Shown in pieces: positions 1-64,000 of a stretch of DNA of 64,000 nucleotides; within the stretch, counting starts at the first letter, position 1; every line of letters starts with the position of its first letter. This DNA is from Desulfuromonas sp. CSMB_57 (GTDB taxonomy: Bacteria; Desulfobacterota; Desulfuromonadia; Desulfuromonadales; Syntrophotaleaceae). Position numbers and translations under genes: made by a program. The notes below the pieces were generated by a model, which was not told the DNA's origin, did not search any database, and worked only from the letters and a program-made list of their open reading frames with translations. The stretch is from NCBI RefSeq assembly GCF_020194955.2, contig NZ_JAFCIY020000019.1, positions 1 through 64,000 of the forward strand, read 5' to 3'.

Positions 1-20
1 CCCTGGGGACGCCACATGTC

Positions 21-60
21 AACAGCCCATCATCTCACCGGTGATGGGCTGTTTTCGTTT
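21..60 (+). terminator. Rho-independent terminator of the gene upstream of the window
   Basis: A 12-bp perfect stem (AACAGCCCATCA at 21-32, complement at 42-53) with a 9-nt loop is followed by a T-rich tail. The T-run lies only on the + strand side, so it terminates a + strand transcript that enters from the left, just ahead of rnhA. Confidence 0.8.
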
Positions 61-101
61 CATTTCAGCCGCTTCGTCCCAACTTCTGCAGCGAGGAACC
101 C

Positions 102-548
102 ATGTCCGATTCGACCGCCGTGGTGGAAATCTTCAGCGACGGCGCCTGCTCCGGTAACCCCGGACCCGGCGGCTGGGGCACCCTGCTGCGCTGGGATGGC
201 CACACCAAGGAACTCTCCGGCTTCGAGGCCCAGACCACCAACAACCGCATGGAGATGATGGCCGCCATCGCCGGGCTGGAGGCCCTCAAGCGCCCCTGCC
301 GGGCGCGGGTCACCACCGACTCCCAGTACCTCTACAAGGGCATCACCGAGTGGATCCACGGCTGGCGCAAAAAGGGCTGGAAGAACTCCAAAAAGGAGGA
401 GGTTGCCAACCGCGACCTGTGGGAGCGACTGTTGGAGCTGACCTCAAAACACCAGGTGGAGTGGCACTGGGTACGCGGCCACAATGGCCACCCGGAGAAC
501 GAGCGCTGCGACGAGCTGGCCAGGGCGGCCATCACGGCGGGCGCTTAG
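102..548 (+). CDS. rnhA: Ribonuclease HI
   Basis: This 148-residue protein degrades the RNA strand of RNA-DNA hybrids in the cytoplasm, acting on Okazaki primers and R-loops. The family metal-binding carboxylates are visible: D13 ([14 protein letters not shown]), E51 (NNRMEMM), D73 (TTDSQYL) and D137 (ERCDELA), together with the [12 protein letters not shown] loop before the last Asp. The basic handle ([11 protein letters not shown], near 90-100) is typical of the E. coli type. Length is normal. A GAGGAA ribosome site lies 5-10 bases before the ATG. It follows a terminator and so probably has its own promoter. Confident identification. Confidence 0.97.
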
Positions 549-724
549 CCTTCTTCTCAAAAGCACTTTCTATCAAGCAGACGATTTGTAAATGACCGAA
601 CTGCGATAGCAGAGCAAGAAGTCTATCCCATAATGTTTCCAAAAGCCCATGACCAGTTGGCTGCTTTGGTTTGAACTCAAATATTTACAAAAGCCCTCTG
701 GCCGGCAAAGAATCCGCGCAGAAA

Positions 725-757
725 CGCCCTTGGCGGTTAAACAAACCACCAAGGGCG
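725..757 (-). terminator. Terminator for the chemoreceptor gene
   Basis: A strong stem (CGCCCTTGGCGGTT at 725-738 against its near-complement at 744-757) on the minus strand is followed by GTTTCTG. It lies about 70 bases past the chemoreceptor stop codon. The rest of 549-828 is AT-richer than its surroundings, and I see no gene in it. Confidence 0.7.
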
Positions 758-828
758 CCCATTCAAAACCGTCGCCACATTAATAAAAATCCCAGCACTT
801 GGCTCCACAGCCGTTTTTCGACAGCCTG

Positions 829-3042
829 CTAATATTTTCCGAATTCGCGATCTTCCGAGGCGATGATATCGCTCGGAGTACGTTCTTTTGCAATACCAGT
901 TCTATTATCAGCGAGAAGCAGCTTTGAATCGTATGCCTTGCCGATTCGCGAGGAAAGGGCCTGAAGCCCACCTTTGTCCTCGAAAGCCGCATCCCGACCC
1001 ACTTGCTGATCGAGTTTGAACCGCAGCAGCATCTGGCGCAACTGTTCGGCTTGACCGGACAATTCCTCGGCCGCTGCGGCACTTTCTTCGGCATTGGCCG
1101 TATTCGACTGCGTCACCAGATCGATTTGCCCCAATCCGGTATTGATTTCCCCAATCGCCTGGGCCTGCTCACTGGAAGCAGCCGCGATTTCGTTGACCAG
1201 GTCCGTGACCTTGACAATGCCCTGCACGATCTCGTCCAGGGCCGATGCCGTTTGTGCGGCAATTTGCGCGCCATACTGGGTCTTGTCCACGGACCCTTCG
1301 ATGAGCACTGCCGTTTCCTTGGCCGCCTGGGCGCTGCGGGCCGCCAGGTTGCGCACTTCCTCGGCAACGACCGCAAACCCTTTGCCATGCTGTCCGGCCC
1401 GCGCGGCTTCGACGGCCGCATTGAGGGCCAGCAGATTGGTCTGGAACGCTATTTCATCAATGACCTTGATGATTTTGGAGATGTTCTTGCCGGCTTCGCT
1501 GATCTCGTCCATGGCCGACACCATCTCCCGCATCTGCTGATCCCCCTTTTCTGCAGCAGCCTTGGCCTGGCTGGCCATCTGCCTGGCCATGTTGGCATGC
1601 TCTGCCGACTGCTTGGTCTGAGAACCCACCTCGGTCATGGAGGCCGATATTTCTTCCAGGGAAGCGGCGGACTCGGTCGCTCCCTGGGACAGGCTTTGGC
1701 TGCCGTCGGCAATCTGGCTGCTGCCGGCGGCAATCTGCTTGCCGGTCAACTGGATTTGCTGGATCAAATCGCAGATTGCGGCATTCGCCTTGGCTAAAGG
1801 CTCGCGAATCAAGCCCTTGGCCTTGAAGGTGAAATCGCCGGCGGCAAGGCAGTTGAAGGCCTCCAGAACTTCGTCCCGAAGGTTGTCGGCAAAGGCGTCC
1901 ATCGTCAAGGCCAACCGCCCTACTTCATCCTTCCGATTCATCTTCAATCGGCAATTCAACTGACCCTTTTCAAGGCCCTGGACCATCTCCAGAATGCGAT
2001 GAATGGGATTGGAAACAGAACGGGCAATAAAGTAGACAATCGCTATCAGCACCATGATGGCACCTACGACCATACCACTCCCTAAGCCGAAAAGGGCCCG
2101 GGATTCCGCGAGGATGGTTTTCATCGGAACGACGGCCACGAAACTCCAAGGCGTGGCGGCCTCACCCACTTCAAAGGGCACACTGATGATCAGGTCCTCC
2201 AAAGCCTGGCCCTTGCGGCGACTTACCTCCTCGTGAATCTGGCCAGCACGCATGGCGGCAACAACTCTGACCGCGAGAGCCTGTTCCAATATTTCCGACA
2301 ATTGTTTCCCACTGTACGATTCTTCAGGATGAGCAACGATGAGACCACCGTGGCTGACCAATATTCCATGGCCGGTTCCCATCGGCGTAGCTGCCCTGAC
2401 CAAGGGCTGGCAATCACGCAGGGCTATATCGATCCCAACAACACCGATCACGGCCCCGTCCTTGAGAATCGGAACGCCGACACTAGTAATTAAAATTCCA
2501 CCCGCAGATTCCTCAGGGTAAGGTTCGAGAATAACCTCGCGCCCACTGTCCTTGGCTAACCTGTAGTAGTCTTCAGTCTCATAGTCATCGCAGGGCTCAA
2601 TGCCAATTTTGCCATCCTGACGAAAAAAATAAGGGTAATAACGACCACTTGCGTCATGCCAGTTGCGGTTTTGAAATAGCCTGTCTCGTCCGTCTAGAGC
2701 ATTTGGCTCAAAAACAACATAAACTCCTAGAAATGTCTCTTTGGAAAGCAAAACTTTCTGCAAGGCCCGATCCAACTCAAGGCGGTTAACGCTTTCTGGA
2801 GCAGCAGCAGCAGCTTCTAGCAACGACGATAGAGTGCGTGCAGCCGTCATGGCCCCAGTTAATTCAGACTGGATCTTTGCCCCATAGTGGGACGCCGTTT
2901 CTATTGCAAGCTTGTTAGCTGATTCGATGCTACTGCGGCGGGCATTGAAAAATATAAATCCGGCAGTCAATGAAAAGACGACAATAAAAAGAAAGGAAAT
3001 TGGAAGAAGAATTTTATTGCGAATCTCCATGTTTTTAATCAC
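829..3042 (-). CDS. Methyl-accepting chemotaxis protein with dCache sensor
   Basis: A transmembrane chemoreceptor that senses small molecules in the periplasm and controls CheA. Order of parts: an N-terminal TM ([13 protein letters not shown]), a roughly 290-residue periplasmic region of double-Cache type ([22 protein letters not shown]), a second TM ([14 protein letters not shown]), a HAMP domain, and a long cytoplasmic signalling coiled coil. The signalling hairpin carries the conserved [18 protein letters not shown] tip and a downstream AEEVRNLA. There is no C-terminal receptor-tethering pentapeptide. The start is uncertain. GTG at 3042 has a G-rich site just upstream. TTG 3069 and ATG 3030 are in-frame alternatives. 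An IS21 element sits about 85 bases upstream of the longest start and may have displaced the native promoter. Confidence 0.9.
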
Positions 3043-3063
3043 GGCACCCCCCAGATTTATAAT

Positions 3064-3092
3064 TTTCAAAAAATGCCACTGCTGATGGCACT
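3064..3092 (-). other. Small stem-loop with T-run in the chemoreceptor leader
   Basis: On the minus strand a 5-bp stem (TGCCA ... TGGCA) with a 7-nt loop is followed directly by TTTTTTG, overlapping the TTG start alternative at 3069. It resembles a weak intrinsic terminator or attenuator. The stem is short, so this is only a possibility. If it is real, it argues for a start downstream of 3069. Confidence 0.3.
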
Positions 3093-3154
3093 TACCTCAT
3101 CTCTTTTTAAGCACGTGCTGTCTCCCGATAGAATGCCTTTCGCTTTCATGTAAC

Positions 3155-3205
3155 TGTCAAGGGTCAGCGTTATTGAGCAGGGCCGGGGTCACGGTTATTG
3201 AGCAG
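3155..3205. repeat. Left terminal repeats of the IS21 element
   Basis: Two imperfect copies of a unit containing GGGTCA ... TTATTGAGCAG. The istB stop codon (TAA, complement of 3195-3197) lies inside the inner copy, so the coding region runs to the element end. Confidence 0.75.
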
Positions 3206-3986
3206 TTTGACCTTCGGTGTGCTCGGTTTGGTTGGTTGTCGGTGCCGGGGAATTCGGGCGCATCTTCTTCCGGTACGACTCTCCTTTCATGACGAAATGA
3301 TGGGCGTTGTGGGCCAGTCGGTCGAGAGCCGAATTGGCCATCACCGGGTCGGGAAACAGGGTGAGCCAGTCGGCCGGTGGCCGGTTGGAGGTGACGATGA
3401 TCGAGCCGCGCAGGTGACGCTCGGCGACGATTTCGTAGAAATCCTCGGCCTGGGTCATGGTCATCGGTTTAAGGCCGAAGTCGTCGATGATGAGCAGATC
3501 CGGGGCGAGCAACCGTCTCAGTTCGGCATCCCAGGAGTTGTCGGCGCGGGAGGCCTGCAGGGTACGGAAGAGCTTGACCGCCTTGAGAAACAGCACCGAG
3601 CGTCCACAGCGGCAGGCATGGTGACCCAGAGCTTGGGCGAGGTGGGTCTTGCCGGTGCCGGCGGGACCGTAGAGCAAGACATGCTCCCGGCGTTCGATGA
3701 ACAGACCGGTGGCCAGGTCACGGATGGCGGCGGGATTCAGGGTGGGGCTGCCTGCGAAGTCGAACTCCTCGAGAGTCTTGGGCTCCTCGAAGCTGGCGCG
3801 CTGCAGGCGCAGCCGCAGGCTCTGGGTCTTGCGGCGTTCGATCTCGTCCTGCAGCAGCAGTTGGAGAAACTCCAGGTAGCCGAGTTGGTCCTGGCGAGCC
3901 TGCAGCAGCCGCACATCGAGCGTGTCGAGCATGCGGCCGAGCTTGAGGGCCTTGAGCTGGCTGGTCAGGGCGGCGGTCGCGCTCAT
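3195..3986 (-). CDS. istB: IS21 helper ATPase IstB
   Basis: A 263-residue AAA+ ATPase of the DnaC/IstB type that helps the IstA transposase select and remodel target DNA. Walker A is GPAGTGKT (107-114) and Walker B is LLIIDDFG (164-171). The C-terminal SNRPPADW and sensor region fits the family. The N-terminal helical part (LKLGRMLDTLDVRL) resembles the domain that contacts IstA. Its ATG overlaps the 3' end of istA by 4 bases (3983-3986), the usual translational coupling in IS21 elements. Length is typical and no frameshift is seen. Confidence 0.95.
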   Translation of the reverse strand: MSATAALTSQLKALKLGRMLDTLDVRLLQARQDQLGYLEFLQLLLQDEIERRKTQSLRLRLQRASFEEPKTLEEFDFAGSPTLNPAAIRDLATGLFIERREHVLLYGPAGTGKTHLAQALGHHACRCGRSVLFLKAVKLFRTLQASRADNSWDAELRRLLAPDLLIIDDFGLKPMTMTQAEDFYEIVAERHLRGSIIVTSNRPPADWLTLFPDPVMANSALDRLAHNAHHFVMKGESYRKKMRPNSPAPTTNQTEHTEGQTAQ

Positions 3987-5539
3987 CGGGCCACCTCCTT
4001 GGCGGCAAAGCTCTCCGGCGGATGGAGAAAGCCCAAAGCCTGTTCGGTCAACGACGCCGGGCGCAGTTCCTGAGCGGAACGCCAGTAGAGGGGGATCCCG
4101 TTTTCCAGCACATGGGTCAGGCGACGCAGTTCGGTGGCGCCGAAGTGGAACAGATAATCACAGGCCTCGTCCAGCCGCCGGGGTCCGTACTTGTCAGCCA
4201 GGCGCAGCACGCCTTGCGCCTTGCGCAGGTTGCGGATGGCGTGGTCGGCGAGGATTTCCTCAACCATGCGGGCCACATGGGGGCCGAGTTCCGCAGCCTG
4301 TTGGCGGCAATACGCCGGATGGGCGAAGAGAAACGCCTTGGCGGCCTCTGGGTAGTCGGTTTGGTCGGTCACCCAACTGCCGCGCCGATTCGCCCGGGGA
4401 TGGGTCTTCACCAGGGCATCGTCGCAGTAGATTTCGACCAGCCGCCGGGTTGCCCGCACCCACACCGTTTTGCCGACAAAGCGGGTCGGCAGCGAGTAGT
4501 AGCTGCGTTCGAAGACCAGGTGATGGTCGGGATGGACCTTTGCCTCGGCCCAAGTCGGCGGGTCGAAGGGTTGCGCCGGCAGGGGCCGCAGGGTTGCCTG
4601 CTCCAACTGCTCGAAGCGCGCCATTGGCGCCTCGCAGGTGGTGCCGTGGAGTTCGCGTCCGACCTGCTCGCGGCACCACACAAGCGCCTTTTGGTTGAGG
4701 TCGGCCAGATCGACATAGCTGCGACCGGCAACCAGTTGCTGGCGCACTACCGGCACTTGGCGTTCCACCTTGCCCTTGTGCTCCGGAGTTGCCACCTTGG
4801 CGGGGTCGACCACGAAGCCATAATGACGCTCCAGTTCGGCATAAGCCCGGTTGATGGTGGGATCGTAGAGGTCGGGGCGGACCACGCCGGCTTTGAGGTT
4901 GTCGAGCAGGACCGTCTTGGGCACGCCGCCGAAGAACTCGAAGGCGCGCACGTGGCAGTCGAGCCAGTTCGGCAGGTCCTGCCGTTCGACGAAGCGCACG
5001 AAGCGATGGCGACTGAAGGAGAGCGTCAGCACGAACACCCACAGTTGTCGCACCTTCTCGCCGAAGCGTACCCGGGCGCTGCCGAAATCCACTTGGGCCT
5101 GCTGCCCCGGCGGTGTCTCGATTCGCACCGTCACCCTTGGCGTGATCGGCGCCAAGGTACTGTGGACAAAGCGTTTGACGCTGGGGTAGCTGAGCTTGAC
5201 GCCGCGCTCGCGCAGCAGGCGCCAGATTTGTTTCATGGTCATGTCCGGTTCCCCCAGCCAGGCCCGGATCTGCTCCTGGTACGGTGCCAGCCGTCGATGA
5301 GAAGGCGATGTTTGCACTGCCGGTTTCACTCCGGCAGCACGCATGGCCGCCAGCACCCGGGTGCGCTGGGCTTGATCGCCATCGCGAGTCGCCCCGTGTT
5401 TTTCGGCCAGTCGCAGGTACTTGCGTACCGTCTGTCGGGACTGGCCGAGGCTGCGGGAAAGTTGGGAGATGGTGTGCCCCTGCTGCCAGCGGTACATCAA
5501 CTCGTCGAGCTCAATCATGGGAATGGGCCTCCTTGCCAT
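3983..5539 (-). CDS. istA: IS21 transposase IstA
   Basis: A 518-residue transposase. It has an N-terminal helix-turn-helix (HTISQLSRSLGQSRQTVRKYL, about 22-42), then an RNase-H-like DDE core with D151 (QVDFGSA), D213 (LLDNLKAG) and E259 (HKGKVERQV), and a basic C-terminal region. It cuts and joins the element ends and works with IstB, whose gene overlaps it by 4 bases. The reading frame is complete, so the enzyme is probably functional. The start ATG at 5539 keeps the whole HTH. A second ATG lies seven codons later. Confidence 0.95.
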   Translation of the reverse strand: MARRPIPMIELDELMYRWQQGHTISQLSRSLGQSRQTVRKYLRLAEKHGATRDGDQAQRTRVLAAMRAAGVKPAVQTSPSHRRLAPYQEQIRAWLGEPDMTMKQIWRLLRERGVKLSYPSVKRFVHSTLAPITPRVTVRIETPPGQQAQVDFGSARVRFGEKVRQLWVFVLTLSFSRHRFVRFVERQDLPNWLDCHVRAFEFFGGVPKTVLLDNLKAGVVRPDLYDPTINRAYAELERHYGFVVDPAKVATPEHKGKVERQVPVVRQQLVAGRSYVDLADLNQKALVWCREQVGRELHGTTCEAPMARFEQLEQATLRPLPAQPFDPPTWAEAKVHPDHHLVFERSYYSLPTRFVGKTVWVRATRRLVEIYCDDALVKTHPRANRRGSWVTDQTDYPEAAKAFLFAHPAYCRQQAAELGPHVARMVEEILADHAIRNLRKAQGVLRLADKYGPRRLDEACDYLFHFGATELRRLTHVLENGIPLYWRSAQELRPASLTEQALGFLHPPESFAAKEVAR

Positions 5540-5652
5540 GGCGCCTCCTGTCGGGATTCAAATCCCGGCAGAATAAAGCCAAGGCGGCTGGGGAGCCCAC
5601 CGAAGATCAGGGCGGGGTGCTCAAAAACGCTGACCCCGCCTCCGGCAAAACT

Positions 5653-5734
5653 GCTCAATTAAGTTGACCCCGGGGTGCTCAATTCCGCTGACCCTGACCC
5701 GGGTCAAGGTGCTCAATTACCATGACCCTCGACA
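5653..5734. repeat. Right terminal repeats of the IS21 element
   Basis: Three imperfect copies of the unit TGCTCAATT-N5-TGACCC, inverted relative to the left end. They are presumed IstA binding sites, by analogy with other IS21 elements. Confidence 0.75.
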
Positions 5735-5774
5735 GGTACGGTATTTTGGAGGATCGAATTGCTGGAGGGTCATT

Positions 5775-5840
5775 ATGAATAGGCATAACCTCACCTTCGA
5801 CAAATTGGGGTGTTTTTTGCACTTAGGTACGCTGCGGTGA
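5775..5840 (+). CDS. Possible 21-residue leader ORF
   Basis: An ATG at 5775 follows a good GGAGGG site 6 bases upstream and opens a 21-codon frame (MNRHNLTFDKLGCFLHLGTLR). It lies between the IS end and the Kunitz-domain gene. It matches nothing I recognise. It could be a leader peptide, a truncated gene cut by the IS insertion, or chance. Confidence 0.2.
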   Translation: MNRHNLTFDKLGCFLHLGTLR

Positions 5841-5936
5841 CGAGAGCAATTGCATCAATGCAGCAGTTGGTCAGTTTTTGCGACACCATCAAATTTCGGG
5901 TATTCCCTTAATGCTCAAGCATGGCGAGGATTGCCT

Positions 5937-7181
5937 GTGAGACGGAGCGTAACAAGCCGGATACTCTGGTCATCCCTTGTGGTGGCCGCCTTTCTGGCGG
6001 TTGTCCAGAATGCTTGTGCCGACATGGGGCAGATCCATGCGAGTGATGCTGCCATCCGCGAGGACTCGCAGAAGGCGATCATCCTTCACAATGGAACGGA
6101 GGAGGTCCTGATCCTCGGCACCGACCTCAAGGGGGACCGGAAAACCGGCATCCTTCGCTTCATTCCCTTTCCTTCCGAACCCCGGATCACGAAGGCACCG
6201 GAAGCGACCTTTGACATCCTGGCCGAGGTGATGAAGAAACACCGCCTGCAGTTCCTGATGGCCAGCAAGGGAGGCGGAACAGAAGGCGCATCCGTGGAGT
6301 TGCTCCTCCACGAAAAACTTGGCTTCCACGACATGACCCTCATCAAGGTGAATGATGCCGCCCAGTTCAGGGCGTGGGTGAACACCTATTTCGAGAGGAA
6401 GGGGCTTCCCACCAAGGCGGAATACGTCACGGCCGAAGCGATTGTGGACGATTACGTGAAACGCGGCATTCCATATTTCGTCCTCGATTATGTGGAGGTT
6501 GCCGAGGAAACGCGTTTCATCGAACCGATTGCCTACCGGTTCGCCGGCAAGAGTCTTTACTACCCGCTCAAGACCTCGAATACCTTCGGCGGCAAGGGGG
6601 CCATTGAATTGGTTTTGCTTCTTCCCGGCACGCTTTGCAAGCCTTCGATTGGAGCCTATGAAAGCTGTCTCGGCCTCCCTGCCTTCAACCAGCACGTGCA
6701 GGTCAGCACTTCGGCCGCCGTGCCTGTCGACGATCTCGCACGAATTTATCCTGAAGCGGAAGCGTTTTTCGGCGGCCGTCAGGTCTTCATGCAGATGGTC
6801 AGCTACTGGGGCGATTATTCCTTTGACCGGGATATTATGGACGATCCGGGAAAAGCAATCCCCAAGGCTTACGGCCACGCCGAAGGGCAGCCCGCCAACC
6901 CGTGGCTGCTGCCTGGGGAGCAGATTGAGGTGGCTCTCGAGGAGAGGAGCCACGACACGCCCGCTCGGCAAGACCCCCGCTGTGCACTTCAACCCGATCC
7001 GGGCCCGTGCAAGGGTCTTTTCGAGAAGTATTACTTCGACATGGCTCAGGGAAACTGCAAGAAGTTTTTTTTCGGGGGCTGCCAGGGGACCGTGCCCTTC
7101 GATACCAGGGAAGCGTGCACGGCCGTCTGCCTTGGCGGGCAGGAACATTCAGATCACCGCGACGGGGAGATGTCAAGATGA
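5937..7181 (+). CDS. Secreted protein with C-terminal BPTI/Kunitz-type domain
   Basis: A 414-residue secreted protein starting at GTG 5937, chosen because GAGGA lies 7 bases upstream and a signal peptide follows at once (ILWSSLVVAAFLAVVQNACA, cleavage near residue 28). The central region (about 30-340) has features of the DUF2330 type, such as QKAIILHNGTEEVLIL and FIPFPSEPRI. That match is tentative. Residues 349-398 carry six cysteines (349, 358, 374, 382, 394, 398) spaced 9-16-8-12-4. BPTI has 9-16-8-13-4. The GPCKG, YYFD and FFFGGCQG motifs sit at the expected places. The P1-equivalent residue is K359, which in animal inhibitors gives trypsin specificity. This suggests an extracytoplasmic protease inhibitor or adhesion module. 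It is the first gene of a co-directional operon and overlaps the next gene by 4 bases. Confidence 0.85.
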   Translation: MRRSVTSRILWSSLVVAAFLAVVQNACADMGQIHASDAAIREDSQKAIILHNGTEEVLILGTDLKGDRKTGILRFIPFPSEPRITKAPEATFDILAEVMKKHRLQFLMASKGGGTEGASVELLLHEKLGFHDMTLIKVNDAAQFRAWVNTYFERKGLPTKAEYVTAEAIVDDYVKRGIPYFVLDYVEVAEETRFIEPIAYRFAGKSLYYPLKTSNTFGGKGAIELVLLLPGTLCKPSIGAYESCLGLPAFNQHVQVSTSAAVPVDDLARIYPEAEAFFGGRQVFMQMVSYWGDYSFDRDIMDDPGKAIPKAYGHAEGQPANPWLLPGEQIEVALEERSHDTPARQDPRCALQPDPGPCKGLFEKYYFDMAQGNCKKFFFGGCQGTVPFDTREACTAVCLGGQEHSDHRDGEMSR

Positions 7182-7570
7182 CACACAAGGGGCAAGTGAC
7201 GCCGGGAGGCCTGACGGTTCTGCAGGCAAAAATCGGCATCGTCGTGGTGGCACTGTTTCTGCTGTTCGGCCTGGGGTTCGGCTTTGTCGTTCTGCAGGAG
7301 ACTCCCGACTCCGAAATCGGCTTGAAACTCCTCATCGGCCTGTTCTTCCTTATCTGGGTCGTGGCCTGCTTGGCGATCATCGTCTTTTACGTCAGGATGT
7401 TGTCAAAGCGGGCATCCCCAACCGACAGCTCCCTCATCGATATTCACTTGGAAAAAACCAGTGGCTTTGATGAGCGCCTGCGCGCCCTGGAGGCCCTGAA
7501 AAACGATGGCCTGCTCTCGGAAATGGAATACCGGGCCAAGCGCGAGCAGATAATGAAGCAACCGTGGTAA
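7178..7570 (+). CDS. Small membrane protein with SHOCT-like C-terminus
   Basis: A 130-residue protein whose ATG overlaps the previous stop (ATGA) and is preceded by GGGGAGA. It has two TM helices (about 20-42 and 50-72) and then a short hydrophilic tail. The tail ends in a SHOCT-like helical motif, with LRALEALKNDGLLSEMEYRA followed by KREQI. SHOCT motifs are thought to mediate oligomerisation. Function unknown. The 4-base overlap implies translational coupling with the Kunitz-domain gene. Confidence 0.7.
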   Translation: MTHKGQVTPGGLTVLQAKIGIVVVALFLLFGLGFGFVVLQETPDSEIGLKLLIGLFFLIWVVACLAIIVFYVRMLSKRASPTDSSLIDIHLEKTSGFDERLRALEALKNDGLLSEMEYRAKREQIMKQPW

Positions 7571-7938
7571 TGGCACATGGCGCTGGCTTTTGGGACGACA
7601 TGGGTGATTTCTCGCGACAGCCCGGTAGGGAATTGAGGCGGTTGCCGCTGATGCTCGGCAAATTGCTGGGAGGCATGGCAGCGGTCATCGGGTTCGGAAT
7701 GGCGTCCTGGGTTGCGACCCACGGGAAAGGCGGGGATGTCTGGCCGCCGCTTTTGGCAGCGGTTGCAGGACTTGCGGTCTTCATGGTTTCGGAGAGGCGG
7801 CTGGCCAAACGAGCGCCCTCGACCGGAGCGCCTCCGTTGTCGCCCGTCGAGATGAAGAGATCGAGTTTTCTGGCCTGGTTGTTGCTTTTGCTGTTTGTCA
7901 TAGTCTTATTGCTTTGCATCCAGTTATTCCTGCAGTGA
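7570..7938 (+). CDS. Hypothetical membrane protein
   Basis: A 122-residue protein whose ATG shares a base with the preceding stop (TAATG). A GTG two codons upstream is an alternative start. The N-terminus is hydrophilic (GFWDDMGDFSRQPGREL). Three hydrophobic segments follow (about 30-50, 58-72 and 98-120), with the last at the extreme C-terminus. I recognise no family. Coupling to its neighbours suggests it belongs to the same membrane system. Confidence 0.6.
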   Translation: MAHGAGFWDDMGDFSRQPGRELRRLPLMLGKLLGGMAAVIGFGMASWVATHGKGGDVWPPLLAAVAGLAVFMVSERRLAKRAPSTGAPPLSPVEMKRSSFLAWLLLLLFVIVLLLCIQLFLQ

Positions 7939-7996
7939 ACCGACTCGACAATTCTTGGCGCCCAAGTCGACAACTATTTAAGAAAGCGAATGGATC

Positions 7997-8350
7997 ATGC
8001 CAAAGACATTAAAAATCATCCTGGTCATCGTCATTATTGCCATCGTGTGGGGAATTCTGGCCTCAATTGATGCCGGTCCGGCAGGTTTCGGGGTGATCCT
8101 TTCCTCGCTGGCTCTGCTGGATGTGGTCACGGGGGAGTTTAAGGGGAACAACAAGCTGGTCTGGCTGATAGTCTGTCTTGCAGGGCTGGCCTTTGCAACC
8201 GTTGCCCTTGGCAGCGTCATGATGACGACACCCACGGCGAACGGCAAACAGCCTCTGTATGTCCTGGCAACTACTGTCGCCATACTCCTTCCATTCGCCT
8301 ATTATCTGGTCGGCAGGGGGCAAAAAATTGGAAATACACATCGAGAATAG
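7997..8350 (+). CDS. Small membrane protein, PLDc_N-like
   Basis: A 117-residue protein with four predicted TM helices. The last (LPFAYYLVGRGQKI), preceded by a KLVWLIV-type helix, recalls the short membrane segment found at the N-terminus of phospholipase-D-type proteins (PLDc_N). No catalytic domain follows, so it would be a stand-alone membrane unit. A 58-base gap separates it from the upstream gene, and no strong ribosome site is visible. Family assignment is tentative. Confidence 0.55.
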   Translation: MPKTLKIILVIVIIAIVWGILASIDAGPAGFGVILSSLALLDVVTGEFKGNNKLVWLIVCLAGLAFATVALGSVMMTTPTANGKQPLYVLATTVAILLPFAYYLVGRGQKIGNTHRE

Positions 8351-8359
8351 GAAGTCCTT

Positions 8360-9235
8360 ATGAGACAGACTTGTTCTTCAAACAAGACAGCCGGGCTGAA
8401 GTTCGGCTTGAGGGTCGGCTTCATTCTCGTCATTGCGGCCTGCCTCTTTCTCTCCCAGAGGGGTATTGCGGTCGCGGAACAGGCGGTCTCCGAAGAGGCT
8501 TTCAGGTATTTCACCCGTGGCCTGGCGGCGGTGGAGATGGCACGCTCCATCTCTGATTTCGAAGCCGCCGCCCGGGAGATGGAAAATGCCAAACGGGCAG
8601 CGCCGCAGTGGCCGGATGTCTACTACAATCTGGGCTTGATCTATGAGAAGGCCGGCAATTACCAGGCGGCAATCGACAATATGCATACCTACCTGAAGAT
8701 CGTGCCCGGGGCTGCCGATGCCGATCAGGTTCGCGAGGCGATCTATCGCTGGCAATATCTGCACCAACGAAATGACGTCGGCGGAATCTGGAAGGCCGAT
8801 GTATCGGCTTCTCAGGTATCCTGCTCACCGACCACCTACCTGGTCACTGGCGACACGATACTGTTCAGCGGGTTTCTTTTCGATGACCTGCAACTCGAGA
8901 TAACTAACGGCCCTGATGGCAACCGGGGACGTATTCTGAGCAGCAAATTCCGGTATGGACACCTTCTTAAGGATGCGCCCTTTGCTCCGGTCAGACGGGA
9001 AGGGGAAGCCGTCATGATCGACAAGGCGTTCATGTATACCTGCGCGGCGAATGTCCAGCCTTCCCTGTGCCCCTGGGAAGCTACGTTCACCCTGCGTCAA
9101 ATCGCCGAAAACATTTTGGAGGGGGAATTATCTGCCGGCGGCTTCGGTCGGAATATGGATTTAAGAACCACGAGAAAGCAGGATGGATACCATCAATGTT
9201 CGGGCCGGATTGTTCTGAAGCGGGTCGGTCGGTAA
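8360..9235 (+). CDS. Secreted TPR protein (first paralogue)
   Basis: A 291-residue protein with an N-terminal signal segment (FGLRVGFILVIAACLFLSQ, about 15-38). Two TPR-like repeats follow at about 45-125 (EAFRYFTRGLAAVEMA, VYYNLGLIYEKAGNYQAAID). The C-terminal half (130-291) is beta-rich with several cysteines and matches no family I know. The N-terminal half is clearly paralogous to the gene at 10473, with shared FTRGxAAVEMA, YYNLGL and LxPGxADAD patterns. The C-terminal domains are unrelated at sequence level. TPRs usually bind partner proteins, so this may be a scaffold for the operon's products. Confidence 0.7.
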   Translation: MRQTCSSNKTAGLKFGLRVGFILVIAACLFLSQRGIAVAEQAVSEEAFRYFTRGLAAVEMARSISDFEAAAREMENAKRAAPQWPDVYYNLGLIYEKAGNYQAAIDNMHTYLKIVPGAADADQVREAIYRWQYLHQRNDVGGIWKADVSASQVSCSPTTYLVTGDTILFSGFLFDDLQLEITNGPDGNRGRILSSKFRYGHLLKDAPFAPVRREGEAVMIDKAFMYTCAANVQPSLCPWEATFTLRQIAENILEGELSAGGFGRNMDLRTTRKQDGYHQCSGRIVLKRVGR

Positions 9236-9249
9236 TACGGAGAGTGATC

Positions 9250-10470
9250 ATGAAATATGCAATCATCATTGGCCTGCTCATCCTGTCTGCCGTCGCGCAG
9301 GACGTTCGGGCCCTGGACGAACCGATGCTTGTCGAGTGCCGGTCGCAACTGGAGATGTGGCGAAACGACCGCATCACACCCGGCCTTGCCGAAAAGGCCA
9401 TGCAGATGGAATGCCCGGACCCTTACGCCCGAGTCATGCCTGTGTTCAAGAAGGCAACGTCTTCAAGCCCAAACGGCAGCCATCAGAGTTATGGGTCATC
9501 CCGGGACGACGAGGAGAGAGCGCGCCAGGAGAGGGAAAGACTAGCAAGAGAGCGGCTCGAAACAGAGCGGCAGCAGGCCTTCGACAAGGCAAAGCAGCAG
9601 TTGCTGCACTCCATCAAGGGGGGCAGTTCGGGGACCCCCGGCCTGGGGCTGAAAACCGCCGGATCGGCCGGTCAGGGGCTGGCCCTCAAGTCCGGCACCC
9701 CGCCGGTTGTTACTTCGACCGCTCAGACCAGCACCGCCGTTCGCCAGGAACAGCATGCGTTTGATAACACGCAGGCTGAGTGGCTGCGCAGACAGCAGGA
9801 ATTGATCCGGCAATCCGTTGCCTATGACAACAAGTGGCGCAACGAAGTACTGGCCTCCATCAAGGCGATCCGGGTGCCGAATCCCGCGGCTCGTCCCAAG
9901 GAATTGGAGGATCTGCGCCCCGGTGATGTGCTCCTGATCGGGCCGGATGATTCATCCGTCGCCGGTGCGATCAAGAGGGCCGACCCGCTTTACCGGGCGC
10001 TCGATTCCCTGGTTTCCCCCGCCAATGTTTCCAGTGAGGAGTTGAGGTATGGGAAGGCCTCACATGTTCTGACCTTTGTCCGGAAGGTCAAGGAAGAGCT
10101 GCTGTTCCTGGACCATACCCTGGAAGGGAGCCGGATCATCAACGAGGTGGAGTTGATACGCCGGTACGGCAATCGCCCGGTTTACATCGCCAAGCCCCAG
10201 GCGCAGGTCGATGGCAGGAAACTCTGGGAAGTCGCCCGCGAAGCCGCCCTGCAGAGGGCGTCGGATTACGGCCTGCTGGGCAGCAGCGTGGTGTGCTCGG
10301 AGCGGGCGGCGATCGCGGTGGCCAAGGCGACCGGTGTTGCCATGGACAAGGAGCGGCATCTTTTCGGCCTGGGGGCCGTTGATATCACGCCGGCCGACTT
10401 TTTCGACGACAAGCATGTCGGCAGGTTCTTCCTGGTCTCGACCCGGCCGATTGTCCTGAGGGGGAGGTAA
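9250..10470 (+). CDS. Secreted protein with permuted-papain (YiiX/NlpC-like) domain
   Basis: A 406-residue protein starting at ATG 9250 (GGAGAG just upstream; upstream in-frame ATGs are rejected because they overlap the previous gene). It has a signal peptide (YAIIIGLLILSAVAQDVRA) and then a cysteine-containing N-terminal part. A charged coiled coil follows (about 85-120, rich in ERERLARERLE), then a Gly/Thr-rich linker. The C-terminal domain (about 218-406) has the order LRPGDVLLIG, then H272 (KASHVLTFV), then C349 (SSVVCSERA). That matches the layout of the permuted papain-like amidases of the YiiX/YaeF group, so it may be a cysteine hydrolase acting on peptidoglycan, lipid or protein in the envelope. 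The assignment rests on motif order only. Confidence 0.6.
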   Translation: MKYAIIIGLLILSAVAQDVRALDEPMLVECRSQLEMWRNDRITPGLAEKAMQMECPDPYARVMPVFKKATSSSPNGSHQSYGSSRDDEERARQERERLARERLETERQQAFDKAKQQLLHSIKGGSSGTPGLGLKTAGSAGQGLALKSGTPPVVTSTAQTSTAVRQEQHAFDNTQAEWLRRQQELIRQSVAYDNKWRNEVLASIKAIRVPNPAARPKELEDLRPGDVLLIGPDDSSVAGAIKRADPLYRALDSLVSPANVSSEELRYGKASHVLTFVRKVKEELLFLDHTLEGSRIINEVELIRRYGNRPVYIAKPQAQVDGRKLWEVAREAALQRASDYGLLGSSVVCSERAAIAVAKATGVAMDKERHLFGLGAVDITPADFFDDKHVGRFFLVSTRPIVLRGR

Positions 10471-10472
10471 AC

Positions 10473-11255
10473 ATGCGGTTTCCGAATTTGCTGATGACCG
10501 TGACGTTGTGCATGCTTGGTTTTGCTGTTCAGGCCCTCGCGCAGGTGCCTGTGGGCGAGCAGGCCCGGCGCTACTTCGATCGCGGCACGGCCGCCGTGGA
10601 AATGGCGGAAACACAAAGCGATTTTGCAGCTGCTGCCAGGGAATTCGAGGAAGCTGTCCGCTTGGCGCCAGACTGGCCGGAAGCCCACTACAATCTCGGC
10701 CTGGTTCGCGAGAAGCTCGACGATCTTGAAGGTGCCGTCTCCAGCCTCAACCGCTACTTGGAACTGGCACCCGGTGTTGCCGACGCTGCCGCGGTCCGGA
10801 GCCAGCTCAACAAAATCGAGTACAAACGGGACAAGCGCGACGAGATGAAGCAATTTTTTGATATTCTGGCCCGACCGAACCACTCGAAGACCCTTGTTCA
10901 GGAGGAAGGTTCATGTTTGCAATGGACAAAGAACATGGTTTTATCGGGAAAGAAGATATTGATTATCAACAAGGTTAAACAAATGTATAATTTCAAAGAC
11001 ATGCGTGATTATGCGAGTGATTATTTCGAGGTTAATTTTGAAAAAAAGAAATATGAATATAAGGCAACACATTATAACTGCACAAAAGAAGTATCAAGAA
11101 CCTTGAATATTTCACCATACTGTCCATCGGACTCTATAGTTTCTGGAGAAGTATTGTCTTTTTATCCGATCACATTAAAAGAAGAAATATTAGTTATAGA
11201 CAGCTCGACAAAAAACCAGTTCAAGTGTAGTCAAGTATGGGAAGTCCGTGAATAA
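10473..11255 (+). CDS. Secreted TPR protein (second paralogue), chimeric composition
   Basis: A 260-residue protein starting two bases after the preceding stop, with AGGGGGAGG upstream. It has a signal peptide (LLMTVTLCMLGFAVQALA, cleaved near residue 23). TPR-like repeats at 28-110 are closely related to those of the gene at 8360. From about residue 145 the DNA changes abruptly. By hand count 10561-10620 has 40/60 G+C, while 10981-11040 has 18/60. The C-terminal part is Lys/Tyr/Ile-rich with four cysteines and is unlike any family I recognise. It looks like a swapped, recently acquired C-terminal domain on an older TPR platform. It is the last gene of the operon. Confidence 0.7.
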   Translation: MRFPNLLMTVTLCMLGFAVQALAQVPVGEQARRYFDRGTAAVEMAETQSDFAAAAREFEEAVRLAPDWPEAHYNLGLVREKLDDLEGAVSSLNRYLELAPGVADAAAVRSQLNKIEYKRDKRDEMKQFFDILARPNHSKTLVQEEGSCLQWTKNMVLSGKKILIINKVKQMYNFKDMRDYASDYFEVNFEKKKYEYKATHYNCTKEVSRTLNISPYCPSDSIVSGEVLSFYPITLKEEILVIDSSTKNQFKCSQVWEVRE

Positions 11256-11420
11256 AAAACTGCCATTTTCCTCTTAACGGCAAATGAAGCGCACATGGCC
11301 TCAAAAGACAACCTCTGGTGAACCAAATCACGATCCTCTTCGAGGGCAGAATGCCGGCCCTTTAACCCGCGAGAGCCATTTACACATAATCCTTTACCAG
11401 CCCTAATTCGGGCTGGAACA

Positions 11421-11488
11421 CTCAAAGAGCTGCCGAACATCGGCAAGGCGATTCCGCCAACCTGCGCGCCGTCGGCATCATGGCGCCG
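11421..11488 (+). pseudogene. Remnant of a Cdd1-like helix-hairpin-helix protein
   Basis: The + strand reads LKELPNIGKAI. Restoring one missing G after 11450 lets the frame continue AANLRAVGIM, a typical helix-hairpin-helix of the Cdd1/'pathogenicity locus' type. Only this fragment remains and it carries a one-base deletion. A perfect 7-bp hairpin (CCAGCCC/GGGCTGG) lies at 11397-11416. Nothing else is recognisable in 11256-11420. Confidence 0.5.
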
Positions 11489-11493
11489 CGGCG

Positions 11494-11616
11494 GAGCGCC
11501 AGGCTCCCTGGGTGCTCTACACCCTGCTGGCCGGCACATCTGAACAGCGCGCCCGCGTGACCCGGGCTTTCCTCAAGGAGAAAAAATTCGACATTGCCGC
11601 CCTCGAACGGGCCTAG
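11494..11616 (+). pseudogene. C-terminal remnant of a VOC/PhnB-like protein
   Basis: An open frame reads VLYTLLAGTSEQRARVTRAF and then LKEKKFDIAALERA before a TAG at 11614. This tail resembles the conserved C-terminus of VOC-superfamily PhnB-like proteins (pattern V-x-A-x-L-x-x-K-K-x-D-I-A-A-L). No upstream part of such a gene is present. The fragment is butted onto the helix-hairpin-helix remnant, so the spot looks like an old recombination scar. Confidence 0.45.
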
Positions 11617-11678
11617 GCCGGGCAACAATAACTTCTCTGGCATTGGGGGGATCTGACTCCTGCGGTCTTGCCGGGGGC

Positions 11679-14087
11679 TTATTCTGACCGCGGCGGGGCC
11701 GGTTTTTCCTGCATGCCGCCGATAATGGCCGAATCGACGGACCGAAGGTGCAAATCGCGCTGCGGAAAAGGAATTTCCACGCCTTCCTCGCGGAACCGGC
11801 GGTCGATGTACTGCAGCAGGTCATTGCGCACCAGGAGCCGTTTTTGGGCGTCCGCCATCCAGACACGCAATTCGAAATCCAGGGAACTGTCGCCGAAGGC
11901 GACGAAGATGGGAGAGGGTTCCGGTTCTTTAAGAACATCCGGATGCTGCCGGGCCGCTTCGGCGAGGATGGTCAGTACCTTGGGTACATCGCTGCCGTAA
12001 GCTACGCCGACGGGAATGACCAATCGACTGCGGGAATTGCTCAGGGTCCAGTTGGTCACCTTCTCCGAAACCAGGAGGGAATTGGGGACGATGAGCTCCG
12101 CCAGGTCGAAGGTTTCGACGGTGGTGGAGCGCAGGCCGATCTTGCGCACGGTGCCCCATTCGTTGTCCACCACCACCATGTCGCCGACCTTGATGGGCCG
12201 TTCAAAGAGCAGGATCAGTCCGCTGATGAAATTGTTGACGATGTTCTGCAGGCCGAAGCCGATACCGATACCCAGTGCCCCGGCCAGGACGGCGAAGTTT
12301 TTCAGGTCGATGCCGGCCATGCTCAGGGCCAGAAAAAAGCCCAGCAACACCACCGAGTAGTGCAGTAATTTCTTGACCGAATCGCGGACGCCGCGATCCA
12401 TTCGACGACGCGGGAAGAATTCCTCATCCAGCATGGTGCGCAGGAACCAGGAGCAGACCACCGCAGCGTAGATGACGATGGCAAACCACAACAGCATTTT
12501 CAGGGACAACTGGCCACTGCCCCACGCAAAGCTGAAGTCGAGCAGGCGGTGCCAGGCCTCACCGACGGTGGGGAACAGGCGCCAGGCCACCAACAGGTGC
12601 AGGCCGGCGTAGGTCAGGATGAAAACCTTGACCAGCCACTCCAGGCGAGCCGTCAGTTCGGCACCGTGGACCCGAAAGAACCGCCGTTGACGGAACAGAC
12701 CGTAGCGCAACACCAGGGCCATGCCGCCGACCCCGAGGCGCAAGGTCATGGCGGTGAACAGGCCGATGAAGATGCTCGCCAGAGAGCTTTCCAGCAGTCG
12801 CGCCGCCAAGCTGACGAAGCCGCCGAATTGGGCCAGCAGGGCCACTCCGAGGAGCAGGGCGCCCAGTTTCAGCAGCAGGGTAAAGCCACTTGGTGCGTCC
12901 GTTGCCTGCCGCTCGCGTGCCGCCAGCCACAGGAGGCCCGGGATGCCTAGAATGCACAGCAGACTCAGATAAAGGCGATAGAGGGGTTCCGGAAGAACGA
13001 TGGCTTGTAAAGCCAGCGAGACGACGTAGACCGAGGCCAGCAGAAACACCAGCAGGTTCTTGCGACGATGCCGCAGTAGTTCCGCTGCCAATACCGCTGC
13101 GGAAAAGGCCGCCAGGGCACCGAGAACCAGGCGCCACAGAGGCGGTGGGGTGCGATAGACAGACCCCAGGGCAACGATGGATACGAAAATTCCGGCGGCC
13201 ACGGGATGGCGCAGCAGGAAATTCCAAGCCGCCACCTCGGCCGCCCGTCTCCTTTGCACTATCAGGGTCCCTGCCACCAGGGCGGCCCCCAGCAGCTGCA
13301 GAACCGCCAGCCAGCCCTGGGTGTGCCAGAAAAAAGCGTCCATTTCCCCCAACCGTTTCAGGCTGCCGAGAAAAGAGGTCCAAAGCTGCGGGTTGAACTG
13401 CCGATAGAAGTCGGAGTTGAGGAAGGACGGCCCCGTTTTTTGAAAAACCTGTCCGCGGCGCGCCGCAAGGGCTTCTTCGATAAGACCCGTCTGGGCGTTG
13501 AGAGCGGTCTGTAGCTCGGTGACCTCGCTTTGCAGAGCCACCAGGGGGCGGCTGACCTCGACAAATTGCTGTTCGATCTGCTGCAGCAGGCGGCGGGCGT
13601 CGGAGAAGCCCTGACGGGTGATTTGGCGTTGGCCGGGAGTGACGGAGTTTTGCCAGGCTTCCCAGAAGGCCTGCCGCTCCAACCAGTCACGGTGCAGGGT
13701 ATCCAATTCCTCGAGGCGTCCCGAAACGTCACCCAGCAGTCGTGAGGCGGCCGCCTTCTGGTTGTCCAGCAGGGCCCGTACCTGTACCAACTGGTCGACG
13801 CTCCACTCCTGGGGGGTCCCGAGGCGATCGCTGAGCCGTTGCAACTCGGCATTGCGGTTGCGTAACTCTCCCAAGGGCGCCTGGAAGGCTGCCAGGTTGG
13901 TAAGAACGCCGAGGCGAGTATCGAGCAGGGTTTTTTCTTCCGCCAGCCGGGCCAGGCGCGGCATGACTTCCGCCATGCCCGGCAGGGCGACTTTCGGCTC
14001 GGAGGCGACAGGGACGGTTTCCTCGGCGTGGCCGTTCGGAACAATTAAAATCAATGACAACAGCAGGCTGAACAGGATACGCTTCAT
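11679..14087 (-). CDS. Large mechanosensitive channel of the MscS family
   Basis: An 802-residue inner-membrane channel that opens under membrane tension to release solutes in osmotic downshock. It has a signal peptide (ILFSLLLSLILIVPNGHA), a long periplasmic helical region (to about 270, with several coiled-coil stretches), and a run of about ten TM helices. The MscS core follows at the C-terminus: the pore-lining AGALGIGIGFGLQNIVNNF, the beta domain (KVGDMVVVDNEWGTVRKIGL) and a cytoplasmic vestibule ending FPQRDLHL. The size is like MscK/YbdG-type relatives rather than the small MscS. The start at 14087 is supported by GAGGAAGT upstream; longer frames run into the divergent atp operon and are rejected. 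Confidence 0.92.
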   Translation of the reverse strand: MKRILFSLLLSLILIVPNGHAEETVPVASEPKVALPGMAEVMPRLARLAEEKTLLDTRLGVLTNLAAFQAPLGELRNRNAELQRLSDRLGTPQEWSVDQLVQVRALLDNQKAAASRLLGDVSGRLEELDTLHRDWLERQAFWEAWQNSVTPGQRQITRQGFSDARRLLQQIEQQFVEVSRPLVALQSEVTELQTALNAQTGLIEEALAARRGQVFQKTGPSFLNSDFYRQFNPQLWTSFLGSLKRLGEMDAFFWHTQGWLAVLQLLGAALVAGTLIVQRRRAAEVAAWNFLLRHPVAAGIFVSIVALGSVYRTPPPLWRLVLGALAAFSAAVLAAELLRHRRKNLLVFLLASVYVVSLALQAIVLPEPLYRLYLSLLCILGIPGLLWLAARERQATDAPSGFTLLLKLGALLLGVALLAQFGGFVSLAARLLESSLASIFIGLFTAMTLRLGVGGMALVLRYGLFRQRRFFRVHGAELTARLEWLVKVFILTYAGLHLLVAWRLFPTVGEAWHRLLDFSFAWGSGQLSLKMLLWFAIVIYAAVVCSWFLRTMLDEEFFPRRRMDRGVRDSVKKLLHYSVVLLGFFLALSMAGIDLKNFAVLAGALGIGIGFGLQNIVNNFISGLILLFERPIKVGDMVVVDNEWGTVRKIGLRSTTVETFDLAELIVPNSLLVSEKVTNWTLSNSRSRLVIPVGVAYGSDVPKVLTILAEAARQHPDVLKEPEPSPIFVAFGDSSLDFELRVWMADAQKRLLVRNDLLQYIDRRFREEGVEIPFPQRDLHLRSVDSAIIGGMQEKPAPPRSE

Positions 14088-14118
14088 GGGACTTCCTCGT
14101 GATGGTGAAAATCTTTGA

Positions 14119-16057
<1,939 letters not shown>

Positions 16058-16061
<4 letters not shown>

Positions 16062-16423
16062 CCGCGGAGAACCATCGCCCCCAACGCCCGGGCCAGGAGG
16101 CGCGCGAAGAGTTCCGGCGCCGGCTCGCCGCCAAGCGGGCCCGCAAGCTGCGGGCCCAGCGCCTGGGTGAACACCAGGCCTGGTTCGGGCTCGGCATGTT
16201 CGGGGTGGTGGGCTGGTCCGTGGCGATCCCGGCGGTGGCCTGCATCGCCCTCGGCGTCTGGATCGATCGGGTCAAGCCGGGACGCTATTCCTGGACCCTG
16301 ATGCTGCTGGTGGTCGGCATGGCCTTGGGATGCTTGAACGGTTGGTTCTGGCTGGTCAGGGAACGACGCATCATCGAACAGGAACGAAACCGCGAGGAGG
16401 GTGAAACCCTTGAGAAACATTGA
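16058..16423 (+). CDS. atpQ: N-ATPase accessory membrane protein AtpQ
   Basis: A 121-residue AtpZ-related protein. It has a highly basic N-terminus (EEFRRRLAAKRARKLRAQRL) and then two TM helices (about 45-68 and 76-98), followed by a charged tail. AtpQ is specific to N-ATPase operons and is thought to help Fo assembly or ion handling, together with AtpR. Position between epsilon and AtpR matches the canonical order. It overlaps both neighbours by a few bases. Confidence 0.85.
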
Positions 16424-16751
16424 CGGAGTCAAGCTGCTGGTCTCCCTGCTGGCCGGGCTGGGGCTCGGAGCCACCTATTTTGGCGCCCTGTGGTGGACGG
16501 TGCGGGAACTGCCCAAAATTCGCCGACCGCGAAGCTGGTTGGTGGGCAGTTTTCTGCTGAGGATGGCTCTCGCTCTGGTGGTTTTTTATTTTCTGTTGCG
16601 CTGGGGAATTCTGGCCATGGGCGCGGCCATGGGTGGTTTCCTCCTGGCGCGCATGGTCTGGCTGGGACTGAGCCTGCGCAACTCCCTGCGCGAGGACCTG
16701 CCCGACGATAGCCATGAAAATTCACAGGCCAATCATGGACATCAGCCCTGA
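16410..16751 (+). CDS. atpR: N-ATPase accessory membrane protein AtpR
   Basis: A small protein with three TM helices (LLVSLLAGLGLGATYFGALW, SFLLRMALALVVFYFLL, MGAAMGGFLLARMVWLGL). The family carries conserved arginines in TM2 and TM3, and both are present here. It is found only in N-ATPase operons and is thought to interact with the c subunit. The start is uncertain. TTG 16410 has GAGGAGG 9 bases upstream, while GTG 16401 is too close to it. The C-terminus overlaps atpB. Confidence 0.82.
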   Translation: MRNIDGVKLLVSLLAGLGLGATYFGALWWTVRELPKIRRPRSWLVGSFLLRMALALVVFYFLLRWGILAMGAAMGGFLLARMVWLGLSLRNSLREDLPDDSHENSQANHGHQP

Positions 16752-17448
16752 CAGCGTCGTTCTCTGGCAATGGCAAGGTCTCAAGCTGAATGCGACCATG
16801 CTGCTGACCTGGCTCAACATGCTGCTGCTCACCGGTGGCGCCTGGCTGGTGACGCGCCGGGCGCGCAGCGATCACAGCCTGGAGCGGCGCCAGCATTTTC
16901 TGGAAGCCCTGGTGGTCGGCATGGAACGGCAGGTTCGGGCCATGGGATTGTCGCCGCCCCGGGAGTTCCTGCCCTTTATCGGCACCCTGTTCCTGTTTGT
17001 GCTGTGCGCCAATCTGCTGGCCATCATTCCCGGTTACGAAGCACCGACCGGTTCCCTTTCCACCACCACCGCCCTGGCCCTGTGCGTGTTCGTTGCGGTT
17101 CCCCTGTGGGGCATACAGCGGCGCGGGCTGCGCGGCTTCCTCAAGCTTTACCTGCAGCCGTCGCCCCTGATGCTGCCCTTCAATCTCATGGGCGAACTGT
17201 CCCGGACCCTGGCCCTGGCCGTGCGCCTGTTCGGCAACATCATGAGCGGGGCCATGATTGGCGGCATCCTGCTGGCCGTGGCGCCGTTGTTCTTTCCGGT
17301 CATCATGCAGCTGTTCGGACTGCTTACGGGAACCATACAGGCCTACATCTTTGCCGTGCTGGCCGCCGTGTACATCGCCGCCGCGGTCCAGGTGGAACAG
17401 CAGCGGGAAACCGGCGACACAACGAAAAAAGGAGATGCGCATGGATAA
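16714..17448 (+). CDS. atpB: N-type ATPase Fo subunit a
   Basis: A 244-residue membrane subunit forming the ion half-channels next to the c-ring. The essential arginine lies in ELSRTLALAVRLFGN, followed by the conserved IMSGAMIGG helix. About five TM helices fit subunit a. It overlaps atpR by 38 bases if the first ATG is used. ATG 16735 (MDISPDSVV) is an equally good start with a smaller overlap. Its 3' end overlaps atpE. Confidence 0.93.
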   Translation: MKIHRPIMDISPDSVVLWQWQGLKLNATMLLTWLNMLLLTGGAWLVTRRARSDHSLERRQHFLEALVVGMERQVRAMGLSPPREFLPFIGTLFLFVLCANLLAIIPGYEAPTGSLSTTTALALCVFVAVPLWGIQRRGLRGFLKLYLQPSPLMLPFNLMGELSRTLALAVRLFGNIMSGAMIGGILLAVAPLFFPVIMQLFGLLTGTIQAYIFAVLAAVYIAAAVQVEQQRETGDTTKKGDAHG

Positions 17449-17725
17449 CCTTGCTTGGGTGGCGGTTGCCTCCATCATGTCAGCCGGGCTCTGCATCGGC
17501 ATCGGCGCCATCGGTCCGGCCCTCGGCGAAGGGCGGGCTCTGGCCCAGGCCCTGGCGGCCCTGGCTCAGCAGCCGGACGAGGCCAACTCTATCACCCGGA
17601 CCCTGTTCGTCGGCATGGCCATGGTCGAATCCACAGCCATATACTGCTTTGTGGTGACCATGATCCTGATCTTCGCCAACCCTTTCTGGCAGTTCTTCGT
17701 GGAACGGGCTGCAACGGGGGGGTAA
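17441..17725 (+). CDS. atpE: N-type ATPase Fo subunit c
   Basis: A 94-residue, two-helix proteolipid that forms the rotor ring. Helix 2 has V62-E63-S64-T65 and Y68 (MVESTAIY), matching the Na+-binding E-S-T/Y pattern of sodium-type c subunits. Helix 1 has E30 (ALGEGRAL) where the Ilyobacter Na+ ring has Gln. Each subunit therefore carries two carboxylates, the signature described for N-ATPases. The loop is AQQPDEAN. AAAGGAG precedes the ATG, which lies 8 bases inside the atpB frame. Confidence 0.95.
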   Translation: MDNLAWVAVASIMSAGLCIGIGAIGPALGEGRALAQALAALAQQPDEANSITRTLFVGMAMVESTAIYCFVVTMILIFANPFWQFFVERAATGG

Positions 17726-17728
17726 ATC

Positions 17729-18520
17729 GTGCTTATCGACTGGTTCACCGTCGGCGCCCAAGCGGTCAATTTCCTGATCCTGGTGGTGCTGCTGAAGCGG
17801 TTTCTGTACGGCCCGATCCTGCGTGCCATGGAGAGCCGCGAGGCCCGGCTGGCGGAGCGCTTCGCCGAAGCCGAACAGGCCTTGGAGCGGGCTCGGCAGG
17901 CCGAGGCCGAGTTCCGTCGTCAGCAGCAGTCCCTGGAGGAGGCGCGGGGCGAACGTCTCAGGGTCATTGAAGAGGAGGCGGAACAGCGCCGCAAGGAACT
18001 GGTGGCCGCGGCCCGTGCCGAAACTTCGTCCTTGCGGGCGGCCTGGCTGGGCGCCCTGCACAGCGAGCAGGAGCTGTTCGGACGAGAACTGAAAAGGCGG
18101 GTGGGGCGGGAAGTCCTGCATATCGCCCGCAAGTCCCTGGCGGATCTGAGCGATGTCGAACTGGAACAGCGACTCGTGGAACGTTTCACCACCGGACTCG
18201 CCGCCCTGGCAAGCAAGGAGCGCGAGCAGTTGGCCGCTACCGGTCGCAGCGACGGCCTGACGGTGCGCAGTTCCTTTGAACTGCCGGAGTCCCTGCGCAG
18301 CCGGTTAAGGAACGGTTTGGAGGCGCTGCTGGAGCATGAGGTCAGGGTACATTTCCACACCGATTCGGAGTTGCCCCTGGGCATCGAACTGGCGGTGGGC
18401 GGCCTGAAGCTTTCCTGGGGGGTGGACAGCTACTTCGAAACCTTGCAGGAAGCCGTGGACGAGTTGTTCGAGAGCCAGATCGGCACCCCGCCCGAGGCGG
18501 CGCCAGAGGAACCGGCATGA
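17729..18520 (+). CDS. atpF: N-type ATPase subunit b (b/delta-like, long form)
   Basis: A 263-residue stator subunit. It has an N-terminal TM ([20 protein letters not shown]) and a long charged coiled coil (about 30-110, rich in [15 protein letters not shown]). The C-terminal globular region (about 150-245) resembles the end of the delta subunit. N-ATPase operons lack a separate atpH, and this extended b protein probably does both jobs. The start is GTG 17729, three bases after atpE, with a run of G just upstream. It overlaps atpA by 4 bases. Confidence 0.9.
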
Positions 18521-20103
18521 AGACCACGGACCCCGGTTTGGACCATGTTCTGACAACGACCTTCGAGTGCCTGCGGGAATCCGTCGACGGTTTCAAGCCC
18601 GACCTGGAGCTGCAACGCATCGGTTGGGTGGAATCCGTCGGCAAAGGCATCGCGCGGGTCAGCGGCCTGCCGGGAGTGCAGTCCGAAGAACTTCTCATGT
18701 TCCCCGGCGGGCTGCCGGGACTGGTTTTCAACATCGAGCCGGAACGCGTCGGCGTGGTGTTGTTGGGTGATTATGCACACCTGGAGGCGGGGGACGAGGT
18801 GCGGCGCAGCGGCCGGGTGCTGGATGTGCCCGTCGGGGAAGGTCTCATCGGCCGGGTTGTGGATCCGACCGGTCGGCCCCTGGACGGCGGGCGCCCCCTG
18901 AGCGTGCCGCAGCGCTGGCCGGTGGAACGGGCGGCACCGGCCATCATGGACCGGCGGCCTGTCAATCAACCCTTGATGACGGGTATCAAGGCCATTGATG
19001 CTCTTATCCCCATCGGCCGCGGCCAGCGCGAACTGATTCTCGGCGACCGGCAGACCGGCAAGACCGCCATCGCCGTGGACACCATCATCAATCAGCGCCG
19101 GCAGGAGATGCTGTGCGTCTATTGTGCCATCGGCCAGCGGGCCGCCAGCGTGGCCGGCGTGGTGGCGCAACTGCGGGAACACGGGGCCATGGAGTACAGC
19201 ATCGTGGTGGTTGCCGAGGGCGACGCGCCGCCGGGATTGCAGTACATCGCCCCCTATGCCGCCACCACCATCGCCGAATATTTCATGCGGCGGGGCCGCG
19301 ATGTGCTCATCGTTTATGACGATCTGACCCGCCATGCCCGCGCCTACCGGGAGGTGTCCCTGCTGCTGCGGCGGCCGCCGGGGCGCGAAGCCTTTCCCGG
19401 TGATATCTTCTATGTGCATTCACGGCTGCTGGAGCGCGCCACCCGCCTCAACCAGAATCTTGGCGGCGGCAGTCTGACGGCTCTGCCCATCATTGAAACC
19501 GAGGCCCAGAACCTGGCCGCCTACATTCCCACCAATCTTATATCCATTACCGACGGCCAGATTTACCTGTCACCCGAGCTGTTCCAGAAGGGCCTGCTGC
19601 CGCCGGTGGATGTGGGCAAATCCGTATCACGGGTCGGCGGCAAGACCCAGTTGCCGGCCTACCGCGCCGTGGCCGGGGATCTGCGTCTGACCTACAGCCA
19701 GTTCGAGGAACTGGAAGCCTTCTCCCGCTTCGGCACCCGCCTGGACGAGGAGACCCGGCGTATTCTGGCGCGCGGTCGCCGCGTGCGGGGCATTCTGCGG
19801 CAGCCGCAATTTTCACCGCGCAGCGCCGCCGAACAGGTGCTGGTGCTGCATGCCGTCAACAGCGGGGTGTTCGATGAAGTCGAGGAAGCCGATCTGGTCG
19901 AGGCCGAGGCCGCGGTCTGCGGCGCCGTGGCCGAAGTGCCGGAGACGGCGGCACTTATCCAGGCCGGAGAAAAGCTCACCGATGAGGATCTGCGGGCTCT
20001 GCGGCAGGCCGCGCAGCATGCCGTAAAGCATCTGCACAACCAGCGGGAGAAAACCGATGCCGGCTCTGCAGGATCTGCAACGCCAGATCAAGAGCGCCGC
20101 TGA
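18517..20103 (+). CDS. atpA: N-type ATPase F1 subunit alpha
   Basis: A 528-residue nucleotide-binding but non-catalytic alpha subunit. The Walker A loop GDRQTGKT is at 176-183 and the Walker B region is [12 protein letters not shown]. The [19 protein letters not shown] and [13 protein letters not shown] segments are conserved. It overlaps atpF by 4 bases, and its last 47 bases are shared with the start of atpG in another frame, an unusually deep overlap even for this operon. Confidence 0.96.
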
Positions 20104-20938
20104 TCTCTACACGGTGGTGCGCACCATGAAAAGCCTGGCGGCGGTCAGCATCCGCCAGTACGAAGAGGCGGTGCGCGCCCTGGAGGGCTACTTTGCGACG
20201 GTGGAACTCGGTCTGCACGCCGTATTGCGGCACAGCGCCCTGACCGGGACGGCGGAACGGCCCCAGGGTACCGTCGCCCTGGTGCTGGGTTCCGATCAGG
20301 GCATGGCCGGGCGTTTCAATGAAGCCATCATCGAGTATGCCGCCGACGCTTTGGCGCAGGAGGATTCCAGGCAGGGCGACAGGCATTACTGGGTGGCCGG
20401 AGAAAAGGCCGCCGGCGGCATGGAGGAGCGTTTCGGCGCCGTTGCCGAGTTCTTTCCCCTGCCGTCCTCCGCCCAGGCGATAACCGGGGTGGTGCAGGAG
20501 GTGCTGTTGCGGTTCGACGCCCGCCGTCGGGAGTACGGTCCCTGCCGTCTGGAACTGTATTATAATGCCCCGGAAAGCGCCGCCAGCTATGGTCAGCAGC
20601 GACTGCCGGTGTTGCCGCCCGATCCGGAGTGGTTGCGGCAAATGGCCGGTCGCCCTTGGCCGGGGCGCAGCCTGCCCCTGTGCCGGGCCGCCTGGGGGCC
20701 GCTGTTCGCCGCGCTGGTGGGAGAATACCTGTTCGTCGCCCTGTTTCGCGCCTTCGCCGCCTCTCTCGCAGCGGAAAACGCCGCCCGCCTGGCCGCCATG
20801 CAGCGCGCCGAAAAGAATATCGAAGAGCTGCAGGAGCAGCTCGGCGCCCGCTATCACGCCCTGCGCCAGAGCGTCATCACCGAGGAACTGTTCGATATTC
20901 TGGGCGGGTTTGAAGCTTTAAATCAGGCTGAAGACTGA
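20057..20938 (+). CDS. atpG: N-type ATPase F1 subunit gamma
   Basis: A 293-residue central-stalk subunit. The N-terminal helix ([20 protein letters not shown], then [13 protein letters not shown]) and the C-terminal helix ([20 protein letters not shown]) form the expected antiparallel coiled coil around a globular middle. The ATG lies inside atpA. It is the last gene of the operon. Its stop is followed within 7 bases by a heptamer repeat block that may form the transcript end. Confidence 0.93.
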
Positions 20939-20944
20939 TAAAAA

Positions 20945-21113
20945 GCAGTCCGAAGGCTGAAGTCCGAAGACTGAAGTAAAAGCCTGACAAACGCTTCGCA
21001 CGGCTTGCGAAAAAATTTCCTTGCTTCCGCATGCTTCGAACACAATCCCTTCAGCCTTCAGCCTTCAGCCTTCAGCCTTCAGCCTTCAGCCTTCAGCCTT
21101 CAGCCTTCAGCCT
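20945..21113. repeat. Heptamer repeat array A (inverted blocks)
   Basis: The left block (20945-20978) consists of GCTGAAG, TCCGAAG and ACTGAAG units. The right block (21049-21111) is nine perfect tandem copies of CTTCAGC. The two blocks are in opposite orientation with about 70 bases between them, so the transcript could fold into a long hairpin. The array fills the gap between the convergent atpG and RND genes and could act as a bidirectional terminator. Confidence 0.85.
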
Positions 21114-21127
21114 GTCTTTCCTGCCTT

Positions 21128-24100
21128 TCAATACCTGAACTCCCGAAAACCAACCTTGAACAGCAACGCGTAGAGCACCGGCACCACGCCCAGGGTCAGG
21201 AGGGTGGCGAAGGCCAGCCCGAAGATGATGGCGATGGCCATGGGTTCCCAGAGGGGACCGCCGCCGAACCAGAGAGGCAGCAGGCCGCCGATGGTGGTGC
21301 CGGTGGTGAGCAGAATGGGCCGCATGCGGCGCTGGGCCGATTCGATGATGGCGCGCGCCGGGTCCAGGCCGTTTTCCTTGATCTCGATGTTGATCCGGTC
21401 GAGGAGCACGATGGCGTTGTTGACCACGATGCCGGCCAGGGCGACAACGCCGAGCAGGGTCATGAAGCCGAAATAACTGCCTGTCAGCAGCAGGCCGACG
21501 GTTACCCCGATAATGCCCAGGGGGATGGTCAGGAGGATGATCAGGGGCCGCCTCAGGGAATTGAACTGGCCCACCAGCAGCAGCACAATGATCAACCCGG
21601 CGATGGGCAGCTTGGCGTTGATGGAACGGTTGGCCTTGCCGGAGGTTTCCAACTCGCCGCCCATTGCATACTTGTAACCCAGCGGCCAGTGTTTGCTGCC
21701 GTTTTTCAGCCAGGCGTCCATCTGCTGGCCGACGGCGATGGCGTTGCTGGCCTGCTCCAGGCCGGCCTGCACCGTGACCGTGCGACTCCGGTCCCGGCGC
21801 AGGATCTTGGCCGGTTGCCAGGCGATTTCGATGTCCGCCACCTGTTTCAAGGGCACGGATTGACCGGTTCGCTGCACGTAGATGTTGTGGGTTTCCAGTT
21901 TGCCGATGTCCTGCCGATCGGCGGCGGTGGAGCGCAGGGTGACGGGAATCACTTCATCCCCTTCGCGGTATTCCGTGGTGGTGATGCCGCTGAGAATGGT
22001 CTGCAGGGATACCGCCACATCCCGACTGGTCAGGCCGGCGCGCAGAGCCCGGGGTTGGTTCACCTTGACCACCAGCTTTTTGGTGCGTGCGCCCCAGTCA
22101 TCGGTGATGTTGTTGACCCCCGGGATGGACGCCAGCTTTTCCTTGACCTGATCCACCAGAGCGAACAGGCGGTCATTGTCCTTGCCGGATAGACGGACCT
22201 CCACCGGACTGTCGATGGGCGGGCCGAGGCTCAGGGGCTGGATGCGCGGTGTCAGGTCCGGAAACCGGCTGCGGCAGAAGGCATCCAGGCGGGGAATCAC
22301 TTCGGCCAGATTATGGGTGCGTGAGGTGCCGTTGAGAATCAGGTAGGCATACTCCGGACTGGGCGGTTCAGGTTTATAGGGCAGCATGTAGCGGGGCGCG
22401 CCTTCGCCGATAAAGGCCACCCAGTCGACCAATCCTTCGCCCTCACCCTGGCGCAGCAGTTCCTTGGTCATGAACGCTTCGATTTCCTTGACCACTTGTT
22501 CGGTGCGCAGCAGAGGCGTGCCCATGGGCAACTTCAGCTCGGCATAGAAGACCGCTTTGTCGCTGGGCGGAAAAAACATTTTCGGCACCATCCGCATGCC
22601 GATCACGGCAGCGACAAACAGCAGGGCGATGGCGGTGACGGTGGCGCCGCGGTGCCGCAGCAGGGCCAGCAGTCCCTTTCGGTACCAGCGGTAAAAAGGA
22701 GAATCGTAACTGACCGCTTCCGGGCTCTGCTTGACCCGCAGAAAGTGCACGCACAGCAGGGGCGTCATGGTCAGGGCCAACAGCCAGGAACATAGCAGGG
22801 TGATGGTCACCACTTTGAACAGGGGCTGGGTATACTCTCCGGTGGAGGATTGGGCCAGAAAGATGGGCAGAAAGGCCGCGGCCGTGGTCAGGCTGGAGGT
22901 CAACAGGGGGATTTTCAGCTCCTGCGCCGATTCGATGGCGGCCTGTCGTGCCGGGCGGCCGGCCGCCATGGCGACCATGATGGATTCGCTCATGACGATG
23001 GCATTATCCACCAGCATGCCCAGGGCGATGATCAGGGAGGCCAGGGACATCTGGTCGATGCCGATATCCAGCAGCCTCATGATCATCAAGGACATGATCA
23101 TGGCCATGGGAATCAGGCTGGCCACCACCAGGCCGGTGCGCAGGCCGAGAAACACCAGCATTACCGCCAGGACAATGACCATGGCCTGCAACAGATTGCT
23201 GACGAACTCATCCACCTTGCGTTTGACGTGCTCCGGCTGAAAGGCCACTACGTCAAACTCGACACCTACCGGATAGGCCTGCCGAAAACGCGTCAGGGAG
23301 CTTTGCACCTCCGCGCCCAGTTGCAGAATATCCCCGCCCTCCCGCAGGTGGAGAGCCAGCGCCAGGGTCGGTTGACCGCGGTAGCGGGTCTTGGTTTTGG
23401 GCGGATCGATATAGTCACGCTCAATCTGGACGATGTCTTCCAGAAAAACCAGGTCGCCGCTGGTCGGCAGGGTGATGACGGTGCGGCGCAGATCCTCGAC
23501 GGAGTCGAAGTTGCCCGTCGGTTCAAGAACGATCTGTTCGCGGTCGGTAAAAATCTGGCCGCCGGGGATGATGATATTGCGGGCTTCGAGAATGCTTTTC
23601 AACTGCAGGGGAGACAACCCCAATTCCGCCAGGCGGGCATTGCTGTATTCGACGAAGATGCGTTCTTCCTGGACGCCGCGAATTTCGACTTTGGCGATGT
23701 TCTCGTTGAGCAGCAGTTCGTTGCGGCATTCGTCGGCGATCTTTTTCAACTCGGCATAGCTGAAATCCGGACCCGTGATGGCGATGATGGTGCCGAAGAT
23801 ATCCCCGAATTCGTCGTTGACGAAGGGACCGACAATTTCGTCGGGCAGTTCCTGCCGGGCGCGGTCGACCTTGCGGCGCAGGTTGTCCCAGATGGGCCGC
23901 ATGTCCTTGTAACGTTCCAGGATGTTGACGAAGATGACCGACACGCCGGGCTTCGACTCGCTGTCGATGTATTCGATTTCGGGAATTTCCTGGATGATCT
24001 TCTCCAGTTTGTCCGTCACCAGCTGTTCGACCCGTTCCGGGCTGGCGCCGGGGAAATAGGTGAGCACCTGGGCGGTGCGCACCACGAAGCCGGGATCCTC

Positions 24101-24205
24101 GTCGCGCGGCAGGGTGCGGAAGGCGAACAGGCCCGCCAGAGCGATGACCAGCAGGGCTACGTAGGTGACACGGGTTTTCTCCAGGGCCGCCTGGGTCAGG
24201 TTCAT
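21128..24205 (-). CDS. RND-family efflux permease (HAE1/AcrB type)
   Basis: A 1025-residue inner-membrane proton-driven pump. The sequence shows the duplicated RND layout of two sets of TM helices and two large periplasmic porter domains. The N-terminal part has DEDPGFVVRTAQVLT and FPGASPERVEQLVTDKLE. The TM4 aspartate relay sits in GMLVDNAIVMSESI, and the equivalent second-half segment is VALAGIVVNNAIVLLDRINI. It is shorter than AcrB and its substrate cannot be told. It overlaps the fusion-protein gene by 4 bases and is the last gene of a three-gene efflux operon. Its stop lies beside heptamer array A. Confidence 0.93.
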   Translation of the reverse strand: MNLTQAALEKTRVTYVALLVIALAGLFAFRTLPRDEDPGFVVRTAQVLTYFPGASPERVEQLVTDKLEKIIQEIPEIEYIDSESKPGVSVIFVNILERYKDMRPIWDNLRRKVDRARQELPDEIVGPFVNDEFGDIFGTIIAITGPDFSYAELKKIADECRNELLLNENIAKVEIRGVQEERIFVEYSNARLAELGLSPLQLKSILEARNIIIPGGQIFTDREQIVLEPTGNFDSVEDLRRTVITLPTSGDLVFLEDIVQIERDYIDPPKTKTRYRGQPTLALALHLREGGDILQLGAEVQSSLTRFRQAYPVGVEFDVVAFQPEHVKRKVDEFVSNLLQAMVIVLAVMLVFLGLRTGLVVASLIPMAMIMSLMIMRLLDIGIDQMSLASLIIALGMLVDNAIVMSESIMVAMAAGRPARQAAIESAQELKIPLLTSSLTTAAAFLPIFLAQSSTGEYTQPLFKVVTITLLCSWLLALTMTPLLCVHFLRVKQSPEAVSYDSPFYRWYRKGLLALLRHRGATVTAIALLFVAAVIGMRMVPKMFFPPSDKAVFYAELKLPMGTPLLRTEQVVKEIEAFMTKELLRQGEGEGLVDWVAFIGEGAPRYMLPYKPEPPSPEYAYLILNGTSRTHNLAEVIPRLDAFCRSRFPDLTPRIQPLSLGPPIDSPVEVRLSGKDNDRLFALVDQVKEKLASIPGVNNITDDWGARTKKLVVKVNQPRALRAGLTSRDVAVSLQTILSGITTTEYREGDEVIPVTLRSTAADRQDIGKLETHNIYVQRTGQSVPLKQVADIEIAWQPAKILRRDRSRTVTVQAGLEQASNAIAVGQQMDAWLKNGSKHWPLGYKYAMGGELETSGKANRSINAKLPIAGLIIVLLLVGQFNSLRRPLIILLTIPLGIIGVTVGLLLTGSYFGFMTLLGVVALAGIVVNNAIVLLDRINIEIKENGLDPARAIIESAQRRMRPILLTTGTTIGGLLPLWFGGGPLWEPMAIAIIFGLAFATLLTLGVVPVLYALLFKVGFREFRY

Positions 24206-25308
24206 GGTGCCTTCCCTTCGCTGCCGAGGAGTTTGACCTTCTGGCCGTCACCGAGCAGGCTGACGCCGGCGGTCACCACCAGGTTGCCATCTTTGAGGCC
24301 ACTCATGATCTCCAGGCCGGCCGGGGTCAGTTCGCCCACGGTGACGGTCTGCCGGTGGATGACCCCCGTTTCCGTCTCGGCCGGGGAGAGCAGGAACACG
24401 AATCGTCCCTCCCGATCTTCGCCCACCGCTTCCGGCGGCACCAGGAAGCGGGCGCTGCTCTCGCCATTGCGGGGAAACCGGAACCGGACTTCGCCGGCCA
24501 TGCCGGGGTGTATGCGAGGATTGGCTTCTTTGAGGCGTACCCGGACTGGAAAGGTGGTGGCTTGGCCGAGGGTGGCCACGCCGACCTCGGTGACGGTGGC
24601 GGGGAACAGCTGACGGTCGATGGCGTCAAAACGGACCTGCACCGTATCGCCGCGTCGGATCTGGTGGATCTGGGTTTCGGGAATGGCGACAGTGACCTCA
24701 GGCAACTCCCCTGAGGTCAGGATGACCACCACCTGGCCGGCGGCGACGTTTTCGTTGACCTCCACCGTAACGCTGGCGATGGCGCCGTCCGTTGGCGCCG
24801 TCAGTCGGGTGTAGCCGAGTTGCGAGCGGCTCAGGGCCAGGCCGGTGGCGCCGGCGCGCACCGCAGCGGCGGCCGATTCGCTGGCGGCACGGGCGGCGTC
24901 CAGGTCGCTGCGCGAAGCGTTGCGGTTTTCATACAGGGCGCGGACCCGTTCATAGGCGGCATCGGCGTTGCGTGCCTGGGCCTGGGTGCGGGCCAGGGCC
25001 GCGGCGGCTTCCTGGACCTGCAGTTGATAGTCCGTCGGATCCAGTCGGGCGATGAGCTGCCCGGCAGCAACCCGGTCTCCGACCTTGACCGGCAGTTCCA
25101 GGATGGCACCGGGTACGCGAAAACTCAGGCGCGACTCCAGTCCCGCCTGAGCGGTGCCGGCGAAGGTTCGCTCCATCCATTCACCGGCCGCTTCGACGCG
25201 CTGAAAACGCACCGGGCGAAGTATTTCCGTAGAATCATCCTGACGGCTTCGACAACCGGAAAGAAGACCGGCCAGCAACAACGTTATCCCAATCAATCTC
25301 AACAGCAT
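24202..25308 (-). CDS. RND periplasmic adaptor (membrane fusion lipoprotein)
   Basis: A 368-residue adaptor linking the RND pump to the outer-membrane channel. A lipobox LLSGC gives a lipid-anchored Cys near residue 19. A lipoyl-like domain follows (GAILELPVKVGDRVAAGQLI), split by an alpha hairpin (QLQVQEAAAALARTQAQARN), then beta-barrel and membrane-proximal domains (GLKDGNLVVTAGVSLLGDGQ). It sits 21 bases after the TolC-like gene and overlaps the pump gene, so the three are co-translated. Confidence 0.93.
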   Translation of the reverse strand: MLLRLIGITLLLAGLLSGCRSRQDDSTEILRPVRFQRVEAAGEWMERTFAGTAQAGLESRLSFRVPGAILELPVKVGDRVAAGQLIARLDPTDYQLQVQEAAAALARTQAQARNADAAYERVRALYENRNASRSDLDAARAASESAAAAVRAGATGLALSRSQLGYTRLTAPTDGAIASVTVEVNENVAAGQVVVILTSGELPEVTVAIPETQIHQIRRGDTVQVRFDAIDRQLFPATVTEVGVATLGQATTFPVRVRLKEANPRIHPGMAGEVRFRFPRNGESSARFLVPPEAVGEDREGRFVFLLSPAETETGVIHRQTVTVGELTPAGLEIMSGLKDGNLVVTAGVSLLGDGQKVKLLGSEGKAP

Positions 25309-25329
25309 AAAAAGCCCCCGGGCAAGGGT

Positions 25330-27738
25330 TCAGGGTTCCGTGGTGGCAGTCGGCGCGGTGCCGAGAAACTCGGCCAGGCGGACAAACCAGGCTTCACGCT
25401 CCTCGGGCCCGATGAAGAAATCGAACTGGCCGGTGGCGCGTTGCACTGCCATCAAGTCGAGAAGAAAGTCGAAAACCGCGTTGGCCGCCGCCTGTTCCGC
25501 CGCCAGGGCGGCATTCTGGGCATCGAGCAGTTCCAGGATTGAGACCACCCCGCGCGAATAGGCATCCGTCACCAATTCCAGGTTCTGGGTGGCGGCGACC
25601 GCCGCCTGTCGCGACAACCGGATACCGGCGTGAGAGGCCCTGCTGGATTGCAGGGCGGTGCGAATCCGCTGTTCCAGGCGGTCGGCCAGGGCACGGCGTT
25701 CGAGGTGCAGCCGCCCCAGCTCGTGCCGGGTGCGGGCCAGTTCCGAACGTCGCGCGCCGCCGGTGAACAGGGGCAGGCTGAGTTGCAGGCCGACGTTCCA
25801 ATTGGTGTCGTCGGCTTCGGGGATATCCACCGGCAACAGGCCCGAGAGCTGGCGGAAGGGCGACTCGGCGCCGGCTCCGCCCTCGTGCAGCAGCTGGCTG
25901 ACACCGGCATGCAGGGACAGGTCCGGCACCCAGAAGGCGCGGGCGGCGGCGGTTTTGGCCCGTTCCGTCGCCGCCAGGGCGGCATCCAGCTGTTGCAGCT
26001 CCGGCGCCGCGGCCAGGCCCTCGCGCACCATGAACTCGCGGAAACGGGCGAATTCCCGGGGGGTGGCCAGGTTGCCGAGAAGGCGCGGATCGCTGGTGAT
26101 CAACTGGGGGTCGTCGAGGCCGGTCTCGGCGGCGACCAGGGGCTCCTCCAACGGGCGATACAGCACCCGGTTGAGGGCCAGTTCCGCTTGGGAACGGGCC
26201 ACATCGGCAGCGATGACCGCCCGCCGGTCCTGGGCCAGCTGGCTTTCCCAACGATAGACCTCGGCCGGCCCGGAAAAGCCCACTTCCCGCCGCATGCGGG
26301 CCAGCTCAAGGTTGGAGCGGGTCAGGCGCAGGTTGTTGCGCTGCACGGTTTGCAGGGTTTTGGCGCGCAGCACGTTGAGATAGGCGGTGGTGGCTTCCTG
26401 AACCACGTCCAGACGCAGCTGCCGGCGCTGTTCTTCCCGACCGCGTTGCTGTTGCTTCTGGATGTCGAAATTGGCCCAGGCCGGCTCCGAGTAGAGGGAT
26501 TGTCGCAGGGCCAATCCGGCACTGACCGTCTCTTCGGCCTGGGTGCCGAAGCTGGCCCGGGCCCGGTCGGCATCGATGAGGGTACCGGAGGCGCCCAGTT
26601 GCAGTTGTGGCAGCAGCCCGGCGCGGGCCTTGCCGACTTCGGCCTGCCCGGCGGCCAGTTTCTGGTCGGCAGCCGCCAGATCCAGGTTGATGCGGAGGGC
26701 CTCCTGCACGACCCCGGCCAGGGTCCAGCGCTGGGCGCCGGCGGGAGGCTCATCCTCGAGGAGTTCCGCTTCGGTAAGAATGTCCCAGGTCGGCGAATAG
26801 CCGATGGCCCGGGCGGTGGCCATGTTGAGGGTCAGGCGTTCCTGCTGATCGATGACGACCGGCAGCTGCGCGGCGGCTTCGCCGAGGAGCAGGCGTTGCA
26901 GGTTCAAAGCCGTGCGGCGGGCCAGGCGCGCCATTTCGGTGGCCGGCGTTACCGTGGCCAGCACCCCCTGCTCCACTTCGTCGCGCCCCAGATAGGAAAA
27001 GGATGGCAGGCGCCGGGCGGCCAGGCCGTCCAGCAGGGCCTGGAATTCTTCCTTGGGCAGCAGCAGGGGGGTCAGGTAGACGGCATCCACGGTTCCCGGC
27101 AGGGCGTCCAGGGCCGGTGCGGCCCGATCCTGTACGGGCACGAAGCTGACCTCCACGCCGGATGACCGCAGCTCGCGGCCCAGGGCTTGAGCCAGTTCCG
27201 GGATGTGGTCGTGGTAGGCGCGGTGACAGAGCACCGCCAGGTGGCGATAGGGAACCAGTTCGCGAAAGCGGCTCAGATCCCGGCTCATGGGACGATGGGG
27301 GGTGACATAGGTGAAGTTGCGCACGCCGCTGCTGCCGTTGCGGGACGGCAAACCCTGTATGCGGTGATCGGCCACCAAGGCGGCGATGGCGGGCTTCGGC
27401 AGAGGGGCGCGGCGGGCCAGTTCCTGGCCCGACAGGAGGCCGAGGGCCAGGACCACCCGGATCCGGGGGTCGGCCATCAGGGCATCGATGTTGGCGTCGA
27501 TACGGGACTTTTGCCAGTTGCCGCCGAGGATGCGGTCGGCGGGGAAGCGAACGTCGAACTCCCGGGACAGAAGCTCGTCGATTTCGGCCCGAAACAGCTT
27601 GAGAAGATCGGCATTGCCTTCCCAAGGCCCGTCGAACAGAACCCCGACCTGGATGACGGGACGGGCGGCCAGGGCATTCGCCGGCCAGTAGAGCAGCAGA
27701 ACCAGGCCGGCCATCGTACATGCGAGCAATGAACGCAT
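25330..27738 (-). CDS. TolC-family outer-membrane protein fused to a periplasmic-binding-protein-like domain
   Basis: An 802-residue protein, roughly twice the usual TolC size. After a signal peptide (MRSLLACTMAGLVLLLYWPA), residues about 30-330 look like an ABC-type periplasmic substrate-binding domain of the PF04392/COG2984 kind (VIQVGVLFDGPW, VVLALGLLSGQELARR, YVTPHRPMSRDL, VDAVYLTPLLLPKEEF). Residues about 350-800 are a TolC/OEP domain with long paired helices (VVQEALRINLDLAAADQKLA and DLVVQ-type repeats). The start at 27738 is chosen for the GGGAGGG site and the signal peptide. It is first in the efflux operon. The extra domain may sense or capture substrate for export. Confidence 0.85.
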   Translation of the reverse strand: MRSLLACTMAGLVLLLYWPANALAARPVIQVGVLFDGPWEGNADLLKLFRAEIDELLSREFDVRFPADRILGGNWQKSRIDANIDALMADPRIRVVLALGLLSGQELARRAPLPKPAIAALVADHRIQGLPSRNGSSGVRNFTYVTPHRPMSRDLSRFRELVPYRHLAVLCHRAYHDHIPELAQALGRELRSSGVEVSFVPVQDRAAPALDALPGTVDAVYLTPLLLPKEEFQALLDGLAARRLPSFSYLGRDEVEQGVLATVTPATEMARLARRTALNLQRLLLGEAAAQLPVVIDQQERLTLNMATARAIGYSPTWDILTEAELLEDEPPAGAQRWTLAGVVQEALRINLDLAAADQKLAAGQAEVGKARAGLLPQLQLGASGTLIDADRARASFGTQAEETVSAGLALRQSLYSEPAWANFDIQKQQQRGREEQRRQLRLDVVQEATTAYLNVLRAKTLQTVQRNNLRLTRSNLELARMRREVGFSGPAEVYRWESQLAQDRRAVIAADVARSQAELALNRVLYRPLEEPLVAAETGLDDPQLITSDPRLLGNLATPREFARFREFMVREGLAAAPELQQLDAALAATERAKTAAARAFWVPDLSLHAGVSQLLHEGGAGAESPFRQLSGLLPVDIPEADDTNWNVGLQLSLPLFTGGARRSELARTRHELGRLHLERRALADRLEQRIRTALQSSRASHAGIRLSRQAAVAATQNLELVTDAYSRGVVSILELLDAQNAALAAEQAAANAVFDFLLDLMAVQRATGQFDFFIGPEEREAWFVRLAEFLGTAPTATTEP

Positions 27739-27856
27739 CGTCCCTCCCGAACCAAGGCAAGAAATTTTGACCGGACGGAAATTTAGCACGTTCCCATTTG
27801 TCAGGCAAGAATGAAGGCCGATTTATCGTCACCGGCGTGCCTTGCCGACCGCCCCG

Positions 27857-28783
27857 TCAGGGCGGACAGCAGGCGCAGGTGGAGCGGAACAGGGTGGTGC
27901 TCAGATAACGATCGCCACGATCCGGCAAAAGGGTGACGATGGTGCCCGCCTCCATGCTGCGGGCGATTTCCATGGCCCCGGCCACCGCCGCGCCGCTCGA
28001 CATGCCGGCAAAGATGCCCTCCCGGATCGCCAACCGGCGGGCGGCCTCGAAAGCCGCATCGTCATCGACGGTGAGTTTCTCGTCGAGGCGCGCCGGACAG
28101 TAGATGTCGGGCACGATGGCTTCCTGCATGTTCTTGAGGCCCTGAACCTTGTGGCCGAGGACCGGCTCCACCCCGACAATGCGGATGGCGGGATTCTGTT
28201 CCTTGAGATAGCGGCTGACCCCCATCAGGGTGCCGCCGGTGCCCATGCCGGCCACGAAAACATCCACGTCGCCGCTGGACTGGGCGTAGATCTCCGGGCC
28301 GGTGGTACAGTAGTGGGCCAGAGGATTGTTCTCGTTGGCATACTGGTTGGGCATGTAGTAGCGATCCGGTTGCTCGGCCAGAATGCGGTGGGCCATGCGG
28401 ATAGCCCCATCCGTGGCTTCTCCCGGCGGCGACAGGATGACGTCGGCGCCATAGGCTTCCAGCACCGCCCGGCGCTCCATACTGACACAGCCGGGCATGA
28501 CCAGGGTCACGCGATGGCCGCGCGCGGCGCCGATCATGGCCAGGGCGATGCCGGTATTGCCGGAAGTCGGCTCGAGGATGATGCGGTCGCCGGCGAGGGC
28601 GCCGGATTCCTCGGCTTTTTTGAGCATGAAGCTCGCGGGTCGATCCTTCACCGAGCCGCCGGGATTGTTGCCTTCGAGTTTGGCCAGGATGCGCACCCGG
28701 GGGTTGGGGCTGAGATGATTCAGTTCTACCAGCGGCGTATTGCCGATGGCATCCAGGAGACTGTGGGAAAAGACTGTTTTCAT
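27857..28783 (-). CDS. cysM: Cysteine synthase, CysM type
   Basis: A 308-residue PLP enzyme forming L-cysteine from O-acetylserine and sulfide or thiosulfate. The Schiff-base lysine is K46 (NNPGGSVKDR). The substrate loop TSGNT is at 73-77 and the phosphate-binding loop is GMGTGGTLMG. The sequence is nearer CysM than CysK by overall feel, which is a moderate judgement. The C-terminus ends CACCPP, an unusual cysteine cluster. The start at 28783 gives the usual N-terminus (LLDAIGNTPLVEL). A longer frame upstream runs into repeat array B and is rejected. Confidence 0.9.
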   Translation of the reverse strand: MKTVFSHSLLDAIGNTPLVELNHLSPNPRVRILAKLEGNNPGGSVKDRPASFMLKKAEESGALAGDRIILEPTSGNTGIALAMIGAARGHRVTLVMPGCVSMERRAVLEAYGADVILSPPGEATDGAIRMAHRILAEQPDRYYMPNQYANENNPLAHYCTTGPEIYAQSSGDVDVFVAGMGTGGTLMGVSRYLKEQNPAIRIVGVEPVLGHKVQGLKNMQEAIVPDIYCPARLDEKLTVDDDAAFEAARRLAIREGIFAGMSSGAAVAGAMEIARSMEAGTIVTLLPDRGDRYLSTTLFRSTCACCPP

Positions 28784-28872
28784 GGAAGCAACCCGCCTGA
28801 ATTGACAAGAATGGATGTTGCCGGAATAAAGCGTCGCCATCTTAGCGGAAGGTACCCGGGGATGGCAATAGA

Positions 28873-29092
28873 AAGTCTGAAGGCTCATAAAGGCAGTCCG
28901 AAGGCTGAAGTCCGAAGACTGATGTGGCAGTCCGAAGGCTGAAGACTGAAGGCTGAAGTAAGGGCAAAAGCCAACCCGGTTTGTCCGGGAACGGCTCGGG
29001 ACCTGGAGAAAAAGTCCATTTTGGCAGGAAGGCTTGGCGCATTTCCCTTCAGTCTTCGGACTTCAGCCTTCAGCCTGCTTCAAATCAGCCTG
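28873..29092. repeat. Heptamer repeat array B (inverted blocks)
   Basis: The left part (28873-28959) has several GCTGAAG, TCCGAAG and ACTGAAG units. The right part (29047-29074) reads CTTCAGT, CTTCGGA, CTTCAGC, CTTCAGC and then degenerate copies. About 90 bases of ordinary sequence separate them. The array fills the 310-base gap between ubiD and cysM, and no gene is seen in the gap. Confidence 0.85.
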
Positions 29093-29093
29093 C

Positions 29094-30935
29094 TTAAAAC
29101 ACTCCCTGCAAGGGTCCGCCCTTGGCGGCCAGGGCTTCGACGCGGGCGACGACGGCCGGATCTTCCTCCAGGGGGGCGGGGTGATGGGGCTTGAGGCGGG
29201 CGTCCAGCACCAGGGGCCCGTGGCAGCCCCAGTGCTTGTGCAGCACGAAGGCATCCACGCCGTAGAGGTCGACGGCCGGGTCGGAGCGGGTGAAGGAGAC
29301 CCAAAGGAAGTTGTCGAGGGTGCGGGAGCAGAAATCGCTGTCGTCCACCATGACGATCCAGGGAAACGCGCGCAGTCCGTGGCCCTCAGGGACCTGGCGG
29401 CAGAAAGCTTCCAGAGCCGGGTCGGTTTGGCCCCGGGGTTGGCCGGCCGACGGACCCTGGATGGCGAGCACCCCGGGCAGGGCCAGGCGCGGCCGACTGA
29501 AGCCGTCCGGCAGGGACAGGTCGCCGGGCACCTCCGTCGGCAGAGTTCGCAGAGGCGGACCGGCGGCGGCGATGATCAGCTTGGAGCCCTCGTGCAGGGC
29601 CGGCCCGTTGTAATCCAGGGTGTCGACGGTGGTGCGGGTCTGAAAATGCAGATCGCGGCGCCAATCGACCCGTTCCAGCAGATGCCGGAAGAAGGCCGCG
29701 ACATGGTGGATACGGAGGCCCGGGGCATCCTCGCCGGCGACCAGCAGCAGGAATTTGGCCAGGGACAGCTGCCCGGTGCCGAGCAGGGCATGGGCCTGAG
29801 TCAACAACTCCCGTGGCTGGCGGCGCGGCTCATAGGGCAGGTAGCGTTCGCTGCCCACGGCCAGCAGCAGGGGATGGACCCCGGCCGCATCCACGGCATG
29901 CACGGCGCGGATGCCGGGCACCAGTTTCGGCAGCAGGGGGCCGGTCAGTTCGTGGATCAGGGCGCCGAAGTTGCTGTCCTCCTGGGGCGGCCGGCCGACG
30001 CTGGTGAAGGGCCAGACGGCGCCGGGCCGGTGGGTGACGCGCTCCACCTTGAGCACCGGAAAATCGTGCCGCAGGCTGTAATAGCCAAGGTGGTCGCCGA
30101 AGGGACCTTCCGGCAGCAGACGGTTGGGGATGATGCTGCCGCTGATGCAGAAGTCGGCCTGGGCCGCTACCGGCAGTCCCGTCGCCGTGGGACAGAGTTC
30201 CATCCTTCGACCGCCGAGCAGGCCGGCGAAGGCGATTTCCGGCAGGGCCTCGGGCAGCGGCATGACGGCGGCCAGCATCAAAGCAGGGGGGCCGCCGACG
30301 AAGACATGCACCGGCAGGGGTCGGTCCAACTCCAGGGCTTCGGCGTGATGGATGCCGATGCCGCGGTGCAGTTGGTAATGCAGGCCGATTTCGCGGCCGG
30401 GCTGATAGTCGTTGCCGGTCAGCTGTACCCGGTACATGCCGAGGTTGGAGTGGCGCCAGCCGGGGCGGCCGGGGCTTTCGGAATAGACCAGGGGCAGGGT
30501 GATGAAGGCGCCGCCGTCCCCGGGCCAGGATTTGAGCAGGGGCAATTGGGAGATATGGGTGGCGTGCTGCAGCACCGGTGCCCGGCGCACCCGGCGCGGG
30601 TGCAGATGCCAGGCCGCGCCCAGGGCTTTCGGCCAAATTCCGGGCCGGCGCAGCAAAGCGGCCGGATCGGCACCGCATTGCAGCAGGCGCTGGAGCGTGT
30701 CGAGGGTATCCCGGAACAGGAAACGGCTGCGTTCCAGGGTTCCGAACAGGTTGCCGAGCATGGGAAAGGTGCAACCCCGCACCCGGGTGAAGAGCAGGGC
30801 CGGGCCGCCGGCCCGGCAGACCCGGCGCTGGATGGCGGCCACCTCCAGGTCGGCGTCCACCTCCTGGTCGATGCGCAGCAATTGCCCGGTGGATTCCAAA
30901 TCCTTCAGGCATTCACCCAGGTTGCGATAGCCCAT
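29094..30935 (-). CDS. UbiD-family prenylated-FMN decarboxylase
   Basis: A 613-residue UbiD-type decarboxylase. The prenyl-FMN and metal-binding motif EGPFGDHLGYYS (from residue 276) and the NLGMYR segment (164-169) are present. UbiD enzymes remove carboxyl groups from aromatic or unsaturated acids, in ubiquinone or menaquinone synthesis or in aromatic catabolism. At about 600 residues it is longer than E. coli UbiD and closer to the decarboxylases annotated for menaquinone biosynthesis, so a quinone role is plausible but not shown. No UbiX partner is in the window. The ribosome site is weak. Confidence 0.87.
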   Translation of the reverse strand: MGYRNLGECLKDLESTGQLLRIDQEVDADLEVAAIQRRVCRAGGPALLFTRVRGCTFPMLGNLFGTLERSRFLFRDTLDTLQRLLQCGADPAALLRRPGIWPKALGAAWHLHPRRVRRAPVLQHATHISQLPLLKSWPGDGGAFITLPLVYSESPGRPGWRHSNLGMYRVQLTGNDYQPGREIGLHYQLHRGIGIHHAEALELDRPLPVHVFVGGPPALMLAAVMPLPEALPEIAFAGLLGGRRMELCPTATGLPVAAQADFCISGSIIPNRLLPEGPFGDHLGYYSLRHDFPVLKVERVTHRPGAVWPFTSVGRPPQEDSNFGALIHELTGPLLPKLVPGIRAVHAVDAAGVHPLLLAVGSERYLPYEPRRQPRELLTQAHALLGTGQLSLAKFLLLVAGEDAPGLRIHHVAAFFRHLLERVDWRRDLHFQTRTTVDTLDYNGPALHEGSKLIIAAAGPPLRTLPTEVPGDLSLPDGFSRPRLALPGVLAIQGPSAGQPRGQTDPALEAFCRQVPEGHGLRAFPWIVMVDDSDFCSRTLDNFLWVSFTRSDPAVDLYGVDAFVLHKHWGCHGPLVLDARLKPHHPAPLEEDPAVVARVEALAAKGGPLQGVF

Positions 30936-30947
30936 GATGACTCAGAT

Positions 30948-31005
30948 GCCCCCAAGCTGTTGTTGGGGGGCCGAAACGCGGAAGGGGGGCCTGGCCCCCC
31001 TTCCA
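30948..31005 (-). terminator. Two stacked GC-rich stem-loops after the SHOCT lipoprotein gene
   Basis: A hairpin at 30981-31005 (GGAAGGGGGGCC against its complement) and a second at 30948-30972 (GCCCCCAA/TTGGGGGGC) fill the gap before ubiD. They probably terminate or attenuate minus-strand transcription from the upstream lipoprotein gene. No long T-run is present. Confidence 0.5.
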
Positions 31006-31028
31006 TGGTTTGCATCAACGCTGCGGAT

Positions 31029-32114
31029 TTACAGCGCCTCGAGGATCTCCTTGCGCTTGGCGCGGAATTCCTCTTCCGTCAGCAGGTTGCGATCGCGCAG
31101 GTACTGCAGGCGCCGCAGCCGGACCTCGAGGTCCTCGGCGCCGGGGACGACGGCCGGAGCGCGCGGTGCGGTCGGGGCGGGAGCCGGAGCCACAACCGGT
31201 GCGGCGGCCGGGGCCTGGCGCATGCGCTCCAGATCCTGCTTGACGGCTTCCAGTTCGCTGCGCAGGCGTTCCTGCTCGGCGCTGAGCTGGGCACTCTCTT
31301 CGCGCACCTGGCTGGCTTCCTGGAAGGCCGCCTTGGCCGCTTCGCCGGCTTCTTTCCGCACGGCGATGGCTGCTTTCCAGGTTTCCGGGTTCAGATCCAG
31401 GATCAGCCAATCATGGCGGACACGACCGTCGACGGTCGGCGTCTGCAGACCGGCCACGGGCACCGGCTGCCAGGCACGGGGGGCTTTTTCTCGGGAGGAG
31501 GGCGCCTTGTATTGACGGCTGCCCACTTCGAAGGGGAACATGCGTCGATCCAGGTTTTCTTCATAACCTTCATGCAGGGAGCCGATGATCAGGTTGAGCT
31601 TGCCGCCCTGAACGAAAACCCGCCCCGTGATGAAGGCGCGATCGTGGGAAAATCCGATAAGCCCGCGATGAACGCCGACGATGGCGAAGGTGACATCCTG
31701 GCGGGGTCCGGCCTGGGCCAGGCCCGCGCTGATGGCGTCGCCAAGAGTCTCGAGTTCCTGATTGGTGAACATGGGGGCCGGTTTCTCATCGCCCTGGATG
31801 CGGTCTGCCAGATTGCCAAGGATGGATCTCCCTTTGGGCTGGAACCGAACCTCTATGGAACCGAGCATGGTGCGCAGTTCGGCCGCATCGATTCGGGCGG
31901 GATGTTCATTGGGCGGCACGGTGCCGGCGGTCCGATCCTGGGCTTCGATGCGCACAAACTGGTCGCGGTGCTTCCAGATGTCGGTCTGGGTCTTGTCGTT
32001 ACCGCCTCCAAAAAGGGCGGTGCCGCACCCGGTCAGGCTCACGGCGGCCAGAATTGTCAAAAACATCCGCCAGGCAGGTTTTCTGCCCAGGTCAAACAGG
32101 TGCTGCTGACCCAT
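31029..32114 (-). CDS. Lipoprotein with C-terminal SHOCT domain
   Basis: A 361-residue protein with a late signal peptide and lipobox (SLTGC, Cys near residue 30). A middle domain of unknown family (about 40-240) has motifs such as ELETLGDAISAGLAQAG and RVFVQGGKLNLIIGSLHEG. A coiled coil follows (about 255-300), then an Ala/Pro-rich linker and a C-terminal SHOCT motif (RRLQYLRDRNLLTEEEFRAK). AGGAGAG precedes the ATG. Function unknown. The shape suggests an envelope scaffold that oligomerises through SHOCT. ATG at residue 17 is a possible alternative start. Confidence 0.75.
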   Translation of the reverse strand: MGQQHLFDLGRKPAWRMFLTILAAVSLTGCGTALFGGGNDKTQTDIWKHRDQFVRIEAQDRTAGTVPPNEHPARIDAAELRTMLGSIEVRFQPKGRSILGNLADRIQGDEKPAPMFTNQELETLGDAISAGLAQAGPRQDVTFAIVGVHRGLIGFSHDRAFITGRVFVQGGKLNLIIGSLHEGYEENLDRRMFPFEVGSRQYKAPSSREKAPRAWQPVPVAGLQTPTVDGRVRHDWLILDLNPETWKAAIAVRKEAGEAAKAAFQEASQVREESAQLSAEQERLRSELEAVKQDLERMRQAPAAAPVVAPAPAPTAPRAPAVVPGAEDLEVRLRRLQYLRDRNLLTEEEFRAKRKEILEAL

Positions 32115-32229
32115 TGCGCTCTCCTTTGATGGAATGGAAAGGGTTTGAACAGGAATTATTGCAGGATAATAAAATCGAACCGGACAGAGGTCAAACGATT
32201 TTTGATTGCATCGCCGGCTCCGGGAACAT

Positions 32230-32263
32230 GAAAAAAGCGGGTCGGCACCTTGCCGACCCGCTT
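32230..32263 (-). terminator. Terminator of the small lipoprotein gene
   Basis: On the minus strand, AAGCGGGTCGGCA and its complement form a 13-bp stem with a tiny loop, followed by TTTTTTCATG. This is a textbook intrinsic terminator 24 bases past the stop of the gene at 32287-32460, which supports that gene being real. Confidence 0.85.
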
Positions 32264-32286
32264 CATTTCATGCCCGAACAGGTCTC

Positions 32287-32460
32287 CTAGGGAGCATGGT
32301 GCTGTTCGTAGGCTTTCAGCCCCTCCTCTACAGGGTATTCCATCCCGCAGTGGGGGCATCGCATCAGGGTCCTGTCGCCGGGCACCCGAGGTGCCGGCTT
32401 GGCGCAGCCGGAGACCGCGAAAACCAGCAGCAGGGTAACCAGAACCATCGCTCTAGGCAT
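32287..32460 (-). CDS. Small lipoprotein with CxxC motif
   Basis: A 57-residue protein with an N-terminal signal and lipobox (VLVTLLLVFAVSGC, lipidated Cys19). The short mature part contains RCPHCGMEYPVEEGLKAYEQ, a zinc-ribbon-like half-site. AAGGA lies 8 bases before the ATG, and a strong terminator follows, so it is a complete single-gene unit. Only about 38 residues remain after processing. The CPHC pair could bind a metal with another subunit or be redox-active. No family recognised. Confidence 0.75.
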   Translation of the reverse strand: MPRAMVLVTLLLVFAVSGCAKPAPRVPGDRTLMRCPHCGMEYPVEEGLKAYEQHHAP

Positions 32461-32544
32461 GGTGAAAATCCTTTCGAACGGCCGGCGCTCCCGTCAGGGC
32501 AGCGGAACAGGGTGCCCACGGTGGGTCAACATTCTTCCCGATGC

Positions 32545-33753
32545 TTACCAGAGGAAGAAGGTACCGACGCTGAACATTTCCACTTCCCAGTTTGCGCCGT
32601 TGTGCCACTCGTGGTTGATGTAGCTGACTTCGCCCACCAGTTTCAGGTTGGGGGTGATGTCGTGGGTGATCATGCCGGTAACCATGCCCTGCTTCTTGAT
32701 GAAAGCATTGCCGCCAGCGCGAGCAGCTTCATCGGCGTCGGTTTCACCGAAGCGGTTTTCGCCATAGCTCAGGCCGAGTTTGGTCTTGCCTTCGTTGGGC
32801 ATGGTGTAGGTGATCTGACCGATGTAACCGAAGGACTTGCGCTCTTTGCCGTTGGCATCAAGGGAATCGGCGTCAAGCATGGTGTTGGTGCCGAGAGCCT
32901 TGCCATAGAAACCGGAGCCGCTCAATTCGAATGCGCCCATGCCGAGCACGAAACCGCCAGCGGTACCCCAGGCAGTTACATCGCCGGCCGTGCCGCCCTT
33001 GGCATCCTGCCAGAGAGCGTTGAAATAGACTTTGTAGGGGTTGTCGCCAATCTTGCCGGCATTGGAGATCTGCCCTTCAAGGCGAGGCATGTTGGTGACG
33101 TCTGCCGTGGTGTCGCCATCGATCACGCTCGGGTCATAGATGCCGAACTGAATCTTGGTGCCGTTCATGAATTCCGGGGTGGTGTAACGGATCTGGGAGT
33201 TGAAGTTCGGGTACAGGTAGCCGTAACCGATGCGGCCCAGGGTTACGCCGAGACCGGCATTGAGAGCTCCTGCCAGACGGCCGGCGCCCATCAGGGTCTG
33301 CTCGGTGAGCAGGTTGTCGCCCAGGAACAGGCTCAGGCCCTTGCCGATCATGAACTGGCCGAAGCAGCCGTCGACGGTGAAGAACACTTCACGCAGGTCG
33401 ATCTGGCTGTCGAAGCGGGCGTTCTTGCGGTTTTCATGGGCCGAGGAGGGGTAGAAGCCGATGCGGGCGCCCATGTCCAGGCCCTTCATGGTCGGGGCCT
33501 TGATGTTGAATGCGAGAATGTTGGGAAGGAAGCCGTTCTTGATGCGGAAGCCTTCCTGGTCGATGGCATAGGCGCTATTGACACCGTCGGGAATGTTGTC
33601 GCTGGTCTGATAAACCGCGAACAGGTTGACCATACCGTCGGTGCTGAAGGACCAGCCGTCGGAACCGCCGACGACGACGGCCGCATTAGCGGTGCCGGCC
33701 AGCAGGACCAGGGCCGCCAGTGCGGCCACAAAAGAGAATCTGCGAGATTTCAT
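32545..33753 (-). CDS. Outer-membrane porin (paralogue 1)
   Basis: A 402-residue beta-barrel protein with signal peptide (FVAALAALVLLAGTANA, cleaved before AVVVG). Alternating amphipathic strands run through the protein, and the C-terminal strand ends VGTFFLW, the aromatic terminus read by the BAM complex. The start at 33753 is set by AGGAGG. Its first half is nearly identical to the second porin (34466-35740), while the second half differs mainly in loop-like segments. It is expressed from its own promoter near 34125-34153 through a very long leader. Confidence 0.88.
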   Translation of the reverse strand: MKSRRFSFVAALAALVLLAGTANAAVVVGGSDGWSFSTDGMVNLFAVYQTSDNIPDGVNSAYAIDQEGFRIKNGFLPNILAFNIKAPTMKGLDMGARIGFYPSSAHENRKNARFDSQIDLREVFFTVDGCFGQFMIGKGLSLFLGDNLLTEQTLMGAGRLAGALNAGLGVTLGRIGYGYLYPNFNSQIRYTTPEFMNGTKIQFGIYDPSVIDGDTTADVTNMPRLEGQISNAGKIGDNPYKVYFNALWQDAKGGTAGDVTAWGTAGGFVLGMGAFELSGSGFYGKALGTNTMLDADSLDANGKERKSFGYIGQITYTMPNEGKTKLGLSYGENRFGETDADEAARAGGNAFIKKQGMVTGMITHDITPNLKLVGEVSYINHEWHNGANWEVEMFSVGTFFLW

Positions 33754-34124
33754 GGTGTTGCCTCCTGATTTCAATGTTGAAGACCATCGGTCGAACCGCC
33801 TCCGGCACGGCCGGAAGCGCGTGGGCGCCAATGCGCCCGGTACCAAAACCCATCCTTGCTTGCCGCCGGCGGAAACCCTTTTGCTTGGGGCCCCAAAGGC
33901 TCGTCGGTGTGGCCGCCGGACCTTTCCGGGTAAGAGGGCCGGAGTGGTAACCTGTCGGTTTCCGCTCCAGGGTTTTCATTCAGCGGCGGGGGTCGGTGTG
34001 CCGAACTCCCTGGATGTATGTTTCGGGGCGACTTGCCAGTTTTTACACCTCCTTTCCCGCCCCTCCGGGGTCTGAAGAAATAAACTGGCGTTTTACTCTA
34101 GGCAATTTCAGTGCCATGTGAGGG
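33754..34124 (-). other. Long structured leader of porin 1
   Basis: About 370 bases separate the predicted promoter from the porin 1 start. On the minus strand the leader holds several hairpins: CCAGGG...CCCTGG (34013 to 33967) enclosing TCGG-CACA-CCGA, then GGAG...CTCC, CCGG-N6-CCGG, and GGGCGC-ATT-GGCGCCC. Porin 2 has only about 75 bases here, and the last 16 bases before the ribosome site are the same in both. No known riboswitch core (cobalamin, GEMM, moco) is recognisable. It may be a regulatory leader or hold a small RNA. Confidence 0.45.
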
Positions 34125-34186
34125 AGTATAGCAGATCAACAGCGTTTTGTACGCGAATGACGGATTTTTTCTGTGCGAATGCACAG
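34125..34186 (-). promoter_or_regulatory. Porin 1 promoter with CRP/FNR-type operator
   Basis: On the minus strand there is a -10 TATACT (34130-34125) and a -35-like CGTACA (34153-34148) with a 17-base spacer. Upstream is the palindrome CTGTGCATTCGCACAG (34186-34171). The palindrome centre is 53.5 bases from the end of the -10, placing it near -60. The same arrangement occurs at porin 2, one base different. That spacing fits a class I activator. Confidence 0.6.
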
Positions 34187-34380
34187 TAGGGGAAAATATG
34201 CGGGATGGTGGGTGATCCAAAAAAGGACATAATGTAACAATTTTGACTGAATGTGTTACGCTTGGTGACAGTCTGACAGTTGGCCCGCTCTCCGAGGACA
34301 CCGGGAGATCCGGAATGGCGTCATGACCTGTCGGGCGGGAGAAGCTTACGGATGGCTCGGCGGCAAGTTCGGTATCAGAA

Positions 34381-34410
34381 AGGCGGGCCGGCTGAGAGCC
34401 GGCCCGCCTT
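34381..34410 (-). terminator. Terminator of porin 2
   Basis: A perfect 12-bp GC stem (AGGCGGGCCGGC and complement, loop TGAGA) lies 56 bases past the porin 2 stop, followed on the minus strand by TTTCTG. The flanks 34187-34380 show nothing else I can identify. Confidence 0.75.
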
Positions 34411-34465
34411 CCGGCATTCGCTGTATCCTGGTTTTCTTAGGGTCCTGGTTCTTGGACCTGGATGT

Positions 34466-35740
34466 TTACCAGAGGAAGAAGGTGCCGATGCTGAACATTT
34501 CCACTTCCCAATGGGCGCCGTTGTGCCACTCGTGATTGATGTAGCTGACTTCCCCCACCAGTTTCAGGTTGGGGGTTATGTCGTGAGTCACCATGCCGGT
34601 CAGCATGCTTTGGGATTTGATGAAAGCGACGCCGCCAAGTTGACGGTCTTCGCGGTCGGCGTCGGTTTCACCGAAATGGTTGGCGCCGTAGCTCAGGCCG
34701 AGCTTTGTCTTGCCTTCATTGGGCATGGTGTAGGTAACTTGGCCGATGTAGCCCCAGGATTTGCGCTCTTTGCCGGTAAAGTCCAGGGAGTCGGCGTCCA
34801 GCATGGTGTTGGTGCCGAGGGCCTTGCCGTAGAAGCCGGAGCCGGTCAGTTCAAAGGCTCCCATGCCGAGGACGAAACCGCCGCCGGTCCCCCAGGCGGT
34901 AACCCGCCCAAAGGTGTCGATCAGGATGCCATCGCTGTCCAGATACTGGCCGTCCTTGGCCTCCTGCCACATGCCGTTCAGGTAGACTTTGTAGGAATTG
35001 TTGTTGCCCCAGGTGCCGGCATTGGAGATCTGGCCTTCGACGCGCGGCATATTGGTGGTCGCAGCCGAAATGCTTTCGCCAAAGGCGTCAAGCGCCGGAA
35101 CTGTGGCAATGACACTCGGGTCAAAAATGCCAACCTGAATCTTGGTGCCGTTCATGAATTCCGGAGTGGTGTAACGGATCTGGGAGTTGAAGTTGGGATA
35201 CAGGTAGCCGTATCCGATGCGGCCCAGGGTCACGCCGAGACCGGCATTGAGAGCTCCGGCCAGGCGGCCGGCGCCCATCAGGGTCTGCTCGGTGAGCAGG
35301 TTGTCGCCCAGGAACAGGCTCAGGCCCTTGCCGATCATGAACTGGCCGAAGCAGCCGTCGACGGTGAAGAACACTTCACGCAGGTCGATCTGGCTGTCGA
35401 AGCGGGCGTTCTTGCGGTTTTCATGGGCCGAGGAGGGGTAGAAGCCGATGCGGGCGCCCATGTCCAGGCCCTTCATGGTCGGGGCCTTGATGTTGAATGC
35501 GAGAATGTTGGGAAGGAAGCCGTTCTTGATGCGGAAGCCTTCCTGGTCGATGGCATAGGCGCTATTGACACCGTCGGGAATGTTGTCGCTGGTCTGATAA
35601 ACCGCGAACAGGTTGACCATACCGTCGGTGCTGAAGGACCAGCCGTCGGAACCGCCGACGACGACGGCCGCATTAGCGGTGCCGGCCAGCAGGACCAGGG
35701 CCGCCAGTGCAGCCATAAATGAAAATCTGCGAGAGTTCAT
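34466..35740 (-). CDS. Outer-membrane porin (paralogue 2)
   Basis: A 424-residue porin with the same signal peptide and barrel features as paralogue 1, ending IGTFFLW. Residues from the start to about TPEFMNGTKIQ are almost identical to porin 1 at protein level, and about 440 bases are identical or nearly so at DNA level. After that the two diverge. Porin 2 has extra loop residues (PALDAFGESISAA, GQYLDSDGILIDTFG). The pattern indicates duplication followed by gene conversion of the 5' half. AGGAGG lies 6-7 bases before the ATG. A terminator follows. Confidence 0.88.
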   Translation of the reverse strand: MNSRRFSFMAALAALVLLAGTANAAVVVGGSDGWSFSTDGMVNLFAVYQTSDNIPDGVNSAYAIDQEGFRIKNGFLPNILAFNIKAPTMKGLDMGARIGFYPSSAHENRKNARFDSQIDLREVFFTVDGCFGQFMIGKGLSLFLGDNLLTEQTLMGAGRLAGALNAGLGVTLGRIGYGYLYPNFNSQIRYTTPEFMNGTKIQVGIFDPSVIATVPALDAFGESISAATTNMPRVEGQISNAGTWGNNNSYKVYLNGMWQEAKDGQYLDSDGILIDTFGRVTAWGTGGGFVLGMGAFELTGSGFYGKALGTNTMLDADSLDFTGKERKSWGYIGQVTYTMPNEGKTKLGLSYGANHFGETDADREDRQLGGVAFIKSQSMLTGMVTHDITPNLKLVGEVSYINHEWHNGAHWEVEMFSIGTFFLW

Positions 35741-35820
35741 GCCATTGCCTCCTGATTTCATAGGTGAAAAATATAGGGCCCATGGGCCGAAGCGGCAGAA
35801 AAAAACGATAGTTGATTTAA

Positions 35821-35883
35821 GGTATAGCACATGAGTAGAAAGTTGTACATAAGATACGGTTTATCGAATGTGCATGTGCACAG
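35821..35883 (-). promoter_or_regulatory. Porin 2 promoter with CRP/FNR-type operator
   Basis: The -10 is TATACC (35826-35821) and the -35-like element is TGTACA (35849-35844), with a 17-base spacer. The palindrome TGTGCACATGCACA (35882-35869) is centred 54.5 bases above the -10 end. GTACAA-N14-GCTATAC is shared exactly with porin 1. The remaining 35884-36098 is A/T-rich, and I see no gene in it. Confidence 0.6.
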
Positions 35884-36098
35884 CGGGCCTTGGAGGGAAT
35901 GAGATGCAGGAGGTAGAAAACTGATTGGCCAAAAATAGGCAAAGAGTAGTGGCAACCTTGCCATGGGATTTGATTAGGAAAGGAGCCAACCCTTTTAGCT
36001 AAGTCCGAAAAGGGCAAGGGGGGCGGGAAAATTAACCGTTTTTCGAAGGAATGCCTGAAGTCATGCTATGGCAGCTCAATTTTTAAGGGCCAAAAGCA

Positions 36099-36836
36099 TC
36101 AGTTTGAAGTTGCCAGCAGGCTGCGTAAAACCTCGCCGGCCATGGTCAGCCCAAATAGAGGAGGAATCCATGACGAACTGCCGAGGGTGACGCGCTGGCG
36201 ACCGGGTCCTGATGGAGAGGTTTCGCAGGGCTCCCCGGTCAGGGGACGGAATTCCTCCAGGGAATAGACCACCCGCACCCCGCCGCGGATGCCGCGTCTC
36301 CCCAGTTCCTTGCGCATCACCCGGGCCATGCGGCATTTCTGGGTATGGGACAAATCGGCGATGCGGATCAGGGTGGGATCGAGCTTGTTGGCTGCGCCCA
36401 TGGCGGAGATGACCGGAATATCGTGGGTTTTGCAGTATTCGATGAGATGCAGCTTGGCGGTGATGCTGTCGATGCAGTCCAGCAGGTAATCGAAGCCCCC
36501 GGCCAGCAGTTGGTCTGCGGTTTCGGCGCTGTAGAATACCGGGTGGGCCGTCACCCGGGCCTCGGGGTTGATGGCCAGGCAGCGTTCGGCCATGGCTTCG
36601 ACCTTGGGCCGGCCGATGGTGGTTTCGAGGGCATGAATCTGGCGGTTGATGTTGGAGGGTACGATACGATCGAAGTCGATGAGGGTCAGGCTCCCGACAC
36701 CACCCCGCACCAAGGCTTCGGTGGCATGGCTGCCAACCCCGCCAATTCCAACCACGGCCACGGACGCCCCGGCCAGCCGTTCCAGTCCGGAATCTCCCAC
36801 CAGCAATTTCAGGCGATCAAAGCGATGTTCATGCAT
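36099..36836 (-). CDS. tcdA: tRNA threonylcarbamoyladenosine dehydratase
   Basis: A 245-residue E1-like ThiF-family enzyme that converts t6A37 in tRNA to its cyclic form in an ATP-dependent step. It shows the nucleotide-binding VAVVGIGGVGSHATEAL, SNINRQIHA, DCIDSITAK and AMGAANKLDPT motifs typical of TcdA/CsdL. The catalytic-Cys region reads HTQKCRMARVMRK. No Shine-Dalgarno site is visible; the sequence directly before the ATG belongs to heptamer array C, so the native upstream region may have been replaced. Confidence 0.92.
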   Translation of the reverse strand: MHEHRFDRLKLLVGDSGLERLAGASVAVVGIGGVGSHATEALVRGGVGSLTLIDFDRIVPSNINRQIHALETTIGRPKVEAMAERCLAINPEARVTAHPVFYSAETADQLLAGGFDYLLDCIDSITAKLHLIEYCKTHDIPVISAMGAANKLDPTLIRIADLSHTQKCRMARVMRKELGRRGIRGGVRVVYSLEEFRPLTGEPCETSPSGPGRQRVTLGSSSWIPPLFGLTMAGEVLRSLLATSN

Positions 36837-36841
36837 AGGGG

Positions 36842-37105
36842 CAGGCTGAAGTCATAAAACCAGGCTAAAGTCCGAAGGCTGAAGACTGAAGTAAGGCATC
36901 TAACCTCTCAGGTTTGACGACTCACCGCTAAAAAAGACAGGCCAATCCTAACCCATTCGAGGACAAAATAGAAAGGATTTCCTTCAGTCTTCGGACTTCG
37001 GACTTCAGCCTGCCTTTAAATGGATTTCCTTCAGCCTTCAGCCTGCCTTTAAATGGATTTCCTTCAGCCTTCAGCCTGCCTTATCAGCCTTCAGCCTGCC
37101 TTCGT
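36842..37105. repeat. Heptamer repeat array C with 33-bp higher-order unit
   Basis: The left block (36842-36893) holds GCTGAAG, TCCGAAG and ACTGAAG units. The right block starts CTTCAGT, CTTCGGA, CTTCGGA, CTTCAGC (36982-37009). A 33-bp unit follows (a 19-base CTGCCTTTAAATGGATTTC plus two CTTCAGC), present twice in tandem (37010-37042 and 37043-37075). It then runs into the tatD coding end. The blocks are in opposite orientation, as in arrays A and B. Confidence 0.85.
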
Positions 37106-37872
37106 AACACTCTCATCGCATTGGCGGTGGTGATGCGGGCGGTTTCCGCCAGGCTCCAGCCGCGCAGGTCGGCGACGCGGGCGGCGATCAGGGGCAGCCA
37201 GGCGGGATGGTTGGGCTGGCCGCGATGGGGATGGGGGGCGAGATCGGGGGCGTCGCTTTCCAGGACGATCCATTCTGCGGGCAGGGCCTGCAGGGTCTCG
37301 GGGCCGCGCCGTGCGCCGGGCCAGGTGAGGGGCCCGCCGAAGGCCAGGGCGAAGCCGAGGTCCATGGCGGCCCGTGCGGTTTCGAGGCTGCCGGAAAAGC
37401 CGTGCCAGATGCCGCCGCAGCGGTGGGCGCCTTCCTCTTTGAGCAGGGTCAGCAAGCGCCCGGTGGCTTTGCGGCAGTGCAGCACCACCGGTTTCCCGGT
37501 GGCGCGGGCCATTTGCAACTGCGCCCGCAGGGCCTTTTCCTGTCGTGGTGCGGCGGGCATGCCGGGCATGGCGTCCAGGCCAATCTCGCCGATGGCCGCG
37601 ACCTTCTCATCGGCCAGCAGGCGTTCCAATTGGAGCGAGAGATCCCTGTCCCAGCAATCCGCCGCCAGGGGATGCACCCCCGGCGCCGCCCATGCTTCAT
37701 TAATTTCCCGCGCCGTGGCCAGCAGCCGCGGCCAGCCGGACGGATGTACTCCCGGCAGGAGGAACCGGTACACTCCGGCCTGGCGGGCCAGGCCGACCTC
37801 TTCTTCCAGGGACCAGTCGTCCGGGAGCAGATCCAGGTGGCCATGGGTATCGAACAGGGACTCGATGGTCAT
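37084..37872 (-). CDS. TatD-family metal-dependent hydrolase
   Basis: A 262-residue TIM-barrel hydrolase of the TatD DNase group. Metal ligands appear in FDTHGHLD, EIGLD, VLHCRKA (His), WHGFSGS and LESDAPDL, in the expected order. It probably acts as a DNase or phosphoesterase in the cytoplasm. The last residues (QAEG and stop) are encoded by the heptamer repeat itself, so the 3' end has been rewritten by array C. ATG 37884, four codons upstream, is an alternative start. Neither start has a clear ribosome site. Confidence 0.88.
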   Translation of the reverse strand: MTIESLFDTHGHLDLLPDDWSLEEEVGLARQAGVYRFLLPGVHPSGWPRLLATAREINEAWAAPGVHPLAADCWDRDLSLQLERLLADEKVAAIGEIGLDAMPGMPAAPRQEKALRAQLQMARATGKPVVLHCRKATGRLLTLLKEEGAHRCGGIWHGFSGSLETARAAMDLGFALAFGGPLTWPGARRGPETLQALPAEWIVLESDAPDLAPHPHRGQPNHPAWLPLIAARVADLRGWSLAETARITTANAMRVLRRQAEG

Positions 37873-37895
37873 GGTTGGAAGCATAGCATAAAAGG

Positions 37896-37971
37896 CCGGC
37901 TGAAGGATGGGAAAGACAGGCTGAAGGCTGGGAAAGAGAGTCTGAAGACTGAGGGCTGAAGGCTGAAGGAA
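37896..37971. repeat. Heptamer repeat array D (single orientation)
   Basis: Degenerate GCTGAAG, TCTGAAG and ACTGAGG-like units, with GGGAAAGA spacers between them, fill the gap between tatD and the divergent dctP promoter. Unlike arrays A-C there is no opposite-strand block here. Confidence 0.75.
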
Positions 37972-37985
37972 AAAGCAACGATGCC

Positions 37986-38014
37986 TTGACCCGGGCGCAT
38001 GGTTGACCTAAGAT
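37986..38014 (+). promoter_or_regulatory. Promoter of the TRAP operon
   Basis: TTGACC (37986-37991), 17 bases, TAAGAT (38009-38014), a good sigma-70-type match 55 bases before the first dctP. Confidence 0.55.
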
Positions 38015-38068
38015 TCAACACCGTTTGATGTCGCATATTTCCTGTTTCCCCGGGCCAGGGAGGGAGCC

Positions 38069-39166
38069 ATGATGAAGATCCGATTTAGTCTCTTGTTGCT
38101 GTCGTCCATGTTGTTGCTTTTCGGAGGCGTAGGTTGCCGCAAGGAGCAGGCGCCAGCGGAAAGCGCGCCCACTGAAGGAACCCAACAGGAGGCGCCCGCG
38201 GCGGACCCGCTGGCGGGCTGGCAGCCGCGTTTCGACCCGGCCGGAGCCGAGTTCACCTATATCCTTTCCAACGTCGACCATCCCGCCATCGAAGGCATCG
38301 CCGTCGGCTACCACATTCGCGACAAGGTCTGGGAACGTTCCAACGGTCGCCTTTACGTGGACTTCCGGCCCATGGCCCAGTTGGGGGGCGAACGGGACGT
38401 GCTCAACAAGCTGAAGCTGGGCGCCGTGCACGGCATGCTCTGTTCCTCGGTGGCCGCGGTCAACGTCACCGACCGCTTGGGGATCGTGAACCTGCCCTTT
38501 GTCATCGACAGTTTCGACAAGCTGGAAAAATTCCGTCGCACACCGGAGTTGTTCAAGCCCTTCAGCGAAGCCGCCCTGGACCAGGGCATCATGGTGGTGG
38601 ATTTTACCGGTTACGGACCCTACGGCTGGGCCACCAAGACCCCGGTGCGCTCCCTGGCCGATGCCCGTCGGGTGAACTTCCGCGTCGCCCAGGCACCGGT
38701 CAATGTGGATATCTACCGAGCCTGGGGCCTGAAGTTTACCGTCCTGCCCTGGCCGGATGTGCCCCAGGCCCTGCAGACCGGGGTCATCGACGGTCTGGAC
38801 CATACGCCGATTGTCTGCAGCATCACCCGAAAATTCGATTATGCCAAGTATTTCACGCGTCTCGACTATGCCCAGGGGCTGTATATCCACCTCATGAACA
38901 AGCGCTGGCTGGATCGCCTGCCGGCGGATCTGCAAACCATTCTGCTGACCACCATCGAGGAGGAAAGCGCCAGGGCCCGCTCCCTGACCCGCGAGCAGCA
39001 GGAGCGGGAGATCGCCGCGGCCAAACAGCAGGGCATCGAATTCTTCGAGCTGGCGCCGGCGGACCGGCAGCAATTGATGGACCGCACCGCGCCCGTCTAC
39101 CAGCAGTGGGGCGACAAAATCGGCCGCGAGTACCTGGAAAAGGTGCGGGCCGCTCTAGCGGACTGA
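38069..39166 (+). CDS. TRAP transporter substrate-binding lipoprotein DctP (first)
   Basis: A 365-residue periplasmic binding protein. Its lipobox (LFGGVGC) suggests it is lipid-anchored rather than free. The conserved TRAP features include GRLYVDFRPMAQLGGERDVL, an MLCSSVAAVN-like loop and the arginine-containing ARRVNFRVAQAP, which in DctP proteins holds a carboxylate ligand. GGGAGGGAG precedes ATG 38069; a second ATG follows directly. Ligand probably a C4-dicarboxylate or similar organic acid. It is first of the dctP-dctP-dctQ-dctM-uspA set. Confidence 0.9.
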   Translation: MMKIRFSLLLLSSMLLLFGGVGCRKEQAPAESAPTEGTQQEAPAADPLAGWQPRFDPAGAEFTYILSNVDHPAIEGIAVGYHIRDKVWERSNGRLYVDFRPMAQLGGERDVLNKLKLGAVHGMLCSSVAAVNVTDRLGIVNLPFVIDSFDKLEKFRRTPELFKPFSEAALDQGIMVVDFTGYGPYGWATKTPVRSLADARRVNFRVAQAPVNVDIYRAWGLKFTVLPWPDVPQALQTGVIDGLDHTPIVCSITRKFDYAKYFTRLDYAQGLYIHLMNKRWLDRLPADLQTILLTTIEEESARARSLTREQQEREIAAAKQQGIEFFELAPADRQQLMDRTAPVYQQWGDKIGREYLEKVRAALAD

Positions 39167-39187
39167 GCTGCATCGAGGGGTTTGCCC

Positions 39188-39216
39188 TTGACCTCCCGGC
39201 CGGTGCCCGCTATTCT
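39188..39216 (+). promoter_or_regulatory. Internal promoter for the second dctP
   Basis: TTGACC (39188-39193), 17 bases, TATTCT (39211-39216), about 95 bases before the second dctP. An ACGGCA...TGCCGT stem lies between it and the start. The second dctP and the membrane subunits can therefore be expressed separately. Confidence 0.5.
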
Positions 39217-39310
39217 CACCGGGCTTGTCAAGTATTGAAGTTTCTTGAATTTTAACCCTGTTTTGACGGCAGTAAACGCTTGCCGTAAAACCCTGTCCGG
39301 GAGAGGCACG

Positions 39311-40393
39311 ATGAGAAAGCTGGTACTGTTGGCAACCCTGGGATTGGTGTCCATGGCTCTGCTCGGATGCCGCAACGAGGAAAAGGAACTGAAGCCTGCC
39401 GTGGAAACGGCCGCTCCCGCCGCCCAGGATCCCCTGGCCGCCTGGAAGCCGGCTTTCGATCCCAGCGGTGCCGAATTCACCTACCTGCTGTCCAATGTTT
39501 CCCATCCCGCCATGGAAGGGGTGGCCGTCGGCTACCGGATTCGCGACAAGGTCTGGGAGCGCTCCAAGGGTCGCCTTTACGTGGACTTCCGGCCCCTGTC
39601 CCAACTCGGCGAAGAACGGGCGGTGCTCAGCAAATTGCGCCTGGGCGCCATTCAGGGCATGCTCTGCTCCTCCGTGGCGGCGGCCAACATGGCGGACAAG
39701 CTGGGCCTGGTCAATCTGCCCTTCGTCATCGATAGTTTCGACAAACTGGAAAAGTTTCGTAACGACCCGGAACTGTTCAACGAATACCGGGACAGTGCCC
39801 TCGGCCAGGGAGTGATGGTGGTCGATATTACCGGACACGGCTCCTACGGCTGGGCCACCAAGGCGCCGGTGCGCACCCTGCAGGATGCCCGCCGGGTCAA
39901 TTTCCGCATCGCCGAAGCGCCGGTCAATGCCGATATCTACAAGAACTGGGGCCTCAAGTTTACCGTGCTGTCCTGGGGCGATGTGCCCCAGGCGCTGCAG
40001 ACCGGGGTCATCGACGGTCTCGATCATACCCCCATCGTCTGCAACATCACCCGCAAGTTCGATACGGCGCGTTATTTCACCCGGGTCGATTACGCCCAGG
40101 GGTTGTTCGTGCACATGATGAACAAGCGCTGGTTTGAAGGCCTGCCCGGCGACCTGAAGCAGGTGCTGCTGGAGGTCATCGAGGAGGAGAGCCGCCACGC
40201 CCGGGAGCTGACCCGCCGGCAGGAAATGGAGCAGATTGCCGCCGCCGAAGCGGCCGGCGTCGAATTCATCACCCTGTCCGCCGAAGACCGCCGGCGCCTC
40301 GAGGAGCTGACGGCACCGGTCTATGACATCTGGGGTCGCAAGGTCGGCAAGGCTTACCTGGACAAGGTGCGCCGGCGGTTGGCCGCCGAGTAA
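39311..40393 (+). CDS. TRAP transporter substrate-binding lipoprotein DctP (second)
   Basis: A 360-residue paralogue of the first DctP, with a lipobox (MALLGC, Cys near 19) and closely similar sequence through most of its length. The shared GRLYVDFRPLSQLGEERAVL and ARRVNFRIAEAPVN regions suggest a related ligand, and N-versus-T changes in the binding region could shift specificity. GGGAGAGG lies just upstream of ATG 39311. It is followed 18 bases later by dctQ. Confidence 0.9.
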   Translation: MRKLVLLATLGLVSMALLGCRNEEKELKPAVETAAPAAQDPLAAWKPAFDPSGAEFTYLLSNVSHPAMEGVAVGYRIRDKVWERSKGRLYVDFRPLSQLGEERAVLSKLRLGAIQGMLCSSVAAANMADKLGLVNLPFVIDSFDKLEKFRNDPELFNEYRDSALGQGVMVVDITGHGSYGWATKAPVRTLQDARRVNFRIAEAPVNADIYKNWGLKFTVLSWGDVPQALQTGVIDGLDHTPIVCNITRKFDTARYFTRVDYAQGLFVHMMNKRWFEGLPGDLKQVLLEVIEEESRHARELTRRQEMEQIAAAEAAGVEFITLSAEDRRRLEELTAPVYDIWGRKVGKAYLDKVRRRLAAE

Positions 40394-40411
40394 CCGCTCG
40401 GCCGCCGGGGG

Positions 40412-40921
40412 ATGAGAATGATCAAGCGAACCGTCAAATGGGTCGATCGCGGGTTGGGCTGGCTGGAGGACTGGACCCTGTTTCTCGGGGTGCTTCTGGC
40501 CCTGCTGTCGGCCATGGCCAACATCGCCCTGCGCAAGCTGACCCATAGCAGCCTGTACTGGTCGGACGAAGTGGTCATGAAGGTCATCTTCGTCTCGACC
40601 TATATCGGCTGCAGCGCCGCTGTGCGGCGTCGCGCACTGATTCGCATCGACGCCCTGCCGCAGTTGCTGCCGGTCTTGAAAAAGCCCCTGACCCTCATCA
40701 GCCATCTGGCGGTGTTGGTCTTTGCCGGCATCATGCTGCGTTTCGGCGGCCGCATGATGCTGACCGCCTTCCGCGATCCCTTTGCCCGCACCACCACCCT
40801 GCAGATACCGGAATGGCTGTTTTACGCCGTGCTGCCGGTCATGGGCGGTCTGCTGGTGGTGCGCACCCTGCTGGTCATGGTCGATGACTGGCGCGGCCAA
40901 CCGCCGGAACAGGGGTGCTGA
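40412..40921 (+). CDS. dctQ: TRAP transporter small membrane subunit DctQ
   Basis: A 169-residue protein with four TM helices (WTLFLGVLLALLSAMANIAL, VIFVSTYIGCSAAV, TLISHLAVLVFAGIMLRFGG, FYAVLPVMGGLLVVRTLLVM). The WSDEVV motif at the start of TM2 is typical of DctQ. It pairs with DctM to make the membrane domain. Its stop is two bases before the dctM start. A second ATG at 40418 is possible. Confidence 0.88.
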   Translation: MRMIKRTVKWVDRGLGWLEDWTLFLGVLLALLSAMANIALRKLTHSSLYWSDEVVMKVIFVSTYIGCSAAVRRRALIRIDALPQLLPVLKKPLTLISHLAVLVFAGIMLRFGGRMMLTAFRDPFARTTTLQIPEWLFYAVLPVMGGLLVVRTLLVMVDDWRGQPPEQGC

Positions 40922-40923
40922 GC

Positions 40924-42210
40924 ATGGATATTCATCTGATTGCAGCCATGGCGTTGCTGGTCGGCTGTCTGGCGGCCACGGTACCCGTATTCATCAGCCT
41001 GTTCTTCACCGGATTGGTCGGCCTGACTCTGGCCGGCATCGATGCCCGCATCGTCATCGAAGTGCTGTACCGCAGCATGGACAAATTTGCCCTGGTGGTG
41101 GTGCTGTTCTTCGTGCTGTGCGGCAATATCATGACCAGCGGCAGCATCGTGCAGAAGCTGATCAAGGTCGCCGATGCCCTGGTGGGTTTCCTGCCCGGCG
41201 GCCTGGCCATGGCCGGCGTGCTGGCCTGCGGCTTTTTCGGGGCCATTTCCGGATCGACGGTGGCGACGGTGGTGGCCATCGGCGGATTCATGATCCCGGC
41301 CCTTATCGAGCATGGCTACGAAGAGCGGTTCAGCGTCGGCCTCATGACCACCGCACCGGTGCTGGGTGTGGTGATCCCGCCGTCCATTTCCATGATCCTC
41401 TATGCCATGATCTCCAACGATTCCCTGGAAGCCCTGTTTTTGACCGGCTTCGTTCCGGGATTGCTGATCATGGCGGCCATGTCCGTGTATGCCGGATTGT
41501 TCTGCCGCCGCCGCGGTCAGGTGCGCCGCGCCCGGCCCAGCTTGCGGGAACTGCTGGCGGTGCTGCGCGAGAGCATCTGGGCCCTGCTGTTGCCGGTGCT
41601 GATTTTCGGCGGCATCTATTCGGGCACCTTTACCGCCAACGAAGCGGCGGTGGTGGCCTGCTTCTATGCCTTTTTCGTGGAAATCGTGATACATCGCGAC
41701 ATGCCCCTGCGCGACGTGAAGAAGGTGATCGTCTCCTCGGCCATCACTTCCGCGACCCTGCTGGTCATTGTAGCCGGGGCCTCGGTGTTCGGCGAATACC
41801 TGACCTTCGAGCAGGTGCCCGATCAGATTGCCCGGACGGTGATGGCCAGCATCAACAGCCCCTGGATGTTTCTGCTGGCGGTCAATCTGGTGCTGCTGGT
41901 GGTCGGGATGTTCATGGACATCATCTCCGCGACCCTGATCCTGACGCCCATCTTTTTGCCCCTGCTGTCGCGGTTTGGCGTCGATTCCCTGCATTTTGGA
42001 TTGCTCATGACCCTTAATCTGGGTATCGGCTACTGCACGCCGCCCCTGGGGGTCAGCCTGTATATTTCCGGCGCGGTGGTGGATCGGGATCTGCTGTATG
42101 TCGCCCGCGCTGTCATACCTTTTCTGCTGATCCAGATCGGACTGCTACTGCTGCTTACCTTCTGGCCCGGCCTGGTGCTTTGGCTGCCGCGATTGGTGTA
42201 CGGGGGATGA
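40924..42210 (+). CDS. dctM: TRAP transporter large permease DctM
   Basis: A 428-residue permease with about 12 TM helices, which drives uptake with the Na+ gradient. It has the family segments GNIMTSGSIVQKLI, ISGSTVATVVAIGGFMIPAL, VVIPPSISMILYAM, LVVGMFMDIISATLILTPIF and GIGYCTPPLGVSLY. ATG 40924 follows the dctQ stop by 2 bases. Confidence 0.93.
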   Translation: MDIHLIAAMALLVGCLAATVPVFISLFFTGLVGLTLAGIDARIVIEVLYRSMDKFALVVVLFFVLCGNIMTSGSIVQKLIKVADALVGFLPGGLAMAGVLACGFFGAISGSTVATVVAIGGFMIPALIEHGYEERFSVGLMTTAPVLGVVIPPSISMILYAMISNDSLEALFLTGFVPGLLIMAAMSVYAGLFCRRRGQVRRARPSLRELLAVLRESIWALLLPVLIFGGIYSGTFTANEAAVVACFYAFFVEIVIHRDMPLRDVKKVIVSSAITSATLLVIVAGASVFGEYLTFEQVPDQIARTVMASINSPWMFLLAVNLVLLVVGMFMDIISATLILTPIFLPLLSRFGVDSLHFGLLMTLNLGIGYCTPPLGVSLYISGAVVDRDLLYVARAVIPFLLIQIGLLLLLTFWPGLVLWLPRLVYGG

Positions 42211-42253
42211 GACCGGTTGCCGGCCGTTTCGCTTTCCGGAGAGGAGGCCCGCC

Positions 42254-42676
42254 ATGAAAATTCTGCTGCCCATCGATCGCTCCGATACCTCGCGCCGGGT
42301 TCTGGACATGGTGGCCCGGCGCTCCGTCTGGCTGCCCGAAGGCACCCTGGTGCTGCTGCATGTGGTGGATGTGGACCGCCTGGCCTACCGGATGATTCCC
42401 GATTTTCAGGTAGAAATGGTGGCGCAGAAGGCGAAAGAGGTCGGCCGGCAGTTGCTGAGCGAGCAGGCCAATCTTTTGCGCCAGGCCGGACTGGAGGTCG
42501 AAACCCGTCTGGAATCGGGCGCGCCGCGCGCCGTCATCCCGCGCCTGGCCAACGAGGAGAACTTTAACCTGATTGTTCTCGGCCGGCGGTCCACGGGAGA
42601 AATCCGGGATGTCCTGTTCGGCACCGTTACCAATCACGCCCTGCACCGGGTTCGCTGTCCGGTTCTGTTATACTGA
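42254..42676 (+). CDS. Universal stress protein A family
   Basis: A 140-residue single-domain UspA protein that likely binds ATP (the GRRSTGEIRDVLFGTV glycine motif is present). It starts with KILLPIDRSDTSRRVL and ends LHRVRCPVLLY. GGAGAGGAGG precedes the ATG. UspA genes often close TRAP operons, and some bind TRAP components, so it may regulate uptake here. Confidence 0.88.
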   Translation: MKILLPIDRSDTSRRVLDMVARRSVWLPEGTLVLLHVVDVDRLAYRMIPDFQVEMVAQKAKEVGRQLLSEQANLLRQAGLEVETRLESGAPRAVIPRLANEENFNLIVLGRRSTGEIRDVLFGTVTNHALHRVRCPVLLY

Positions 42677-42769
42677 GCCCGGTTGACGAAAGTCGCCCAT
42701 TTGTGCCAGGTCATTTCAAATCATTGCAGTAACTTCCATCTCCTGCTGCCGGGAACTTCGAGGAATGTC

Positions 42770-43738
42770 ATGATCCGCTTCGGGCCTGGTCTGTTGCTGG
42801 CTTTCTTGCTGCTCTTGCCGACCCCGCTGGTTGCCGGGGAGCCCGGGGCGGCAGCGCCGTTTCTGCCCGCCGTCGGCGTGGGCCGTCTGACTTCGCCGGA
42901 ACTGGCCGAAGCTTCAGGCCTGGCCCCGTCACGCTTGCGGGAAAAGGTCTTCTGGCTGGTCAATGACAGCGGGGCCGACCCGGTCCTGCATGCCATCAAC
43001 CTGCAGGGCGCCGATCTCGGATCGGTACGGGTGGCGGGAGTCGAGAATGTCGACTGGGAGGATCTCGCTTCCTTCGTCTGGCAGGGGCGGTCCTGGCTGC
43101 TGGTGGCCGATACCGGTGACAATCTGGCTCGGCGCGATGAGGTGGTAGTGCACCTGGTGCCGGAACCCGAGGCGCACAACGGCCGTTATGCGGGCTCCGT
43201 GCGGCCGCATTGGAGCCTGCGGTTCCGGTATCCGGAGGGTCCGCGCGATTGCGAAGCGGTGGCGGTGGATGTTTCCCGCGGAGAAATCCTTCTGCTGAGC
43301 AAGCGGAATCGGCCCGCGGTGCTCTACAGCCTGCCTCTGCAGGCCCCGACGCCGTCGGCAGGGCCGGTCACGGCCCGCAAGGTGACGGCGGTTGAATTGC
43401 TCCCGGTTGCCAGGGACAGCCAGCTGCTGGAACTGTTCGGGTCCTTTCAAACCCAGCCCACCGCCATGGATATCAGCGCGGACGGCCTGACGGCGGTGGT
43501 ACTTACCTATCAGGATGCCTACCTTTTTCGTCGCCGGCCCCGGGAAAGCTGGGCAATGGCCATGCAGCGGCAACCGCAGCGCATCGTTCTGCCCGGTCTC
43601 GATTATCTGCCCCAACGCGAAGCCCTCTGTTTCACGGCCGACGGCAACGATTTGCTGGTTACTTCAGAAGGGGAGGGCGCCGCTTTGTTTCTGCTCGGCT
43701 CAAAAACAAAACCGAAGGAGCCTAAGCGTCGGGACTGA
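42770..43738 (+). CDS. Secreted beta-propeller-like protein of unknown function
   Basis: A 322-residue protein starting at ATG 42770 (GAGGAA upstream). It has a signal peptide (GLLLAFLLLLPTPLVA). Repeated short beta-rich segments of the type EASGLAPSRL, VFWLVNDSGADPVL, WLLVADTGDNLARRDEVVV, CEAVAVDVSRGEILLL and AMDISADGLTAVVL, spaced about 40-60 residues apart, suggest a beta-propeller. No enzyme motif recognised. It starts about 90 bases after uspA and may be co-transcribed. Confidence 0.7.
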   Translation: MIRFGPGLLLAFLLLLPTPLVAGEPGAAAPFLPAVGVGRLTSPELAEASGLAPSRLREKVFWLVNDSGADPVLHAINLQGADLGSVRVAGVENVDWEDLASFVWQGRSWLLVADTGDNLARRDEVVVHLVPEPEAHNGRYAGSVRPHWSLRFRYPEGPRDCEAVAVDVSRGEILLLSKRNRPAVLYSLPLQAPTPSAGPVTARKVTAVELLPVARDSQLLELFGSFQTQPTAMDISADGLTAVVLTYQDAYLFRRRPRESWAMAMQRQPQRIVLPGLDYLPQREALCFTADGNDLLVTSEGEGAALFLLGSKTKPKEPKRRD

Positions 43739-43755
43739 GAGTATTAGCGATACTA

Positions 43756-43771
43756 CTGTGCATATGCACAG
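43756..43771. promoter_or_regulatory. Palindrome matching the porin operators
   Basis: CTGTGCATATGCACAG is a perfect 16-bp palindrome with the same TGTGC-N4-GCACA core as the porin sites. It lies in the 412-base gap 43739-44150. No -10 is found at the distance seen for the porins. The gap also holds an 8-bp CGAGGATC stem-loop (44026-44051) and no gene I can support. Confidence 0.4.
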
Positions 43772-44150
43772 CATCAGGCTGTATTTCCGCACATCCTTCT
43801 GCACCCAGACTCACATTCACAGATTGAGCTCGATCCGGTACTGTCTCCGATACTCCACGAAACCCGGTAAGCGACCATGTGTTACGGTGGCCTTGGCCAC
43901 CACAGGATTTCTGGAGGCCTGAGTGTACGCCGCTTCAAATATGCTGAACGAAAACCTGCTCAACGTTGCTCACCGCGCGGCGCAGTCGCTTGCCTGATCC
44001 GGCCCGACGCCGCCCACAATCACTTCGAGGATCGCTTTTGCCGGATCCTCGACCGTCACTCGCTCTGTTCAACTTATCACGGACCGTTCGCGGCCGGTCC
44101 GGGGCCTTCGTCATCAATTCAGACAGATTTATCTTTATTGAGGATGTGCT

Positions 44151-45479
44151 ATGTTCAAGGAGACCCCTTCCCTGCGTCATTTCTGTCCCCGTAAATATCG
44201 ATCCAGGCATTATGGACGCCGTATTTTGCTGTGTGCCCTGTTGCTCGGCGCCGGTCTTTGGGCAGCCCAGAACTGGTGGAACTCAAGCGCCGGCCGCAAG
44301 GCGGTCACGAAAGAAGGGGCGGCCGAGCCGGCGGGACCGCAGCGCAAGGTGGTGCAGGGAACGATCCAGTCCGGCGATACCCTCGGCTCCCTGCTGGGGC
44401 AGACATTGTCGCCCAGCCAGGTGCATGATCTGACCCTGCAGTGCCGGGAAGTGTTTCCGGTCACCCGCATCTGCACCGGGCGGCCCTACAAACTTTCCCT
44501 GCTGGATGATTCCTTCGAAAGTTTCGTGTATGAAATCAATCAGGATGATCAACTGCTGATTATCCAGGATCAAAACGGATTTTCCGTCAGCCGCGAACCC
44601 ATCCCCTACACGGTGCATGTGTCCACCATGCGCGGCAGCATCGAAAGCAGCCTCTTCGAGTCGGTGGTCAAAGCTGGAGGCAGCGATGCCCTGGCCGTGC
44701 GTCTCGGCAATATCTTCGCCTACGACATCGACTTCATTCGCGACATCCAACCCGGCGACTCTTTCGAGATCGTGGTGGAAAAGCGTTTTCGGGAAGACCG
44801 GCCTGCGGGGCTGGGTCGATTGCTGGCGGCGCGCTTCAACAACAACGGCCAGGTGTATAATGCCTTTTACTTTGAAGATGGCGACAAGCCGGGCGCCTAT
44901 TACGATCAGAACGGCCGCAGCCTCCGCAAGGCCTTCCTGAAAGCACCCTTGTCTTTTTCCCGCATTTCTTCCGGTTTCAATCTGCGCCGTCGCCATCCGA
45001 TTCTCAATACCGTGCGGCCCCATCCGGCCATCGACTATGCGGCACCCACCGGGACGCCCATCATGACCATCGGCGAAGGGACGGTGATTGCCGCCACCTA
45101 CAATCGATTCAATGGCAATTACGTTCGGGTCCGTCACCCCGGAGGTTGGGAAACCCTGTACAATCATATGAGTCGCTTTGGCAGCGGCATTCGCACCGGT
45201 TCCCGGGTGCGGCAGGGGCAGGTCATCGGCTATGTCGGCAGCACCGGGCTCTCCACCGGTCCGCACCTGGATTTCCGCATGTACAAGAACGGGTCGGCGG
45301 TCAATCCCCTGACCGTCAAGATGCCGCCGGCGGAACCGGTGTCCAAGGCCAACCTGGCCGCCTTCCGGGCCGTGGTGGCGGAGCAGGTCGCCAGGCTGGA
45401 GGGGAGGGAGGTGCCCCAGGTCGCCCAATTGCATACGGAGCGGGCCTCGCCACAGCGCTCCAGGGATGTCCTGAACTGA
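44151..45479 (+). CDS. Membrane-anchored M23 peptidase
   Basis: A 442-residue peptidoglycan endopeptidase candidate. It has a basic N-terminus with one TM (ILLCALLLGAGLW), a LysM/OapA-like region (GTIQSGDTLGSLLGQTLSPS) and a C-terminal LytM domain. Zinc ligands H291 and D295 are in place (HPAIDYAAP). The catalytic His motif reads GPHLDFR, with D374 where most family members have the second His of HxH. That variant is also common in related proteins, so activity is likely but not certain. GAGGAT precedes the ATG. Confidence 0.85.
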   Translation: MFKETPSLRHFCPRKYRSRHYGRRILLCALLLGAGLWAAQNWWNSSAGRKAVTKEGAAEPAGPQRKVVQGTIQSGDTLGSLLGQTLSPSQVHDLTLQCREVFPVTRICTGRPYKLSLLDDSFESFVYEINQDDQLLIIQDQNGFSVSREPIPYTVHVSTMRGSIESSLFESVVKAGGSDALAVRLGNIFAYDIDFIRDIQPGDSFEIVVEKRFREDRPAGLGRLLAARFNNNGQVYNAFYFEDGDKPGAYYDQNGRSLRKAFLKAPLSFSRISSGFNLRRRHPILNTVRPHPAIDYAAPTGTPIMTIGEGTVIAATYNRFNGNYVRVRHPGGWETLYNHMSRFGSGIRTGSRVRQGQVIGYVGSTGLSTGPHLDFRMYKNGSAVNPLTVKMPPAEPVSKANLAAFRAVVAEQVARLEGREVPQVAQLHTERASPQRSRDVLN

Positions 45480-45491
45480 TTCAGACCCCTG

Positions 45492-45527
45492 CCGGCTCCC
45501 GTTCCAAAGGATGGGGGCCGGTTCTGT
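45492..45527 (+). terminator. Terminator after the M23 peptidase gene
   Basis: The stem CCGGCTCCC (45492-45500) pairs with GGGGGCCGG (45513-45521), followed by TTCTGT, 13 bases after the stop. Confidence 0.6.
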
Positions 45528-45622
45528 ATGGAGCATGGCAATTCACTTGAGGGCCTGGCGCCCCGAGACCCTTCTCCACGGTTGCTGAATAGTTTCCATG
45601 GAGCCAAGCAGCAGGAGTGGAC

Positions 45623-48277
45623 ATGGACTGGTATCGTATCCCCTCGGAAGAAGTGCTCACACAGCTGAAAACCGATGGTCATGGACTGTCCGCCGGCGAG
45701 GCCCGGGCCCGGTTGGCGGAATATGGCCGCAACCGCCTGGTCGGCGGGGAAGGCATTGGCTGGCTGCGGATTCTGCTGCACCAGTTTACCAGCCCGTTGA
45801 TCTATATCCTGCTGGCGACGGCACTGGTGGCGTTTCTCCTCGGCGAGACCATCGATGGCGGCGTTATTGTCGCCGTGGTGCTGATCAACGCCCTGATCGG
45901 CTACATCCAGGAGTTCAAGGCGGAAAAAAGTGTCCGCGCATTACAGCGCCTGGCCGTGCCCATGGCCCGGGTGCTGCGGGATGGCAGCGAACAGGAAATT
46001 CACAGCGAGGAACTGGTGCCCGGCGACGTGGTGCTGCTGGCCTCGGGGATGCGGGTGCCGGCCGATGTGCGTTTGCTGAACAGCATCGAATTGCGCATCG
46101 AGGAAGCCATGCTCACCGGGGAGTCGTTGCCGGCGGAGAAAACCCATGAGTGTCTTGACGCCGAGCATCTGACTCCCGGCGATCAGCGCAATATGGCCTT
46201 CATGGGCACGGTGGTGGTCGGCGGCCGCGCCAAAGGGGTCGTGGTGGCGACGGGTGCCGGCACCCAACTGGGCGGCATTGCCCGGCAGGTCCGGGACGTG
46301 CAGATGGTGAATGCTCCGCTGCAGGATAAAATCAGGCGGTTCGCCCACGGTATCGGTGTCCTGGTGTTGGCCGCAGCGACCGTTCTGTTCGGTGTCGGCC
46401 TGTGGCTCGGAGAAAGTGCCCGCGACATGTTCATGATTGCCGTGGCGGCGACCGTGGCCACCATTCCCGAAGGCTTGCCCATCGTGGTCACCATCACCCT
46501 GGCCATCGGCGTGGCGCGCATGGCCCAGCATCATGCCATCGTCCGCAACCTGCCGGCGGTGGAGACCCTGGGCAGCACCACCGTGATCTGTTCGGACAAG
46601 ACCGGCACCCTGACCCGCAATGAGATGACCGTGACCCGCATCGATCACGGCGGACGCCTCTTCGAACTGACCGGTACCGGTTATCGGCCCGAGGGAGAGT
46701 TGCTGCATGAGGGGCAACCGGTAAGCCTCGGCGAGGATGACGACCTGGCCCGATTGCTGCGCATCGGTCTGTTGTGCAATGAGTCGGAAATATACCAGAA
46801 GGACGGCGAATTTCGGGTGGATGGCGATCCGACGGAGGGTGCCTTGATTGTCGCGGCCCTCAAGGCCGGCCTGGACCCCGAGGAGGAGCGGGAACGTTGG
46901 CCGCAATTGGGGCTGTTGCCCTTTGAATCGGAGCGGGGTTTCATGGCGACCTTGAACCGATCCGGCGAGCAGGCCCTGGTCCTGGTCAAGGGCGCGCCGG
47001 AGGTGGTCCTGACCAGGTGCGAGGTCCCGGATGCGGAGCGTGAAGAGGTTTTGGCTGCGGTACGCCGTCTGGCCGCGGAGGGGTTGCGGGTGTTGGCCAT
47101 GGCCTGGAAGGAGATGCCGGCCGACTGTCGCTCCCTGTGTCATCGCGATGTGGAAACAGGTCTGAAATTCGCCGGATTGCAGGGCATGATGGACCCGCCG
47201 CGTCCCGATGCGGTGGAGGCGGTGGCCGATTGCCGAAGGGCCGGTATCCGGGTGGTGATGATCACCGGCGACCATGCGGCCACGGCGGAGGCCATCGCCA
47301 ACCGCATCGGCATCGGCGGCGAGGACGCCAGGCTGCTGACGGGCAGTCAACTGGAAGCCCTCAGCGACGAGGAACTGTTCCACGAGGTCCCCTGCGTGGC
47401 CGTGTATGCCCGGGTGTCGCCGGAGCACAAGCTGCGGGTGACGGAACAGCTTCGAAAACACGGTGAAATTGTTGCCATGACCGGAGACGGCGTCAACGAC
47501 GCCCCGGCCCTCAAGGCCGCCCACATCGGCATCGCCATGGGCATCACCGGCACCGATGTGGCCCGGGAAGCCTCGGACATGGTGCTGACGGACGACAATT
47601 TCGCCAGTATTTTTGATGCGGTGCGGGAAGGCCGCATCGTTTTCGACAATATCCGCAAGGTGGTGTTTTTCCTCATCCCCATCGGCATCGCGGCGATTTT
47701 GACCCTCATTGGGACCATGCTGTTGGGATTGCCCATTCCCTTTGTTCCGGCCCAGTTGCTGTGGGTCAACCTGGTTACCAACGGCTTGCAGGACGTGGCT
47801 CTGGCCTTCGAACCCGGCGAAGCAGGGATCCTGCATCGTCCGCCGCGTCCCCCGGGCACCGGGATCATGTCCGCCGTGCTGCTGCAACGCACGGTACTGG
47901 TTGGCCTGATCATCGGCGGTGGAGTAATTTTCAACTATTACAGTACCCTCAGGGCCGGATTCGACCTGGCCAACGCCAGAACCGTGGCGGTGACCACCAT
48001 GGTTTGTTTCCAGTTCTTCCAGGCCTGGAACAGTCGCTCGGAAACCCGTTCCATCCTCCAGGTTCCCCTGTTCAGCAATCCATTTTTGTTTTTCAGCACC
48101 CTGGCCTCTTTTCTGGCCCATCTGGCTTTTCTTTACATTCCGGCCATGCAATGGGTCTTCAGATCCACGCCCCTGACCGCCGGCGAGTGGCTGCGGGTGT
48201 TGGCCGTCAGCGTCACGGTGGTGATGATCGTGGAACTGGAAAAGTTGCTGCGCCGACTGTTGCGACGCGAAAAGTAA
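45623..48277 (+). CDS. P-type cation-transporting ATPase (P2 type)
   Basis: An 884-residue ion pump, probably for Ca2+ or another divalent cation. It has an N-terminal cation-ATPase domain, an actuator domain (MLTGESLPAEK) and TM4 IPEGLP with E283. The phosphorylated aspartate is D325 (SDKTGTLTRNEM). The nucleotide domain includes KGAPEVVL, followed by TGDGVNDAPALKAA. TM6 reads NLVTNGLQDVAL. Animal Ca2+ pumps have Asp where this has Asn, so the cation is uncertain. ATG 45623 has GGAG upstream; GTG 45617 is the alternative. Confidence 0.93.
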   Translation: MDWYRIPSEEVLTQLKTDGHGLSAGEARARLAEYGRNRLVGGEGIGWLRILLHQFTSPLIYILLATALVAFLLGETIDGGVIVAVVLINALIGYIQEFKAEKSVRALQRLAVPMARVLRDGSEQEIHSEELVPGDVVLLASGMRVPADVRLLNSIELRIEEAMLTGESLPAEKTHECLDAEHLTPGDQRNMAFMGTVVVGGRAKGVVVATGAGTQLGGIARQVRDVQMVNAPLQDKIRRFAHGIGVLVLAAATVLFGVGLWLGESARDMFMIAVAATVATIPEGLPIVVTITLAIGVARMAQHHAIVRNLPAVETLGSTTVICSDKTGTLTRNEMTVTRIDHGGRLFELTGTGYRPEGELLHEGQPVSLGEDDDLARLLRIGLLCNESEIYQKDGEFRVDGDPTEGALIVAALKAGLDPEEERERWPQLGLLPFESERGFMATLNRSGEQALVLVKGAPEVVLTRCEVPDAEREEVLAAVRRLAAEGLRVLAMAWKEMPADCRSLCHRDVETGLKFAGLQGMMDPPRPDAVEAVADCRRAGIRVVMITGDHAATAEAIANRIGIGGEDARLLTGSQLEALSDEELFHEVPCVAVYARVSPEHKLRVTEQLRKHGEIVAMTGDGVNDAPALKAAHIGIAMGITGTDVAREASDMVLTDDNFASIFDAVREGRIVFDNIRKVVFFLIPIGIAAILTLIGTMLLGLPIPFVPAQLLWVNLVTNGLQDVALAFEPGEAGILHRPPRPPGTGIMSAVLLQRTVLVGLIIGGGVIFNYYSTLRAGFDLANARTVAVTTMVCFQFFQAWNSRSETRSILQVPLFSNPFLFFSTLASFLAHLAFLYIPAMQWVFRSTPLTAGEWLRVLAVSVTVVMIVELEKLLRRLLRREK

Positions 48278-48351
48278 TTGCCTGATCGGTGCCGTTGCAG
48301 GGATACTGCTCCTGTTCCGGTTCCCAATCAACCCTTGCCCACGACGAGATC

Positions 48352-50514
48352 ATGAGCCTGACTTCCGCCAATTCCTTTTTTGAAATCGCCGCCATTCTGA
48401 GCCTGGCCACCCTGTTGAGCATGGTCGGCCAGAAGCTGCGCCAGCCCCTGATCATCATGTTTCTGGCTACCGGCATTCTGGCGGGGCCGGCGGTGCTGGG
48501 CATCATCGCCAGCCATGAACAGATCGCCCTGCTGGCCAACATGGGCATTGCCCTGCTGCTGTTCATCGTCGGCCTGAAACTGGATCTGCACCTGATTCGT
48601 ACCACCGGCCCCGTCGCCATGGCCACGGGTGTGGGGCAGATTCTCTTTACCTCCGCCATCGGCCTGGTGCTGGCCTTGTGGCTGGGTCTGCCGTGGTTGC
48701 ATGCCGCCTATGTGGCCGTGGCCCTGACCTTTTCCAGTACCATCATCATCGTCAAACTGCTCTCCGACAAGAAGGAGATCGATTCCCTGCACGGCCAGAT
48801 CGCCGTCGGTTTTCTCATAGTGCAGGATATTGCCGCCATATTGGCTCTGGTCATACTGACCACCTTCGGCAGCCGCATGGCGGGGGATGTGTCGGTGCTG
48901 GAGTCGTCCCTGCTGATCTTCGTCAAAGGCGTGGGGATGCTGGTGCTGGTGGCCCTGCTCATGCGTTATGTGTTGCCGGCGCTGCTGCAGCGCCTGGCTC
49001 AGTCCCAGGAGTTGCTCATCCTGTTTGCCATCGCCTGGGCGGTGCTGCTCGGCGCCGGCGGCGAAGTGCTCGGGTTCAGCAAGGAGGTCGGGGCTTTTCT
49101 GGCCGGGATTTCCCTGGCTTCCACGTCTTTTCGGGATGCCATCGGCGCTCGCCTCACCACCCTGCGGGATTTTCTGCTGCTGTTTTTCTTCATCGACCTG
49201 GGTGCCCGCCTGGACTGGTCGACGGTCGGCGCCCAGGTTGGTCCGGCGGTCCTCTTCTCCGGATTCGTGCTGGTCGGCAACCCCATCATCGTGCTGATCA
49301 TCATGGGCTTCATGGGCTATCGCCGCCGCACCGGGTTTCTGGCCGGCCTGACCGTGGCCCAGATATCGGAATTCTCCCTCATCGTGGCCGCTCTAGGCCT
49401 GAGCCTCGGACATATTTCACCGGAAGTCATGGGGCTGATCACCCTGGTCGGCGTGCTGACCATTTTTGCCTCCACCTACATGATCCTCTATTCCGGTCCC
49501 CTTTACCGGCTGCTGTCTGGTCCTCTGAAAATCTTCGAGCGGCAGCAACCGTTCCGCGAGGCGGCGGCCGACTCGGTGCGGGAGCTGCCTTCCGTGGATG
49601 TCATCCTGGTGGGTTTGGGCAATTACGGCAGCGGCCTGGCCGAGGATCTGTTGCGCCGTCGCAAGACCATCATCGGCGTCGACTTCGATCCCGTCGCCCT
49701 GGACAAATGGCGGGCACGGGGCATTTCCGTGCTGTACGGCGACATGTCGGACCCGGAACTCCTCGACCATCTGCCCCTCGACAAGGCCCGCTGGGTGGCC
49801 AGTACGGTGCGGGAAAAGAATCTCAACCTGGCGACGCTAAGCGTTCTCAAGGCGCGCGGCTATGAGGGCAAGGTAGCCCTGACGGCTGTCAATCAGGAGG
49901 AGGCGGCTCTGTACGAGAAGGCCGGCGCGCAAGTGGTGTTCCGGCCCTTCAGCGATGCCGCCGAGCAGGCCGCGGATGCCCTCAGTCATGCCATGGGCGC
50001 CCTGCCGTCGCATATCGACTGGCCGGTGGCCTTCAAGGAGGTGCGGCTGCGTTCCGGGTCCGCCTTCGCCGGGCAGAAGGTGCGGGCGATTCCCCTGCGC
50101 ACGGCGGCGGGGGTGTCGATCCTGGCCGTCAGTCGTGCCGGCCAGGTGAAGTATGATCCGGGGCCCGACTATCGTGTCTATCCGGGGGATCGGTTGCTGC
50201 TCATGGGGCCGGTGGAGGAACTGCGTCAGGCCGAAAAGATTCTCGAAGAACTGGCCATGGCGGAGGAGGAGGTCGGGCAGGAGCGTTTTGCCGTCACGGA
50301 ACTGGCGGTGGGCGGATTCTGCCAGTGTACCGGGCGCACCTTGGCGGAACTGCAATTTCGACAGCGCTACGGGGTGACGGTGGCCTTTATCCGCCGGGAC
50401 GGCAATGAAGTCGCGGCGCCAGGTCCCGACGAAAGGCTGTTGCCCGGCGATCGGCTGATTGTCATCGGCGCGGCGGCGGCGGTGGAAAAAATCCGGCAAC
50501 AGGAGAATTTATAG
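48352..50514 (+). CDS. CPA2-type monovalent cation/proton antiporter with TrkA domains
   Basis: A 720-residue Kef-like protein. The N-terminal half is an antiporter membrane domain of about 12 TM helices (FLATGILAGPAVLG, LLLFIVGLKLDL, FSKEVGAFLAGISLAS). A cytoplasmic RCK/TrkA-N domain follows (VILVGLGNYGSGLAED, then a nucleotide-binding acidic residue in IGVDFD). Two TrkA-C domains close the protein (about 560-720). It probably exchanges K+ for H+ and is gated by nucleotide. ATG 48352 is the likeliest start, although the ribosome site is weak. Confidence 0.9.
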   Translation: MSLTSANSFFEIAAILSLATLLSMVGQKLRQPLIIMFLATGILAGPAVLGIIASHEQIALLANMGIALLLFIVGLKLDLHLIRTTGPVAMATGVGQILFTSAIGLVLALWLGLPWLHAAYVAVALTFSSTIIIVKLLSDKKEIDSLHGQIAVGFLIVQDIAAILALVILTTFGSRMAGDVSVLESSLLIFVKGVGMLVLVALLMRYVLPALLQRLAQSQELLILFAIAWAVLLGAGGEVLGFSKEVGAFLAGISLASTSFRDAIGARLTTLRDFLLLFFFIDLGARLDWSTVGAQVGPAVLFSGFVLVGNPIIVLIIMGFMGYRRRTGFLAGLTVAQISEFSLIVAALGLSLGHISPEVMGLITLVGVLTIFASTYMILYSGPLYRLLSGPLKIFERQQPFREAAADSVRELPSVDVILVGLGNYGSGLAEDLLRRRKTIIGVDFDPVALDKWRARGISVLYGDMSDPELLDHLPLDKARWVASTVREKNLNLATLSVLKARGYEGKVALTAVNQEEAALYEKAGAQVVFRPFSDAAEQAADALSHAMGALPSHIDWPVAFKEVRLRSGSAFAGQKVRAIPLRTAAGVSILAVSRAGQVKYDPGPDYRVYPGDRLLLMGPVEELRQAEKILEELAMAEEEVGQERFAVTELAVGGFCQCTGRTLAELQFRQRYGVTVAFIRRDGNEVAAPGPDERLLPGDRLIVIGAAAAVEKIRQQENL

Positions 50515-50524
50515 GTAAAACAAA

Positions 50525-50550
50525 GGGGCTCGCCGGTATCGGCGAGCCCC
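50525..50550. terminator. Bidirectional terminator between antiporter and ettA
   Basis: GGGGCTCGCCG pairs with CGGCGAGCCCC around a short loop. The minus-strand side ends TTTGTTTT, the plus-strand side has few T residues. It lies between convergent genes and could stop both. Confidence 0.6.
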
Positions 50551-50674
50551 AAAGGTTTGCAACAACATCACTTTTTGGCATCTGTCAAGAAGGGTTTCGC
50601 GCCCGGAGACCCTTTGCCACACAGTTCAGCATGGGCATGCTGCATCCGCCCTCTCAGGCGCGGGTCGGATTTGC

Positions 50675-50695
50675 CTTCGGACTTCAGCCTTCACC
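50675..50695. repeat. Heptamer repeat E (short)
   Basis: CTTCGGA, CTTCAGC and CTTCACC in tandem, 8 bases past the ettA stop on its 3' side. Same family and same position relative to a minus-strand gene end as arrays A-C. Confidence 0.7.
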
Positions 50696-50702
50696 CTTTT
50701 TT

Positions 50703-52388
<1,686 letters not shown>

Positions 52389-52477
52389 GGATCTGTTCTC
52401 CTGATAAAATGGAAGCTGTTCGCGGTAAAAGCAGGGCGAAAGATGGCGGAGGGGGTGGGGTGATGCCGGTACATGTC

Positions 52478-52511
52478 AAAAAAGCCCCGCGGCAGGCCGC
52501 GGGGCTTTTTG
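52478..52511 (-). terminator. Terminator of the cold-shock gene
   Basis: GCCCCGCGGC pairs with GCCGCGGGGC with a 2-base gap, flanked by A6 on one side and T5 on the other, so it can end transcription on either strand. It sits 21 bases past the cspA-like stop. Confidence 0.85.
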
Positions 52512-52531
52512 GGATCCGATTGTCGGGAGGA

Positions 52532-52732
52532 TTAGATCTTCCGGACGTTGGCCGATTGCGGCCCTTTTTGACCCTGGATGACGTCAAAGGAGACGCGGTC
52601 CCCTTCGGCGAGAGACTTGAAGCCATCGCCCTGAATCGCCGAGAAGTGCACAAACACGTCCGGACCGTTGTCCTGCTCGATGAATCCAAAACCCTTCGCG
52701 TCGTTAAACCACTTAACCGTACCTTCTGCCAT
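52532..52732 (-). CDS. Cold-shock domain protein (CspA family)
   Basis: A 66-residue single cold-shock domain that binds single-stranded RNA/DNA and acts as an RNA chaperone. RNP motifs KGFGFIEQD and VFVHFSAI are intact. It starts [11 protein letters not shown] and ends [14 protein letters not shown] precedes the ATG. CspA-family genes are usually regulated through a long 5' leader, and this gene has room for one. Confidence 0.95.
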
Positions 52733-52860
52733 TTTTAACTCCGTGATTCCCTGCGGGAACGTTTGGTTGTGCAAATCCGGGCCGCGTCTGCATTGGAAAA
52801 CACACAAAAGGAAAATTATGTGTGCTTTTTCGATTGACGTCGTGTCAATATCGGGCGACA
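52733..52860 (-). promoter_or_regulatory. Leader/promoter region of the cold-shock gene
   Basis: An inverted repeat ATTGAC-N5-GTCAAT lies at 52833-52849, and a CACACA...TGTGTG stem at 52801-52824. TTGACA within the repeat could serve as a -35 for the minus strand, with CATAAT as a poorly spaced -10. The repeat could be an operator or an RNA hairpin. Nothing else is recognised up to 53120. Confidence 0.4.
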
Positions 52861-53120
52861 AAAAACTTGCACAAACTTGTCGTGATGCTGGCGACCATAT
52901 CATGAGGTGGATCTGAAATACAAGCATTTTTGTTGTGGATTATCGGGTTTTATGAAGGGGTTTTAGCCAACCCGGCATTTTCGGTCCGCGCCGCCGCAAC
53001 CATGGTCTTTTCGGGGGGTATTTTAATGGGGCTTTTTAGCGGTTCACACTTGGATGACGGAGCCGATTGCGGTTCGAAGACTTGCTCCGCAGTTGCAACC
53101 TGGCCGATGGAGAATTGGCC

Positions 53121-54740
53121 ATGATCGGCATCGTGTTTCGCCTGGCAGGCGGGATCGGGCTGTTTCTGCTCGGCATGTCGCTGCTTTCCGACGGTTTGAA
53201 AGCTTTTGCCGGTGATGCCTTGCGCCAGGCCCTGGTGCGTTTCACGGGGCGACCGGCCAAGGCCTTTGTGTCCGGAGCCCTTGCGACGGCCCTGGTGCAA
53301 TCGTCCGGTGCGACCACTGTGGCGGTCATCGGTTTTGTCAGTGCCGGTTTGCTGACTTTTGCTCAGTCCGTCGGTCTGGTCATGGGCGCCAGCCTCGGCA
53401 CCACCAGCACCGGCTGGATCGTGTCGATTCTCGGCTTGAGGGTCAGTTTCGGTTTCTATGCCCTGCCCTTGGTGGGCATCGGTGCCTTCATGAAATTGCT
53501 GGCGCGCGGTCGCTGGCGCTCTCTGGGTCTGGCCCTGGCCGGCTTCGGGCTGATTTTTGTCGGTATCGAGACCCTGCAGGCCGGCATGCAGGGCTTGGCG
53601 GGTTCATTTCAATTGCAGGCCCTGCCCGCTGACGGTTTGATGGGGCGTGCGCTCATGGTTCTGATCGGGCTGGTGCTGACGGTGATCATGCAGTCGTCCA
53701 GTGCCGCGGTGGCCACTACCATGACGGCCCTGCATGCCGGCTCGATTTTTTTCGAACAAGCGGCGCTGCTGGTCATCGGCGCGGCCATCGGTGCCACGGT
53801 CACCGGAGCGCTGGCCGCCATCGGCGCCAGCGTGCCGACCAAACGGACGGTACTGGCCCATGTCATTTTCAATCTGGGCACGGGACTCATCGCCCTGTTC
53901 CTGTTGCCCCTGTTTCTGCGCGGCCTTCAATGGGCCCAACTGCACTTGGGGCTGGATCCGGGAGCGGCCAGCCTGGCGGCCTTCCATACCGCCTTCATCA
54001 CCCTTGGGGTGGCGGTTTTTCTGCCGGTAGTGGAGCGCTTTTCCGCCTGGATCGAGAGGGTTTTGCCCGACAAGGGCCCGAAATTGACCCATCATCTCGA
54101 CCCGACCCTGATGAGCGTTCCGGCGGTAGCCTTGGAGGCGAGCCGACGGGCCCTGAGCGAAACGGCCTGTGAGCTGTTCAATGGGATACGGGATGGCCTG
54201 GTCAATTATCGCCAGGTTTCGGAGCCGGCCTGGACCCTGGAACTCCAGCAGGCCCTGGACCGGACCCAGCAGTTTCTGGCCGGCATTCCACCGGTGGCGA
54301 ACGAAGCCCCCTTATCCCAGACCCGCATCGCGCAGATGCACGCCGTGGCGCATCTGGCGCGGCTCTGGTCCTATCTGCAGCCACCGGTGGTTCTGAGGCA
54401 AGCCATCATCCCTGAGCCTTTGTCGGACACGGTCGACCTGGTCCGGGAAATTCTGCATTTGGGAGAAGCGGGTCTGCACGGGCGGGCAGAGGCCGACTGG
54501 CTGTCGGGGATCGAGGGAAAATCCGCTGAGGTAACGCAGTTGCATCGTGAAGGCCGGCCCGTGGTGTTGAGTCGGGCAGCGGCCGGCGGGCGTGATGCCG
54601 CCATGGCCCTGTCCATGCTGGATGCCATGCGCTGGCTCGACCGGGTCGGCTACCATGCCTGGCGCATCAGCCATTATCTGGGTGGCGAAGGCCGAGCCGA
54701 AGCGATCATGGTCGAGGTCCGTCAGCCGGTTGACGAGTGA
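53121..54740 (+). CDS. Na+/phosphate cotransporter family protein
   Basis: A 539-residue NptA/Na-Pi II type transporter with a C-terminal PhoU-like helical part. The repeated substrate motifs QSSGATTVAVIGFVSAG (near 67) and QSSSAAVATTMTAL (near 195) mark the inverted-repeat core. The last 200 residues are helical and cytoplasmic. Start ATG 53121 has GGAGAA 8 bases upstream; TTG 53067 is less likely. It takes up phosphate, or exports it in some family members. Confidence 0.9.
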   Translation: MIGIVFRLAGGIGLFLLGMSLLSDGLKAFAGDALRQALVRFTGRPAKAFVSGALATALVQSSGATTVAVIGFVSAGLLTFAQSVGLVMGASLGTTSTGWIVSILGLRVSFGFYALPLVGIGAFMKLLARGRWRSLGLALAGFGLIFVGIETLQAGMQGLAGSFQLQALPADGLMGRALMVLIGLVLTVIMQSSSAAVATTMTALHAGSIFFEQAALLVIGAAIGATVTGALAAIGASVPTKRTVLAHVIFNLGTGLIALFLLPLFLRGLQWAQLHLGLDPGAASLAAFHTAFITLGVAVFLPVVERFSAWIERVLPDKGPKLTHHLDPTLMSVPAVALEASRRALSETACELFNGIRDGLVNYRQVSEPAWTLELQQALDRTQQFLAGIPPVANEAPLSQTRIAQMHAVAHLARLWSYLQPPVVLRQAIIPEPLSDTVDLVREILHLGEAGLHGRAEADWLSGIEGKSAEVTQLHREGRPVVLSRAAAGGRDAAMALSMLDAMRWLDRVGYHAWRISHYLGGEGRAEAIMVEVRQPVDE

Positions 54741-54764
54741 CGCCGACCGGCCCGGAGTCTGCTC

Positions 54765-55643
54765 TTATTGTGTGAACAGGGCCGGCAGGGCCAGGGGGTC
54801 GACCCGACAATCATGCACCCGCAGGCCCCAGTGCAGGTGCGGCCCCGTGGAACGCCCGGTGGACCCCACTCGGCCGATGATTTGGCCGGCGGTGACGCTT
54901 TGGCCGTTTTCCACCAGGATCTCCGAGAGGTGAAAATACATGGTAATGAGTCCCATGCCGTGGTCGATATACACCGACCGACCGGAAAAGTAGTGATCGC
55001 CGGTAAGGATCACCACCCCGTCGCCGGCGGCGGCAACGGGATGTCCCGAAGGTGCCCGCAGGTCGACGCCGGAATGAGTGCTGCGCGGCTGGTCGTTGAA
55101 CATTCTCTGCACGCCGAAGGGCGAACTGACCGCGCCCTGCAGGGGTTTTCTGAAGGGCTGTCGCCATAATTGCTCCGGCCGGGAACCGGCCAGGGCGGCA
55201 CGCACCTCGGCCTGTTCCCGTTGGTGGCGGGCGAGGATTTCCGGATCCGGGGAGACATAGCTTTCCGGTACCTTAAGGCGCTGGACTGGAAATTCCCGGG
55301 GTTTGATGACCAGGGGCAGGGTATGTCGATGCTCCCGACCCTGGCGGTCGGTAACCGTGAGTTGGAGAATGACGGGGCCAGGCTTGGTGTCGCGGGGAAT
55401 ACCCAGAAAAGCGGCCAGCCGGTTTTCTGCCGTCAGCGGTACCAGCGGCACCCGAATTTCACCCCAGTCGATGTGCGCGGCAGCCTGGGAGGGATCGACA
55501 TCGATCCGCAGCAGGCCGCCGGGCTGCAGCTGCGAATCGTCGAGGTGGATGTTCCACCCCGGGTCGCTTTCAGCCGTGGCTTGGTGGCAAAGCCCGGTCG
55601 CGCCGATGAGAGCCAGAAGGCACAGCAGGAGGAATTTTGCCAT
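54765..55643 (-). CDS. Secreted M23 peptidase
   Basis: A 292-residue LytM-type endopeptidase with a signal peptide (FLLLCLLALIGATGLCHQATA). The N-terminal beta-rich half resembles a periplasmic adaptor domain. The C-terminal domain has all zinc and catalytic residues: H and D in THSGVDLRAP, and the full HLH in STGPHLHWGL. It probably hydrolyses peptidoglycan cross-bridges. It is 52 bases after znuB on the same strand and may be read through from it. Confidence 0.9.
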   Translation of the reverse strand: MAKFLLLCLLALIGATGLCHQATAESDPGWNIHLDDSQLQPGGLLRIDVDPSQAAAHIDWGEIRVPLVPLTAENRLAAFLGIPRDTKPGPVILQLTVTDRQGREHRHTLPLVIKPREFPVQRLKVPESYVSPDPEILARHQREQAEVRAALAGSRPEQLWRQPFRKPLQGAVSSPFGVQRMFNDQPRSTHSGVDLRAPSGHPVAAAGDGVVILTGDHYFSGRSVYIDHGMGLITMYFHLSEILVENGQSVTAGQIIGRVGSTGRSTGPHLHWGLRVHDCRVDPLALPALFTQ

Positions 55644-55695
55644 GGGGATTTCCCTGTCAAAAGTTAGGGTGACAGCCGTTCGGGGTGGCATCGGG

Positions 55696-56496
55696 TCAAC
55701 GAGAATCGGCGCTGAGCAGGCGCTCCAGGCCGAGGCTCAAAACGAACAGCAGGGCGGCACTGACGACGATGGCCGGCCCGGCCGGAGCGTCCCAACGCAA
55801 TGAAACCCAGAGACCACCGCCGACCGCCAGGGCGCCGACACCGACCGCCAGCAGCGCCATCTGTTCCGGCGAGCGGGCCAGTGAGCGCGCCGCCGCCGCC
55901 GGGATGATGAGCAGCGAAGTGACCAGCACCAGGCCGACAATCTTCATCATGATGGCCACCAGCAAGGCCATGAGCAGGACAAAGGCCAGCTGCACTCTCC
56001 GCACCGGCACCCCCTCCACCTCGGCCAGTTCAGGGCTGACGGTCACGGCCAGCAGCGGCCGCCACAGGCGCCACAACAGTGTCAGCATCAGCAGTCCGCC
56101 CCCCCAGATCCAGGCCAGGTCAAGACGGGTCACGGCCAGGATATCTCCGAACAGGTACGCCATCAGGTCGATGCGCAGGGTCTGCTGAAAGCCGACCACG
56201 ACCAGGCCGACGGCCAGGGAGCTGTGGGCCAGGATGCCCAGCAGGGTGTCGCCGGCCAGGCCCTCACGCTGCTGCAGCAGAAACAGGAGCAGCGCCAGGA
56301 GCATGCAGATGGCGACCACCGCCAGGGTCAGATCCAACTCCAGGAGAAAACCCAGGGCTACGCCCAGCAGCGCTGAATGGGCCAGGGTGTCGCCGAAATA
56401 GGCCAGCCGTCGCCAGACGACGAAGCACCCGAAGGGGCCGGCGACGGCGGCGACACCGAGGCCGCCGAGCAGGGCTCGGAACAGAAAATCATCCAT
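55696..56496 (-). CDS. znuB: Zinc ABC transporter permease ZnuB
   Basis: A 266-residue ABC-3 type permease with about eight TM helices (GCFVVWRRLAYFGDTLAHSA near the N-terminus is typical of ZnuB). AAGGACAG lies upstream of the ATG. A longer upstream frame is rejected because it overlaps znuC. It sits 17 bases after znuC and makes the membrane channel of the zinc importer. Confidence 0.92.
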   Translation of the reverse strand: MDDFLFRALLGGLGVAAVAGPFGCFVVWRRLAYFGDTLAHSALLGVALGFLLELDLTLAVVAICMLLALLLFLLQQREGLAGDTLLGILAHSSLAVGLVVVGFQQTLRIDLMAYLFGDILAVTRLDLAWIWGGGLLMLTLLWRLWRPLLAVTVSPELAEVEGVPVRRVQLAFVLLMALLVAIMMKIVGLVLVTSLLIIPAAAARSLARSPEQMALLAVGVGALAVGGGLWVSLRWDAPAGPAIVVSAALLFVLSLGLERLLSADSR

Positions 56497-56513
56497 GAAC
56501 TGTCCTTTCAGTC

Positions 56514-57290
56514 CTATTCCGGCGGCCGGACGGCCTGCGGGTGGTTGTGATTGTGTTCCTCGCGGTGCCGATATACCGCCAGGGATTCGCCCACCTGCGG
56601 ACCGAACATCGCAATGAACTCGGGGCATCGCACGACCGCTTCCGGGGTGCCGGTGCAGCACAGGTGGCGGTTCAGGCACAGTACCCGGTCGGTGGCGGCC
56701 ATGACCAGGTGCAGGTCATGTGAAACCAACAGGATGGTGCAGCCCCGCTCGTCGCGCAGGCGTCCCAGCAGCAGGTACAACTCAGCCTGACCATGGACAT
56801 CCACGCCTTGGATGGGCTCGTCCAGGACCAGCAGATCGGGTTCGCGCAGCAGGGCCCGTGCCAGCAGGACCCGCTGCAACTCTCCCCCGGAGATGCGCTG
56901 CACCGGGTGATCGATGACCTGTGACGCACCGACCTCGGCCAGAGCTTGCTCCACTTGGTGACGGGGGAAAGGGGTGATCAGGGTGATGAAGCGGTGTACG
57001 CTGAGGGGGAAGGAAGGATCGATGGCCAGACGCTGCGGCATGTAGCCGATACGCAGCTCCGGGCGCAGCCAGAGGCGGCCGCTGAACCCGGGTTGCAACC
57101 CGAGCAGGACTCTCAGCAGGGTGGTTTTGCCGGCACCGTTGGGGCCGATTACGGTTAGGATCTGGCCGGCAGCAAGGTCGAAAGTAATGTCGTCCAGCAA
57201 TCGTCGACCGTTGACTTCGAGGCTTAAATTCTGCGCCTGGACCAAAAGTTGACGCGGCTGCCGTGCGGAGGGTACGGAAATTTTTGGCAT
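56514..57290 (-). CDS. znuC: Zinc ABC transporter ATPase ZnuC
   Basis: A 258-residue ATPase with Walker A GPNGAGKT (49-56), signature ISGGELQRVLLARALL and Walker B LLVLDEP. A short His/His-rich C-terminus (YRHREEHNHNHPQA) is a frequent feature of zinc transport ATPases. ATG 57290 is preferred; TTG 57308 would extend it six codons. Confidence 0.92.
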   Translation of the reverse strand: MPKISVPSARQPRQLLVQAQNLSLEVNGRRLLDDITFDLAAGQILTVIGPNGAGKTTLLRVLLGLQPGFSGRLWLRPELRIGYMPQRLAIDPSFPLSVHRFITLITPFPRHQVEQALAEVGASQVIDHPVQRISGGELQRVLLARALLREPDLLVLDEPIQGVDVHGQAELYLLLGRLRDERGCTILLVSHDLHLVMAATDRVLCLNRHLCCTGTPEAVVRCPEFIAMFGPQVGESLAVYRHREEHNHNHPQAVRPPE

Positions 57291-57308
57291 CGGTTGCTCG
57301 AGATCCAA

Positions 57309-57395
57309 GGGTTGTCGGAATTAATTGGTATAATGGGTGTGCTCTGGCCAAAAACACATATATAACATATAAACCGATGCCCATGGGAGGTGCTG
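57309..57395. promoter_or_regulatory. Divergent znuC/znuA control region with possible Zur-like site
   Basis: TATAAT at 57329-57334 is a likely -10 for znuA. TATATAACATATA (57359-57371) is a perfect inverted repeat with a 3-base centre and includes a TATAACAT-like half of the Zur box. It is a plausible but weak Zur-type operator. GGGAGG precedes znuA. Confidence 0.35.
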
Positions 57396-58343
57396 ATGCG
57401 GAAATTGTTTGTGCTGGTGGCGGTGGGGTTGCTTTTGATGATGACGGATGCGCTGGCGGCGCCCAAGGTGGTGGTGACCATCAAGCCGATCCATTCCCTG
57501 GTGGCCGGGGTCATGCAGGGGGTGGGTATACCGGAATTACTGCTGCAGGGTGCCGCCTCGCCTCATGGCTACAGTCTGCGGCCTTCCGACGTCCGCAGTC
57601 TTTCCCGGGCGGATCTCATCGTCTGGGTGGGGCGGGACCTCGAAACTTTCATGCTCAAACCCCTGGCGGCGCATGGCCGCCGGGCCCGCGTTCTGACTTT
57701 ACTGGATACGCCGGGCATGAAACTGCTGCCGGCGCGAACCGGGGGTGGGTGGGAAAGCGAAGCTCATCACCATCATGGTCACGGCGACGGCCATCATCAC
57801 CACGCCAAAGCCGATGCAGGTGAGGCGATGGACGCTCATCTGTGGCTGAGCCCGGCCAACGCGGCGACCATCGTGCGCCGAGTGGCTGCGGAGTTGGCAG
57901 AACTGCATCCCCAGAGTGCGGCCGCCTACCGGGCCAACGAACAGCGCCTGTTGCGCCGGATTCAGCAGTTGGAAAAGGAGCTGGCACTGCAGCTGAAACC
58001 GGTGCAGGGCGTGCCCTACCTGGTCTTTCACGATGCCTACCAATATTTTGAAGAAACCTTCGGGCTCAACGCCGTCGGCTCCATCACGGTCGATCCGGAA
58101 CGCCGGCCGGGCGCCCGCCGGTTGCGGGAAATCCGCACCAAGGTGCGGGAATTGGGGGTGGCGGCCGTTTTTGCGGAACCCCAATTCGAACCCCGCCTGG
58201 TGGCAACGGTGGTGGAGGGCAGCAAGGCTCGGGTTGGCCTGCTCGATCCCCTTGGAGCGGACCTGCCTCCAGGCGAGGAGGCATGGTTTCAGCTGATGCG
58301 ACATATGGCCGACAACCTGCGCGGCACCCTGGTATCTCGCTGA
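57396..58343 (+). CDS. znuA: Zinc ABC transporter substrate-binding protein ZnuA
   Basis: A 315-residue periplasmic zinc-binding protein. It has a signal peptide (FVLVAVGLLLMMTDALA) and then KVVVTIKPIHSLVAGVM. His ligands appear in ASPHGYSL, DAHLWLSP and VFHDAYQYF. A His-rich loop (HHHHGHGDGHHHH) captures Zn2+, as in other ZnuA proteins. ATG 57396 follows GGGAGG; GTG 57390 is the alternative. It is divergent from znuCB, so the three share one control region. Confidence 0.93.
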   Translation: MRKLFVLVAVGLLLMMTDALAAPKVVVTIKPIHSLVAGVMQGVGIPELLLQGAASPHGYSLRPSDVRSLSRADLIVWVGRDLETFMLKPLAAHGRRARVLTLLDTPGMKLLPARTGGGWESEAHHHHGHGDGHHHHAKADAGEAMDAHLWLSPANAATIVRRVAAELAELHPQSAAAYRANEQRLLRRIQQLEKELALQLKPVQGVPYLVFHDAYQYFEETFGLNAVGSITVDPERRPGARRLREIRTKVRELGVAAVFAEPQFEPRLVATVVEGSKARVGLLDPLGADLPPGEEAWFQLMRHMADNLRGTLVSR

Positions 58344-58379
58344 AACATGTCGACGACACCTGTTGAGGAGAAACTTGCC

Positions 58380-59423
58380 ATGCGACCCCTTGAAACATCC
58401 TTTTCCCAAACTCTGCCCCTGGCTTCCGATTCGGCCCTGCGACGGCGTTTCATGGTCCTCGACGAGCCCATTGCCGGCAACCTGCGCTTCGGTCTGCTGC
58501 TGGAAGTGCTCGACAAGATTGCCGAAGAGACGGCCCTGAAGTACGTCAACCGCTTCTTTCCCGAGGCGCGGGTGGTGACGGCGGCCATCGACAATATCGT
58601 GGTGCGCCATGTGGCGGATGTAACCCGTGACGTGCGGTTTGCCGCGCGCATCAACCATGTCGGCCGCTCGTCCCTGGAAATCGGCATCCGGGTCGAGCAG
58701 CCGGGCGAACCCCAAAATCATATCGCTTCCTGCTATTTCACCATGGTCGCCCGCTCCGGAACCGGCGAGGACGCGGTCAGCGTCACCCTGCCGCCCCTGG
58801 AGTATGCGGAGGACATCGAGCGGCAACGGGCCGACAAGGCCCTGGAGCGACGGCAGGAGTACAAGCGTCAGCAGGCCGCGCTGCTGGAACCGCCGAGCCG
58901 GGAGGAATACCTGATGCTGGCCGACCTGCACCAGGCCCAGGAACAGCCCGGTTTCGACGGGTTGCTGGTGAGTAATCTGATCACCGACGCCTGGGAGCGC
59001 ATGTATCCGGAGCAGGAGAACGTGCCACAGAAAATCTTCGGCGGCTACCTGATCCGGCGCGCCTTTGAACTGTCCTCCATCTGTTCGGAACTGGTGGCGC
59101 CGAACCGGCCCATGGCCGCCGCCGTCAACCGTATCAACTTTTTTCACCCGGTGCGCATGGGCGACACGCTGCATTACACCGCGCGGGTGGTATACACCGA
59201 TGACAGTTTCGTCTGCGTGGAGGCCGGCATCGAGCGCATCAGCCGCGACCGGACCACCAAGGCCCTGTCCAATTCCTGTTTTTTCACCTTCGTCAACGTG
59301 GACCACCAGATGGTGCATCGACCGGTGCCGCGGGTTTACCCCAATACCTACGCCGAAGATGCCCGCTATCTTGCCGCGGCCCGCAGCTCCCGGGTTCTTA
59401 TGCAGGACGGCCTGACCCTGTGA
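58380..59423 (+). CDS. Double hotdog acyl-CoA thioesterase
   Basis: A 347-residue protein of the ACOT9/BFIT-like type with two hotdog folds. The first holds ALRRRFMVLDEPIAGNLRFG and HVGRSSLEIGIRV. The second holds FGGYLIRRAFELSSICSELV and NRINFFHPVRMGDTLHYTAR. It releases free fatty acids from acyl-CoA. ATG 58380 has GAGGAG 9 bases upstream; ATG 58347 lacks a site. It starts 36 bases after znuA but is metabolically unrelated. Confidence 0.88.
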   Translation: MRPLETSFSQTLPLASDSALRRRFMVLDEPIAGNLRFGLLLEVLDKIAEETALKYVNRFFPEARVVTAAIDNIVVRHVADVTRDVRFAARINHVGRSSLEIGIRVEQPGEPQNHIASCYFTMVARSGTGEDAVSVTLPPLEYAEDIERQRADKALERRQEYKRQQAALLEPPSREEYLMLADLHQAQEQPGFDGLLVSNLITDAWERMYPEQENVPQKIFGGYLIRRAFELSSICSELVAPNRPMAAAVNRINFFHPVRMGDTLHYTARVVYTDDSFVCVEAGIERISRDRTTKALSNSCFFTFVNVDHQMVHRPVPRVYPNTYAEDARYLAAARSSRVLMQDGLTL

Positions 59424-59437
59424 GGGCCAGGCCGTTT
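59407..59437 (+). terminator. Terminator overlapping the thioesterase stop
   Basis: ACGGCCTGACCCT pairs with AGGGCCAGGCCGT, with the stop codon in the hairpin, followed by TTGGG. The stem is strong, the T-run is short. Confidence 0.5.
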
Positions 59438-59485
59438 GGGAGTTCTCCCGCCGAGGAGTGCCTGACAGATCAAGCCTGAGCCTTG

Positions 59486-60190
59486 CTACTGAATGGAAAG
59501 CAGTTCCAGTTCGAAGATCAGGGTGGCGTTGGGGCCGATGCCGGGCATGTCCTTGTCGCGGTAGGCGAGATCCGAGGGGATGAACAGCTGCCATTTGGCA
59601 CCCGGCCGCATCATCTGCAAGGCTTCGGTCCAGCCCGGAATCACGCCCTGCAAGGGAAAGGTCGCCGGCTGGCCGCGGCGATAGGAGCTGTCGAATTCCG
59701 TGCCGTCCAGCAATTGGCCGCGATAATGGACCGTCACCCGGTCCTGGGGACCGGGTTTTTTGCCGTTGCCCGGGGCGATGATGCGGTATTGCAGGCCGCT
59801 GATGCTGGTGCTGACGCCGGGCTGCTGACGGTTTTTGCTGAGGAACGCCCGTCCTTCGTAAAGATTGCGCTCGGCGGCCGACATGGCCTTGTTTTGCGAC
59901 CGGGCGGAGAGGCTTTGCCGCAGGGTTTCCCGGGCTTCACGCATTTCCTCCTCGCTCATGGCGGGAGGCGCATCCTGCAGAGCATCCCGCAGTCCGCGCA
60001 TCAGCATTTCCGTTTCGACCTCGATGCCCTGAGCACGAAAATCGCTGCCGATTTTATGGCCCAGGCTGTAGCCGGCTCGTTCCCGGTCGTTGGCCGGCGC
60101 GCCTTGCGCCCGCGTCGGGACAGCGGTCAAAAGCAGGGGCAGGGCGGCGGCCAGGGCGGCCAGAACCGACGGGATGGCGGGTCGGGACAT
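59486..60190 (-). CDS. FKBP-type peptidyl-prolyl isomerase (FkpA/Mip type)
   Basis: A 234-residue periplasmic folding catalyst. It has a signal peptide (AALAAALPLLLTAVPTRA) and an N-terminal dimerisation helix region (SLGHKIGSDFRAQGIEVETE). The C-terminal FKBP domain (about 120-234) has VTVHYRGQLLDGTEFDSSY, GVIPGWTEALQMM and AYRDKDMPGIGPNATLIFEL. AAGGAA lies before the ATG. Confidence 0.92.
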   Translation of the reverse strand: MSRPAIPSVLAALAAALPLLLTAVPTRAQGAPANDRERAGYSLGHKIGSDFRAQGIEVETEMLMRGLRDALQDAPPAMSEEEMREARETLRQSLSARSQNKAMSAAERNLYEGRAFLSKNRQQPGVSTSISGLQYRIIAPGNGKKPGPQDRVTVHYRGQLLDGTEFDSSYRRGQPATFPLQGVIPGWTEALQMMRPGAKWQLFIPSDLAYRDKDMPGIGPNATLIFELELLSIQ

Positions 60191-60372
60191 GGGAAGTTCC
60201 TTTCAACTTCGACCGGGGCAGAAAGGCCCTGGCCGTGCAGGAAAAAGTGTCGATTATTTTCAATTGTTAATATTGCGACTGGTCCGGAAGCTGTGTCTGT
60301 GGTATAGCATGAAAAGTCCGTTTGTAACAGCCGGTCCGAATTTATTTTCAAATCCTGCTGCGGAGAAGCGTC

Positions 60373-61521
60373 ATGCAGTGCCCCAAATGCGGCCATGAAC
60401 AGGAGTCGACGGCCAGTTGCGAAGCCTGCGGCCTGGTGTTTGCCAAATTCGAACGCCGGCAGGAAATGTTGCACCATGCCGCTCCCCCGCCGGCGGAAAT
60501 CCGGCCTGACGGACGCGGGTTGCGGATCTGGTGGCTGGTGGGCTTGGCCGTCTTGTTGGGCCTGGGTGCCGGACGCTGGCTGTGGCGGCCGGCGGGGCCG
60601 CCGCCGGTCATGGTGGCCGATAGCGCGGAACCGGCTTCCGTCGCCGATGCCGTTGCGCCTGGCGAGGGCCCGCGGAGCGTAGGATCGCCCGTTGAAAAGC
60701 CGGGCGCCGAACCGGCGGCTTCGGCCGCGTCGGCGGTGCTCGATAACCCCATCGAGCGGGCCCGGGATGCGACGGTGGTCATTCGCACCCCCTGGGGCAG
60801 CGGCGCCGGTTTTTTCGTGGACGGTCAAGGCCATATCATCACCAACCGCCATGTGGTGGAATTCGATGGGAGCAAACTGAACGCCTTGCGCGAGCATTTG
60901 AGCCGGCTGGAAAAGGCCCTGGCCGAAGAAAAACGAAGGATGGAGCAACTGCAGCGCGACCTGGCAGGCATCACCAATCAGGACTGGCGCCGCCAGGTCG
61001 AGAGCCGCATCGCCCATGGTCGGGAACAGATTCGCAAGTACCAGGAACTTCACGATCAAATGGAAAGCACCCGGCGCACGGTGGAATATTACACCCCTTT
61101 GTCGGATCTGCGCGTGATCCTGGTGGACGGTCGCGAACACCGCATCAACGCGGTGCACCTCAGCCGCAATCTCGATCTGGCACTGCTGTCCCTGCAGGGC
61201 GGCAGCGGCGGTATAGCGCCCCTGCGCCCCAATCCGCACCCCCTGCCTCAGGGGGCCCGGGTCTATACCATCGGCAACCCCTCCGGCCTGCGGCACACGG
61301 TGACATCCGGCATCGTCTCCGGCTATCGGCGCACCGAACGGGGTCTGCTGGTGCAGACCGACGCGCCCATCAATCCCGGCAACAGCGGCGGCCCCCTCAT
61401 CGATGAAGAGGGCCGGGTGGTCGGTGTCAATACCCTGCTGTTGCAGGACGCCCAGGGGATCGGCTTTGCCATTGCCGCCCGGGAGGTCTGGCAGGAGTTT
61501 TCCGGACGGATAGCCCCCTGA
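60373..61521 (+). CDS. Zinc-ribbon, membrane-anchored trypsin-like serine protease
   Basis: A 382-residue protein. Residues 1-20 hold two CxxC pairs (CPKCGHEQ, SCEACG), a zinc-ribbon. One TM helix follows (WWLVGLAVLLGLGAG, about 52-70), then a Pro/Ala-rich linker. The protease domain has H160 (NRHVVE), D268 (LDLALLS) and S338 (NPGNSGGPL). Between His and Asp sits a charged coiled coil (about 165-240), which DegP-type proteases lack. The ribbon would be cytoplasmic and the protease periplasmic. GGAGAAG precedes the ATG. No PDZ domain is present. Confidence 0.88.
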   Translation: MQCPKCGHEQESTASCEACGLVFAKFERRQEMLHHAAPPPAEIRPDGRGLRIWWLVGLAVLLGLGAGRWLWRPAGPPPVMVADSAEPASVADAVAPGEGPRSVGSPVEKPGAEPAASAASAVLDNPIERARDATVVIRTPWGSGAGFFVDGQGHIITNRHVVEFDGSKLNALREHLSRLEKALAEEKRRMEQLQRDLAGITNQDWRRQVESRIAHGREQIRKYQELHDQMESTRRTVEYYTPLSDLRVILVDGREHRINAVHLSRNLDLALLSLQGGSGGIAPLRPNPHPLPQGARVYTIGNPSGLRHTVTSGIVSGYRRTERGLLVQTDAPINPGNSGGPLIDEEGRVVGVNTLLLQDAQGIGFAIAAREVWQEFSGRIAP

Positions 61522-61581
61522 CGTCCGGAGCCGCGACCGCCGATTTTTGTTTGAGGTTACGGTCCCTTTTCGGCTAGACTG

Positions 61582-61620
61582 AACGCCGCCCCGGAAGATT
61601 CTTTCGAGGCGGCGTTTTGC
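61582..61620 (+). terminator. Terminator of the serine protease gene
   Basis: AACGCCGCC (61582-61590) pairs with GGCGGCGTT (61608-61616), followed by a short T-run. About 60 bases past the stop. Confidence 0.65.
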
Positions 61621-61714
61621 ATTGATTTCCGGAACCGGCGAGGTTCCCTTGTTGTGTATGGTTGTGTTACCGGGGTAGCTGATTGTTGGCAGGGTTTTTT
61701 TCAGGGAGGCGTGC

Positions 61715-64000
<2,286 letters not shown>

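What the first reader, a model, noticed from the sequence alone, without database searches (positions are those of the whole stretch)
6981..7130. BPTI/Kunitz-type domain at the C-terminus of a secreted bacterial protein
Six cysteines have spacing 9-16-8-12-4, against 9-16-8-13-4 in BPTI, with GPCKG, YYFD and FFFGGCQG at the right places and a Lys at P1. Kunitz domains are a typical animal family and only rarely seen in bacteria. The rest of the protein is not Kunitz-like. It could protect the cell from host or prey proteases, or be a binding module. The one-residue shortening lies between Cys4 and Cys5.
Basis: partly seen in the sequence, partly recalled or inferred. Interest (0 to 1): 0.85.

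Follow-up and report, generated by a model that had tools for sequence, protein, structure and literature searches.

The report
Bacterial Kunitz inhibitor on P35-like domain
A sulphur-cycle bacterium appears to secrete a protein that ends in a genuine animal-type (BPTI/Kunitz) protease-inhibitor domain, joined to a domain whose predicted shape resembles a viral caspase inhibitor; related bacteria keep such genes beside serpins that often share the same lysine "bait", which suggests a shield against foreign lysine-cutting proteases.

Summary
Window 6978-7133 (+) encodes a true Kunitz/BPTI domain (Pfam PF00014, 48.8 bits, cut-off 21; AF2 pLDDT about 95; best solved matches APPI, TFPI, BPTI). It is the C-terminus of a 414-aa signal-peptide protein (likely start GTG 5937) whose body is DUF2330.

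The one-residue-short Cys4-Cys5 loop is a family feature: 27 of the 28 Kunitz domains recovered in the phylum have it. P1 is Lys in 27 of 28; the exception has also lost Cys2 and Cys4. The domains occur in four architectures (with DUF2330, ankyrin repeats, a small C-terminal domain, or beside radical-SAM genes) and separate cleanly from nine animal domains in a tree.

Four Kunitz neighbourhoods carry a serpin with an inhibitory hinge; three of those four have P1 Lys.

Folded alone, DUF2330 best resembles baculovirus caspase inhibitor P35 (Z 13.1). A flexible loop near the P35 bait position carries a conserved [ST]-K-x-G.

Best reading: a secreted inhibitor of foreign Lys-cleaving proteases, possibly double-headed. 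Inhibition is untested. A near-identical sister genome has lost the Kunitz domain by an in-frame deletion, so it is dispensable.

The parts
5937..7181 (+). DUF2330-Kunitz gene, 414 aa, likely GTG start at 5937; ORF open from 5850 (TTG)
   Evidence: the signal-peptide start is shared with the sister locus L012
5937..6020 (+). predicted signal peptide, cleavage ACA|DMG
   Evidence: read from sequence; hydrophobic helix 2-21 in the AF2 model; homologues L009, L041, L054 and L055 have the same arrangement before DMG
6021..6887 (+). DUF2330 domain, predicted P35-like fold
   Evidence: PF10092; AF2 pTM 0.82; VIA-align to 1p35 Z 13.1, 215 aligned; BFVD P35/P49-like E 1.9e-7
6249..6296 (+). flexible loop after the first helix (domain residues 77-92, QFLMASKGGGTEGAS region), candidate bait loop with conserved [ST]-K-x-G; Lys83 codon 6267-6269
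   Evidence: segment 77-92 has pLDDT < 50; conservation; equivalence to the P35 loop is inferred from collinear alignment ends and helix order only
6978..7133 (+). Kunitz/BPTI domain (Cys1 6981 to Cys6 7130), P1 Lys codon 7011-7013
7178..7570 (+). small membrane protein with weak SHOCT-like C-terminus; start overlaps the Kunitz gene stop (ATGA); homologues lie beside Ank-Kunitz genes in L008, L010 and L011 and beside a DUF2330-Kunitz gene in L041
   Evidence: (SHOCT 17.8 bits, below cut-off)
7564..7938 (+). small membrane protein (family F5), same operon
   Evidence: no Pfam match
7997..8350 (+). small membrane protein (family F19), same operon; homologues beside Ank-Kunitz genes in L010 and L011
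8360..9235 (+). secreted TPR protein (family F7)
9247..10470 (+). secreted protein of unknown family (F32; shared with the DUF2330-Kunitz locus L009); the ORF listed as 9067-10470 has a likely later start
   Evidence: no solved relative
10473..11255 (+). secreted TPR protein (family F7)
3195..5735 (-). IS21 element (istA 3983-5539, istB 3195-3986) inserted just upstream of the operon; the sister locus L012 resumes homology at about 5735

Best explanation
The gene makes a secreted (periplasmic or extracellular) protease-inhibitor protein. Shown: an intact six-cysteine Kunitz domain with a BPTI-like predicted fold and a GPCKG reactive loop, behind a predicted signal peptide and attached to DUF2330. 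Inferred: the Kunitz loop docks substrate-like into the active site of a trypsin-like serine protease that cuts after Lys and blocks it reversibly, as BPTI does. The target is probably foreign (predator, competitor, grazer or host), since the own genome shows only HtrA/Deg-like trypsin-fold proteases and no C14 caspase relative at the thresholds used. Further inferred, and weaker: the DUF2330 part is a P35-like fold whose flexible loop ([ST]-K-x-G) could act as a second bait. The gene belongs to sporadic islands of Desulfobacterota in which Kunitz proteins of several architectures travel with serpins, ankyrin and TPR proteins and small membrane proteins.
For: PF00014 48.8 bits. Solved inhibitors are the nearest relatives, with trypsin, mesotrypsin and FXIa complexes among the best folds. 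P1 Lys and Gly/Ala at P1' are invariant in 27 domains from 23 genomes although mean column identity is 63%; the only exception (L056) has lost P1 together with Cys2 and Cys4, the pair that braces the bait loop in BPTI. Serpins lie in the same neighbourhoods in L010, L011, L040 and L046, all with the inhibitory hinge GTEAAAATA and P1 Lys in three of those four; P1 Lys is otherwise seen only in genus g72, which also holds Kunitz genomes. Serpin and Kunitz co-occur in 6 genomes against 1.3 expected (hypergeometric p = 0.0007). A Kunitz protein from Acinetobacter baumannii was shown to inhibit FXIa and FXa (PMC11511053). Own S1 peptidases are three HtrA/Deg-like ones; no C14 match.
Against: No inhibition was measured. 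A sister genome with about 98% identical DNA in this gene carries two in-frame deletions (483 and 165 bp), the second removing the Kunitz domain, and has no other Kunitz hit, so the function is dispensable. The own-genome paralogue's DUF2330 is truncated at a transposase gene. None of the 13 other sampled members of the family has a Kunitz domain. The co-occurrence statistic ignores shared ancestry. The own genome has no serpin at E <= 0.001.
Confidence: 0.66

Rival explanations
1. The Kunitz domain is a binding module (adhesion, matrix or receptor binding) without inhibition, like several animal Kunitz domains that bind channels or matrix; DUF2330 and the ankyrin repeats are the working parts.
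For: C-terminal module swapping is seen: DUF2330 is fused to Kunitz, to an F5/8-type-C-like module (L087) or to another C-terminal module (L041, L053). One homologue (L056) has lost Cys2, Cys4 and P1 Lys but is still an open lipoprotein-like ORF.
Against: P1 Lys is kept in 27 of 28 domains, where a pure binding scaffold would let it drift. Serpins with Lys at P1 lie in three of the islands.
Confidence: 0.15
2. The protein regulates one of the bacterium's own envelope proteases (for example HtrA/Deg).
For: The own genome encodes three trypsin-fold peptidases, one inside the window at 60373-61521.
Against: All three look HtrA/Deg-like; from general knowledge such enzymes prefer small or aliphatic P1 residues, not Lys. 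None is in the operon, and the Kunitz gene is absent from close relatives.
Confidence: 0.07
3. A recently acquired accessory gene that is decaying and has no current role in this strain.
For: The sister locus L012 has lost the domain; IS21 sits just upstream; the paralogous DUF2330 is truncated; none of the other sampled members of the family has a Kunitz.
Against: The ORF is intact, its stop overlaps the start of the next gene, all cysteines and P1 are kept, and a second intact Ank-Kunitz gene exists in the same genome. Both sister deletions keep the frame.
Confidence: 0.12

Closest known systems
Kunitz/BPTI domain (Pfam PF00014, MEROPS I2): APPI, TFPI, bikunin, SmCI, BPTI
   Same: Six cysteines, fold, GPCKG/A reactive loop, P1 Lys, YFD and F-GGC motifs
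   Different: Cys4-Cys5 loop one residue shorter, with x-Pro-Phe in place of the animal Asn-x-Phe pattern; fused to DUF2330; bacterial group split from nine animal domains at 100/97 support
Acinetobacter baumannii F6W77 (PMC11511053)
   Same: Secreted bacterial Kunitz protein; basic P1 proposed as the key to inhibition of coagulation proteases
   Different: Five tandem Kunitz domains with Arg or Leu at P1, no DUF2330 described; its sequence was not compared here
DUF2330 (PF10092)
   Same: Sequence match over the first 200 profile positions; all ten members scanned match the family
   Different: Carries a Kunitz tail; no paper in the searched library mentions the family
Baculovirus P35/P49 caspase inhibitors (Pfam PF02331, MEROPS I50)
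   Same: Predicted fold, Z 13.1 over 215 residues; viral model hits E 1.9e-7 and 1.1e-5; flexible loop after the first helix
   Different: No PF02331 sequence match; no Cys2 at the mature N-terminus; loop has Lys-Gly rather than Asp-Gly; secreted bacterial protein
Bacterial serpins (PF00079)
   Same: Second inhibitor family in four Kunitz neighbourhoods; three of these four have P1 Lys
   Different: Not found in the window's genome; unrelated fold

Membership tests
Kunitz/BPTI (PF00014) | Profile match above the gathering cut-off | tested here: met
   48.8 bits, cut-off 21
Kunitz/BPTI (PF00014) | Six cysteines in BPTI order and spacing | tested here: met
   9-16-8-12-4 against 9-16-8-13-4; one residue shorter between Cys4 and Cys5
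Kunitz/BPTI (PF00014) | BPTI fold | tested here: met
   AF2 segment pLDDT about 95; Foldseek prob 1.00, TM to target about 0.8; VIA-align Z about 8, rmsd 1.4-1.7
Kunitz/BPTI (PF00014) | Disulfides 1-6, 2-4, 3-5 | tested here: inconclusive
   All six Cys present and fold matched, but S-S distances were not available
Kunitz/BPTI (PF00014) | Serine-protease inhibition | not testable with these tools
   needs purified protein
DUF2330 (PF10092) | Profile match above the cut-off | tested here: met
   25.7 bits against 24.7, marginal; homologues agree
P35 caspase inhibitors (PF02331, I50) | P35 fold | tested here: met
   Predicted model only: Z 13.1, rmsd 3.7, 215 of 295 residues; BFVD E 1.9e-7. Plain Foldseek against the PDB gave no hit at E <= 0.001
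P35 caspase inhibitors (PF02331, I50) | Sequence profile match | tested here: not met
   hmmscan to E = 10 lists no PF02331
P35 caspase inhibitors (PF02331, I50) | Asp bait (P1) in the reactive-site loop | tested here: not met
   the loop at the presumed corresponding place has a conserved Lys; correspondence itself is inferred
P35 caspase inhibitors (PF02331, I50) | N-terminal Cys2 that traps the thioester | tested here: not met
   predicted mature N-terminus DMGQIH has no Cys; role of Cys2 from PMC7863939

The most novel reading that the evidence does not exclude
DUF2330 is a bacterial branch of the P35 fold with its bait changed from Asp to Lys, so the window protein is a double-headed inhibitor: a P35-like head against Lys/Arg-specific cysteine proteases (clan CD) or similar, and a Kunitz head against serine proteases. 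With P1-Lys serpins it forms a multi-family anti-protease island of Desulfobacterota aimed at Lys-cleaving enzymes of predators or competitors.
Probability: 0.22. Interest if true: 0.85.

Novelty: new variant of a known kind. Interest (0 to 1): 0.62.

Why it matters
Kunitz inhibitors are treated as an animal family. Here a distinct bacterial branch, with its own loop length and a nearly fixed Lys bait, is spread over several architectures in anaerobic bacteria and is linked to serpins. That makes it directly testable whether bacteria use animal-type inhibitors as shields against foreign proteases. It also offers a first structural lead for DUF2330, a family without described function, and a possible non-viral relative of the P35 fold.

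Tried and rejected
Plasmid and phage records: no match for the Kunitz domain or, in plasmids, for DUF2330. Viral contigs: no relatives; the Kunitz alignment could not be used as a scan query. DUF2330 profile against PDB sequences: nothing. Foldseek of DUF2330 against the PDB returned GFP-like noise with rmsd above 15, so the P35 link rests on VIA-align and BFVD. Three Kunitz calls outside the main set were checked by eye: G439 lies in repeats on the other strand and G108 is a short piece with a stop on the wrong strand of a long gene, both discarded; G551 is a real but degenerate copy. The unassigned protein at 9247-10470 looked NlpC/P60-like from memory, but no Pfam or PDB match supports it, so it is left unnamed. 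Anti-phage library: only a weak 2TM effector hit for the SHOCT-like protein (18.1 bits), not taken as evidence. Animal contamination is rejected: bacterial operon context, bacterial homologues with the same loop, and a separate tree position.

Full report
Observation. The ORF 5850-7181 (+) ends in CALQPDPGPCKGLFEKYYFDMAQGNCKKFFFGGCQGTVPFDTREACTAVC, Cys1 at 6981 and Cys6 ending at 7130, spacing 9-16-8-12-4. Pfam scores it as Kunitz_BPTI at 48.8 bits (cut-off 21) and the body of the protein as DUF2330 at 25.7 bits (cut-off 24.7). Against solved structures the domain alone matches SmCI, TFPI, boophilin and APPI at E 1.7e-24 to 8.3e-14. In the tabulated spans nearly every solved relative is one residue longer than the query, and the printed alignments place the extra residue between Cys4 and Cys5.

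Gene and operon. The likely start is GTG 5937: a GAGG lies a few bases upstream, and translation from there begins with a typical signal peptide ending ACA|DMG. The stop overlaps the next ATG (ATGA at 7178). Downstream on the same strand lie a small membrane protein with a weak SHOCT-like tail, two further small membrane proteins, a TPR protein, an unassigned secreted protein and a second TPR protein. Upstream lies an IS21 element.

Host. The closest named record, L012, is a MAG titled Desulfobulbaceae bacterium UBA10518; its DNA over this region is about 98-99% identical. The window genome is therefore a close relative of that organism; the name comes from that record, not from the window.

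A bacterial Kunitz branch. The own genome has a second Kunitz gene, an ankyrin-repeat protein with a C-terminal Kunitz, next to a DUF2330 fragment truncated at a transposase gene and a homologue of the SHOCT-like membrane protein. In 277 genomes of the class 19 score for PF00014; one of these (G108) is spurious on inspection. The phylum sample gave 9 of 395, of which G439 is spurious and G551 is degenerate. Inspection yields four architectures: DUF2330-Kunitz; Ank-Kunitz; a small secreted Kunitz with a conserved C-terminal domain; and a small Kunitz protein next to a SPASM radical-SAM gene.

Conservation. Among 27 domains from 23 genomes twelve alignment columns are invariant: the six cysteines, the P1 Lys, the Pro and Gly of the first loop, the Gly before Cys4, and the Pro-Phe that follows the shortened loop. 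One of the 27 (L057) has the longer loop, and two (L054, L055) have Cys5 and Cys6 one residue closer. P1' is Gly or Ala throughout. One further copy (L056) has Gly-Ser in place of Cys2-Lys and Ser in place of Cys4: the bait and its bracing disulfide are gone together, as expected if the bait is what the disulfide serves. A tree of 53 columns splits all 27 from nine animal domains (100/97), and within bacteria the domains group largely by architecture rather than by host family. With so few columns and only nine animal rows this does not date or polarise a transfer. The animal rows were taken from the alignments and from the published sequence of BPTI.

Serpins. Four Kunitz neighbourhoods hold a serpin (L010, L011, L040, L046). 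Their reactive loops carry the inhibitory hinge EEGTEAAAATA; counted from the hinge as in alpha-1-antitrypsin, P1 is Lys in L010, L040 and L046 and Thr in L011. Across the class, P1 Lys occurs in seven serpins: five in Kunitz-bearing genomes and two in genus g72, which also has Kunitz-bearing members; the other serpins read have Thr, Gly, Ala, His or Ile. Genomes with both families number 6 of 277 against 1.3 expected (p = 0.0007). These genomes are related to one another, so the p-value overstates independence. The window's own genome has no serpin at E <= 0.001.

The DUF2330 part. The full-length AF2 model has mean pLDDT 73.4 with the Kunitz segment at about 95. VIA-align placed P35 first for the N-terminal part (Z 10.8), above the Kunitz matches. 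DUF2330 folded alone from ten relatives has pTM 0.82. P35 then scores Z 13.1 over 215 residues, a Legionella protein of unknown role (4g2a) 10.1, and oligosaccharyltransferase, aminopeptidase and inter-alpha-inhibitor domains 6.5-8.5. In the viral model library the best hits are a granulovirus P35/P49-like protein (E 1.9e-7), a Tupanvirus protein, and entomopoxvirus proteins including P35 (E 1.1e-5). Plain Foldseek against the PDB found nothing credible. The fold link is good but indirect.

A candidate second bait. P35 is cut after Asp87 in a flexible loop (DQMD) and traps caspases with the help of Cys2 (PMC7863939). In DUF2330 the loop after the first helix is among the least certain parts of the model (residues 77-92) and yet contains a conserved [ST]-K-x-G: Lys in 7 of 9 full rows, Gly two positions later in 8 of 9. 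A tenth, more distant member (L091) has a Lys in the loop but in a different setting. Since model and P35 align nearly end to end (2-278 against 2-299), Lys83 falls close to P35 Asp87. The tool gives no residue-level alignment, so this equivalence is an inference. Cys2 is missing, PF02331 does not match, and Lys would not suit caspases; it would suit Lys/Arg-specific enzymes. I do not file DUF2330 as a P35 member.

Dispensability. In L012 the gene carries two in-frame deletions relative to the window, 6402-6884 (483 bp) and 6962-7126 (165 bp, 55 codons, the Kunitz domain), and that genome has no other Kunitz hit. The operon around it is otherwise kept. The trait is accessory, as expected for a defence or interaction factor, and also compatible with decay.

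Function. From established knowledge, a Kunitz domain with P1 Lys and P1' Ala or Gly is a canonical inhibitor of trypsin-like enzymes. The own genome's trypsin-fold peptidases are three HtrA/Deg-like ones, and no C14 peptidase was found. A foreign target is the better guess. Experimental precedent for an inhibitory Kunitz protein attributed to a bacterium is one 2024 study of A. baumannii F6W77 (PMC11511053). No paper in the held library mentions DUF2330, and the other searches found none that describes this set of genes.

Verdict. A true Kunitz domain, a rare but known kind in bacteria, here in an architecture and gene neighbourhood that I found no description of. New variant of a known kind; the double-headed reading is the most novel one still open.

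Noticed in passing
L012:6082-6684 against window 5937-7181: Near-identical sister locus with two in-frame deletions, one of exactly 55 codons covering the Kunitz domain: a natural domain-loss variant.
   Followed up: partly
L038:5887-6426, L039:1012-1446, L040:12213-12650, L042:6472-7005: Small Kunitz proteins, three of the four sharing a C-terminal KYGxVGxRDFEN-like motif, with SPASM radical-SAM genes next to them (seen in L040 and L042; homologous ORFs also in L038 and L039); possible peptide modification of a Kunitz protein.
   Followed up: partly
L040:1-19001: One 19-kb island with three Kunitz genes (three architectures), a serpin, an ankyrin protein, TPR proteins and a vWA/YfbK protein.
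   Followed up: partly
L056:6004-6156: Degenerate Kunitz that lacks Cys2, Cys4 and the P1 Lys, in a lipoprotein-like ORF.
   Followed up: partly
L087:1324-2919 (also L089, L091): DUF2330 followed by an F5/8-type-C-like module instead of Kunitz (20.7 bits in L087, below cut-off), so DUF2330 carries exchangeable C-terminal modules.
   Followed up: partly
L040:5287-5850, L043-L046, L048-L052: Conserved C-terminal domain (DPVEDDPRYAEVF...DWRTPAELNPxVxFD) behind the Kunitz domain; a Parabacteroides plasmid protein matches that part alone at 35.5% identity.
   Followed up: partly
window 14251-20103: F-type ATP synthase genes (beta 14251-15684, B 17729-18520, alpha 18517-20103) in an order that suggests an alternate (N-ATPase-like) operon beside the Kunitz operon.
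   Followed up: no
window 8360-11255: Two paralogous secreted TPR proteins flank an unassigned secreted protein with a conserved C-terminal half; homologues of both kinds recur beside DUF2330-Kunitz in L009.
   Followed up: partly
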